Shown: piece by piece, positions 1 to 64,000 of the stretch
Layout: every line of letters begins with the position of its first letter
Numbering within the stretch: the stretch's first letter is position 1
Source: Dirofilaria immitis
Lineage: Eukaryota > Nematoda > Chromadorea > Rhabditida > Onchocercidae
NCBI GenBank assembly: GCA_024305405.1
Contig: JAKNDB010000068.1
Span: forward strand, 4,654,001 to 4,718,000
DNA: 64,000 bases
Direction: 5' to 3'
Program-made: the position numbers and the translations under genes
Notes under the pieces: generated by a model
The model's input: the letters and a program-made list of their open reading frames with translations, nothing else
Databases searched by the model: none
What the model was told of the DNA's origin: nothing

Positions 1-242
1 TGTAAATATGCTGTGGCAAGAGATTACAACATAATACCGAGAATTCTCGATACTTTTATATTATTAATTGTCTTATATAATATGTATAGTACTGCAGAGA
101 ATGAGCAAACTTTGGGATTCACTTTTAAAAGATAAATAATTGATTAAATGTAATCAGCCAAATGCATCGTTTTGCAATATTTTCTGCAAGCAAAATTAAT
201 CAAATGCAATAAAATCAATAAAATTAATTCATAAAATTTGAC

Positions 243-3200
243 CATTTTGGATGAGCAAATCGATAACATTATCATGATTATTGCATGCTGCAGATCGTAA
301 TGCATTCCATTGTTGTGGATCGACATAATTAGCCGCTTGCGGATTGGTTTGCAATATCAACTTGCAAATATCTGCATGTCCACGACTAGATGCTGCAATT
401 AGTCCTGAGCATAGTTCACCAAAACTTACTTCATCCAACAAATTTATAACACTTGTCGAGTCACCGGATGTACAAGCGAATACAAAATCATGCTGAAATG
501 ATTTGATATATATGGCAAAATTGGCGGAATGGAATTCAATTAAGAATTTTCAGAACTTTTAAAAAATCATTTCCGATTCCTAAAAGTAATTTTCTTTTTT
601 ATTTTGATATTATAATAATTTTCAACTTGACTAATTGTTTATTTGTTTTTAAAATTTAAAATATATTTCTGGAAATGATCCATTGAAATGAATGAATGAG
701 AAATATTTCGAAGATTGGATAATGAAATATTTTCACATCATTAATTAATTTCAGAAATTATTAATGAATGTTTAATTTGTGATATGTTAAATTTCGACAT
801 GCTTTTTCTGAAATACCGCGCGATGATATATAGCATCAATTAAGCCTAATTAGCAACATTTCTTTTCAACCGTTCATTTCAATCTATTCTTCGAATCCAT
901 CAATGTAGGCGATAGAAAGTTTGAAATAAATCATCGTGATAATAAATTCTATTAAGAGACATTTGCGTCACATTAAATCTCTTGAGAAATCTCAATATCA
1001 ACTCAGCAAAGATCTTTATTCGAGAATTTAATGAAGTAAAAAATACATAAGCTTATTTCTAGCAAATATTTCATACATAATATATTGCTAAGAAAAGTTC
1101 AACAAAAATAAAAATCGATCGATTATTATTAATCAATCTATTAATATTTTAAAAATCCTAAAGTTAATACAATTCAAATAAATTGTTTGATCTTTTCTTA
1201 AATGTAAATTATTCAATTTACTGTTTGCAATGTAAAGTGAATTGATGGCTTAAGTGATAATTTATCTTACGACAGTACCTTTTATTTGATAAGTTAATTC
1301 CATTCATGATAATCTGATAATTGTGCAATAAATGAAAAAAGAAGAAATATTATTTTGATAAAATATATTTCAAAAATTTTTTACTTTTTACTTATAAAAT
1401 TTTTCGATTGTTTAGCGCAGTCATTTGCACTCATTTGAATTGAATGAATAAATGAAAAATGTATGAATTTTTTTCAAAAGTCATACTATTTGAGTGTTCA
1501 ATGATTTTATTGATTTTATCCTATCGATTATTATTGGATATCGATCAATATGTCATATCAGTTTATTTATTATTTGAATTTTTGAAAATAAACTTTTAAT
1601 GATTTTCATTAATCTAACATGCATAATTTTACAGTAATATATCTCAATCACTGCTTCAATTTAATAAATCATTGCCATCATTTCATAAATTACTTTATTC
1701 CGACAAATAACAATCAGCCTTTTTCCTATCCAATCGACAATTATAATATTTAATATTCATTCATTACGATATTCAATTTTTGTCATAGAATAAATTAAGA
1801 TGAATGACGAAAATTTCTCTAGCATTAATTAAGTTTAATTATGCTTTGATTTTCAAATAATAAAATTTAACATTAAATAGTTCAAAGATTTTGAAATTAG
1901 AAATTTTCAAATGGATTATAAGAAAAATTAATTTTTATTATTAAATGACAACAATTTTGTCAAAAAATTGCTGACCATATTTTCTTTTTATCAAATTTTT
2001 AGATTCAAATTAGAATCAAAAATTATTTAACTAATTTCTCTTCCATTTCATAATATCAATTTTGCTCGCAAAATTAATGATTGTTTATTAAATTTGAGCA
2101 TTTTCAAATAAATTTCAATTTTATTCAAAGTAGTTTAAGTAGAATTTAAATAATAAACTTTATGTCCATTTCTCTCTTAGCCAATAATCACAGTAATAAA
2201 TAAATGCTTAAACAATCACTTAGCAATTTAGGATTAAGCCAGTAAAAGGAGAAAAGTCCTCGGCCACTTGCAGGTCCAATTTCAAGTCTATCCATATCTT
2301 ACAGGCTTAGTCCATTAATCCTCCTTTTCCTCAATCTCCTATTACACAACAATAAATTCAGCAAATAGTAAAAGATTAATGCGAAATGTCCACTTCATCA
2401 GTTATTCAATTTTCCATTAAAATCAAAAATTAATTTCAATTTTCTTGAAAAATTCAATAAAATTTCAAAAAGGTCAAATGGAACATAAATTTCATTTTTA
2501 AATTTCAAATTTTAAAAATATAATAATAACAAAAACTCTTTTTTCTTCTTCCTTTGAAGCAAATTTTAATAATAATAATAGCTTAATAAATTTCAAGATC
2601 TTTTATTATTTATACCCAAGTAAAACAATAAGCTAAATTTAATGATTTATCGATTCCTAAAACAATAATAATAATAATAATACCTTTTGTTGGCGATAAT
2701 CCAAAATAATTGCACCTGCTTTAACTAATAAATCAGTGGTCATATAATCAAATACGGGACATTTAAGTTCGATCATATCAGCACCGAATTCACGTAATAT
2801 CCTAATTCGATCCAAATAATGCAATTCTGAAATTTTTTTAAATTCTCTACAAATAATATTCAAAAATTACTTAAGCATATAAAGGATTACTTTAAAGAAG
2901 ATGAAATTTTATTGATATTAAAGGATAAAAAAATAAGATAAGATTAAAAATTGAGCATTAAAATTTGATCAATATGAATCTATCTTCATTCTCGATCATC
3001 AAAATTAATTCAAACTGAGAATGAACAACCGAATTCGCCAAAAAGCAGTGTGGAAAAAGGAAAATCATAAGTACATGGATAAATCTTGAATAATCATTTT
3101 TGTTTATTTGTTATTCTATCCTTTGAACATACCGCCAGAATGAGCCAAATGATATGCAAATTCGATAAGTGTCTGTAAAGTATCGCAACCCGTTCGTTGA

Positions 3201-6200
3201 ATAAATTGTGCCCATAGAGCATGACCTTCTTCGCATTCATCATTCATGAAACGTTCACGCCATGCACCACTTAGGATTAGTGGATCACTACATTCCAGAA
3301 TTGGCTCACATTCTCGTAAATCCGCTTCTACCAAATTCGTTGGACGATTAGCTGTCAGTACTGTTGCGGCAATTAGACGTTGTCGAGATGGTGGACGACG
3401 ACTTGTAGCTATTAACCGTAAATATAGATTTAGATGGGTAGGTAATTCCGATTCCATTGCCCTCAGAAGCGCCGAAACACCTTTCGGAAATGACTGGCCA
3501 TCATGTGGAAGAATAACCAAGTCATTATCAGATGATCGTGAAGTTGATGGTAAAGTGAGTAAATTCGCTTTTAAAGCTCGAGAATATTGCGAAACATAAA
3601 ACCAAGAACCCTGAAATATCTTATTGCATAATTCAAACTATTTAAGGACAGAATATTTCTTAATGAAAGTTTAAAAAGATATCAAAATATTACTAACTAA
3701 TTTCATCACTTTATATTATTTTTCTGAAAAAAATTGCAAAAAATTCTTAAATTCAGTGTAGAATTTAAATATAAAAGAATTGCACTAGCCTGGCAACATT
3801 CAAATATGCTATCAGAATCAATTTGTGGAAGTTTTTCATGGATAAAATCGATTAGTTCATCGGGATTCTCATCAATATTAAGAACAAGGAAACGATCGAA
3901 TTTCTTCCACTCATTCCCACTCAATGTTCGTGATGTTACAATTAATTTTAGCCAACATGGCAACATTTTTGTCATCTGTAAAAATTTTCATTTTCAAATT
4001 TATCAATGCTTAATCTTTGCTAAACTTTTTTATAATTTCCCATTTCTACAAATATCTTCCGACATTAAATAATTCCTGACATTTTAGAGGAAAAAGTATG
4101 AATGTTGTTGTCATAAAATTGAAATAAAAAGGAATTTTCTTTTTATTTTATTTGATAATTTCATTTCATAAATTTTGCTTAATAAATTTTAATGAAAATT
4201 CAACAGCACAATATGGATACCTTTTCTCAAATTAAATTAATATATATATGTGTATGTATATTAGGAAAAAAAACTATTGAAGGATAGATTAAAGTAATCG
4301 TTTGTCTTACATTTCAAATAATCTGAAATGATTTTGCGAAATTTATTCTATTTCCCATTAGAAAATTAAATTATCTCAATGAAAATATATATATATTTAT
4401 AGCAATTTCAAATCTTTAATATTACAATTCTTATAAAATTAGATTTTATAAATTTTAATTTCAATCAAAAGTATCGCTATTTTCTCTCTCTTATGTGATA
4501 TTAATTGATACAATGAAATAAAATTCTATAATTTATAAATCATTAAATCATTCCAATCTCTCTCCTTTCTTTCTCCCTTCCTCTTTCTCCCTCCCGCTTT
4601 CTCTCTTTGAAATATGAAATGATTTGTAAAATAATCATTCCGTCTTTTCCTTCTCTTTCTTTCTCTTTCCTCTCTCTATTTCCCTCTCTTTAATATTTGA
4701 AATAATCACTGGGGATAAAAAGATATGAAAATCAGAAAATTATTGTTTCAAAAAAGAGAGAAAGAAAGAGATTTAGCAAAAATTATGTAAAATTTAAGAT
4801 TTCATTTTTATTATAAATTCATTTTATAATAATTACATTCTTTGGAATTCTGTTATTCTTTTTATTCTTTCATTCCAATTTCATTTCATTTTAAAATTCT
4901 ATTCAATTTTCTATCCTTTCTAAATGTATTCTATTCTATTTTATTTAAATTCTATTGAGATTCAATATCAAAGTTTTAATTATATTCCAATTTTAATTTA
5001 TTCTATTTTATTCGAATTTCATTTTAATTCGTAATTTGAAATTATCATTAATTAATTAAGAAGCAAATTATGTAAGACATAAACTATCGTTGTCGCAAAA
5101 TGGATATATGGTTAGCAATATAATGTGCTTTACATCTGCGTAATTCGGATAAGTGAAAAGAACGGATAGGATCATTAATTATTAGCAAAGATAGAATTTA
5201 CAGACTAATTAATTACTATTAGTCGGTCGAATAGATCGTCAAAGAGCAACAAATGTTGTATCATTTCTATGCAAAAAATGTAACATTCTATTGTATCAAA
5301 TTGTAAACAATAAGTAATTACATAATATTGGAAATCGTTCATCGATCAATCAATTAGTGATTTGAAAAAAATTGATTTCATCAAATTTTCTATGAAATTT
5401 TGATACTCTAAAGCCAAAAAAATATAAGATTTTATTAAATTTAGCAAATTTAATTTAAGTATATGATTTCATTTTTAAATATGAATTTTTCTTCTTATCC
5501 AGCTTGCACAAAATTAATAAAAATATTCAAAAAATAAAAATTCTCTCTGACAACAAATGACAATTCAAGGAATGAAACTTTTCATCAAATGTCATATCGA
5601 ATAATAAATTAGAGGAGTACTTTGTCATTTCAGGTATTATTACTACGCTATCGTTTCTTTTGAAGTGCCATTTTTGAATATAATTAGGGTACGATACTAA
5701 TTATAGTTCATCATTCATATTATTGAAGCAAAATAATGATAATGTAATTTAATCATTCAATATAAATGAAAAAGTCGCAAAGGTCAAAGGTGCTTTTTTT
5801 CTTTTTTTTCTCTCTCGCACAACTCTTTGTAGCAATAATTGTAGTTCATTTAACCGATTTATATATGTTGTTGTATTTACGAACAACTGTGTAAAACATT
5901 TCATTTGTATCATTCACTTTAGTAAAATATTACACTAAATAATTTTTAAATAATTCGAATTAAATTTCTTGCAAATATATAATTTTATAATAATTTCTTC
6001 AAATCCTTCCATTTATTTTATTCTTTTAAATATTTAAGTTTGCAATGAAAATTGAAAACTTTCTCGAGAATATTCGCTTTTCTAAACAAAAGCAGATTGA
6101 AAGAGAAAAACAAATAAATAAGAAAAAAATTTTGGAAGAAAAAAATGGCTAACTGAAATGATTTGAATAGATAAGAGTGTAAAGAGAGATGGAAGGAATA

Positions 6201-6367
6201 CTAATAGTTATTTAAAAAATTTTTTTTTTACTTTTTCTTTCCTCTTTTGAGATAATTGATGAGTGATATATTTTGGTATCGTTGGAAAAGAAGAGCAAAT
6301 CACTGCCAGTTTTCATATTTTCGTTTGTTCTACAATAATGCTAATAACAATAATAAAATTGGTAATA

Positions 6368-6438
<71 letters not shown>

Positions 6439-9400
6439 CGTAACAGTATCAGCAATAATAATAATAATAATAATAATAAATAATAATAATAATAATAATA
6501 GCAATAAAAATATTTATAGATTAATTTCAAAAAAATAATAAAAATTAGTGTGTAATTTTATTTGATGTTTTCATATTTGTTTACAAATAACACATTTGAA
6601 TCTTTTAACTTACTTTTCTTAGTTTGAATTGATCTATAAATATTATTTCCTAAGAAAAAAATAAAAATAAAGTAATTAAAATAAAGAATTGAAATATTGG
6701 AAAAAAAAACTTTAAAATTCGCTTTAATTATACATATCTTAGATGTTATAATAATTTTTCAATTTTAATTTCTTCTTCTAATCATTCGTAATTTGATTAT
6801 CATTTATCGGAAAAATGAATTTTTAAATTTGAAAATTAAAATATTTTTTTCTAATGCTTTGCTACCTCTCTTCCAATAGATTTAGTATGTATTATTAATT
6901 TCTTTTGAAAAATAATCGCAAGATGTAAAAGAAAAAAAAATATTCGTAAAGAAAGGTAAGGGAAAGGTAGGAATGAAAGATGTCAACGATAAGATCTTAA
7001 TAAATACCAAATGGTCGATGATTAAAATTGTTAAGAATAAGGCGCATTTGGCCCTTGCATTATTTTTAATTGATAAATTGTCCTTGATAAATCATTTTTT
7101 TGCAAAGAATAACAGTAAAGATAGATAGCTTAAAATGATTAAACATTCTGGCAATGCTTATCACTGCATAGATAATGATAAATTATCTTTCATAAACAAA
7201 ACTTTACTGTTTGAGGAATTTAAAAACCCTTGAAACTTTACTATGGTTGAATTAATTAATATTCATATTTTTCTTTTGTTGCTATCTTTCTCATTGTTAT
7301 TTGATATGTTAAAATGAAATGATTATTATGATCAAATTATTTTTTAAAAATTTTGAAGAATTAGTAAAAAATTTTATAAATTTTAAATTATTTTTTTTTA
7401 CCTGAATAATTAATGGAATAATTTCTTTCTGAATTCCATCGATCAATATGAACGATGATACTTTAGGTGTCGGGAGTGATTGAAGTGGTTTGATTAAGAA
7501 ATGATGCAATGCACTACTCTGCAAAATATAATTACAGGAAATAAATTTTCATAATATTTATTAATAATATACCTTTATAATTCAAATATTTCTTTCAACT
7601 TCCTTTTCTTTTCCTTTCCCTTCTATCTCTGTTGCTTAAATTTTCTAAGTTTCATTTTATTGAAATTGTTCAACACTTTCGATGTTGGAAAGATAGAGAG
7701 AGAGAGGGAAAGAGAGAGAAGGAGAGAGAGAAGGAGAGAGGGAGAGGGAAATGGAGAGGGAGAGAGAGAGGAGAGAGAGAGACGGCTTATAAATCGATCA
7801 ATGATTAAACAGTGTTGCATCAAATTTCTCGTTATTTATATGTGTGTAAGCGAATAAGAATGTTGCCAAGTTGGCTAAAATTGAATTCAATTAAACCAAA
7901 GATATTTCATTCTGATTGAATGTGAAATTGTAATTAAATATGAATCAGCAATTGGTGAGAATTTTTAATTTAATTCCAACTAAACTCTAGAAATAAGTTC
8001 TAATTAATTTATAATTGTTAATGTTCGATTTGTTCTATTAGTTAAATATTTCAAATTTAAATAATTGAACTTTTATTCAATTCCAAATAATTTTTAGAGA
8101 AAATAACTTCCAATAAATTCAATATTTAACTAATAGAGTAGCGCTGTTTTTTCTCGAAAATCTCAACTACTTGATTGACAAGTAGGAAAAAGTAAAACAG
8201 ATTGTTAATGTTCGAGAAATGATTGGATAAGCAACGAACATATTCATCTGAGGATGAAGAAAAGCAATTGACCAGCGGATAAGAAGTTACTAAGTAAATA
8301 AACAACTAATCGAAGTCACGGATAGCTAAGCTAAACAAATAAAGGTAATGGAAAAAAATGACCATACCTGATGTGCTAGAAAGGTAATTGATGCAAGTTT
8401 AGGTATGACTAAATTCGGAAAACGATTGACAAGTTGCCAAGCGATATTACGTAAAACGGTTCCACTTTCCAAAGATTCTGGATCAATCTTGGTGCAATAA
8501 TGTATCGCTGCTAGTTGTGATTCATTTTCCAGCTATAATTAGAATTTTAAATTTATAGCACACTTTACTAAATAATTAATAAACATACAGGTATTATCGA
8601 TAAATTAAATTTAATGAGACTTCGAATCGACAATTAATCACTAATAATCCAATCACATTTAATGTGTTATTTCTTCTTGGCTATCACGCATCAATGAATA
8701 CATCAAAAGAAGCCAAGTAGCAAGTAATTACTTATTAACCATTTTTGTCATCATGAAATTAATTGACTAATTATTTGGTCGCAGTGAGCCATTAGCCAAG
8801 CTATTAATGACAAGGAATTTAATTAATCTAATGATGCCTCTCTCGCCCAATTTGAATATGTTGTCGGATAATCTATCTGATGGCCGAAATGAAAAGTCAT
8901 ACGAAATTTACGACTTCATCAGACATTTCAGACAGTTTGATAAACTGTTAGGTAGAATTCCCGATTTTCCGAATTAGACAAATGAATTATTTTCGGCATG
9001 TATTATGCAGGAATGGGAAGTTGTAAAAATATTGTTGGAATAATTTCAACAAAATCGATTTATTAAAATTCGAGAACGAAGTAATGCTTTTAGTATTAGC
9101 AAATTACATATACTTCAATTAGCAAATTTCGGGCATTGTTATATTATTTTTACTTCTTTTTCTAATAAAAAAGAAATGCAGTGTTTTATTCAACTTTTTA
9201 AGTTTTGAAATGAGGATAATTTGATTTATGATATACTATTATAAACAATGTTCAGATCGATTTATCTAATATAATTGATTTTTTTTAATAATTTTAAAAA
9301 TTATTAATGGAAAAGTAGTCCAAAGAGCGATTTTTCTTCTTTGTAATAATTAAAAATTATTTTAGCAAATTTTCTTCTCAATTTTCTGACCTTTTCCTAT

Positions 9401-10939
9401 TTTTTTATTAATGAAAAAAAAAAACAGTATGAATTTTAAAATTTAATTAAACAAAGAGCAGCTGTAAATGTAATATTTTTATTAATTAGAATAATCGAAT
9501 GATTCGAATTTCATCGAAAATTAAAATATACTTTTAAACTTTGGCCATTTTCTTTTTAGTTTAAATTGGCAAAAATCAGCAATATGTATTATAGATTAAA
9601 TGAATGATGAGAAAGGACAAAAAAGATTGAAAAAGATATTTGCCTAACAGCCGGTTCATGTTTTTATTTGTTGATATTTTCAAGATAAAAGAGAGAGAGA
9701 GAGAGAGAGAAAGAGATGGAAAAAGAAGATCGGTTTTAGCTATCCGAATCTGGTTTTAACTAATCAAAAAATTGAATCGAATCATCCAATTTTTTTCTTC
9801 TGTTTCATTTTTTTTTATTTCATATTTTCCTTTCTTCCTCTCATCATATCATTATTACGTATATATATATATATATCTTTTATCTATAGGAATAGGAAAG
9901 CGCAATAAATAAAAATAATGCGCTTTGAATGCGACAATGCCGCTAATCCGACAATGATAAGAAAACTTCTAATTTTGCTAAAATGATTTATTTTACAATA
10001 ATAATAAATATCTCGTTGTTGTTGTTGTTGTTGCGTCATTATTATCATTAAATTGATAATTTGTTGGATTTTTAAATTATCGATTATTTGAAATGATTCA
10101 ATTGAATAATTAAATAAATGATTGATTGATTGATTATTTTTATGAAATATGTTTGTTTAATTGCTAATATTTTTGGTAATACAAATTACCTATTTCCTAT
10201 ACAATTGTACGAAATTTGATATGTTCGTGAATTAACTCTGCACGATGCTTTGAAGGAGGATTGTTCGAAAGATTGTAAAATATTTTATGACCTTTCATGG
10301 CCTATAACAGCGATAAAAAGAAATGGCAAAAATTTTCATCAATTTTCACATCTCATCTGACTATCCTTAAAAACATTCACCTGTCAAGTATATTCTTGGC
10401 TAAATAATATCAATCATTTTTAATTCTTTTTTTGGCATTTTGATTTTTAAGCATTTTTAGGTTCTCGATTGATCAATTATTTTAAAAGCATGAGCTGTAG
10501 AATAGATGGGAGAAGTCGAGAAATGGACAAATTTAGAAGAGATATCGGTTAAATGAGAGAGCAAATAGGAGAAAGAATAATAAACAAAAATTTGAAATTA
10601 GAATAATTAACTTTTTCAACTAACTCTATCAGTATGATTTCATCAAATTAGCTCTAATTTTAAGAAAATTATGATCGAAGCATTGATATTTAAATGATAA
10701 TATTGATTGAATAATTGCAGACGGAATTATTTCATACTATTTCTCAAATTAATCATTACTTTACAATCAATTAATTTTTGAAGTTTCAATTTTTAACTAA
10801 CCGATTTAGCAAAAATAGTTTTCCCGCTATATGCCGCTCCAACAATCAATAGCGGTTGATTAGAATGTTCAAGCCAATGTTGAAGATATTTTCGTGATTC
10901 ATTCCGTTCCATCATTTTCACCAGATTCTTCTCTTTCAT
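243..10939 (-). CDS. TANC: TANC/rolling-pebbles-like scaffold protein: STAND NTPase plus ankyrin repeats (partial, continues beyond the left edge)
   Basis: Seven exons on the minus strand, all joining in phase: 10802-10939, 8368-8532, 7402-7518, 3790-3975, 3133-3610, 2684-2826 and 243-492. Exon 1 carries a Walker A loop (GAAYSGKT) and exon 3 a Walker B-like strand (FILIDGIQ). Exon 4 has PCWLKLIVTSRT, very close to the P-loop domain of vertebrate TANC1/2. Exon 5 ends with the segment that in TANC leads into the ankyrin array (AYHLAHSGGMF). Exons 6-7 read as degenerate ankyrin repeats (CSGLIAASSRGHADICKLIL). In flies and vertebrates these proteins are cytoplasmic scaffolds at postsynaptic sites or in myoblast fusion; that role is inferred here. 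The first ATG (10939) has an in-frame stop just upstream, but the N-terminal disordered part of TANC is missing, so more 5' exons probably exist. Exon 4 ends at CAG|gctagt, a possible GC donor. Introns reach 3.4 kb. ANKRD50-type proteins are the main alternative. Confidence 0.82.
2228..2332. other. Small inverted-repeat patch with higher GC than its surroundings
   Basis: AGGATTAA at 2230-2237 pairs with TTAATCCT at 2315-2322, and AAGCC at 2236-2240 with GGCTT at 2304-2308. The patch lies in the intron between the last two TANC exons seen here. It resembles a 7-bp acceptor stem, but no D, anticodon or T arm fits, so it is not called as a tRNA. Function unknown. Confidence 0.3.
2660..2683. repeat. 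Short (AAT)n microsatellite
   Basis: About seven AAT units lie directly against the donor site of the TANC exon at 2684-2826, just inside the intron. Confidence 0.8.
4555..4690. repeat. Polypyrimidine (CT-rich) tracts
   Basis: Imperfect CT/CTTT stretches lie in the 3.4-kb TANC intron (3976-7401). Apart from low-complexity runs, the rest of that intron shows no coding signal. Confidence 0.7.
6362..6501. repeat. Long (AAT)n microsatellite
   Basis: About 140 bp of AAT repeats with a few interruptions (GAT, CGTAACAGTATCAGC). Poly-Asn, poly-Ile and poly-Leu reading frames here are by-products of the triplet repeat, not genes. It lies in a TANC intron. Confidence 0.95.
7691..7782. repeat. (GA)n microsatellite
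   Basis: GA dinucleotides with GGA interruptions in the TANC intron between the exons at 7402-7518 and 8368-8532. Confidence 0.92.
9691..9713. repeat. (GA)n microsatellite
   Basis: Short pure GA run within the 2.3-kb TANC intron 8533-10801. That intron also holds an (AT)n run near 9858-9876 and (GTT)n at 10015-10033, and shows no coding signal. Confidence 0.9.
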
Positions 10940-11094
10940 ATTATCATTCGAATCATTTTAAATTCATTCGACAGGAAATTAACGTAAAAAAAATACATAT
11001 ATATATATATGTATATATCTAAAAAGTTATGAATTATTCAAATAAAATTAAATTTTAATCGAATTTCATCGTAATGTAAGAAATAATATGCAAA

Positions 11095-11122
11095 TATTAT
11101 TATTATTATTATTATTATTATT
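11095..11122. repeat. (ATT)n microsatellite
   Basis: About nine ATT units just upstream (on the minus strand) of the first TANC exon seen. Confidence 0.9.
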
Positions 11123-11258
11123 GAATGAATCAAAGTAATAAATACAATTAAAAATATATTTTAAAAGCAAACTTTTCCATTTCGATGCTGAAAAGAAAAA
11201 GCCAAAAGAAAAGAAAATGCGTTATAGACAATGACCAATTTCATTATTCCAGCTTAAC

Positions 11259-11342
11259 CTAGGCTCTGCTCTTTCTTGCCTTTAAATTGCTCTCTCCATT
11301 CCCTAAAGGCAACCAAGATTAGAGCAACTCAAACGAGCCTAG
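11259..11342. ncRNA. Candidate structured RNA: three nested stems
   Basis: CTAGGCTC (11259-11266) pairs with GAGCCTAG (11335-11342), TGCTCT (11267-11272) with AGAGCA (11321-11326), and TGCCTTTA (11277-11284) with TAAAGGCA (11304-11311). All three stems are perfect and properly nested, with a 19-nt apical loop. The patch is clearly less AT-rich than its surroundings. The strand cannot be decided from symmetry. It matches no RNA family I recognise; a fold-back repeat or an intronic element of TANC are alternatives. Confidence 0.35.
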
Positions 11343-11398
11343 CAATCCTTCATAGCCTTTGTCCTTAGTGATGCAAAACTGAAAATGATAGCAGAAAG

Positions 11399-11490
11399 GC
11401 AAGCAAAGAGAAGAAAGAAAGAGAAGGAGGGAGAAAGAGAGAAAAAGAGAGAAAGAGAAAGAAAGGAACAGAAAAAGGAAAAAGGGCGTA
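11399..11490. repeat. Purine-rich (GAAA/GAGA) tract
   Basis: Imperfect A/G-only run directly after the nested hairpin region. Low complexity only. Confidence 0.7.
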
Positions 11491-11751
11491 ATTAAACTAA
11501 ACTGAAAGAATTCTTCTTAATAATTAAAACTACCTGCTATTATTGCATAAATAATAGAAATTTATTACATCTATACTTAAATACATATCATAAATATAAT
11601 TCGTAATGAATATGTGGAAGTTCCATTTCCTTTTATTTAATAATTATTGAATGAAATACGATTGCTTTACAATAGAAACTATGAATACATATTTTAATTA
11701 CCTTTCTTCAATTCTAACAGTGTAAATATATTTGTCTGTATCTTTAACATG

Positions 11752-11875
11752 TATGTGGATGTGTATATATGTGTATACGTGTATGTGTGTATACATGTAC
11801 ATGTGTGTGTGTGTATATATGTATATGTATATATATATATGTGTGTGTGTGTGTGTGCGTGTGTGTGTGTGTGTG

Positions 11876-11911
<36 letters not shown>
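11752..11911. repeat. (TG)n / (TA)n microsatellite, first array
   Basis: TG/TA alternation becoming long pure TG runs. The many His-Thr and Val-Cys reading frames are artefacts of the dinucleotide repeat. It is separated from a second TG array by about 100 bp of ordinary sequence. Confidence 0.95.
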
Positions 11912-11913
<2 letters not shown>

Positions 11914-12013
11914 ATGTCCAATTATCTGATAGAGATGTAACAAGTTGAAGACGCAATTTGTACTCTGAAACAGGAGTAATATCAGAAGACGATGGAAATG
12001 GTTTATCAGTAAA

Positions 12014-12020
<7 letters not shown>

Positions 12021-12078
<58 letters not shown>
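12021..12078. repeat. (TG)n microsatellite, second array
   Basis: Nearly pure TG repeat, about 58 bp, ending at TAGCC. Confidence 0.95.
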
Positions 12079-12080
<2 letters not shown>

Positions 12081-12147
12081 CCATTATCATATCAAGAAAA
12101 TCACATTTTGATAATATTGACAGTTGAATGGTAATAATTTGACACAA

Positions 12148-14320
12148 CTTTCATTAGTTAATTGCTTCATTTAGACAAATATCCATTTTACTAACCGATA
12201 AGCAAATATGTGTGTCTCTCCATCTGTTTCTCCGTCTATCTTTTACCTTTCTTTCTCTCTCTATCTCTCTGTCTGCCTGATTGACTGTCCATTGCAGTTT
12301 TGAAATATAAACTTTGAAGGAGATTTCTTGATTGATATATTTGAAGTGAAGGCATTAATATATTGGAATATATGTGTATTATTATTATTATTATTGTTGT
12401 TTGATAAATTTCAAATTATCTACAAGAGGAATTAATTAATATTGAGAGGAGATTTAAGATGATCTAAAGAATGAGTGAGTAGGAGAAATAATTCAAATGA
12501 ATGAAATGTTATTTTTATAATCTAAAATTAGAATGTCTAAAAAAGGCTTAACATATAGGCATGAACCAATTAACTTTTAATAAAAGAAATGTATTTATCT
12601 TCTTTTTGTTTTTGAGAAATTTCAACAGCTAAAGCATTATAATATGAATGAACTTTTCATTATAAATATCAATGATAAAAAGAAAAAGAAAATTTTAATT
12701 TGAAATAAAAAAAGATTGAAAATTTTGAAATTTATTCATTGAATGAATGAATTTATTTATAATTTCAATTTTTACATATCACATTAATTGGGTTATTTTT
12801 ATAATATTAACGAAATTTTTTTTTATTTTTTTGCAATAGCAAATCTTCAAAATATACCGCTTCAAAACAGTTTCTAAGAAATGTCATCTTGTCGAAAAAA
12901 AAAAAGTTAAAAATCATCAAAATTTCCGGAAATTAATGAATAAATCATAGATAAAATAAACGATGAAACTAAACGAAAAAAAAGTGAAATTTTTTAGAAA
13001 ATTCTTTGGAAAAGAATTTTTGCAAACAAATATATTTGAATGATTAACTGATAAAAATTTGTCGAAAATTGTTGATTCAGAATTTTCAATAAAAAGTATT
13101 TCTGCCTAATTTTGGAAGCACTAAAATTACCATAGCAACAATAGCAAGGAATAATAAGATTATGTGCTACAAAATCTCTCGGAACTCTCAGAACATTTGT
13201 CTGGCAGCTGTGATATCTCGTTTATAATACTTATCTGTTATTTATTGTAAATAACAGAGGTAGTAGGATATTTACGACACTAATGGCTGGCTAATATATT
13301 CAGGGTACTACTGATAGCTGGATTACTGTATCGATGATTATTAATTTTGATCAAATAATTTATAAGATTATTAAAAAATAAAAGAACAAATTTTTTTCCG
13401 GCAAATCTACAAAATATTTACTAAACAGGTTCAACTATTTGTCAAGTAGGTTTAATTAAGGAATAGTTCGTATATATCCGTCTTCATGCAAATAGCATTA
13501 TTTGCGCAATTATCTATTATTGATTTTTAATAAACTTGTAACGATAACAATCGATATATGCGAAAAAGAGATAGCCTTAATTGATCATACATAATATTTT
13601 GAATTTAAATCAGTACAATTTATCTTATTCCCATAAATCCAAAATATTTTTAAAAATTTTCATTTTTCCTTGATAAATTGAAATAACATATGAATTGATT
13701 AAATCATTAATTATAAGATAGTAATCTTGAAAGTATTGAAAGAATGAAAAGATAAAAGATTTCAAATGTAATACCGTAATACCGAAATAATAATTAATTA
13801 GATTTCATGTCATAAGTAGAATATAAATTTAATTTTTTAATTATAAAATCTAAACTTCTCAACATAACTTTAATCTCTCGAGAAAAATGCTAATGTACAC
13901 ATCACTGAGTATAATTAATTTTTGGAATTCTCACTCTTCCATACATTTTACGAAAGAAAGTTTTCAAAATTATTAGCAAATATTCTTTTTTTATGAAATT
14001 TAATAATTAACAATATGTTGAGAGAAATCGAGAGAAAAAAGAATTTTTATTATTGGAATATATCACAGTCGGGAAGTAATACGAGGAAAGGCGGGGAATG
14101 GCAGAAGGCAGGAAAGGAAAACATAGAAGTCATATAATAGAACAATCCACCAAATAATCATTATCACATGCATTTTATATTAATCATCTTCCTTCTCCAT
14201 TCTCGATATCATTTCAAGAAACTTTTCCTCTTGCAAAACTCAAATTGCAATGCTAATAAATCATTCAACTTCCATAATTTGCATATTTTGAAATTTAAAT
14301 ATGTTATGATATCATATCGC
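12148..14320. other. Gene-free AT-rich stretch
   Basis: Nothing coding is seen on either strand; all open frames are short and AT-driven. It contains an (ATT)n run near 12378-12396 and CT-rich patches near 12220-12275. Confidence 0.6.
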
Positions 14321-14330
14321 TGGGTAAGAT

Positions 14331-14661
14331 CTGATGTCTTACCCTTGATTATACATCTACTACTTTATTATGACGGCAAGTTATGTGTTTTGATTAACCA
14401 ATCATTTTCTACAAATGAACAATAAAATATTATTTTGGATCTTATCCAGTAAAACTTGGCATTTTTAGGTATTATAATATTAATAAAGGCCAAAGAACAG
14501 ATATATTTATTACAATCTATCCTCACCTCCCCGATGATTAATTGAAATATAAGCTTAAGTAGGCACAATTAGGCAAATTTCATTCGTAGAAATGATCAAA
14601 CACATAATGATATGGCCGTTATAATAAGGTAGTAGATGTATATTCAAGAGTAAGACATCAG
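14331..14661. repeat. Fold-back (inverted-repeat) element, about 330 bp
   Basis: CTGATGTCTTACCC...TACATCTACTACTTTATTATGACGGC (from 14331) is mirrored by GCCGTTATAATAAGGTAG...TAAGACATCAG (to 14661), with a few mismatches. Pairing continues weakly inward (TTATGTGTTTTGAT against ATCAAACACATAA) and leaves a loop of roughly 170 bp. There is no coding content. It resembles a degenerate MITE-like or fold-back repeat. Confidence 0.6.
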
Positions 14662-15020
14662 AAATGGGCTAGGCCTATTAATAGTAATTTTATCCAAATA
14701 GCTTTGAATATTTCAAATTTAAATTTTACTAAAGGAAGCATTATCTATCATCAATTCTGAAATTGAAGAATATCATCATTAAACGATGATCATTAAAATG
14801 GAAAGGGAATTTATTCTATTGGATAGTAAATATTGAATGTGAATGTGAATGTTATAATGAAATACTTCGATTTCTAATGAAAAAATAATTCGATTTCAAT
14901 TGTAATGGAAACCGTTGGAAGCCAACATTTAAGAAGAAAAGTGGCAAATTTTAGAAATCTATAATGATGGAATAAATGGAAATGTGCACACATACACATA
15001 GACGTTTTAATTTCCTACTA

Positions 15021-15936
15021 TTTCTTGCTCTTTTTTCGTTTCATAAATATACCATTAAATTATGTAAGAAAGTCTATATACAATTCTTTTACTATATATA
15101 TAACTGAGATGAAAAATTTGTTCTCAATGATGATATATGGACAAATTTTTGTTGACATAATGATGAAGATACGAGTAGTTAAGCTAAAATTTACCAACAG
15201 ATGATGACGATATTGGAATTATCATATTTTAACTGAAGCCAGACTCAAATATTATTGTGATATCTGAACAATTCATCATCAAAAATAATATTAGCCTGAG
15301 ATAAATAGCGAAGAATAATACCAAAAATAATCGAAGCAAAAAAAAGAAAATAAACAACGAAAATTAATTAGATATAAATAAAAGAGATAATGACTAATGC
15401 AATTATCATTATTGTAAAAAAATTATGGCAATGAAATGATATTCGTTCGAGAATGACGAGGGCCATAATTATTATTTTCTAATTTCCTTTTTCTTCCAAT
15501 TATTCACTATTAGTTTCAAATTTTTATTTTTTTCGAAATTCAATTTATAAAGTACATTTGAATTGGAACTTTTGCTTTTAACAAATATTTCCGTGTTGGA
15601 AAAATTATTTTAAAGAAAATTTTTATCAAATCTCATGGGATGTATCAATGTAAGAGCAAAATGAAATATATAAGAAAAAGTTATTATCAAAATTGAATTC
15701 TATTTATCGAAATATTCAAGAAATTGGAAAAATTTATGCAACTAGCTTTTGTTTTAATTCTTCTTATTTTACTATTTGAAATTTTTGTTTTTCTTCAAAA
15801 TTTTGAGACAAATTTTAAGTCTTACATAAATTTTGAAATGAATTTTTAAATTAAATTTTATTATATAGGCATTGGAAATGACAAAAATTAAAGAAAATTC
15901 TCGAACTTTTATTAAAATAATTCTTTTATAAAATTA
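15021..15936 (+). repeat. Direct repeat copy 1 (about 915 bp)
   Basis: Matches 25645-26559 in the same orientation at a constant offset of about 10,623. The only difference I found by eye is one T in a T-run near 15031. Ends are TTTCTTGCTC and ATAAAATTA. It has no TG...CA termini, no primer-binding site and no gag/pol between the copies, so a conventional LTR element is not supported. A diverged third copy of part of it lies inverted at 20851-21028. Confidence 0.9.
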
Positions 15937-18187
15937 TTTTCAAAACAGTTCAGAAAATTTTACATAATAATATTATGCGAAGTTTTCTAATTTTTATTTC
16001 TCTTTTTAAAGCATTTAATTGTTCATCGTTTGAATGATTTCAAATAAGGAAAAGATGAAGAAATTTTATTGTATTAATACGAGAACAGAAATTTATTCTA
16101 ATTTATTTTAAGCTTCAAATCAATCATGTATCGTATATTTTATGAAATTTTCAAGTAAAGAAAAATAAAAAAGTGATTGCTAATTTTAAGTAATAAAGCT
16201 GATTTCATGGTAATTTATTGCATATCGAAATGAAAGTAATTTATTGAAATACTAAAATTTAAGATGACAATTGGAAATTGTGGTATAGAATCTAATTACA
16301 TCAATGCAAAAAAAGGAAAAAAAATTGAATGATATAATTTGTGAAGGATGTTTAATCTAATCTTTAATTTGAAGATCAAAAATTAAAAGAGCTGCAAATG
16401 ACATTTAATGTAAAGAAGCTTAACTTATCCAACGATATAAATTTATAGGAAGAAAAGTAAAAAGATATAAATCTGACAAAGGTGGGAGAGAAGAACAAAA
16501 AGGATATTAGGATGGGATGAAAAACAATGAGGTGAAGAGGTCATTGAATATCAAAGAAAAAATTGCAAATGAAATGGAAATGAAAAGAGAGGCGAGACAA
16601 CGAACTATATTTTAGCAACTATATTGATAATGGTCAAGAACTCTTCAGATAATGGTCAAGTTCTGGAGGAGAAGAGCAAGAACTGCAATCCATCAAGACT
16701 GAGAAGACGACTTGTTAGCTTTGCTAACATTTATTACATTATTGAAATATTCATTCGACTACCCATTTTCACTTATCTATAGAATTGGAAGAATGGACAT
16801 GGCAAATTGAATTTAAAAGATTTCATTTTAGCTGATAGCGAAGGAATGAGAAAAGTTTTTAAAAGTATCAGTGATTTGAACGATGTTTCAATCTGGCAAA
16901 ATTGCTAATTCAATAAAAGCAAATGCCATATTCAAATGATTTATCCTTCCAATGGCTAAGATTACCGCGAGAAAAATAATACTAATTTGTGATTGTTCAC
17001 TAATAAATAATAAAATGAGCCTAGGATAAAGTATCTGATCAGGAGATGAAATAATATCCCTTTTTTATTTCATTATATTTTCATCTTTTATTATTTCCTA
17101 TCTCTTAAAGATGCGAACTCTGTCTTATAGTTATTTCATTCCGATATAACGAAAAATTTGGGAACTGAATTAATCAGAAATGAATAATTGAATCAAAATG
17201 AACGAATAAATCGTTCCGTTCAATTAGTAGCCGAAATATAAGATTAAACATTTATGTTAGCATTTCATCAATAGAAAAAATATTTCTAATTTCAAAAATT
17301 TATATGTAAACGGAAAATTGATTATAAGCATGCTTGAATTCTCAAATGCATGCATGAATAGCCATTTCTAAAATCGTTTAACTTTCGAAATTTCAATAGC
17401 CTATGCCAAGATTTTTAGCCATTTTAATGCTCTTTTTGAGATGATCTGAAAATTTGCATCTAAATTCTTCGATGAAACATAAATTATCAACAATTGTCAA
17501 ATTTTTCGATCTAATTTATTCATCCCATTGTTTGTTTATCAATAAGTCATAAATTTCTAGCAAATTAATTTAATTTGAATGAAAAAAATTGGAATAAAGG
17601 TATTAAGATTAAGAGAAGAGAAAAAATGAACATTGTAAAACGAAAGGGACTTCTCCACAAATGAACTTTGTAAAATTGAAATACGAAAAATTGTTATCAA
17701 ATATTAGTTAAACTGATGTTGATGGTGATAGAAAAAGAAAGAGAGAGAAAAGATAATTTGGTAAAATGGAAAATTTAGGAAGTACTTGTAAACAGAGAAT
17801 GGAAAAGGAAAAGGGAAAAATTGTTTGACAAATATTGTTGTCAAACAAAATGATAGTATGCAAAGGAAAAATTTCATCTGTCAAGAGTAATAATCATTTA
17901 TCGATTGATTGATTCATGTCAAATAAATAACGAATTATAGATAGTACACTCCTTTGAATAGAATAGATAGAATGAATAACTGAATTTCAATCTGTACTTT
18001 TTAGTCAACAATAATAAAATTATTAATGAATAATTGAGAACAAAAAATAATTGATCATTTGCTTCAAGCGATACATTTACTTCAATAATATTTAGATTTC
18101 TCGAGTATCAGTTAATCTCGGAGAATGACGGATTGTATAGCATAATAAATAATTTCATCAATTTTCTTTTGGTATCCGATGATAGCG
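15937..18187. other. Gene-free stretch between direct repeat and palindrome arm
   Basis: AT-rich and no recognisable coding. It includes purine-rich patches near 16440-16600 with many GAAAA runs. Confidence 0.55.
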
Positions 18188-20846
18188 AAACCGAAGCGCT
18201 CATTTCGATTTTCACAATTATCAAAAATAGAAGAAAGAAGTCACCAAGACAGATATATTGTTAATTCAAATTTCGTCTCATATTCGAGCTTTAACAGCTA
18301 TTATTGCTAACCATGGAGACAGGCTAAAGGAAAGAAAGAAAAATAACATAATCAGAGTAATGGCCGCGTTCATTGAAATAAACTTTTTTACAAGGCATAA
18401 ATTCCTATACCAAAGATCGAATCCATAATACTGGAAATGAACGAATGAATGGAATACGAAATATGATGCAAATAATAATGTTAATTTATTATAAAATAGG
18501 AATTTCAAAATTTTTCAAAAATTTTGAAAATTTTTCTGATAAAAAAATTAATGGATTGCTGCGATAAAAGATAAATTGGATGAGTGATCAATTAGAATGT
18601 GAAGAAGTCAACGAAAAGATAAGAAAAAGAGCGAAATTAATCAATCAGCTAATGAGGAAGTAGTATTGCAAAGATATTCTAATCACTATGAATCTATCTT
18701 AATTATTCGATTTAATGAAATTTGAAAATCCATTTTCTTCGAACGTTTTAGTGCAATAACCATAAACGCATAGATAATATATGCAAAATAAGAATTGTTA
18801 TTATGGAAAATTTGCATAAAATATTGGCAAATGAATCATCAATAATGTGAAAAGTAGATATTGTGTAACTTAGTAACGAATAATTTATTTTATTTCCAGA
18901 ATCATTTGATCAGTTTCATTAATTTCGGAATGTTTCTAGTCAATGTGAAAATGGTTTTAAAAAAAGTTTGGGTTTATCATATTTGAACTGTTTCTTTCTC
19001 CTTTCATGACAATTCAATTTTCTGTTTTCCCACTTTCGACAGGTGAGTAAACTTGAAAGAAAAAAAAGAGAATTTTTTCCATTTTTCATTCACCATGAAA
19101 AGTAAACGTTTTTGTTCGAAAATTCAATTGCAATTCATTGAAAGAAAAAGACAAAATAAAATATCCAAAAATCAGGCCAAACATGTCATTGAACTTAAAT
19201 TAAAACAAAAAACCGAATTTATAGCATAGTTGTTTTTCTTTCTAAAAATTTTTAGCATTACAATTTTAATAATAACAACAAACTATTAAGAATTTAATAA
19301 TAATAAATTGAAAATATTTTTACATTCAAAATTTGTCATCTATCAGGAATTTTACGTCAAGCATGGAATCATATAAAATGCGAAATTGATTATTATGATT
19401 TGGTAATTTTATTGTTTCTAATAGTAATAGTATTTATAAATAAATATAATCTAAATTTTATTATCACTTTTTTGGAATTAATTAAGCGAAATATAAAAAA
19501 TAATGGAATAAAGAAAGGTACAAGCAATGCATAAAACAACTTTAATACTATATGAATAAAAATATGACAAAAACACTAATATTCCTGGAAGGATTCTAAA
19601 TTGGGTTCTGGAAAGATTGAATAAAACAGTGAGCCAATTTCATAAAATAGATAAAGACATACGATCAGCATTCTTTATGGGAAAAAAAATGCAACAAATG
19701 TGAAATTCTAGAAGAATCTGAAGTGAAAATTAATAGCACTATCATTCATATCATTTATTGATTATTAAGTCGTATTATCTCTTTGTTCCAATAATTCCGG
19801 AAATTTATTTTTCAATGAATATCATGATATCTTCGGGAATCAAATCGATTTCAAAAAGAGTTTATCAAACATGTCGGAAAACCTAAAGAAGTTCTATGAT
19901 CCATAATTGATATTCAGATTTAAGAAGTTGCTTTTCACAATCCATGGATGATGTTCAATGAAATTTCTGTAATATATTCATTGCCATAATAATATCGATT
20001 CTCATTGCTTACATATATTTCTTACCGCCATTATATGCTATTTACTTACTCCTATGTATATCAACAAATATAGCTAAATGCAGGAAAAACAGACTTCCTT
20101 TTTTCCGATCGGTTTCGCCCTTTTTCTATATGACATAATATAATATTGATTTATTTCATCTATATACAGATGGTCTATTTATCGTGAACCTCATATGATT
20201 ACTCTTTACTATATCCTACCTTATAAAAGATATATTTAGTAATGTATTACTAATCAAAGAATTTTTGGTCATTATTCAATAAGATTCCAATGATAAACGA
20301 TCAATCTAAAGTCAGTAGAAACAAAATCTCTCCTTTCTCTCAGAAGAAGAAACTCAAAAAAACCTTTAACAATCTATCTCCAAGTGATGGAACAATTTCT
20401 TCCTGTTATCAATGTTAGCATTTTCCAATCAATAAACCTTTCTAAATATAAATTATCTGTGAAACATTAATTCGCTCTTATACATCAAAGATAAAGAAAG
20501 AATTTTATATTTTTTCATGACAAATGTGATAAAGAATAAAATATTTTTGCCATGGATTAAATTAACATATATAAAAAAATCATGTGACAAAATTGCTATC
20601 ATGTGAATTATTATCATTCCATTATTATCATTCAAAACTTTTCATTTAATTTTCATTATTTGGCCACTAAGTCAAATAGGCAAAGCATGAGTAGCAAAAT
20701 AATGAAAATATAATTTAACAAATTTCATAGTTTTGGAATTGAAATTTTTTCCTTTGTATGACTATGGCAAAGATAACTTCTTCTGTCAATATAATCAAAG
20801 GGCTTTCGTTGTTTGAGTAGATTTCTATGCACGCATTTATGTTTCT
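18188..20846. repeat. Left arm of a large inverted repeat
   Basis: Reverse complement of 21970-24629; coordinates of paired bases add up to 42816 or 42817 throughout. Differences seen are a few substitutions (for example near 18251) and one-base indels, mostly in homopolymers (near 19060, 19075 and 20750). The outer end begins AAACCGAAGCGC. The innermost 40 bp copy the tail of the zinc-finger frame. Short mirrored frames of 76 and 60 codons occur in both arms but are hydrophobic, AT-driven and unlike known proteins. Confidence 0.95.
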
Positions 20847-20850
20847 TATT

Positions 20851-21028
20851 CCAGGCTAATGTTATTTTTGATGACGAATTGTTTAGATATCACAATAATA
20901 TTTGACTCTAGTCTCAGCTAAAATGTGATAATTCTAATGTCGTCATCATTTTTTGATAAATTTTAGTTTAGCTACTCGCATCTTCATCATTATGTCGACA
21001 AAAATTTCTCATATATCATTGAGAGCAA
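20851..21028 (-). repeat. Diverged inverted copy of the 915-bp repeat (part)
   Basis: Aligns as reverse complement to about 15128-15300 (TATCACAATAATATTTGA and TCTTCATCATTATGTC are conserved), with many substitutions. It is clearly older than the two direct copies. It lies in the palindrome loop. Confidence 0.85.
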
Positions 21029-21245
21029 ACATTTATCCATACGCTGATAATTCGTGATTCATGTTAAGATGGACGCTAATGAAGTGTCGTTTTCAGTCCG
21101 TGTATATTTCTTACGTCTAAAATTGTCAGATAGATATCTTCCAACTTAGACTTATCACTTTTCTTTATTCTTTTGCAGGAGTTATATATTGGTTTGTAAA
21201 ACAAAAATTGGAAGACTGCTTTTTCAACTTTTATTTAAATAAAAA
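21029..21245. repeat. Second repeat family, loop copy
   Basis: Reverse complement of about 27655-27888, with scattered mismatches and without the 25-bp duplication seen in that copy. It contains a short ATG-initiated frame at 21069-21101 ending in a possible CGT|gtatat donor. That could be a first exon for the zinc-finger frame, but the other copy has an extra T that changes this frame. Confidence 0.8.
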
Positions 21246-21510
21246 AAAAGTTAATGTTTTGAGATTATGAAAGGAGGGCAAAAGTAAAGCACAAAAATTT
21301 TATACATTGAATTCCTCAATTAATTATTTCAATTCGGTATCATAAAATAGCAAAACTAATATTCTTTTTTAAGTCATTACTATCGAACTTTTTCTGAAAT
21401 ATGGTAAATTTGAAATGATAATTAAATATTCAAAGATTTTACATATTAATTCGTCTAATTGCGACTGTTTAAAAATTCTAGGAAATTCAGGTTGTTTCAG
21501 GCAATAAATG

Positions 21511-22010
21511 GAATCGATCTACTAAATCAAACAGGAATTATTGAACATTTGAAGCAAAATTCTGCAACACAATTGATTTTTGATACAAAAGATGTAATCG
21601 AAGAAAAGAAAGATAATGAAGAAATGATGAATATAATTAGCAATTTTATCACTGATGCAGATAAAGAAACGTTATGTAAAATATGCGGCACGAAATGGAA
21701 ATATCCATCCCACCTGAAAAGACATTTGGTAAAACACACAAACGTAAGGAAGTTTAAATGTGATCAGTGCAATGCAACATTTAAATCGTTTTGTTATCTG
21801 AAAAATCATTTCTGGAAACATTCTAGCGAACCACATTTTGAATGTAAATTATGTGACAAACGATATACACATAACAAGAATTTGTTGCAACACAAACTAC
21901 AAGTGCATACTGACGGATTATTGAAATGTAATGACTGCGGTAAGAAATATAAGCGTAAGAGTAATTTGGAGAAACATAAATGCGTGCATAGAAATCTACT
22001 CAAACAATGA
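21511..22010 (+). CDS. C2H2 zinc-finger protein with four fingers (terminal exon, inside palindrome loop)
   Basis: An open frame with four classical C2H2 fingers (C-X2-C-X12-H-X3/4-H): CKICGTKW...HLVKH, CDQCNATF...HFWKH, CKLCDKRY...HKLQVH and CNDCGKKY...HKCVH. They are spaced by about seven residues and come after an acidic, low-complexity stretch (EEKKDNEEMMN). Such proteins bind DNA or RNA in the nucleus; the target cannot be inferred. The frame is open from 21459, but no good ATG is present until about residue 39 of the exon. TTTCAG at 21500 suggests the exon begins at 21501 or slightly upstream, with 5' exons elsewhere (a candidate is 21069-21101). The stop codon TGA (22008-22010) is mirrored in the left arm as CGA. 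It may be a host gene or a gene carried by a mobile element. Confidence 0.72.
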
Positions 22011-24629
22011 TAGCCCTTTGATTATATTGACAGAAGAAGTTATCTTTGCCATAGTCATACAAAGGAAAAAAATTTCAATTCCAAAACTATGAAATTTGTT
22101 AAATTATATTTTCATTATTTTGCTACTCATGCTTTGCCTATTTGACTTAGTGGCCAAATAATGAAAATTAAATGAAAAGTTTTGAATGATAATAATGGAA
22201 TGATAATAATTCACATGATAGCAATTTTGTCACATGATTTTTTTATATATGTTAATTTAATCCATGGCAAAAATATTTTATTCTTTATCACATTTGTCAT
22301 GAAAAAATATAAAATTCTTTCTTTATCTTTGATGTATAAGAGCGAATTAATGTTTCACAGATAATTTATATTTAGAAAGGTTTATTGGATTGGAAAATGC
22401 TAACATTGATAACAGGAAGAAATTGTTCCATCACTTGGAGATAGATTGTTAAAGGTTTTTTTGAGTTTCTTCTTCTGAGAGAAAGGAGAGATTTTGTTTC
22501 TACTCGACTTTAGATTGATCGTTTATCATTGGAATCTTATTGAATAATGACCAAAAATTCTTTGATTAGTAATACATTACTAAATATATCTTTTATAAGG
22601 TAGGATATAGTAAAGAGTAATCATATGAGGTTCACGATAAATAGACCATCTGTATATAGATGAAATAAATCAATATTATATTATGTCATATAGAAAAAGG
22701 GCGAAACCGATCGGAAAAAAGGAAGTCTGTTTTTCCTGCATTTAGCTATATTTGTTGATATACATAGGAGTAAGTAAATAGCATATAATGGCGGTAAGAA
22801 ATATATGTAAGCAATGAGAATCGATATTATTATGGCAATGAATATATTACAGAAATTTCATTGAACATCATCCATGGATTGTGAAAAGCAACTTCTTAAA
22901 TCTGAATATCAATTATGGATCATAGAACTTCTTTAGGTTTTCCGACATGTTTGATAAACTCTTTTTGAAATCGATTTGATTCCCGAAGATATCATGATAT
23001 TCATTGAAAAATAAATTTCCGGAATTATTGGAACAAAGAGATAATACGACTTAATAATCAATAAATGATATGAATGATAGTGCTATTAATTTTCACTTCA
23101 GATTCTTCTAGAATTTCACATTTGTTGCATTTTTTTTCCCATAAAGAATGCTGATCGTATGTCTTTATCTATTTTATGAAATTGGCTCACTGTTTTATTC
23201 AATCTTTCCAGAACCCAATTTAGAATCCTTCCAGGAATATTAGTGTTTTTGTCATATTTTTATTCATATAGTATTAAAGTTGTTTTATGCATTGCTTGTA
23301 CCTTTCTTTATTCCATTATTTTTTATATTTCGCTTAATTAATTCCAAAAAAGTGATAATAAAATTTAGATTATATTTATTTATAAATACTATTACTATTA
23401 GAAACAATAAAATTACCAAATCATAATAATCAATTTCGCATTTTATATGATTCCATGCTTGACGTAAAATTCCTGATAGATGACAAATTTTGAATGTAAA
23501 AATATTTTCAATTTATTATTATTAAATTCTTAATAGTTTGTTGTTATTATTAAAATTGTAATGCTAAAAATTTTTAGAAAGAAAAACAACTATGCTATAA
23601 ATTCGGTTTTTGTTTTAATTTAAGTTCAATGACATGTTTGGCCTGATTTTTGGATATTTTATTTTGTCTTTTTCTTTCAATGAATTGCAATTGAATTTTC
23701 GAACAAAAACGTTTACTTTTCATGGTGAATGAAAAATGGAAAAATTCTCTTTTTTTCTTTCAAGTTTACTCACCTGTCGAAAGTGGGAAAACAGAAAATT
23801 GAATTGTCATGAAAGGAGAAAGAAACAGTTCAAATATGATAAACCCAAACTTTTTTTAAAACCATTTTCACATTGACTAGAAACATTCCGAAATTAATGA
23901 AACTGATCAAATGATTCTGGAAATAAAATAAATTATTCGTTACTAAGTTACACAATATCTACTTTTCACATTATTGATGATTCATTTGCCAATATTTTAT
24001 GCAAATTTTCCATAATAACAATTCTTATTTTGCATATATTATCTATGCGTTTATGGTTATTGCACTAAAACGTTCGAAGAAAATGGATTTTCAAATTTCA
24101 TTAAATCGAATAATTAAGATAGATTCATAGTGATTAGAATATCTTTGCAATACTACTTCCTCATTAGCTGATTGATTAATTTCGCTCTTTTTCTTATCTT
24201 TTCGTTGACTTCTTCACATTCTAATTGATCACTCATCCAATTTATCTTTTATCGCAGCAATCCATTAATTTTTTTATCAGAAAAAATTTTCAAAATTTTT
24301 GAAAAATTTTGAAATTCCTATTTTATAATAAATTAACATTATTATTTGCATCATATTTCGTATTCCATTCATTCGTTCATTTCCAGTATTATGGATTCGA
24401 TCTTTGGTATAGGAATTTATGCCTTGTAAAAAAGTTTATTTCAATGAACGCGGCCATTACTCTGATTATGTTATTTTTCTTTCTTTCCTTTAGCCTGTCT
24501 CCATGGTTAGCAATAATAGCTGTTAAAGCTCGAATATGAGACGAAATTTGAATTAACAATATATCTGTTTTGGTGACTTCTTTCTTCTATTTTTGATAAT
24601 TGTGAAAATCGAAATGAGCGCTTCGGTTT
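21970..24629. repeat. Right arm of the large inverted repeat
   Basis: Mirror of 18188-20846. It begins inside the last codons of the zinc-finger frame and ends with GCGCTTCGGTTT. The flanks beyond the arms (TTTGGTATCCGATGATAGCG on the left, ACATTTGAATATTTTGATG on the right) show no shared target-site duplication. Confidence 0.95.
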
Positions 24630-25644
24630 ACATTTGAATATTTTGATGTGACATTTTTCATCGAAATAATCTTAAGCAGATAATTTCAATTTTTCTTTTC
24701 TTTTTTCTCATTTGATTATACTATTCTTTTGTTTTGTTTCATTTTGACAATAATTTTCTCAATATTTAAAAAAATTTTGTTTTCTTAAATTAATCAGAAA
24801 ATATGTAATGAGATTATCTGATACTACTAAGAGTTTAAGGATGCCCTAAAATGATGGTATGATGCAATGAATTGATACTGAAACAATATGAGAATGATAT
24901 ATTAAATTTTAACTAATGAATTAAAATTTAGAAATTTCCTTCTTCTTTGAAAAATTCTAATTTTTAATGTTTTATTTTAAATATTCTTTGCAAAAAATTT
25001 TGAATTTTTCTTATAATTTGTTTTCTAAATATCTCTCTTTTTAGCAAAATAAAAATTTTATTCATTAATGCATCATTCATTCACTTTATTCTCTTTTCAT
25101 TATCATTCATATCAATTTTATGATTAAAAATGATAGAGATATAATTGAAGAATCCATTTAAGAAAGGCTATTTGAATAAAATTAAAATCATTTTTTGCTC
25201 TCAAATTCAATCTTTTCATTATTCATTGAAACATAAAGTAACAAAATGAAATTGTTTCCTTTTATTGATACATACATATATATATATATATATATTTGTG
25301 TGTAGTAAACAATCTTCGATATAAATTTATTTAATTGCAATAAAATCTTACTTCTCTTTCTCCTTATTCATCTCAATTTTTTGTTTTGTTTCAAGAAATA
25401 TAAAAATTTCAAAATTCATTCTCAAAAAAAAAAAGAAGAAAAATACGTTTGTAATGCATTTTCGAGTAACGCATTTCGTATATTTGTCGCCGAAATACGA
25501 TGACGAATGTTTGACAAGAATTGAGACAGATGAAAAAAACAATTGAAATAAATAGTCAGAATTAAATGTTTAAACAATCTTTAATCATAGTTCGAGCATT
25601 ATAAAATATATTGCATTCTCGATTTAATCATCATTTTCTTATTT
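24630..25644. other. Gene-free stretch between palindrome arm and direct repeat
   Basis: AT-rich and non-coding by inspection. It contains an (AT)n run at 25271-25297. Confidence 0.55.
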
Positions 25645-26559
25645 TTTCTTGCTCTTTTTCGTTTCATAAATATACCATTAAATTATGTAAGAAAGTCTAT
25701 ATACAATTCTTTTACTATATATATAACTGAGATGAAAAATTTGTTCTCAATGATGATATATGGACAAATTTTTGTTGACATAATGATGAAGATACGAGTA
25801 GTTAAGCTAAAATTTACCAACAGATGATGACGATATTGGAATTATCATATTTTAACTGAAGCCAGACTCAAATATTATTGTGATATCTGAACAATTCATC
25901 ATCAAAAATAATATTAGCCTGAGATAAATAGCGAAGAATAATACCAAAAATAATCGAAGCAAAAAAAAGAAAATAAACAACGAAAATTAATTAGATATAA
26001 ATAAAAGAGATAATGACTAATGCAATTATCATTATTGTAAAAAAATTATGGCAATGAAATGATATTCGTTCGAGAATGACGAGGGCCATAATTATTATTT
26101 TCTAATTTCCTTTTTCTTCCAATTATTCACTATTAGTTTCAAATTTTTATTTTTTTCGAAATTCAATTTATAAAGTACATTTGAATTGGAACTTTTGCTT
26201 TTAACAAATATTTCCGTGTTGGAAAAATTATTTTAAAGAAAATTTTTATCAAATCTCATGGGATGTATCAATGTAAGAGCAAAATGAAATATATAAGAAA
26301 AAGTTATTATCAAAATTGAATTCTATTTATCGAAATATTCAAGAAATTGGAAAAATTTATGCAACTAGCTTTTGTTTTAATTCTTCTTATTTTACTATTT
26401 GAAATTTTTGTTTTTCTTCAAAATTTTGAGACAAATTTTAAGTCTTACATAAATTTTGAAATGAATTTTTAAATTAAATTTTATTATATAGGCATTGGAA
26501 ATGACAAAAATTAAAGAAAATTCTCGAACTTTTATTAAAATAATTCTTTTATAAAATTA
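25645..26559 (+). repeat. Direct repeat copy 2 (about 915 bp)
   Basis: Same orientation as, and almost identical to, 15021-15936. The sequences diverge abruptly after ATAAAATTA. Together the two copies bracket the palindrome and its flanks (about 9.7 kb between copies). Confidence 0.9.
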
Positions 26560-27654
26560 ATCTATATATTCATGCATATAATCTTATATTCCAAGAATAT
26601 ATGTAATCGGTGAGGAACTTTCATCAAATATTTTCGTACTTGCTAATAATATTCGAAATATTTATTCTATCATCTCTATCATATAGCACCATAGCAGAAT
26701 AATGGATGAAAAATTGTTTATATCTATTACTAATTCATTATTACATATCTACATTAATGCAGTACTTAATTTAAATAAGTTTATTAAATTGACACATTGA
26801 TAATTTTAATTTACTTTTTATTGAATTTTGGAGATAATATTGAATTAATAGATGTGAGTTTGAATAAATGAAATATTTATGCTGAACTTCATTATAAGCT
26901 TAATCTTTTGTTGCCAGAATTTAAAATAAATATTGGTTCATCCAACGTTTAAGCAGTATATAGAACGACGACTAGATTACACGTCCTAATGGGACGTTAT
27001 GTGATGAAGTGAAGCGGAATAATGTAAATAAGATATTCTACTCTGCCAATTCCACATTCCGAAAAATCAAATTATGCGAATGGTATATTCATCAAGACAG
27101 TTTTAAACATTTATCATTTAATTTCATTTGCCTGATTCGCATCTTTTTTATAGCATTCTCTTGCATATAAGTGAGTAATATTAATATTGATGATAGTATC
27201 ACCGGCATCTTACATTATAAAATTATATAATAAACTTAGATGGTACCATCGAAAGATCTAACATTTGACATTGTCTTCACATTCGATACATATAATACAT
27301 TTCGATTAACAGATTAATGATATTGTAGATTTTATAATGGAAACTGCTAATGAACAACAAACGCATTTCTTTATCTTTTATCGTTTAATTTATTACACAT
27401 TCCTTGAATGACATATCTTTTGTTATGCAAATTAAAAGCGTTGTTTCTTATCATAATTGCTTGCATATTTTCAATCCTTAACTTTCAACATTGCAAATAC
27501 TATTTTATCAAATAATTATGAATTATCATATAATTATTACGAAAATTAGTATAACATTTTTCTTTTCAATAACAAAGTTCATTACTTCAAATTTTAAGAG
27601 GAAAGTAGAAAGCTCGTAAATATTATTCTAAATGTAGAAACAATTTTATTTAAA
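26560..27654. other. Gene-free stretch
   Basis: No coding signal seen. One small hairpin, ACGTCC-taat-GGGACGT, lies near 26981-26997. Confidence 0.5.
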
Positions 27655-27888
27655 CAAAATTTGGAAGAAGCAGTCTTCCAACTTTTGTTTTGCAAACTAA
27701 CATATAACTCCTGCAAGAGAGTAAAGAAAAGTGATAAGTCTAAGTTGGAAGATCAGTGATAAGTCTAAGTTGGAAGATATCTATCTGACAATTTTAGACG
27801 TAAGAAATATACACGGACTGAAAAACGACACTTCATTAGCGTCCATCTTAACATGAATCACGAATTATCAGCGTATGGATAAATGTTA
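27655..27888. repeat. Second repeat family, inverted copy with internal duplication
   Basis: Reverse complement of 21029-21245. It has a 25-bp tandem duplication, GTGATAAGTCTAAGTTGGAA plus five bases, at 27731-27778 that the loop copy lacks. Confidence 0.85.
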
Positions 27889-30002
27889 AGGTAGTTGTTA
27901 ATTCACCAAAAAAACCTACAAGTTCTTTATAAGAATATTTCTTTTGATATCTCTCGATGATTATGTATTTTGGAATTCTGACATTTTTTACGACAAAACA
28001 AAAATTCTGTTTTTGGCCAACAGGGAAGAAACATTGAGGAATTCATATGACTGACTACAGTTGACAACTGATAATAAGAGTAAATGATATTGTTGGAATA
28101 ACTAAAGTTGCATTGATCTAATATGCACTTCCGGTTAACTAACATCCTTTCGGTGTCGGATTATCGCGTTCGCCAATTATTACGTTCGCTAAGGAAAAAA
28201 CTGGATTGCCATTTTCAAGCCAAAACAAACCAAGTTTGCGCAATTTAATTTATTCAAAAATTTTCCGGCAATTGACTGTTAAATCTATCATTTGCCGAAT
28301 CCAGCAAGTCAATCTTCAAGTAACGGAATGAAATAAAATGCGATAGGACAAATTCTTTGCATTGAAAATTTTTGATTTGTAAAATATTGAATAGTAAGAG
28401 AGATTTACATCAATAAAGTTTTAGTGGAATGAAGCAAATATATTAAAATTTACAAGTCAAAAATTTTTTTACAACTTTTTTTTCGGTTGACTTAGAAATC
28501 AAATTCTATGCGTTTGGAAGTTTCAGAAACAGAAGAAACTAACCACCAAAAAATCTACATACATTTCTTCAGTTATTTTATATATAGGAAAGATTCGTTG
28601 ATCGTTGACTCTACTGATAATCAATGGTTCAAACCATTTTTTAAACACTTCGCTTGCAATTTCGCAAAGTGATTCAAACTTCGGTACGATAAACTAGAAG
28701 AAGGAAACGATGACAGGTGACAATTTGATCTCTTCATTCTGTTGAGAAAAGTATATAATCGAAAGTAAGTGAACTATAATCAAACTTGACGTAGGAAAAC
28801 TTTCCAAATTCATGTGAATGAATTGCAATAGACATGATATACAATTGCAAAAGCAAATATAAAATTGTGAATACAAAATAAGAATCTCACTTTCATAATG
28901 AAGTCAAATTAAATAAGAATGCAGTGAATGAGAGAAATATAATCAAGGGTTGCATAAAATGTTGCTATTTTATTGGATGATCTCCATTCTCAAGAATCCT
29001 GAAGAATATCTTTCACACTCGGGATTCTCTGATAATGAAGAAAATTCCTTTAGCATTTTTTGTTTTTTCTTTTGTTTTCTTACAGTCAAGGGCTCAATTC
29101 CATTATAGGATTTTTCCGCTGCTGATAATACAAGATAATGAATCTTTAAGTTCTCCCATAAAACTAGTCTATCTAAACAGACTGACATATATATGAAAGA
29201 GAAAACGAATAAATTTTAGCATTTCTGAAAGTTATTTTGGAAACGGTTTAATACTTTACAATCAAGCAAACAGAGTGAATGATTACTTGGATTTATAGTT
29301 TCACACATTTGACTAATTTCTTGAAAGATAATCTTTGCACGCTAAATTACATAAGATAGAAGAAAGGTTGTAAAAAGTAGACTATAGGGAATTTAGAAAG
29401 GATCTCATAAAAAAAAGCGTTTCCGCACCATAATGACTAATCTATTAATAATATATGAAGATAAATTACTTCAAGAGTATCTTGCCATGAAATTACAGAA
29501 ACATTCAAGAAAGATATTTTATCAATTGCTCAAGCAAAAACAAATATTTATACATATAAATTCTGCAATAAAACATCCAGATATGATTTGGTTATTTTAA
29601 AGAAGAAAAACTGTTTGATGCGAAATATTCTCTACACAAAATAATGCCTTTAAGTATGGATTGATAGCATAACTGATGTTGACAATTAATAATATGTAGG
29701 AATATGCATAGGCGTACGCAATTTGATAAGATATCAATAAACAGTATATCGAGAAGAGGTAATTAAAAACGGAAGCAATGGGAGGCATGAAAAACACATA
29801 CAGTTAAAAAAGCAAGAGATTAAGGTTTAAATAATATTTGGTAAGAAATAACGAGCATGTCTCATTGCCGATTGATAAAAGGAGATCCAATACCACTGAT
29901 AAATTAGTAACATATACGCATGTTCACAAAAATATACCAGAATAATGTAATTTGTACAGAGAGCAACATTGTAACACACTATAAGTTGCCGATGTAATTT
30001 AC
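27889..30002. other. Region downstream of SMC1, no recognised gene
   Basis: Less AT-rich than the repeat block. On the minus strand a charged open frame at about 28977-29134 follows an acceptor-like TATTATCAG and ends at a TAA that overlaps an AATAAA. It could be a last exon but matches no family I know. Confidence 0.4.
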
Positions 30003-33000
30003 TCACTCAATAAATGAATCAGACTGCGGCTGTTTGTACGGAGTGAGGTCAAGTGTCAGCATTCCGGAAACAGTATAACTGGATGGGTGCGGATAAATAC
30101 CAATAATGGCATCAGCTTTATTATAAAATTCTTCTTTCAGCGATATGACAATTAATTGCATGTCAACATGTGCACGCTCACAGATGAAATTTGCAACCTA
30201 AAATTCGCTCCATAAATTCATAATTTATTAGAAACATCATTCAAATTACATTGAAGCAATTAAAGTAGAGTTTGGAAAGTCAACTAACAAAAGTTTTTAA
30301 ATGTAACAATTAAAACAAAATTCGCTCGTTGTTTCTGCAGAGTTGATAACTGCCTGACAAAATCAACATATAAAGTATAACAAAAGGATTCAGAGAAATG
30401 TTATAAACAGAGTGGGAAGTTCTACACATTTCGTAATACATTCTTGATTAGTATATTTCTTTAGGAAATCAACCTTTCCAATATTCGTGTTATCCAACGC
30501 AGCATCAACTTCATCAAGAATGAAAAACGGTGATGGACTACGAGCATGAATAGCGAAAAGTAACGCTAACGCTGCAACAGTTTTTTCACCACCACTCAAA
30601 TTATCCATCGGTCGGAAACGTTTACCAGGTGCTACACAATTGTATGCAATACCTTCAAGATAAGGCTCTTCCATATTTTCTTCGCCAAGGAATGCTTGCG
30701 CACTCTCATTGCGACTGAGTTTCTAAAAAACAATAAAGTTAAGAAAGATATAAAAAGAAGAAAATGAAAATAACAAAAGATTTGAGAACTGAAAACTGAT
30801 CTCAAATTTTGAATTATGCGAAATTTCCAAAATTTAGAAAACGATAAATCATATTACTCCAAATAAATTTAACACAAGACGATAAAAACGAATCAAAATT
30901 TAAGAAAATGACCTTGTATATGTCATCAATTTTCTGTGAAACAGGTTCGAAGCATTCATGGAATCGATGGTACCGATCAGTTTTAACTTTTTCAAATAAC
31001 AGACGAATTTTCCGTGCTTTTTTCGGGCCAATTCACATTCTTCTGTTGTTTCAGCTTCCTTCTCTTTACTATTTCCATTCTAGCAAAAATGAATTGCAAA
31101 AAAAAGCAGAACAATCAAACGATCCACTTTTCTTGAAAAACAAGCAAAAGATAAAATTTCAAACTTTCATAAACAATATCAGCAACAATCCAACAGTTAG
31201 TTTATATGAAAAACAGTAGCATATATATATTTCTCAAGCTATATTAAGTTATAAACCAGGCATACGTAGAAATTTTTTCGCTAATCTATGGAAAACTAAG
31301 GATATTTTACGCACATACATCTATACTTATATCGATATTATTAAATAATATAGAAAAAGGCATATTCGAGCAAAGCAGTAATATTAATTTTGTTAACCTT
31401 TCCTTCGCCTTCATATTCGGTGCACTGATTCGTGAAATTTTTGCTTGCGAATCACTAACTTCTTTATTAAGTTTGTCAAGAGCCTTCTTTACTTCCTCAT
31501 CATTATCAAACTGAAATCAATTTTTAAATGAAAATATATAATTTTTGTTTCTTCCCTCTTCCTACTTCCTACCTGCTTTCTTATTATTTGCTTTCACTAT
31601 TACATTGACTTCTGTTTCTGCATCCTCTAGCACATAAAAGTTTATCAAGACAGTAATTCCGTTAACAATTTGGTGATATTATAAAAACTTCAAGAATTCA
31701 TAAAGTAGCAATTAAATACCTCTCTGAGATTAACTGGAAATGTTCGATAATCAACTTGTATTTGTGCCTCACGATCCATCTGCTCATGTGAGAGTTGCTG
31801 TGAATCACTTACACTTGCACTTGCAGTACCTAAAGTGGATTTATAATGACTGAGAAGAAAAAGTTCTACACCAATTATCAAAATTATCAGTTTATGATAG
31901 CATTCAATAAAATATAACTTTATGCTACTACGATTATATACGGATATATTCAACGATAAAGTCAACGATGTTAATTTTCAATCATTCTTTTAATTCAGTT
32001 GCTAATTGAGATATCAGTTGTTCAAATGGTTCAGTTATTAGGAAACAAAAAACATAAAAAAAATTACTGGAGGGAATGGCGTCATCGATTTCAATATCGG
32101 CAAGAGATCCTCGAAGCAATGGTAATTTAATTCCATTCATTTTACATTGGTGTAGTAATGAATGACGCTGATGACGCCGTCTCGAAATGATTTGCTCCAA
32201 TGCAGCAGCTGTTTTCTCTGCTGCAGCTACCTAAAGAATATAATTAATTTATAAACGTATTAAAATTATTAAAGTATTAAAATTGGTCTTAGTCAAGAAA
32301 ACTAGAATTTGTGCAAAATGATAATGATATTTCAATTCTTCATTAAATTAATAAATATTTCTACCGCCAATTACTTCTAACCGTAAAAGCTACTCACTAT
32401 AGCAATGAATAGTTATATTTTAACCAATAGTTATAGATTTCTATCCGTAATAAATATCGATAACTTCATTGCCTATTACTCTTCAAGATAATAATGATTT
32501 AAAAAACCGCTTTAATTACTGGAATGTAAATTTTTTCTCTTAGACCTGTCAACATCTAATTAATTCATCAATCATGATTACTTCACGAGCAGCTTGTTGC
32601 GCAGTTTTCTTAAGCACGCTTATTTCAGCGTCACTATCTTCAACTAATGCTTTCTTTGAGACGATTGCCATTTTCATTTGTTCCAATTCACTTTCCAATT
32701 TCTTCAGTGTCTAAACGTGGAGGTGATTCTTGAAAAATCAGCAGGACAAAAATGTTAAAATCGTAAAAACATTCTAATAATCTTGCAATATTATTGATCA
32801 AGAAATAATACCTTATGTTCCTCTTCTTCTTTCTTTTTTAAACCCTCAATTTCTTTCGTTAAACGTTTTACTTTCTCAGCTTCCTGTTTCTCTTTCACTG
32901 AAAATACGAACTACGTCTTAATTTTAGAGATATCACTAATATAATACTTCAAATAATGAGTAATTTGAAAAAGATAAGCGTATAGAATCCCGAAAAAAAT

Positions 33001-36000
33001 TTCTGTATCATATCCGGAAAAAAGCCATGATTTTGTAAATTCAGAGTATTATTTTTCTCCAAAACATACATTATAATCGCTAAAAAGTACTACAAAAAAC
33101 CTCTTAATAAATGCATCAATAATCTATTAGAAGAATTCAATTACGACATTACTGTAAGACATTTGTGTACAAAAAAATTTACATCGCTTATCCTCTGATT
33201 TTAAATAGTCCAATTCATTTCGCAAGCGATCCAATTCATTATCAAATTTCTTCAATTGGTCCTGCATTTCTTCATGAAAACGCATCTCACGCTGTTCGTA
33301 CTGACTCAAAAAATCAAAGAAATTGTTTAGAGTTTCATCCAAAAAAAAGGTTTTCATTAACGAACGATATTCGGAACAAAGCAATCGTCAAAGAAAATTG
33401 AGATTTATATTGCTAGGATACATTAAAAGGTTATTGTAATAAAGAAGGAATGAAAATGTGAAAATCAACCATACCGAATGTCTTTAATATTTATACGTTG
33501 ACAAAACTCGTGAAATACTTCGTCGGTAATGATGTTTCGTTTACGTTGTAATTTTTCAATTTGTACAATTCGTTCTGCCATCCTCTGCTCAATTTCATCA
33601 ATTCGTGGCTGAAATTTCGATTAGATCAGTTGCCAGTCAATCAATTCATTTCTGTCAAATATTCGAAAACGATACTTCTACCATCTCCTAATAACCGCAC
33701 ACGATATGCTATTTATAAGAAAGATGGAAATGAGTATTATTATCCCTTCAGCAAAGCTATCTGCTTATAAAAATATTGAAAACGAAAAATTTTAGACTAC
33801 ACTCACTTGTATAAGTGAAAGTTCGCTGTTAAGAGTTTCGAGATCCTGTTCAAGCTTTTTAAGTGTTTGACTCGTTATCTTCGTATGCTCATTTCGAGTA
33901 TTTTTGAGACGATTTTCAAGATGAATCAATTGGTTTCGCTTCATTTCAACATCAAGCTCTTTCTTACGTGTTCGATGCAATTGCTGAAGCTCATCTTGCA
34001 GTTTCACTCGATTCTCTTTCAGCTTCCTACAAATATTTTTCTTATTTTTCCGACAAAACCACTGTTTAGATTAAGCACGATTATTATAGTCATTAAGCTT
34101 AGTAAAAATGTTGCATTCCCTTATAATTATACGTGCTACAGTTTCACTTTAATTAGTTAGTTCAAAATCATTCGAAAAAATATCAATGCAAATAAACCTG
34201 ATAGCATTTTCATCCCATTTCTTGGCTCGCTGTCGCAGTTCTTGACCACCTCCTGATATAATGCCGCTCCTTTCGAACAGTGTTCCATCTAATGCTACTG
34301 CTTTGTATCGATCTGATGCACTTCCGTAAGCTAGATACCTATAATGAACCAAAAGTAAGCAAAAATGCAGTCTGCCACTAATTAATAATGTTTACACACA
34401 GAGCCATTTTTTAATGAAATGTTATCAGTCACTAATTAACATCATCAACACTAAAAATAAAGGTGAATAATCTCTTCCCAAACAAATAAGAAGCAACAAC
34501 ATAAATAATAAGCAGTTATAAAAATTTTTTGAATTAAACCCTAATATTGAGCCCAAAAAAAATGCAAATACTTTGCATCGTCAGGTGTTTCGCAGACAAG
34601 CGCATTACCGCATGCAAATTGGAGTGCTTTACGCGCGATCGGATTATTGCATTGGATAACATCAAAAACCAGTTTCACGCCTCGTGGCTCAGTCAGTTCC
34701 CTAAAATTCAAGTCTTGGATATATTACAATCTCTTTATCGTATTTTCTATTTTTTATGATATAATGCAGTATCAAATATAAGAATAAATGCTTAAGATAT
34801 TATAACTAAGCGACTTCGCAAATTTGTTAAATTGCCAGTTGTTACATTCATAAACATGAGTGGAAAGAAATCTTCTTACCGCAATTTTTCTTTAACCGGA
34901 TGGACATCTAGAATTGATAAAGGAAGGAAAGTTTCAGGTGCGAGACGTTGTTCTTTCAAATAAATGATACTTTCTCGAGCTGTTTCGTCCGTGTCACAAA
35001 CAATAGACATCATATTTTTAGCTAGTACCTGCAATAATAACATCATTCTGGAATCATATTTATTAAAACAAATTAACGGTAATAGAATGAAATTAATTAA
35101 ACTGAAAAAATAAAGAAACTAGTCATATTTTCGAGTTAAATTTAATGATAATTTTTAAATTCTTAGCGAATTTACGCATCAATAATTGACCAACAAAAAT
35201 TAGACCTTGGTAATAGCAATCTGGAATCGCCGATGGGACGGTTGGCATAAGTCAACCAATCGACCATAGACACGATCCGGAAAGATACGCTTTAAATTTT
35301 CGATTGTTTCATTTCGTTTCCTATTTCGTTCTGATTCTGCTGTATCACCATGTGCCTCCGACAATTGTCGTGAGACATTATTTAATTCCGATGTTACTTT
35401 CTCCAAACGTTCTTTTGATTCGCGTACCTATAGATAATTTTGGTTTTTAAAATTTAAAATCAACGATAGAATGACTTCAGACGATGTTAGTAACAGTTAC
35501 ATTATGCATGACTACTGAGATTAAAAAATAATGAAAAGACGCAAGTATTCGATATAGAAAAATATAGGGTTTGAAAGCCAAAAACTTGGATTTAATGTCA
35601 ACCAGTCTTGATTGGTGAGAAACAATTTAGTTATACCACAGAGTTTTATTTCTTGATTCTCAAAATCAATCACTTCACTAGATTTTCTTATCGAGGCTTC
35701 ATACAATTTAATTTTCTTCCTCAGACTATCTTATCATTTGAACGACAAAATAAGATAAGACAACAAACGCATCAAAACGGAATGGCGTACCTGAACTTCA
35801 AGATTTTGCAAATTTTTCTTCTCGTCTTGAATTAGATTATTCTGTGACACGATATTTTCTGAAAGCTGTTCTCCCTGACGTGATATGCGTTCAATTTCTT
35901 GCTCCTTCTAAAAATTTTCTTCAATCTCAGTAATTTATCTTTTAAAGATTTAAAATTAGTTCCCCGCGTTGCATCTTAAATCATATTCATATTTTTATTT

Positions 36001-39000
36001 TGACCTTACGAAGTTACTAGCGTAATATACTATTTGAAGTTAAACTCAAAATCAAACTGAAAAAGAATACTCTCTACTCCATGAATGGAATGCGTAAGAA
36101 ACATGTTTAGTTTCCTCTAAAGGAGAGCTGCAAGCAAGACTACTGAAATAGCGATTACACGAAATAAATCTCATGAAAAACGAACGTTTTTAACGCGATC
36201 ATTCGCATGAGTCAGACGTCTCTGTTCAAATTGCAAATTATTCTTTTCAGTTTCTTGTTCTTGTAACAATTTATTAAGTTCCATATCTATAACACCACAC
36301 CGTTTTGTTGCTTCACCCTTCAGTCCATAGTATTCGTTTACCTTCAACATAATTATATCAGACATGTATAAAACATACATACATATATTTAAAGCAAATG
36401 CAAATTTTCAGTAACAAAAAATATTCTGAACAACTTATATGCTACACATATTCGTCGCTATAAAACAATAAACTTTCTAATGTTTTAGGAAAAAAATGAA
36501 CCAAACTATAAACTTAAATTTAGTATTATAAACTATTTTAGCTACGCGTCACCACATCATTGAAAAAAAATTCGTTACCTGGGCATCACTTAATTGCATT
36601 GCTAATTCTTGTGACTCAGTAGCAAGTTTAGCCTCACATTCTTGCTTTTTTCTTCAACATCCCTAAAAAATAAAGCGTTACAGAAGAGCGAATTTGGATA
36701 AATTTGAATCACTATGATCTGAAATATAGCCTAATACCTAAGTTGATTCTTCAGCGTCACTACATTGGTCTCATGGGCTTCAGCTGCTCTTTGAGCATTA
36801 GAATGTGCTTTATTAGCCATTTCAAGCTTTGCTTTTACATGCACAACACCTTGTTTAGCAGCGACATATCGAGGCTTTTGCGTCATTACTTCCTTCTCCT
36901 AAAAATGACTTGATATGCAATACATACAATATACAATACACATAAATCAATATTTTTATATTAAAGCTAGAGCAATCTAATCAATGATAACAACTCTCAA
37001 ATAAATAGAGCACGTCAAATATCAAATGTATTTCTCATAATATTACCAAATTTCCTAAAAATTTACGTCTGTCGCACATTTTATTCATTGTTAAAAGTGC
37101 ATAAAAAAATCTTTTTCATGTCCTAAAACACGAAATATAATGGAAGATCAATTTGGGCATCCTTTCAGGATCAGGATCATTAATTCTTTGATGGAAGGAT
37201 GCTGACGCCTATTCATGATATATGAAGCAAAAGTCGATTATCCTCATACTCTCAAACGTACCTTTCCGGATGTATTATTTTCCAGTTTGTGAACTTCTTT
37301 CAAAACTTTCTTATGTTCATGTTGCTTCGCCGTTACAGCTGCATCACATTCTGCTTTTTTACTGATTAACTCGGTTACTATTTCTTTTTACGTTTCCAAT
37401 CGCTTGTCGTTTCGTCTGCCATTTTTTCCGCATAAAACAGTTGTAGAAGATATACCTGACGTTGTTTTGCTTCCTACAACTCATATTATTAATTTGCATT
37501 TACTATTAACAACTAAAGTTAACATTTGCATTATTAAAAATTAGCTTCATTCACGTATATTTATTCTTCTATGATAGGATCAAGAAGATTTTCAGGTCGT
37601 TGGATGCAATAATTGCAACAAAATATACGCAACAGAGATTCGACGTAAATAATCAAATCGTTATATCCAATCAATCATTAAGCACCAACAGTTAATAGTG
37701 ATTTATTCACTGAAAAATACTCTTCCTTCTTTCCCCAAAACTCCCATGCACTAGCGTATTTAACAACATTTCTTACTAAGTTACTATGTTATCAATAATA
37801 TTTTTATATCCTCTCAAACAATATCTGGTTTAATCCTGAATTAATGTTTATAAATGACCATTATACAAGACAACAAGATATATTGCCCACCATATGATTC
37901 TATATGGGGCAACTATTAAGGAACGCTGACATTATGCATGCTACTTATTAAGAATATCTAAAATGCAAACCAGCTCTTCCTTTAACATTTGATATTTCTC
38001 GGCTTCATCCTTTTCCAACTTAGCTTCACGCTTTTCTAGTGCGATTCCTCGCCGCTTGTTTAAATTAAACGCCGCTTCCTCTTCCGCTTTCGCCAACTCT
38101 GTCTTCAGACGATCATAATCTGCTTGAAATTCACATGAGCTGGAAAATCATGGAATAGCATCAAAATTGTCAACAACTACACATTTTATTCAAGACTTAC
38201 CTTCAAGAAATTCCTCACGCTTGAATTAGATGTGCGTATAAAAAGACGATTTTAAAAACAATTTCAAAACACTTGAAACTACGCATACAGAACCTAAAAA
38301 GAAAACCAAACCGTGAAATTTCCTCAAACATTTGCGTTAGTTCGCGTGGATTTTTCATTGCGACCTGCTCAACCTGCCCTTGATACACAAGGAAATTTTT
38401 CGCCTTCATAAATACATTTATTTCTTCTAATGCATGACCGTACTGTTGCGGTGTAACAGTCTGCAATTATTTAAATGAAAGTTGTCGAAAAAGAAAAATT
38501 CAACGATACAATACGAGAAAGTATCTAGCATTTCTTGCTATGGAAGTCTGCCAAGAAGTACAAGTTATGCAGACAACAATACACAATTTAAGTAATATAA
38601 TTAACTGCAAGTAAATCAATGCAAGCAACTATAATTTGAAAAATGCAAACAACTTTAAGTAACTAATCATTGAAGAAAATTTCTAGCAGAAACAAGTTGA
38701 AATCATTCAAAAATTTTATGCAATACTTTGCCATCGACACGATATTCTGAACCAGATCCGGTTACCAACCGTGTAAAGCACGCATATTTCCATCATCATC
38801 TTCGTAATTCATTGTCACATGGCAACGATTTGCTACTGCTTTGCCCACTGGTGCGCCGTGTATTAAATCCTGTAAATTTTGTAAAAATAATAAATTAAAA
38901 TTGATAGAAAACTGTCAGAAGGAGAAAAAGCCAAAAAGTCAAACAGTCTATTTCATGAGCATCTTAACTAATGAATGGAATACATAATATAATTTGATAA

Positions 39001-39784
39001 TATGAACAGTGAATTTGATGAGGAAATCGATTCGCATACAATCGTATTATCATTAAGCTGCATCTTGTTAGCTGTTATCCAACCAAAAAAATTTAATTGC
39101 GATATAGAAAAATATTTTGCTAACATGTAACTTCTTCACTCGTAGATTACTTGCTTTTTCGCCAAGTACAAAACACATTGCATCCATCAAGTTCGATTTA
39201 CCTAAAAATAGGTAATAACATTTTAATCGTTAGGTCAAATTTTATAGTGAATAATAAACAAAAATCGATGAGCAAAGTGCCACAACACAAACTCTTGGAA
39301 TATTACTAGTGACATTAATTTATTAATACAAATAATATATAACAAGTAAGAAGTGAAAAATAATTTAATGAAGATCCATGATGATAATCTAATCAGTGAT
39401 ATTTTCTTTTCAGTCTCTGCGTTTTCTTTAAATCAAATAAAAATTTTTCAAAATTTCTGAAGTGGCATTGCATGCTTGCCTTCCAGGAATTTTGAAAATA
39501 TTATAGTTAGTACAATTTCATAACAGGGATGAATAGCTATTAGACTCTTCTCATAACCGATGTGATGGCATATTTGTTAAGTGATAATTTTAGTGAAACG
39601 CAAATTTTATGAACTGTCAAAAATCTGATCAGATCATTTTGCATATAAATTATTATTTAAACAATGCTGAATTACCTGATCCATTAGGACCAATGATTGC
39701 TGTGAATTGCTTGAATGGCCCAACTATCTGATTGCCCTTATAAGATTTAAAATTCTCTAATTCCAATGTATGCAGTCGTCCCAT
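30003..39784 (-). CDS. SMC1A: Cohesin subunit SMC1, complete 25-exon gene with five one-base gaps
   Basis: SMC1 forms the cohesin ring with SMC3 and kleisin, holding sister chromatids together in the nucleus. Exons (5'-3'): 39784-39676, 39201-39125, 38869-38727, 38460-38312, 38139-37971, 37473-37262, 36898-36738, 36662-36579, 36341-36186, 35907-35791, 35427-35206, 35028-34880, 34700-34572, 34338-34198, 34026-33807, 33608-33475, 33304-33183, 32897-32812, 32710-32582, 32230-32068, 31829-31720, 31510-31398, 31079-30913, 30722-30474, 30197-30003. The start [17 protein letters not shown], Walker A GPNGSGKSN (residues 32-40), hinge ([28 protein letters not shown]), signature LSGGEKT and Walker [12 protein letters not shown] are all present, with coiled coils between. 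Corrected length is about 1236 residues, as expected for the family. One base is missing in homopolymers at 38775-38777, 37381-37389, 36646-36651, 31065-31067 and 31018-31023. These are most likely assembly errors. Confidence 0.97.
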
Positions 39785-40184
39785 GTCTATAAAAATGTAG
39801 TACGAAAATCAGATTAAAATTGAACTTGTTCTTTCCAGATACCAATAAAGATCTAAAGTCAAAGTTCGGGTCAAAAAGCAGGAAATACGAATTAGCTGAA
39901 ATCAGTGAACATTAAAGAATCAATAAAAACATAATATACACAACTGAATAATGAAGAATGTCATATCACCCATATGCTTTCCATACCACAAAAATTTCAT
40001 TACGTGACTGCGTTAAAAGTTTGCCATGTTAGGGTACTACTCTGTTAAGATTTCTCTGAGCGGTATTCGTTTTGTAAAGGATTCCATTTTCAGTTATTGG
40101 GTTTCAAGTCGTGGGTTTTTATATTTGAATTCCAATTGAATTGTACATTAGAATGCATTTTATAGATAAGAATATAGGTGAAAA
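39785..40184. promoter_or_regulatory. Shared upstream region of the divergent SMC1 and QARS genes
   Basis: Only 400 bp separate the two start codons, so both promoters must lie here or overlap the first exons. AGAATATAG just before GTGAAAAATG could be a trans-splice acceptor for QARS. No individual factor sites are called. Confidence 0.5.
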
Positions 40185-43100
40185 ATGGTAGATGAACTGA
40201 AATGGTTGAGTTTATCTGATGATAAAGTGATTGAAACACTGAAAAATGGTCCACTTACCCAAAAGTTATCAAAAATTGTTAGTATTGCTAAGGAAGAATT
40301 GAAGGTTGCCGGACAAAACGATACAGCTACCAAACAACAGGTATGTCTTATTTTTCACAGATATGTCGAGTCATAAAACTGTATCATTTGCGGAATAATA
40401 AGAGAGTGGATTTCAAAAGTATCTGAAGTTTCTAACACAGAATCTAGAAAAAAAGGGATTTTATAAATCGTTTGGCAAACAATTAGCTTTCAAAAATTTT
40501 AATACTATTAATTGCAGATTAATTTACTTTTTCCCATAATGATTTAGGCTCTGTTTGTAATTTATTAAAATGCATTATGATAAACTGATGAGTTTTTGAA
40601 CAATTGCCTTGTTTATTGTGATATTGAAGAAAAATGGATGATTTTTTGTTTTTATTTACAGACTAATTTGTTCGGCGAAATTCATTTCAGGCAAATTTTC
40701 TTATAGTTTTGTCCTAAAATACGATATGATATCATTTAATTATTTAGGGCAGTTTGTTATACCACGTAGGTACACGTTTGAAGTCTCAGTGCCAGCAGCA
40801 CACACCATTAGTTGTGCATCATATTATGAATGGAAATATTCGATCGGAGCCACAGCTTGTTGCAGCCATTGAATATTTGCTTAGTAACGCTGTGAAAGAA
40901 ATAGATGATAAGAAATTTCTGAATGCATGCGGCGTGGGTATTGTTGTAACATCTGAACAGATTCAAAATCAGGTACTGAATATTATATCAAATGATTATT
41001 TATCTCTTCATTACCATTCTTTTTTTTAAATATTTTATTTTTTTATGAACGAGGCTGTTTTATACAATGCTGCAATGTTGAAAGAACAAATGTAACTTTC
41101 TAAATTTTGTCAGAAAATCTCAAAAATCCTGGAAATTGAAATTTTTGTTAGGACTTTATCGTTAAGGTTAAGGCAAATGCGTTGTTAACTCAGAGATGAA
41201 ACTTTGTCGTGTTTTCTAGGTTAGAGAAGCAATCGAGAGATTCAAACCAGAAATTTTAAAACAGCGATATAGCTTCAACATTGGAAAAATATTGGGTTTG
41301 TCAATTAATAATTCCAAACTTTTCAAAAAACATTTTACAAATTCTTTTTGAAATTAATCATGACTCTACATGTTATGCACATGTTACTTTTAATGTTACT
41401 ATTTTTTGCATGTTATTTTTAGATATGCGGCATTTGTAATTCGCGATTTTGCATAACTTACTTTGTAATATAATAGTTTCATAGTTTGGAAATTTTTAGC
41501 TGACGTAAAATTGAAGCTGAAATGGGCAGATGGTTTAGCTGTAAAACGCGAAGTAGATCTTTGTATAATGTTAATGTTGGGTCCGAAAACAGTAGATGAT
41601 CTTTATCCGAAAAAGGAAAAAGGATCCAAAAATAAATCGGAGCAGGTTGCCACATGCACTTCGAATGCTATATTGTCTGATAATGCTAAACCGAATAGTA
41701 CATACAAAGGTAAATTTTCCTATTCTCTCTCTACTTTGCAAATCTTAAGGATTGTATAACAGAATATTGCTTTAGCTATATAATGAATGCTTTTATCAGT
41801 TTTGATTATTTATACATTATTCCTAGTTATTTAGTTCGAATTACTTTACAACTGCCGGAAAATGTAATCCTGATTCCTTTATTCTTTCTATTATTTCCAT
41901 TATAGCATCATCATAATAAATATCCTTGATTAGGTCATTGTTGGGTTGAAAAAAGGATGCAGCATATTCTACTGACCAATAAAGTGAACTGTTTTGACAT
42001 TATATGCTATCATTAATCATTAAGATGCGAGAGCTGACACAATTAGAAAAATGAAATGTAAATATTTTTAAATATATGAGTGAATTAAATGTTAATATTG
42101 GTGCCTTATTCGATATTAAAATATGATGATATTTATATACATAATTTTCAGAAGGAGGAACTGTGGATACTATCGAAGAATTAATGCGAAAAAAACGGTT
42201 TTTCACAAAGTTAGTTTCATTTTTAAGCCTTTTCTGTTTTGGAAAAATTTAAATGAATTAAATATACAATGGTTTAATGCAAATTTTATTGGATTTTATT
42301 GTTTTTTTGCATTTCAGGTTGGAGAAAATTACAAAACAGATGGTTATATCATTACGCCGAATACTATGGAACTTTTGAAGAGACATGTAGAAGCTGTAAA
42401 GGAAAAGTTAATTTTTTTGAGTGTTCATAATTTCCTGATATTTTTTAAATTTGTTATTTTTGTGTTTTCCGTGATTATATGGGTTATGCTATTAAAATTA
42501 CCTTGAACATCTTTTTAATTCAGTCCATTGGTTCCGAAACATTTGCTAAATCCTCTTTAACAGTTGATTGAAATTAATGGTTTGTATCCATTTAATATTT
42601 TGGTCTGTTAAGTCATTCCATGTTTCGTGATAAGTATACATTTTTCAATGCAGATCGTCACTCGTTTTCCACCCGAACCAAATGGTATATTACATATTGG
42701 ACATGCGAAAGCAATAAATATCGATTTCGGTTATGCAAAGGTAACTCTAAATGGAACAGAAAATATTGGCTCAAAACATAAATATGATGCTATAAGTTAT
42801 CCTGTATTTTTGCAGGCTCATGATGGAATTTGTTATCTGCGATTTGATGATACAAATCCTGAGAAAGAAGAGGAGAAATTTGCGAAAAGTATTATCGAAA
42901 TGGTAGAATGGTTAGGTAATTTATTGATCCGAGGTTTTGCCTTATAGGGTACATAAATACTGCTTCCTTCAATATCAAATTCTACTATATGTCGAAGACT
43001 AAATGTTTATTTTTTAGGTTATAAACCATATAAAATTACATATTCATCAGATTATTTTGATCAACTATATGAGTGGGCAATTGTTTTGATTAAGAAAGGC

Positions 43101-46100
43101 TTAGCATATGTTTGTCATCAAGCTGTTGATGAAATTCGTGGTTTTGAAGTGACCATGTCACCGTGGCGTAATCGCTCGGTGGAAGAATCCTTGCAACTTT
43201 TTGAGGTAAGTTTTTTAATCTCTACGTTGAAATGTATTAAGAATTAAAGCATCATCCTTTTGAAAAATCTTGCGGATGCTCATTCATTATTCATCATAAA
43301 CATTGGTCTATGAAGTTTAACTTGATTAATAGAAATTGTAAACTAGAATTGTAGGATATGCGGCGTGGCAAATTCAATGAAGGAGAAGCAACGCTACGAT
43401 TGAAAATTATTTTGGAGGAAGGCAAAGTGGATCCAGTAGCTTATAGGATTAAATACTGTCCTCATCACCGCACTAAAAATAAATGGTTTGACTTATTCTG
43501 ATTTTGTGTGAACTCCAATGTCTTGATTTTTATTAAGCTTTTGCTTTATTGTTTTGAAGTTTTCACACTAAATGTGTATTATTATTTAGGTGTATTTATC
43601 CAACATATGATTATACTCATTGTTTATGTGATTCCTTAGAAAATATAACGCATTCTTTATGTACGAAAGAATTCCAGTCAAGGCAAGTCTTTAAATTTCA
43701 TTAATTTTTATGGAAATTTCGGTGTGTTTCTGTTTGATTCCTTGTCTTTGACATGAGCGAAGGAAAACAAACTTAGCACTATTTATGAATATAGAGCGCA
43801 TTATATGAAGGTACGGAATAAAGCATACTGTATATTACTGTGTAAATTACCTATTGTTCGTTAAATATTAGACGAGCATTTATAACTGCAATGAGTAGAA
43901 GAAATATTGGGAAAAAGTTTTTTTTCAAATAATATTTTCTGATCGTGTAAAAATCCTCACAATCTTATTTGGGTCCCATAAAGCTATTGTATTAATCTTT
44001 CTTTGAAATTCTTCCATTTTCTTACAGTAATTTCTAAAAAGCTTGATATTTTCCACATGATATTCAAATTAAATATTTATAGGCGTAGTAGTTATTATTG
44101 GCTTTGCAATGCCCTGGATATTTACTGTCCAGTGCAGTGGGAATACGGTCGTTTAAATATGAATTACTCTGTTGTTTCCAAGCGAAAAATTAAAGCACTA
44201 ATCGACAATAAAATTGTGAAGTATGTTAACAGATTGCACGTTATTATACTTAAAGACACTGCATCACATAACTGATATATATTTTAAATATTTTGAATAA
44301 TATATTCTGTAAAATAAATAGTAAGTCGGAACTGCATCATATCTACAGTTTTATAAATGATGTGGCGTAATTAGCTGCTGCATTTCTTTTAAGATATATT
44401 TTTTTAATTTTATAGTGATTGGGACGATCCAAGATTGTTTACATTGACAGCACTCCGACGACGAGGTATTCCTCCAGAAGCAATCAATAATTTTATTGTA
44501 GGACTTGGTCTTACTACAGCACAAACTTTTATTGATCCACAGATGTTGGACGCTACAGCACGTGATTGTTTGAACAAAACTGCGCCAAGGTATAACAATT
44601 TTCCAGTCGATTTTCGATTTGAAGTTATTTTCTGAAATATATTCTGGTGCTACGCTTTCTTCTTATTTTCTAAACAAAAAAACTTTTTTTACAAAATTTC
44701 AGTGTTATGCAATATGACTTTTCCTTATCTTCATTTTTCAGTCCTTTTGACGAAATAAAAAATCTTACTCTAATTAATTTCAGCAAGAGTCATTTTATTG
44801 ATATTTACAGGACGATGGCTGTATTGAATCCACTGAAAGTAACAATTGAGAATTATGACCACTTGTCGCTGCCATGCACTCTATCAGTGCCAGATTTTCC
44901 ATATGACCAATATCACAATAAGCAACATGTAATTTCTGTGGACCGTGTTATTTTCATCGAACAATCGGATTATTGTGAGGTCAGTTCTGTTATATTTGGA
45001 AAAGTATCGCATATATTATAGCTGCTAAGTCCCTTAGGTTGATATCAATACTTTTTTTTATTTCATAAATGAAGTGAAGAAAATCATTATTTGCAGGATG
45101 AAGTGGACGAAAATTTTCATCGACTAACAAAAAACAAATTAGTCGGTCTGAAATATCTTGGTATCGTTATATCATTTAGCAGTGAATTAAAAGTATGTTC
45201 TCGTGCAGAATTTTTCAATTGTAATAACCTAAGAATCCTCAACGAAAAGTATATAGCATCTTTCTATTGGAAAGTATATTGTTATATTTTCCAATCTTTC
45301 CATTTGACCGTGGTTAAAACAGTAGATGAATTGTCACATATTACTGTACTCTGAAATTTAGGTTCATAGTGACATAATTTCGTACAATAACAAATAATTT
45401 CTTGATATGTTTCCTGTTTTCTTACTGTCAGGAGTCATAATTTAATATTCGTTTCAGAATGAAAATGGAGAGGTAATGGAATTAGTGGTGAAAGCATCAA
45501 AATTTTCTGCTGAAAACAAACCAAAAGCATATTTGCATTGGGTAGCAAATCCAGCTCACTGTCAAGTTCGAATATACGAACGATTGTAAATCTTTATGAA
45601 TTTTCACATTTTTTGTAGCGTCTAAAGTAGGGAGTGATATTTGTGTGGGCATTTGAACAGCCTTTATAAAATTTTCGCCACAAGGATTAATGAGTTATTT
45701 TATTTAAATTTGAAATATTTGTTCTCTTCGTGTTTAATAGTTTTTCTCATTATTTTGTTTCAGATTTCGACATAAAAATCCGGAGGATGCGAATGAGGTA
45801 CCCGGCGGATTTATATCAGATTGCACTGAGGTATCCATCATTTATGATTATGATTACATGAATTGGGATTCTTTATATGGGTCGTATGATTCTGGAATGA
45901 TAATAAAGAGATATTGTCAAGTTCGAATTGTCACTGTTGAGATATTATGTCATCTGAATGATTCTCCAATAGTCTAATTTGGCTTAGTCCAAGATGAATA
46001 TTGCTTTCGTAAAGAATGAAAAAAAAGAGTATAGGTTTTATTTTGCATTTCAATATTCCTTTTCCACTTTTGAAACTTAGAAGGACTTCAAATGTTAAGC

Positions 46101-46559
46101 GAGCAAGTCATATTGTTTTGGAGATCTAGAAAACGATATTAGATATCCGATTAATCATTTGGAATTCATTTACGGATTATTTATGAAATAATAAATTCAT
46201 CCCATTTCTTGAAGTTTTATCAGCATTATTTAGAATTCATTGCGTATTTTGGAACCAGTATATATCGATAAGTCAATTTCAAACTCGAAAGTCTATAATC
46301 GATATCAATTTGAAAGAGTTGGATTCTTTTCCGTCGATCCAGACAGCACGCCTGAAAAGGTACGAGCGATTGTTATTACTATTCGAACTGTGTTGCCCAT
46401 AATTTAAACTGATTAAATATGAAAGCTTTGCTTTTCTTGGTTGAGCTTTATTTAACTTTTTTAAGATCAGCAATAAATTTAAGAGCTATTTTTTATCTTA
46501 ATTTTTAATAGCAAGATGCAGTCTTCGTAACATTAGATAGCATACTTGATTATAAGTAA
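40185..46559 (+). CDS. QARS1: Glutaminyl-tRNA synthetase, cytosolic, complete 19-exon gene
   Basis: Charges tRNA-Gln with glutamine in the cytosol. Exons: 40185-40340, 40748-40972, 41220-41295, 41500-41709, 42152-42209, 42318-42406, 42654-42740, 42816-42915, 43018-43205, 43355-43485, 43590-43682, 44083-44220, 44416-44589, 44811-44979, 45097-45192, 45458-45585, 45764-45830, 46234-46359, 46512-46559. Order: eukaryotic N-terminal domain ([12 protein letters not shown]), linker, class I catalytic core with the HIGH motif in [15 protein letters not shown] and a KMSKS-like [22 protein letters not shown], then the anticodon-binding barrels ending in FFSVDPDS. About 786 residues after correction, close to animal enzymes. 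The intron after exon 11 uses a GC donor (AAG|gcaagt). Exon 5 is one T short in 42199-42203 (giving a frame break just before GENYKTDGY), and exon 6 is one A short at its end (42403-42406). Confidence 0.97.
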
Positions 46560-48268
46560 TTTAAATGAGGAGCTTCAATAGAAATGATAAAACTTATTAT
46601 TAGAAAAAACATGTTTATGAGAACAAATTTTTCCTACAAAATTAGTGATGGAAGATTAATATGGTGATCTGTTAATTCTTTTGGCTGAGAATATGTGGTT
46701 ATCCATTTTTTTTTTTGCATTTCTATACCTATAACTTTCACTTAAATGATATGGTTTGATGGAGTTGCAACCATTCGTCATTTTCAATTTCTTTACAAAC
46801 CTACTTAAAGGCAATTTGCATTTTGATTGACTCAATTACTAGCTTTAAAATGAAGTTAGTAATTCTTTAAAAACTATTTTTTTAGCTTTAAAAGCTATTT
46901 TTTTTCTTTAAAATGCTATGTATTGTATCTTTGATTTTTTTAAATATTTATTTCATTTTTATAATGTTAATATTTTTTAGCTTATATTTAATCGTATAGT
47001 GGATTTGAAAGGAGACAGCGGGAAGAAACGATGATGATCTTTATAGCAATTCTTAACTTTATTTTTCGTTTGAATTTTGAAGATTTTACTGTTTCATTTG
47101 GCAATTCAAATTCTTTTTGTTGAAAAAGTGAAGAAAGAGAATATGAAGTTTAGTGAAAATCAAACGCATGAGAATTTATTTTTCTATGTTTTTGATATTT
47201 TGATTTGATGTCTATATGTTGATATACATCTATGTTTCTACGTATGTAGAATTTTTAACATTTTTTTTTAAATATTACATAATTGTATGAAATATTAGAA
47301 GCCGATATATAAAAATCATATTTCAGCTGCCGTAAATCAATTATCATTGCTTTTGTTATTGTAATCATAGTAGTGCAATTAGAGGAAAGGATATCCATAT
47401 TTTTCGAAAGGAAGCAATTACCAAAAGTAGTCAGTAGCTAACCATATTCATTAAGATATAATTTATCCGGTATTGCCATTATTGATCTTGCTGAGATTTG
47501 CCAGATATTTTCTACATGTTGCTTATTGTTATCGTTGTTGTTATTGTTATTTTTTCCATTTTCTGTTATATGTTAATGTTGGGCAATTTTTAAGAGAAAA
47601 CAGTATTTATTAAAAATTGGAATATATCTTGTCTTTTCATGCTGCTAGATTTGATTAAATTATTTGATTAAATTGATGTGTATCCGATGCCTTTTCATGT
47701 TATCGCTTGATTGTTGTTCAGGGAAATTTTTTGAAATTTTATTTTGTTGAATAATTTCAGAGTTTGATTTTCTGAAAGCTTTTATTTTTCCATATATTCA
47801 TTTAACAAAAATAAAACATTTAAAATAGGTTAAAATTAACGGTTTCTATTGAAAGATACCAGGCAGTGAGGGTTTTTTTTCCAATTTCTCTTGTTGAAAA
47901 ATGCGGTATTTTACTTCAGTTTTTAAGTCATTTTTTCATTTTAAGTAATTGGTTACCACGCATCTTTTCAACTAAATCAGTTCGTTTCATATTTTTGATT
48001 TTGGTAGTTCGCTTCCATATTGATGAGACCGACATTTATTAAGTTCTTTAATGAATAATGAAAGTAATAAGTTATGCACTGGACTGCTAAAGTTATTCGA
48101 ACTTTTCGTCTCTTTTGTCTAGACATTTTGATCGATCAAATTTGAGATTGAAATTTTCAAGAAATTTTTGGTGCATATTATTCGGTGCTAAATTTTTTTT
48201 CTTCCCACTAAAAGATAAAGGATATTTCAATAAATTTTTAAGTTCGATCATTAGTATTATTTGTAGTT
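46560..48268. other. Intergenic region between QARS and RMND1
   Basis: T-rich on the plus strand, with no coding signal. It should hold the QARS 3' end and the RMND1 upstream region. TATTATTTGTAG sits three bases before the RMND1 ATG and looks like a trans-splice acceptor. Confidence 0.5.
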
Positions 48269-51200
48269 ATGCTGAAATTCTGGAATCCCTTGCGGTGTTT
48301 ATTTGGATTCAAGAAGGAAATGTATGTACGCTCAGATATCACAAATACGAACCAATTATGGACTATGGCTATTCAACGAGATTCGTTACTGGCCAGGTTT
48401 TATTATTCTAATAGACGAAATATCTTCGTTGTAGTATTGTTTGCATATAAATTTAATTTTAGAAATTTCGTTAACTGAGAACTGCATAATTTTGAAAAAT
48501 TTTTTGAAATAAAACTGTTTAGAATGCTGTGCAAGCAGCCAATTAAACATTTTGCGGATGCAGCTAGCCAGTTGTCACCAATCGTTGATTCAACAACTGT
48601 GGTACGAAAGCCGGTTCGCAGACGTCGACCGTTGACTTCAGTTTATGATTCAACGGTGTGTCTTATCACGTAAATTCTAGGAGATAAATAAGATTCTCTA
48701 GGATTTTTCTTTCACTTGAGAAATACGGGAACGCTAAGATATGTCGAATAAAAACATTTTATGCGACTAGAATGCAGATAATGGTTTGTAATTTTATTGG
48801 AATTGTCTCCTCATACTAAAATTATCGAACGTAGCAACATTTAGATGTGCTTCAAAATGTAGAAATGTTTGAATAATATTTAATATACCTTATTATTATA
48901 TGTTTAAGTTTCCAAGAGGACCGGAAATAGTTGGTGTAGCAATGGCGGAATCCTTCAGATTGCTCAATTTACTCGATGATGAACATTTATTCAGTTTGTA
49001 CAACTGTACCCATATCGATGAAGGTATATTTAATCTTCTAGTACAATCGAAATGATTGGAATTAATCAAATAATTCTGTCTCAATCAACCTCCTCACAAT
49101 AATTAAGCGATTGGGCATAGTGTAATGCCTTTCTTTATTGAATATTATAGTTTCACTATTTTCTTTCTTCAGTTGAATCTGTGGCATTTTCAATTTCCAA
49201 TCCTGATCTCTGTTCTGCTTGTGTAGGTGAACTTTAGTTATTACTTGTTCTTAGTAGATCAAAGGAATATGTTCAGATCTTCTTCATTCATTTGTATTAA
49301 TTGAGTACTATTTGCTATTAAAAGATCGCTGTAAACATTATTAAAAAACTAATATGAGCGGTATTGATGATGAACTAAAATCTTCTTAAATGTCAACATT
49401 TATTTTTAGGCCGGATTTTATATTGTTTAAAGTTTTTCGTTTTTTAAAGATCAATAATCTGGAGCTTGCAGGCATCTATGTCTCGGTAATATTTTGATTA
49501 TTTATATGAAATCATATTCAGAAAGTTTCAAATATTTTTTTAAGAAATCGATGATGGTCTACATTTCGTACCCAAACCACAATATATCATTGATCAAAAT
49601 GCAATCAAGGAATTTTTTTGTTTGCTGATGGTGTTGTTGTTTTTGGGGAGTTAATCATGTTGAGGTAATTGTTTTTAATTGTTTTTTTTGTCTTTCAGAT
49701 GATTGCTGTGTAATGAAGAGGTCATTATAAATAGTAGTAATCGTTAAAAACTGCATTCAACATTGTCTGTCCTACATGATTGATTTGATGAGAAATGATG
49801 TAATTTTAAGTCATCAGTTTGTCTCATTCTACATTTTAATACACCAAACATATATTGAAAACATTGAATGACTTTTTTAGCTTAAATAATAGGCGAAGTG
49901 AGTAATTTTTGATTCATGAATTATTGTTCTGATTTTCAAACCTTAAAAAACTATTAAAAATTATTAGGAATTGTTAAATGAAGATAAAGAAAAAAATTAC
50001 TTTTGAGGATATTTATCATCCAGAATGATAAAGCAGTTTTTAAAAAGCTTAAATATTTTGATGCATAGATGACTTAATTTATTGAGAATTACGGATTTTC
50101 AAACTTTGATTTTCTTAATTGCAGCGTAGTCAAATAACAAATATTTTGTCTCAGTATGCTGAATTACCTTATGAAGCAGCAGTTATCCTGGACGAAACTG
50201 ATACCTTATCATTTCGAATGGTGAAAGAGTAAGAATAAGTAGTTTCAATTTTGTTATTTTTTGTTATATTTTCATTTTTCAAACCTAAAACATATAACAT
50301 GGAAACAGTAATATTTCCTAAAAAAACTTTCTTTTAAGAGGTGAAACACGAATGAAAGGTGATCAATTGCTGCTTAATTGTACCAATTATTTGGATGGAC
50401 ATTTTTCATCACTGGCAACTTTGGAACGATTTGCTTTTTCGCATGGAATGGCTGCATCAGGTAAATTGATTTTCATCTTTTTTCCTTTTTGTTTACGATA
50501 TTAAAATGCGACATTACGTAAGATGGTTAATATATGCGTGTACATAGCGGTGAACGTAAATTAAAAGTAAAACATATGGTGTAGTATAACTATAACTACA
50601 CCACATGTTTTAATTATTATATATTAAAATATTAATGTCAAGGACAAAATTGAACGGTTTAAATGGTATTAATAGTATCGAATTTTATGAATTAATTTTT
50701 TGAAAAGAAAATTTTTCTTATGTTTCTTCCACAATTCGTTTGGTTTTTAGAACTGAGGATTAATGTTTTTCATTTAATCGTTGGAAGCAGCTATTTTAAA
50801 AATTTAATTCTGAACTTCCTTTCAGTAAAAGTTGCAATATGGGAAGCGCAATTATTAGAATATGCTGAACCGCTCGCAAAGGCTTCAAAAGGACTTAGTG
50901 TTGGTAGGATTCCTTTGAAACGAAAAAACGTGCTGATGCAAACTGGTACTTTATTATCACTTAGGTGGGTTAATCATTTCCTCTGTCATCTACGTATTTC
51001 CTCCAGAGAAGAAAAGCAGTATTGTTTTTGATCAGTATTTAAAAGAGAAGTTGTCAGGTACTGGAATTTAAAACTTTATCATATAGTAACAAAAAGACAC
51101 TCGGAAGTGCTTGAACATCTACTCTAAAAACATAAGGACTATCATAAAGATAATCTTAATAAGATGCAGCGACAATTAAACAAAAATTGAAAGGGTATCA

Positions 51201-53566
51201 ACAGTCAAAATGATTCAAGTCCTTCAAATGTAGTACTTAACAAAGATCTACTACAAAAAATAAATAGTATCAGATTCTCTATCATAGCTGCTTCTATGTT
51301 AACAGCAGTTAGTGCTATCTCAGAAAAAGACCCCATTAGCTCACCTAAAAACATCAGTAGCTAAAATAGCAAGTCGAAATTAATTATATCTTAGCTACCG
51401 CTGTAAGTATATATTATTGCAGTAAGCTTCGAAAAAGGCGCTTTTAGGCAGCAATACCTAAAACTTTGATAACGGTCGACAATTCACTGTATAAAATACA
51501 TAATAACAATCAAAATATTTTTTACTTCTCACCATATATTGCTGATATTATAGGAGGCGAGGATCTAGTTGAAGAGATAAAAAAGGTAGAAAGCTAGATG
51601 TGTTGATTGGTATATCACTACTCCTGATTTTATAACAAAAATTACTCCTATTGCAAAAATACTAAGTGCTAAAGGGCTGATGCCTAATCCTAAATTTGGT
51701 ACCGTAACTCCTAACATTGCAGGGGCTATTAAAACCATTAAATCTGGTCAAGTAAGTTCAGAAGGGATAAAAACGGTATCATTCATAGTAAATTAGGAAA
51801 CATCAAGTTCAGCATTTATGATTTACTAGAAAATTTTAAAGCTTTTCTTAAAGCAATTAAAAACAATAAGCTCTGCAAAGGGGATATTTGAAGAACGTCT
51901 TTTAAGTTCAACTATGGGAAAAGCTTATGAAATAAGCAAAGTGAAAGATATAGTTAGGGAGTAATACAGTGAAGCGTAAAAGTAAGGATGAGTTTATACA
52001 GAACATAACAAATCTTTTTTATATTATTTTTATTCCACTGCTGGTATTCATATAATTGTTACTGCTCTTACCATTAATCTTCCGTGGACCTTTTCGTATG
52101 TACTTTATGTAATTGACGAAAGATGAGAAGCTAATTGAAATCTCAATTTATAGTTCCTAATAATAACTAATATATGATAATTCTTAAAACAATTGTTCTG
52201 TTTTCATTTTATTCCGAATTATGACTAAATCAAATGATTACAGTGACCAGTGGTGTTATGTAAAATTTAATGTGTTCTATCACTATTTCTATTCTTTTTC
52301 TTCCTTAATTTATGTGTATTAATGAAAACTGTTCTCTTGTTTTTTATTCCTTTTATTATTATTCTACTTTAATGTTTTATTCGCATTTTTAATTGCCGCA
52401 GTTTTTCGTATATAATCTTGCTTTTATTCTTATTTATTTTTATTTATATCCATACTCTCTTTTTACTGTAATTCCTCTTTACAATTAATTTTCAATTCTT
52501 TCAAATGTGATTAAATTATTAAATGACTAAATTAATTGTTACTACTATATTTTTAAAGATATTTTTACTGACATCTCATTTTTTCTCTTTCCAGGCATTC
52601 AATTAATTTAAACACAAATTTGATCGATTCCGATTTTTATTGGGAAAAGCAAGATTTGGAGCCATACTATAGGATGGCTTTAAAACATTTTGCCGTTAGC
52701 GGCCGACGAAGGTATATGTGGCCAATTTTTGCCCATGCTACGATCTTTTCCTTCATATTCTTCTTTGGAATTCAAGACACTTGCTTTAGAATTCATTTTT
52801 TAAATGAAATAAAATGGTTGTTTTTAGGATGCTAAATGCACAATTGGATTACTGTAGTGAAATATTGAAAGTGGTAAATGATATGCAAACTCATAATCGT
52901 GTATGTCAAATTTTTGTTTAATTTTCTTACTTAAATCACAAATACTTTTCCTGATGATAATGATAGTGATAATAACAGATAATGATATATTTTATGCACG
53001 AATCACATTTTCTTTCTATTTTATCATTTCCGTTAACGCAAATTATAGTTATCAAAAAAACAATAATCAAGAACGATTTTGATTCTTTAGTGTAAATATT
53101 ACTAATGTAGCGGATTTAGCAATTTTTATGGTCATTTGAATCAATATTCCCAGAAATTTATAAATTTTTATAAAAATTAGGTAAGAAAAGTTTTTCCCAC
53201 TGGGCTAATATTTTTCTTAATCGATTCTTCGTTGAATTCTGAACTTTTTTCATAGTGATTTCTTAAAAGTGCAGAATTCTGTCAGTTGATTTTTCATATA
53301 AGCAAAAGAATTTTGATGTTAAAATAATTGTTTTTGGAGAAGTATTTTTGCTGAAATCTGAAACTTTATCAATATATTAAGAGATGATTTCGGAATTTTA
53401 GGAAGCGAGACTGGAATGGATGATTATTTATCTTATTGTGATCGAAGTGTTCTTTGCTGTAATTGATCATTTCGGCTTTGGTTTCGGTCCAGCACAAAAG
53501 GTTCACATAGATAACTGTGACGAATTAGTAAACGGTGTCAATGAAGCAATGCAAAAGCGACAGTGA
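48269..53566 (+). CDS. RMND1: RMND1 homologue (DUF155 family, mitochondrial inner membrane)
   Basis: RMND1 anchors or supports mitochondrial ribosomes at the inner membrane. Exons: 48269-48396, 48523-48655, 48909-49023, 49173-49226, 49610-49664, 50125-50228, 50339-50460, 50826-50964, 52595-52711, 52828-52900, 53402-53566. The start [16 protein letters not shown] is basic and hydrophobic, as in a mitochondrial presequence. The DUF155 core follows: [53 protein letters not shown], then [17 protein letters not shown] with a C-terminal membrane helix. About 401 residues after adding one T to the run 49640-49644, which restores FWGVNHVE and in-phase splicing to RSQITNIL. The donor of exon 4 and start of exon 5 (49226/49610) are the least certain. 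The 1.6-kb intron 50965-52594 carries a Wolbachia-derived fragment. Confidence 0.92.
51110..52042 (+). mobile_element. Nuclear insertion of Wolbachia-type bacterial DNA in an RMND1 intron
   Basis: Contains a decayed rplA followed directly by what looks like the start of rplJ, the operon order of bacterial ribosomal protein genes. The reading is interrupted by several stops and frameshifts, so it is a relic. Upstream (about 51170-51365) is a 60-codon open stretch with [20 protein letters not shown], bacterial in feel but unidentified. The outer limits are approximate: flanking sequence on both sides returns to T-rich worm intron. A Wolbachia source is inferred from host type and family likeness, not from a search. 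Confidence 0.8.
51540..51963 (+). pseudogene. rplA: rplA (50S ribosomal protein L1) relic
   Basis: C-terminal two thirds of bacterial L1 can be followed through three frames: [11 protein letters not shown], a stop, then ITTPDF...[18 protein letters not shown]...IKSGQVSS, a frameshift to [15 protein letters not shown], another to [18 protein letters not shown] and a terminal TAA at about 51963. [14 protein letters not shown] and LSSTMG are hallmark L1 motifs. At least two in-frame stops and three frameshifts make it non-functional. It is transcribed, if at all, only as part of the RMND1 intron. Confidence 0.88.
51969..52060 (+). pseudogene. rplJ: Possible 5' fragment of rplJ (ribosomal protein L10)
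   Basis: Five bases after the rplA stop, GTG starts a frame beginning [17 protein letters not shown], like the start of rickettsial L10. It becomes hydrophobic non-bacterial sequence and stops at TAA near 52058. The position next to rplA supports the call; the short length limits it. Confidence 0.55.
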
Positions 53567-56500
53567 TCTATGCCATATCTTTATATTTCTTTATTCTAAA
53601 TGTTGTTTATTATGTAATTGTTTGTTTTGAAATAACTGTCATGATTGTGATGATCCATCATAATTATTATAACCGATTCTTTCGCAATTTATCAGTGATT
53701 TTGTTGTTAACTTTCAGTATTTTTTCAATTTTCTTTTTTTTTTCGTATAATTTCAGGTTTTGAATGGTTTATCCTATTATCCATTTGGTATTTCCACATT
53801 ACTGGTATTACCAAATTTTTTTGCCTTATAGTAACTATGTTTTGCATTTGTAATATGTTAATTTTCGAAAGTTTCTGTTGCTTTGAATACGTTTTTCAGT
53901 TCCGGTTTATTCATTTTGTATGATAGATAACATGTTATAGCTCATTCATTTTGTATGATAGCATGTTATAGCTTATCATTTGTCATTTTATTATGTTATC
54001 ATGATTTGTCATGAGTATTCTTTTTATACCTAAATTTTTATACGTATTCTCATTCTATACTTTGTGTTTTTATTTAAACCGTTGAATGCTTTAAGAAGAT
54101 TCGTTCGAGAGTTAATATCGATCACTTGCTGATTATCTTATCGATCGTCGTGGGTAGCAGATACCACTATGAAACTGTTCAGCATCTAAATATTTAAAAT
54201 AGTGAATTTACCGTTTAGCTTATGCTATTAACATTTATTAGACTTAACATTTATAAGACTTATCTAGTTTAAATGAAGATATCTTAATATCTATTATTCT
54301 TTTTATTTGATTTTAAAGTGATTATTCATTGCAGAATGTCAAAATTGCAGAGAATTCAAATATTATAATTTCTCATCTATCTGATATCATTCCTATATAT
54401 TCACTAACAAAGTTTTTTTTAGCAAATTTTCGAATTTCCATGTTTTTTTACACGGTAGATATGTGATGTTTTATTTTGCTGCATATAATTTGCTATTTCA
54501 CGGGTTATGCCTATGAATAATTTTTATGAAACGCTAATATTTCTTGGTTGTATCGGATAATCTGATATATCTTATTTGGCTTTTCTCTGTTTCATTTTAT
54601 TCGATTGATTTTTAATTCGTTGAAACAATATAGTTCATTCTTTTTATTCAAAATAGTATAATTCTCTATTTTTTTTTATAATAAATTAGTGTTCTTTTTC
54701 CTTTCCTTGCTTTTTCTTCCATTTTCTTTTTAAATCCTAACGAATTTCAAAAAGAATTCTGTATTGAAATGAATATTCATCATTTTATTATAATCACTAT
54801 CATTATTATTGTTATTATTATAGCCAGATTATTATATCTATTATAGTTATAGTTTTTATTATTCTTATTGATCACCCGGTAATAATTGCTTTAGCAATAC
54901 TTCGCATAATAAAAATTTTAATTATTAGAACATTTTACACTTCGTTATTTCATTTTTTTTTAAATTTTCAAATTGCAATTATTGATATTGTGTGCAATAC
55001 ATTCAACTGTATCAAACATTGATAAGCAGAAATTGTTTTCTCTGGTCGGCAATCCATACTAACTCCATCAGCAGGGAAAAAATGTCATCATTAACTATTT
55101 ATTGCCATTTATCATAATCATTAATCATTATCACTATCGTTTATTAATTACCATCATAGTAATCACTGTGTCTTTATTATTGTGATGATGATTATGGTAA
55201 GGATATTATGATAGGGATTATTATGATGAAATTTCACTACTTATAATTTTCTTTAATAATTTTGTCATAAATATAATTCAGCATAGAAAAAAAAGTAGTA
55301 AAGTAGTTAAAAAAAAGCAAGAAACGAGAAGAAAATGAATAAATGAAAAGTCATTATTTACTATTACTAAAATATTATTTTTCAGAATATAAATTTAAAC
55401 TATTACTTAACTAATATGATGTTTATTGTGTCTCTTAATTTTCTTTTCGCTTTAGTTTAGAACGTAGAATTTTATTTGTAGCAACATTTATTCAAGAAAT
55501 GGATAACTGCGTTAAATTTTATTTGTAATCATATCTGTCATCTTAAGGAACGTAAACTTATGTTAAAAATAATTGAGATACGGCAAGAACAATAAGGAAG
55601 AGAAAAAACAAAGAAGTCACTTGCTTTCATTCTTATGTCGAATTTTTTTATAATTTCTTAGTTTCAAGAGATATAAGGTTATATTGAATCATACGTTGAA
55701 TCTTTGAGAATCTTCACTAGAAATAACCATTGAGATGCGGCAAGAGTATGAAGGAAGAGAAGAACGAGGAAGTAACTTAGTTTTTTCATTAAATTTTTAT
55801 GATAATTTATTATTGAGTGATATTATAGTAAGTGATAGAAGTAATGCTAGAAGCATCATGTAATCAAATCAATATTGTAACAATCATTTTTAGATAATAA
55901 AGAAAGATGAAAAGAGAATAAACATAAGCTTAGAAGAAGAAGAGGAAGAAGGAAAAAGAAAAGAAGAGAGTTTGATGAGATTTATATATTACTCATTTCT
56001 TCTTCGCATAATACTTTCAGTGGCGTACGATATCTTCTTATCTCATTTATTTTTCATCAAATTACCATCAGTTATTATCATCATTACCATCATCATCATC
56101 ATCATTATTTAATATTTCAATTGCATATATGATTTGGATAGGATAATAGCTAATCTGATTCCAAATTTAAAAATGCAAAATGTTTGCTGCTTATATATCT
56201 TGCTAAATTATCATTCCTATAGTCTAATATTCCATAATATATCATCATTATTTCAATCATTAGTGGATCAATGTATGGTTTTAATCATATTGTTTTATAT
56301 TACTATTATCTCTTATCACAGTTGTCTTCTACTATATGCATTTGTCACTATTATTTATAAATTTCCCAATTCTATTTTAAATTTTGTATCGATTGCTAAA
56401 TTACGAGAAAATTTAAATCGGTTTAACCACTGCATGATTATTTGATAAGTGAAATTGCTTGAAGATGTTATAATTTGAAAAGTTGGATCATTTATTAAAA

Positions 56501-57114
56501 TCTACAGTAATTAATGAATTATTATAACTGGTAATAATTCAAATAAATGAATTATTTATAATTTTTCTTCCACTCTTTTTATTCTAAACATAGATTTCTT
56601 AGCTATTTTCATAAATATTAACAAATAAAAAGAAGGGTTTTTTTTCAGTTAAATTAATATTTCGGTATGGATAATGATATTCAGTAATTTGGTTGATGTA
56701 TGTAATATAAATAATAATATTTGATAATTTGGCATTATAATATCTATAAAATTGAGGTAAGAATCATTATTAAGTACTCTCAAATAATATAATTCAGTGA
56801 TTAAATGTTATTAAATAAAAAATGTCAAATGAAATAGTTGAAATGCGTTAAATGATTTTGAATAAAATATATTTCAAATTATTGAGATTAATTACTGCGG
56901 AATAAAATAAATATATATTTGAGTTATTATGTATTAAATTTCACTACCCTTTATTTAATTTGTATTTTGTTTGTCGTGGCAAAAGTTTGATGGGATGTTT
57001 TGAAGATTTATAAGATTGTCTTTGGCAAGTTGTCAAGTTTTCTTCATTTTTGTAAATATAAAGCTAAGGTTAAATTGCCCACTTCTTTTTTGCAACACAT
57101 ACACACATACATAC

Positions 57115-57156
57115 ACATCTATGCATATATATATATATATATATATGCATAGATGT
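57115..57156. repeat. Perfect 42-bp palindrome around an (AT)n run
   Basis: ACATCTATGCAT, then (AT)n, then ATGCATAGATGT. It is its own reverse complement. Confidence 0.9.
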
Positions 57157-57782
57157 ATACATACACGTTTAGAAATCTAGTTTTCTGAATAAATAAATAC
57201 GATTGATTGATAAGCGATAATAACGACAACTTTAATTTTTTAGCTTTTAACTCTATTTCAATCTCAACTTTTAATATTTCATTGTTTGCTTACTTCTTTG
57301 AAAAGAAACTAAACATAAAAAAAATTTGCAAATATTTAATGGAAAAATAGATATGTCAAAGGAATATAAGTTATTCAATTCGTATTTATTAAAATTAAAG
57401 TATTTTTTAGGTTAAAATCTTTCATTTTTCAATATCTTCAAGTTAATTTTTAATTGATTTTATTAAAATTAAAATTTAAATTCTCTTTTGAATTGATTGA
57501 AATATTTTTCATTTACAATACGAATGTATACATTCAATATAGCCTTTTTTAAATCCTTTTAATAGAATGCATATTTTAATAAGTTCGATAAGAGAAGAAA
57601 ATTGATAGAAGAAAGAAAGGAGAAAAGTTCATTTCATTAAATCTCTTTCTCATTAATGTGACTAAATTTCGATTAAACTGACAAATAATCTTAGATATTC
57701 CGCCGCTGAATTCCGCCGGGAAATTTATACTTTAAATGTTAATTAATTTTGATGCTAAATTGCTATTTTCAAATTGCTATCC

Positions 57783-57834
57783 TCTATCTAATCTATCTAT
57801 CTACTTATCATCTATCTATTTATCTATCTATCAT
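57783..57834. repeat. (ATCT)n microsatellite
   Basis: Imperfect CTAT/ATCT tetranucleotide repeats. Confidence 0.85.
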
Positions 57835-58168
57835 TCTTTCCTTCACATATACTACTGTAATTTTTCTTACTTTTTATTTTACTTTTCTTGAAAATATGAC
57901 AATTATTGAAACATGACACTGTAAGATTTATTACCCATTTCTTATACTGTATAAAATTTATTACCCGTTTATTCAATTTTTGAGTTAAATATTGATACTT
58001 TAAGAAAAACATCGGATATCTAGAAAAAAAACTCAAATTGAATGCATTTAAACTGATTGTACAATAAGACTAAGAGTTGCTTGTCAATTATTAAGAGAAA
58101 AAAAGACTGATCTAAATTGTTTAAATTAGTTACTTAAATAACGATAATCAAATATTTAAATAATAAAG

Positions 58169-58429
58169 ATGAAAAATTTCAAGACTGAAAATATTTCTTC
58201 TCAAACAACGGAAGCAAAAAAATTTTTTTATGATAAATTTTATGTTATCATTGAAGAATGTGCAAAAAAAGGAATTTTAAAAATTCTCAAAAATCCTGCT
58301 GGTATCTACCGATTATTGCTAAACTTAGAATCTATATTAATGATTAAAAATATATATGTATATATCAAGAAATATATAAAACGAGAGTTTGAGAAGAAAC
58401 TTGCACATATTTTTGATCCAATTGTTTGA
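58169..58429 (+). CDS. Small open frame, 86 residues, unrecognised
   Basis: ATG in a good context (AATAAAGATGA), lysine-rich, with KKFFYDKFYVIIEECAKKG and no obvious domain. It is open for 86 codons in very AT-rich DNA, so chance is a real possibility. There is no close splice or trans-splice acceptor. The motif content suggests a small helical protein if real. Confidence 0.2.
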   Translation: MKNFKTENISSQTTEAKKFFYDKFYVIIEECAKKGILKILKNPAGIYRLLLNLESILMIKNIYVYIKKYIKREFEKKLAHIFDPIV

Positions 58430-59799
58430 TTCACCAATATTATCTTAACAATTGATGTATATCGTCTTATCAGTTGATACGATTTTTTCACATTATACTG
58501 TTGGCGATTTTTGTTTACATTGACTTGAAACTTTTATATTTGTTTAAATCGTCAATCATTCATATTTGAGAAAATTTTTTTTTAAACGAAATTTTATTGT
58601 TTTTCCCTTTCTTTCTCCCTCTCTCTCTCTCTCTCTTTCTGCTATAGAAATACTAGTTTTAAGTTCTGTATTTAATAGTATTTTTAAATACATTACTTCC
58701 ATCTAATATTTCCATCACGAATTTTAAATTATAGAGAAGAAAGACAGAAAAAGAAGAGAGAAAGGAAGGAAAAGAGAAAAATCAATTTCCATATGATTTT
58801 ATATTCTTATCATTATACTTTCTAGCGGTCAACAGTATGATTGAAATTATGCTTGAATGATTAATATCTAAAAAAGCTGCAGGTGTATTTCAGAATTGCT
58901 TATATTTATATTAGTCCCTCTATCTCTCTCTCTCTTCTGTCTTTTTATTTCAATTTTATTTTCTATATTTTGCAAACAAGATTTTTATAGAATTGCTCTT
59001 TTTAAGGGACAATTTTATTTTGTTTACTTTTGTCACTGTATATTATAGCTTGCTTTTCTTTGAGAAATATTCATTGCTTTTGTTAAAATAAATTTGAGAA
59101 ATTTAATTGAATCGATTAATTTATCAAAAATTAATTTTTGAGATGATTAATTATTCTATCTAATAATTTAATATGGACAAATTATTTATCATTATTTTTG
59201 AAATTCTGAGCAAAAAGACAATCATTTTATTCGCATTTTTTTTCCTTACATCTTTTATTTCCTTAAAATTGAATTAATTTGTTTGTTATATAAATTAATT
59301 TATTTAATCTTAGAAATCAATAATTTCATCATGTATGATAAAGTCTTTTAGAAAATCTTTTTTATAATATATGAGTAATTTAAATTTATTTAACCTTTTA
59401 TTAACAACTTCGAATGATATGTGAATAATTTAAATCCATCTGATCCGTTATTTTCAATTTTTTTGCCATTTCACCGACTAACAAATTGGATTCTTCGGTA
59501 TTTCTCAAAATTTTTTTTTGAATATAAGATATTTGAATTATTTCACTTTTTCTAATCTATCAATTCAATGCATTTATTAAATTTTTGATTTTTAAATTTG
59601 AAAAAGTTTTAATAAAAGATTTTCTAACTTTTATTTTTTAAATTAAAATATCCCTAACGAACTTTACGCATTACATTTGTTTTTTCCATTATCGCAATGA
59701 TTTCAAATTTCTTTCTTCTTTTCCAGAATTTTCTAATTTGAATAACAATTGCGATTCGGCCAAGAATTTTAGATTGAAAAAGAGGTTGTATACGGAAAA
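58430..59799. other. Intergenic region upstream of BCKDHA
   Basis: AT-rich, with a (CT)n run at 58612-58640 and a purine-rich patch near 58735-58780. No coding signal is visible apart from the presumed BCKDHA promoter close to 59,800. Confidence 0.5.
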
Positions 59800-62700
59800 A
59801 TGTTTTCACAATTAATTCGCCGATGTTGTATGCCAACTTGTTTACAATTTTCATCTATGATATTAAATGAAAATTCTGTATTAACGGCCGGTGATTATTG
59901 TAATACAGTATCTGATTTTCGGATAAATGAATTTACTAATAAATATTTAAATCATCAAAAGGTTGATTTTTCTGATTTACGTGTAAAATTAGTGATGTCT
60001 TAATTATCATACCTATTATACTAGCAATAACGCATTTGTTATGAAAAATTCTAAAATCAAAATCATTTGATTCAGATATTATATATCATTTAATGTAGGC
60101 ATTTATTTTAAATTGCAAAAATTGTAACTAAATTCTCGAGATTGATTTTATTAACATGAAATAACAAGATTTGATTATTCGAATATCTTAATCATTTTAA
60201 GGAAATAAATTTTGAAATTGACGAATAAAATTTATTTCGTTTTAGGCTTCATTTACTGAAAAACTAGAAATTCGTTCGCCCACTCAATATTCAACAATTC
60301 CAATATATCGAGTAACAAATTCCGAAGGACAATTTATTGATCCGAATTATGATTTTGATTTTTCGAAAGTAAACTTTTTATTTGGAATTATTAAATTTGA
60401 ATTAATTTTTTAGATATCAATAAATTAAAAAGTATTTCGATAATTTTTATTTCGTTCCTTAATGTGATAGATGGTAATAAGTCTCCGATAAGAGATTTTG
60501 TACTCGATTTTAATAAATATTACAATTTTTATAAATGATAAGGAATAAATTTGTAGTATTAATAGAAAAATCTGTGTTATTAATTTCCTAGTTGTTATTA
60601 ATTATTATTAATTAATGCATTATTATTGATTCTATAATTTTACAAATTTATAATTATAATTCATTATTTTTGAAGGAATTAGCGATAAAAATGTACAAAG
60701 ATATGGTTACAATTTATCAGATGGATAAAATTTTATACGATTCACAACGTCAAGGACGTATTTCATTTTATTTAACAAATAGTGGTGAAGAGGTTTATCT
60801 TGTTTTTTGTTTTTAATTTCTAAATTAATAATTGATAATTTGAAATTGAGATATTAAATTTTTAGACTTATTTTGATTACAATAAAAATAGAATGAAGTG
60901 AATAATTTTATACCGTTTCCTTTATCTAAATAAATAATTATTAAAATATTCTTTAGAATTTAAAGAATTTCAATCACTATTTTCTTCTTGAGAATAGAAA
61001 AAAATAATAATAGAGCAAACATACTTCGTTAAATTTAAAAATAATTTAATCCGATCTGATCCATTTTTAGGCTGCCCAAATAGGTTCAGCAGCAGGTGTA
61101 CATGACGATGATTTAATGTATGGCCAATATCGCGAAGCAGGCTCATTATTATATCGAGGCTTTCCTTTGGAAAAATTTATGCATCAGTGTTATGGAAATG
61201 CTAAAGATATCGGTAATTTTACAACTAGCATTTAAAGAAATAATTAATAAATTTATTATTAATAAATTCAACTTGAAATTAGCAAAACAAAGACATAAAG
61301 GAAAAAGAAAAATTATAAATATTCTAATTTCTGTGAGATTAGTATGGGAATATTTGCTTCATTTCAAATTTATAATGGATATAATCAAATAATTAATTTA
61401 AGCCTAAAGATTAATTCAATGGCTAAGGTTATCGATTAAAAATATGAGCATATTTCTAAAGATGATAATATCAATCAATACCTGAAGAGAATGTTTATTT
61501 GAAAGGAAATGTTCATTTTCAAACTTGATTTGATTAATTTTTTAAAAATTAACTTCAAGAAGTTGGCTTATCACCGGGCTTATTTTTGTCTTATATGATT
61601 AAGAAATTTTAGAAAATATGAATTATTATTTCAGGCGGTGGAAAACAAATGCCAATACATTATGGCTCACCGGAACATCATTTTGTAACTATATCATCAA
61701 CGTTGGCTACACAATTACCGCAAGCTGTTGGCTCTGCATATGCATTCAAAAGGTTCAAAAAATTCAAAATGATTGCAGTATATTAATGTATGTAATTTAA
61801 AGAATTTATTCAATTCAAATTTACAGTAATCGTACAGTAATTTTAAATAGCAGAAGATATGCTATCTATCAGTTATTATTGTTTTTCACAGCTAATTAAC
61901 AGTGCGATAAAAATTATGTTTACTTATAGGCTGATAAGAGTTTAATTAAATTTCAGTGGATAAATTTGCAAAACCTTTCGAACCATATGCTAAGGAGCTA
62001 TTCAAATTTTCAGCGATATTTTATTAATATCTTTTATCAAACATCGAATGTCGTGTTTTTTAGGGAGAAAAATGGGCGAATAGTTTTGGCATATTTTGGC
62101 GAAGGTGCAGCATCGGAAGGTGATGCACACGCAGCAATGAATATGGCTTCTACATTAGTTAGTAATAAATTTAAAATTTAATAACTTTAATTAAGTATTT
62201 GATTGTTCAATTTAATCTTATTTGCTTGTTAAAATTACAAATTCAAATTAAGTAAAACGAATTAAAATGAATCATGGATTTAATTAATAAGGTTAGTAAT
62301 TTCCATTTTTCGGATCTTTTTTTTTAGGGAAAAGATTTAAATTTTATTTCTTGAAATAATTTTCATTAATCTTTATTCTTAAAAAAAGAAATTCAGAAAT
62401 GTCCAATAATATTTTTCTGCCGTAATAACGGTTATGCAATTAGTACACCAACAACGGAACAATATGGTGGTGATGGTATTTGTAGTAAAGGTATCGGATA
62501 TGGTATCCATGTTATACGGTATTTTTTTCTGCATTTTGAATTTTGAGAGTGAAAAGTAAGGATCATGCTCTGTTAATTTTTTTCTTTAATTCAAAATTAA
62601 CTAATTTTCTTAAAACTTGTGAACGTACTGGATATAGCATTCATGTGATATGGTATTTTCTTTTATTGCATTTTATTAGTAAAAATTAAAGATCGAAACA

Positions 62701-63879
62701 GGCATATTATTTTCGCATTTAAAAATGCTTATTATTAAGTCATTTTGAAGGGGAAAAAAATTGTTTACTAACAAAGAAATAATCATTTGTATAACATATG
62801 CATAAATGTAGTGTTAAATCAGTAAAAATATTGCTAAGCAAATAAACAAAGAAATCATGAGAAATTTGAATAATAATATAATAATAATTGAAAGTGCTAT
62901 TACAATTTATTTATGATTTAAGTCTTATCATAGAGTTGATGGTAATGATTTAATTGCTGTATATAATGCAACTAAAGCAGCCAGAGAAATCGCAGAGCAA
63001 AATGAGCCTGTCCTAGTTGAAGCTATGACTTATCGTTTAGGACATCATTCAACATCCGATGATTCAAGTGCTTATCGGTATTCAATTTTAAATTTGCATT
63101 TGGTATTTAATTTTAAATTTCCATATTTTCATCCCTGTCTTGAAACAACGCTAAAAATTAAAATTTTTGCTTAATAAGCAAAATAAATATATTTATTTAT
63201 TTGATACTTGATTACATAATTAAAAAATTATTTTATAGCTGCAATGAGGAAGTTACAATGTGGCATGAGAAGGATAATCCAATCGTTCGATTTAGAATAG
63301 TTCTTGAAAATAAGAGATGGTGGAATAGTGAGGAAGATAAGGTTTATCAGCAAGAAGTTAGTAATAAAGTTGAAATTCTTTTTCGCCAACACATTCCTAA
63401 ATTATTCTTTCATCGAAATGATACATAATTTTAGATACGAAAAGAAATTATGGAAGCATTTCTGTATGCCGAAAAAATACTCAAACCAAATGTTTTTAGC
63501 ATGTTTGATGATGTTTATAAGGTAAAAATAAATAATATCCCTGAAGTTAGAATTAGAAATTATTAAAAAATATTTTCGAAAATTTTTAATTTAAATTTTG
63601 ATTAAATGTTATGATTCAAATAGCAACATAAATTATTCGCTGCTAAAAATTCTCTAACAAATTTAAATCAAAGTGATAAACTTTTTTCCAGCTTTATCAT
63701 TTCTTATCCATTTCAAATAACTCAATTCTATTTTTTATATTTAATAATTTCGAGTTTGACAATTTTTATATAATTTGCAGGAAATGCCGAAAAATTTGCA
63801 AGAACAACGTGATGAACTTGCAGAACATCTAAGTAAATATGGCAAACACTATCCAATGAATAATTTCGAAGATAGTTGA
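59800..63879 (+). CDS. BCKDHA: Branched-chain 2-oxoacid dehydrogenase E1-alpha subunit, complete 11-exon gene
   Basis: Thiamine-diphosphate-dependent decarboxylase subunit of the mitochondrial complex that degrades leucine, isoleucine and valine keto acids; partner of E1-beta. Exons: 59800-59982, 60246-60368, 60676-60792, 61071-61212, 61635-61752, 62064-62157, 62397-62518, 62934-63077, 63239-63356, 63435-63521, 63781-63879. All join in phase for 448 residues, the usual precursor length. The start [16 protein letters not shown] is a likely mitochondrial presequence. Hallmarks: [27 protein letters not shown]-like [14 protein letters not shown], the ThDP site [12 protein letters not shown] with NNGYAIST, and the regulatory loop [16 protein letters not shown] containing the serine that BCKD kinase phosphorylates in mammals. 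The C-terminus is [12 protein letters not shown]. No frameshifts were found. Confidence 0.98.
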
Positions 63880-64000
63880 TGTCAATTCTGTAATCACTTC
63901 TAGATAAAAGAACAAACAATTCGGGAAGCCTTCGAAAGATGGCCAATCAATATTACACTATATTTCCTCCTCCCACAATATCAGAAATTTTATTTTTTCT

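Follow-up and report, generated by a model that had tools for sequence, protein, structure and literature searches.

A probably young, spaced inverted duplication carrying a truncated zinc-finger copy in Dirofilaria immitis

How does a chromosome come to carry two nearly identical inverted copies of the same 2.66 kb on either side of a spacer that holds most of a zinc-finger exon, and are both copies really there? The question is raised by a palindrome in the window, by which we mean the whole 64-kb stretch of Dirofilaria immitis DNA analysed here (C10:4654001-4718000), part of a contig of 12,535,412 bases in a searched genome of 86,694,620 bases and 65 contigs. The palindrome has an ankyrin-repeat frame to its left (232-549) and an SMC frame to its right (30393-30722), both on the minus strand, and is bracketed on both sides by a 926-bp direct repeat, D. 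Between 16000 and 27000 the only open frame of at least 80 codons is the zinc-finger frame, and Rfam and tRNA scans of the 64-kb window gave no matches. The arms and the bracketing repeat are as follows.

15011..15936, plus strand: left copy of direct repeat D, outside the palindrome; differs from 25635-26559 by 1 gap and by 3 substitutions, which all fall within its first 10 bases
18188..20846, plus strand: left arm, 99.6% identical to the reverse complement of 21970-24629
21970..24629, minus strand: right arm, reverse complement of the left arm; the innermost 749 bp, ending near 22718, are shared with the parental locus from C10:4382273 onward as well
25635..26559, plus strand: right copy of direct repeat D, outside the palindrome; pairs with 15011-15936

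The sequence-only reading of this DNA had described a near-perfect inverted repeat, and alignment of the arms bears this out, with 2,653 of 2,663 columns identical (99.6%), 3 mismatches and 7 one-base gaps, five of which fall within homopolymers of at least 4. Exact inverted identity extends unbroken for up to 1,106 bp; the longest such runs in five first-order simulations of the 64-kb window were 17, 17, 19, 17 and 18 bp, and in an RNA fold of the inner arms and loop the arms pair, as they must. Counted as substitutions the arms differ at 3 of 2,656 sites, two of these lying at the stop codon of the zinc-finger frame, clustered within 42 bp of the loop. The spacer, or loop, measures 1,123 bp; it has no counterpart between the arms, and parts of it have relatives elsewhere. 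Inspection by eye found no sequence common to both outer flanks. As the two copies of D bracket the locus, an LTR element with these as its repeats was considered and rejected: there were no further copies among the matches listed, and no frame of at least 80 codons lies between them except the zinc-finger frame.

That frame had been placed exactly in the loop, which proves to be not quite so, its last 41 bp and TGA stop lying within the right arm and the left arm holding only the inverted counterpart of its last codons.

21459..22010, plus strand: C2H2 zinc-finger open frame, a 5'-truncated copy of the DINM_001810 terminal exon
22008..22010, plus strand: TGA stop of the zinc-finger frame, inside the right arm; CGA in the left arm and at C10:4118035
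22664..22669, plus strand: AATAAA within the right arm, shared with the parental locus; may be chance in AT-rich DNA

Four C2H2 fingers can be counted in the frame by eye, and Pfam zf-C2H2 gives 3 passing stretches. A protein search with it led to the Dirofilaria immitis protein DINM_001810, whose gene, the parental C2H2 gene, lies at C10:4382273, 0.29 Mb from the palindrome, and has a segment of 1.47 kb in common with it; against the parental terminal exon the frame shows one amino-acid change. The parent's annotated first exon stands upstream of the common segment, which starts at 21244 in the window, and is absent from the loop copy. Because the common segment begins downstream of that exon the copy is 5'-truncated, and the absence of the parental first exon probably makes it a pseudogene; at best it would belong to a chimeric gene, should another 5' exon serve it here.

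The loop as a whole is a mosaic, in which the following pieces and one local relative can be recognised.

20847..21027, minus strand: loop piece A, inverted relative of part of D (15130-15304, 25753-25927), identical in 153 of 175 columns (87%)
21028..21243, minus strand: loop piece B, inverted relative of 27644-27887, identical in 132 of 133 columns and then in 100 of 110
21244..22718, plus strand: loop piece C continuing into the inner right arm; duplicates the parental locus from C10:4382273 as far as about 4383749, taking in the last zinc-finger exon, its stop and the 3' flank, and differs from it by 3 substitutions and 2 one-base gaps
27644..27887, plus strand: local relative of loop piece B, from sequence comparison within the window

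The source of piece B contains one additional 25-bp tandem unit. The part of piece C inside the loop (about 727 bp, compared with C10:4382273-4382999) is 2 substitutions from its source and has no partner arm. Beyond about 22718 identity to the C10:4382273 copy falls, inside a dispersed repeat that gave at least 40 further match rows at 36 places with 66-80% identity (40 of 115 candidates scored). By eye, there appear to be short shared runs at the joins of the loop pieces. The identity between piece A and D, at only 87%, means that the loop was not built in one recent step; on its divergence, piece A is either older or from a lost source. A simpler description, the loop as a single diverged copy of the parental upstream region, was rejected, the 67% identity over 469 columns of a permissive alignment being put down to the perfect match spilling over into AT-rich DNA.

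The main argument that the arms are distinct comes from the stop-codon site. The right arm has TGAT there, as does the parental C10:4382273; the left arm agrees with C10:4118035 in having CGAA. This last locus (C10:4118035-4118978), 0.56 Mb off, has about 945 bp in common with the arms and, edges aside, differs from the left arm by 0 substitutions and three one-base gaps. Because each version recurs at a different distant locus, the arms are taken to be two real, distinct sequences. C10:4118035 could be derived from the left arm, which would make it a weaker independent witness.

Similar structures exist elsewhere in the genome. Five other candidates were hand-picked from hit lists as inverted neighbouring matches of similar or equal score, which is no census and allows no frequency to be inferred; when these inverted pairs were fetched, five of five were spaced palindromes, with arm substitutions of 0.05-0.84% and spacers of 786-5,603 bp, and three of them have 10-22 substitutions between their arms.

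C10:2751799-2756770: arms 2.1 kb, 16 substitutions in 2,074 sites and 38 gap bases, spacer 786 bp
C10:3618452-3629680: arms 2.8 kb, 10 substitutions in 2,783 sites and 60 gap bases, spacer 5,603 bp
C17:6938273-6940724: arms 0.64 kb, 2 substitutions in 642 sites, spacer 1,167 bp
C25:250586-264066: arms 5.8 kb, 3 substitutions in 5,788 sites, spacer 1,897 bp
C26:2042354-2051183: arms 2.6 kb, 22 substitutions in 2,609 sites (24 in another alignment), spacer 3,587 bp

We suggest that the palindrome is, with reasonable likelihood, a real and young spaced inverted duplication on the Dirofilaria immitis chromosome, made by fold-back or template-switch repair. In such a sequence of events the last exon of the zinc-finger gene would, together with its 3' flank, be copied to the palindrome site, one end of the copied segment coming to lie within the dispersed repeat and the other being joined to inverted local pieces. 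A broken or stalled DNA end would then fold back and copy 2.66 kb inversely, leaving the 1.1-kb loop as a spacer. Fold-back or template-switch synthesis fits because of the size of the spacer, the inverted local pieces and what look by eye like short shared runs where these are joined, and no function needs assuming for the palindrome. The mutation rate of nematodes is near 2.5e-9 per site per generation, and at this rate the 0.11% divergence of the arms would correspond to the order of 2e5 generations, as a rough guide only.

The palindrome probably belongs to a known kind, the spaced inverted duplication of fold-back type. Human fold-back duplications have spacers of 766-70,466 bp with a median of 3,428 (PMC3907307), a range that takes in the spacers of the five other palindromes; they share with the heartworm palindrome the inverted copies and a spacer of about 1-6 kb, and their joins carry inserted pieces or short shared runs, of which the heartworm joins appear by eye to have examples, but they are of megabase size and mostly lie beside terminal deletions, whereas the heartworm case is interstitial and its arms measure 2.66 kb. 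In C. elegans, newborn duplicates are often adjacent and inverted (PMC2728529); they resemble the present case in their short span (median 1.4 kb), adjacency, inversion and partial gene copies, and differ from it in that the heartworm coding exon sits mostly in the spacer, with only its end in the arms. The locus would be a recent spaced palindrome of kilobase scale in a parasitic nematode, one whose component pieces still have identifiable relatives, and at least 5 more of like shape occur in the same genome. The literature matches listed contain no report of palindromes in Dirofilaria, and in one listing of 355 matches none of the 12 displayed names Dirofilaria, from which absence from print does not follow. 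Palindrome birth, and possible natural sources of dsRNA in filarial worms, become testable with read, isolate and small-RNA data.

The sequence-only reading had left the choice between youth, gene conversion and an assembly fold-back, and the comparisons above shift it towards youth. If the palindrome were older and its arms kept identical by gene conversion, which is common between close inverted repeats, the two clustered differences at most 42 bp from the loop might mark where conversion fails. Piece C, however, has no partner arm and yet shows 2 substitutions against its source over about 727 bp, so that conversion with a distant locus would be needed as well, and the 0.3-0.8% arm divergence in other palindromes indicates that conversion does not keep all arms identical. 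Because unpartnered piece C is likewise nearly identical to its source, youth alone explains the arm identity and conversion is not needed; we regard maintenance by conversion as unlikely. An assembly error, in which a single arm present in the DNA was written twice by the assembler, is in our estimate quite unlikely, even though one-base gaps make up most of what separates the arms. One MinION flow cell, with Flye and correction by the same reads, yielded a published D. immitis assembly, nanopore-only, of 110 contigs and 87,899,012 bases (PMC9179477); if it is the assembly searched here, which is suspected although the sizes differ, the homopolymer differences between the arms may be sequencing errors. 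A 1.1-kb loop made of other pieces is nevertheless unlike a simple read fold-back, the arm-specific stop-codon versions are each matched at another locus, and other palindromes carry 10-22 substitutions between their arms, all of which argues against an artefact.

If the locus were a foldback transposon, its terminal inverted repeats would measure 2.66 kb and its loop would hold a gene fragment captured as cargo, which would account for the long arms and the cargo-like loop. A Mutator/foldback family, Tm1, is reported in root-knot nematodes, its elements likewise having long inverted arms around a loop (PMC3169594). The heartworm palindrome differs from Tm1 in having no second full copy among the matches listed and no target-site duplication. 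The outer 1.68 kb of the arm is uncovered elsewhere among those matches (40 of 115 candidates scored), the outer borders show by eye neither a target-site duplication nor a shared direct repeat, and 16000-27000 offers no frame of at least 80 codons beyond the zinc-finger frame. This origin is disfavoured as highly improbable.

A different kind of alternative would give the palindrome a function, as a hairpin-RNA locus: transcription over loop and arms would yield dsRNA and siRNAs, and through these the parental zinc-finger gene would be silenced. We consider it very doubtful. If a transcript began in or to the left of the left arm and stopped close to the AATAAA at 22664, it would fold into a hairpin of about 0.7 kb. 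Its attraction is that about 749 bp of each arm match the parental gene's last codons and 3' flank at C10:4382273, giving the homology to a gene elsewhere by which hairpin-RNA loci are recognised, and that this AATAAA is present, but in DNA as AT-rich as this the motif should turn up by chance. There is precedent in D. simulans, where Nmy and Tmy are inverted repeats that match Dox-family genes and silence them via siRNAs (PMC10292708, PMC10317233). Both systems involve a young inverted repeat carrying sequence of a gene that survives elsewhere; the heartworm palindrome differs in being known from DNA alone and in overlapping mainly the parent's 3' flank. A search for the Dicer_dimer domain gave no match in the genome, but likewise none in 14 control genomes. 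In its fullest form, a newborn nematode hairpin-RNA locus silencing the parental 3' end and the C10:4118035 segment in trans via siRNAs, the proposal seems to us a long shot; if it were true, the genome's other spaced palindromes would form a reservoir for new hairpin-RNA loci. A hairpin-RNA locus is less likely than a young spaced inverted duplication for which no function is assumed.

The contents of the other palindromes vary. The spacer of the C17 palindrome had no match elsewhere in the genome search, and that of the C25 palindrome is a patchwork of dispersed repeats. The C26 palindrome has a Pao-type retrotransposon frame in its spacer and C2H2 fingers in its arms; it was reached via the zinc-finger search, so any association of palindromes with zinc fingers is biased. 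Some inverted pairs more than 100 kb apart were also seen, and at least one further inverted pair lies at C49:1951-2565 (plus strand) and 17845-18406 (minus strand).

The same genome holds five additional spaced palindromes, all picked by eye, with arms of 0.64-5.8 kb and spacers of 786-5,603 bp: C26:2042354-2051183 (segments L037 and L041), C25:250586-264066 (L039, L038 and L040), and C17:6938273-6940724, C10:2751799-2756770 and C10:3618452-3629680 (together L036, L042, and L043 with L044, in no stated order). A further inverted match pair, C49:1951-2565 (+) and 17845-18406 (-), may be another palindrome. The arms of the C25 palindrome carry two near-identical, mutually inverted frames of 220 codons, for which a Pfam search at E 0.001 matched no family, and a frame in the C26 spacer (L037 6141-6620) matches the Pfam family Peptidase_A17 of Pao retrotransposons.

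Across the whole genome the C2H2 zinc-finger frame of the loop has 163 matches, many of them on contigs C10, C15, C17 and C26; near-identity is limited to two of these, and none of the others among the matches listed exceeds 44%.

The palindrome of the window is itself flanked on both sides by a 926-bp direct repeat (window 15011-15936 and 25635-26559), whose copies show zero substitutions past the first 20 bases. Recombination between these copies would remove the entire palindrome. Tandem repeats are also present: a 25-bp unit occurs twice as a perfect tandem at window 27730-27778, inside the local inverted relative of a piece of the loop (21028-21243), while the loop itself holds one copy only. 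Near C10:4118035-4118978, the third locus sharing arm sequence, lies a tandem array of near-identical units with a 94-bp period (C10:4116686-4117468; L027 3686-4468).
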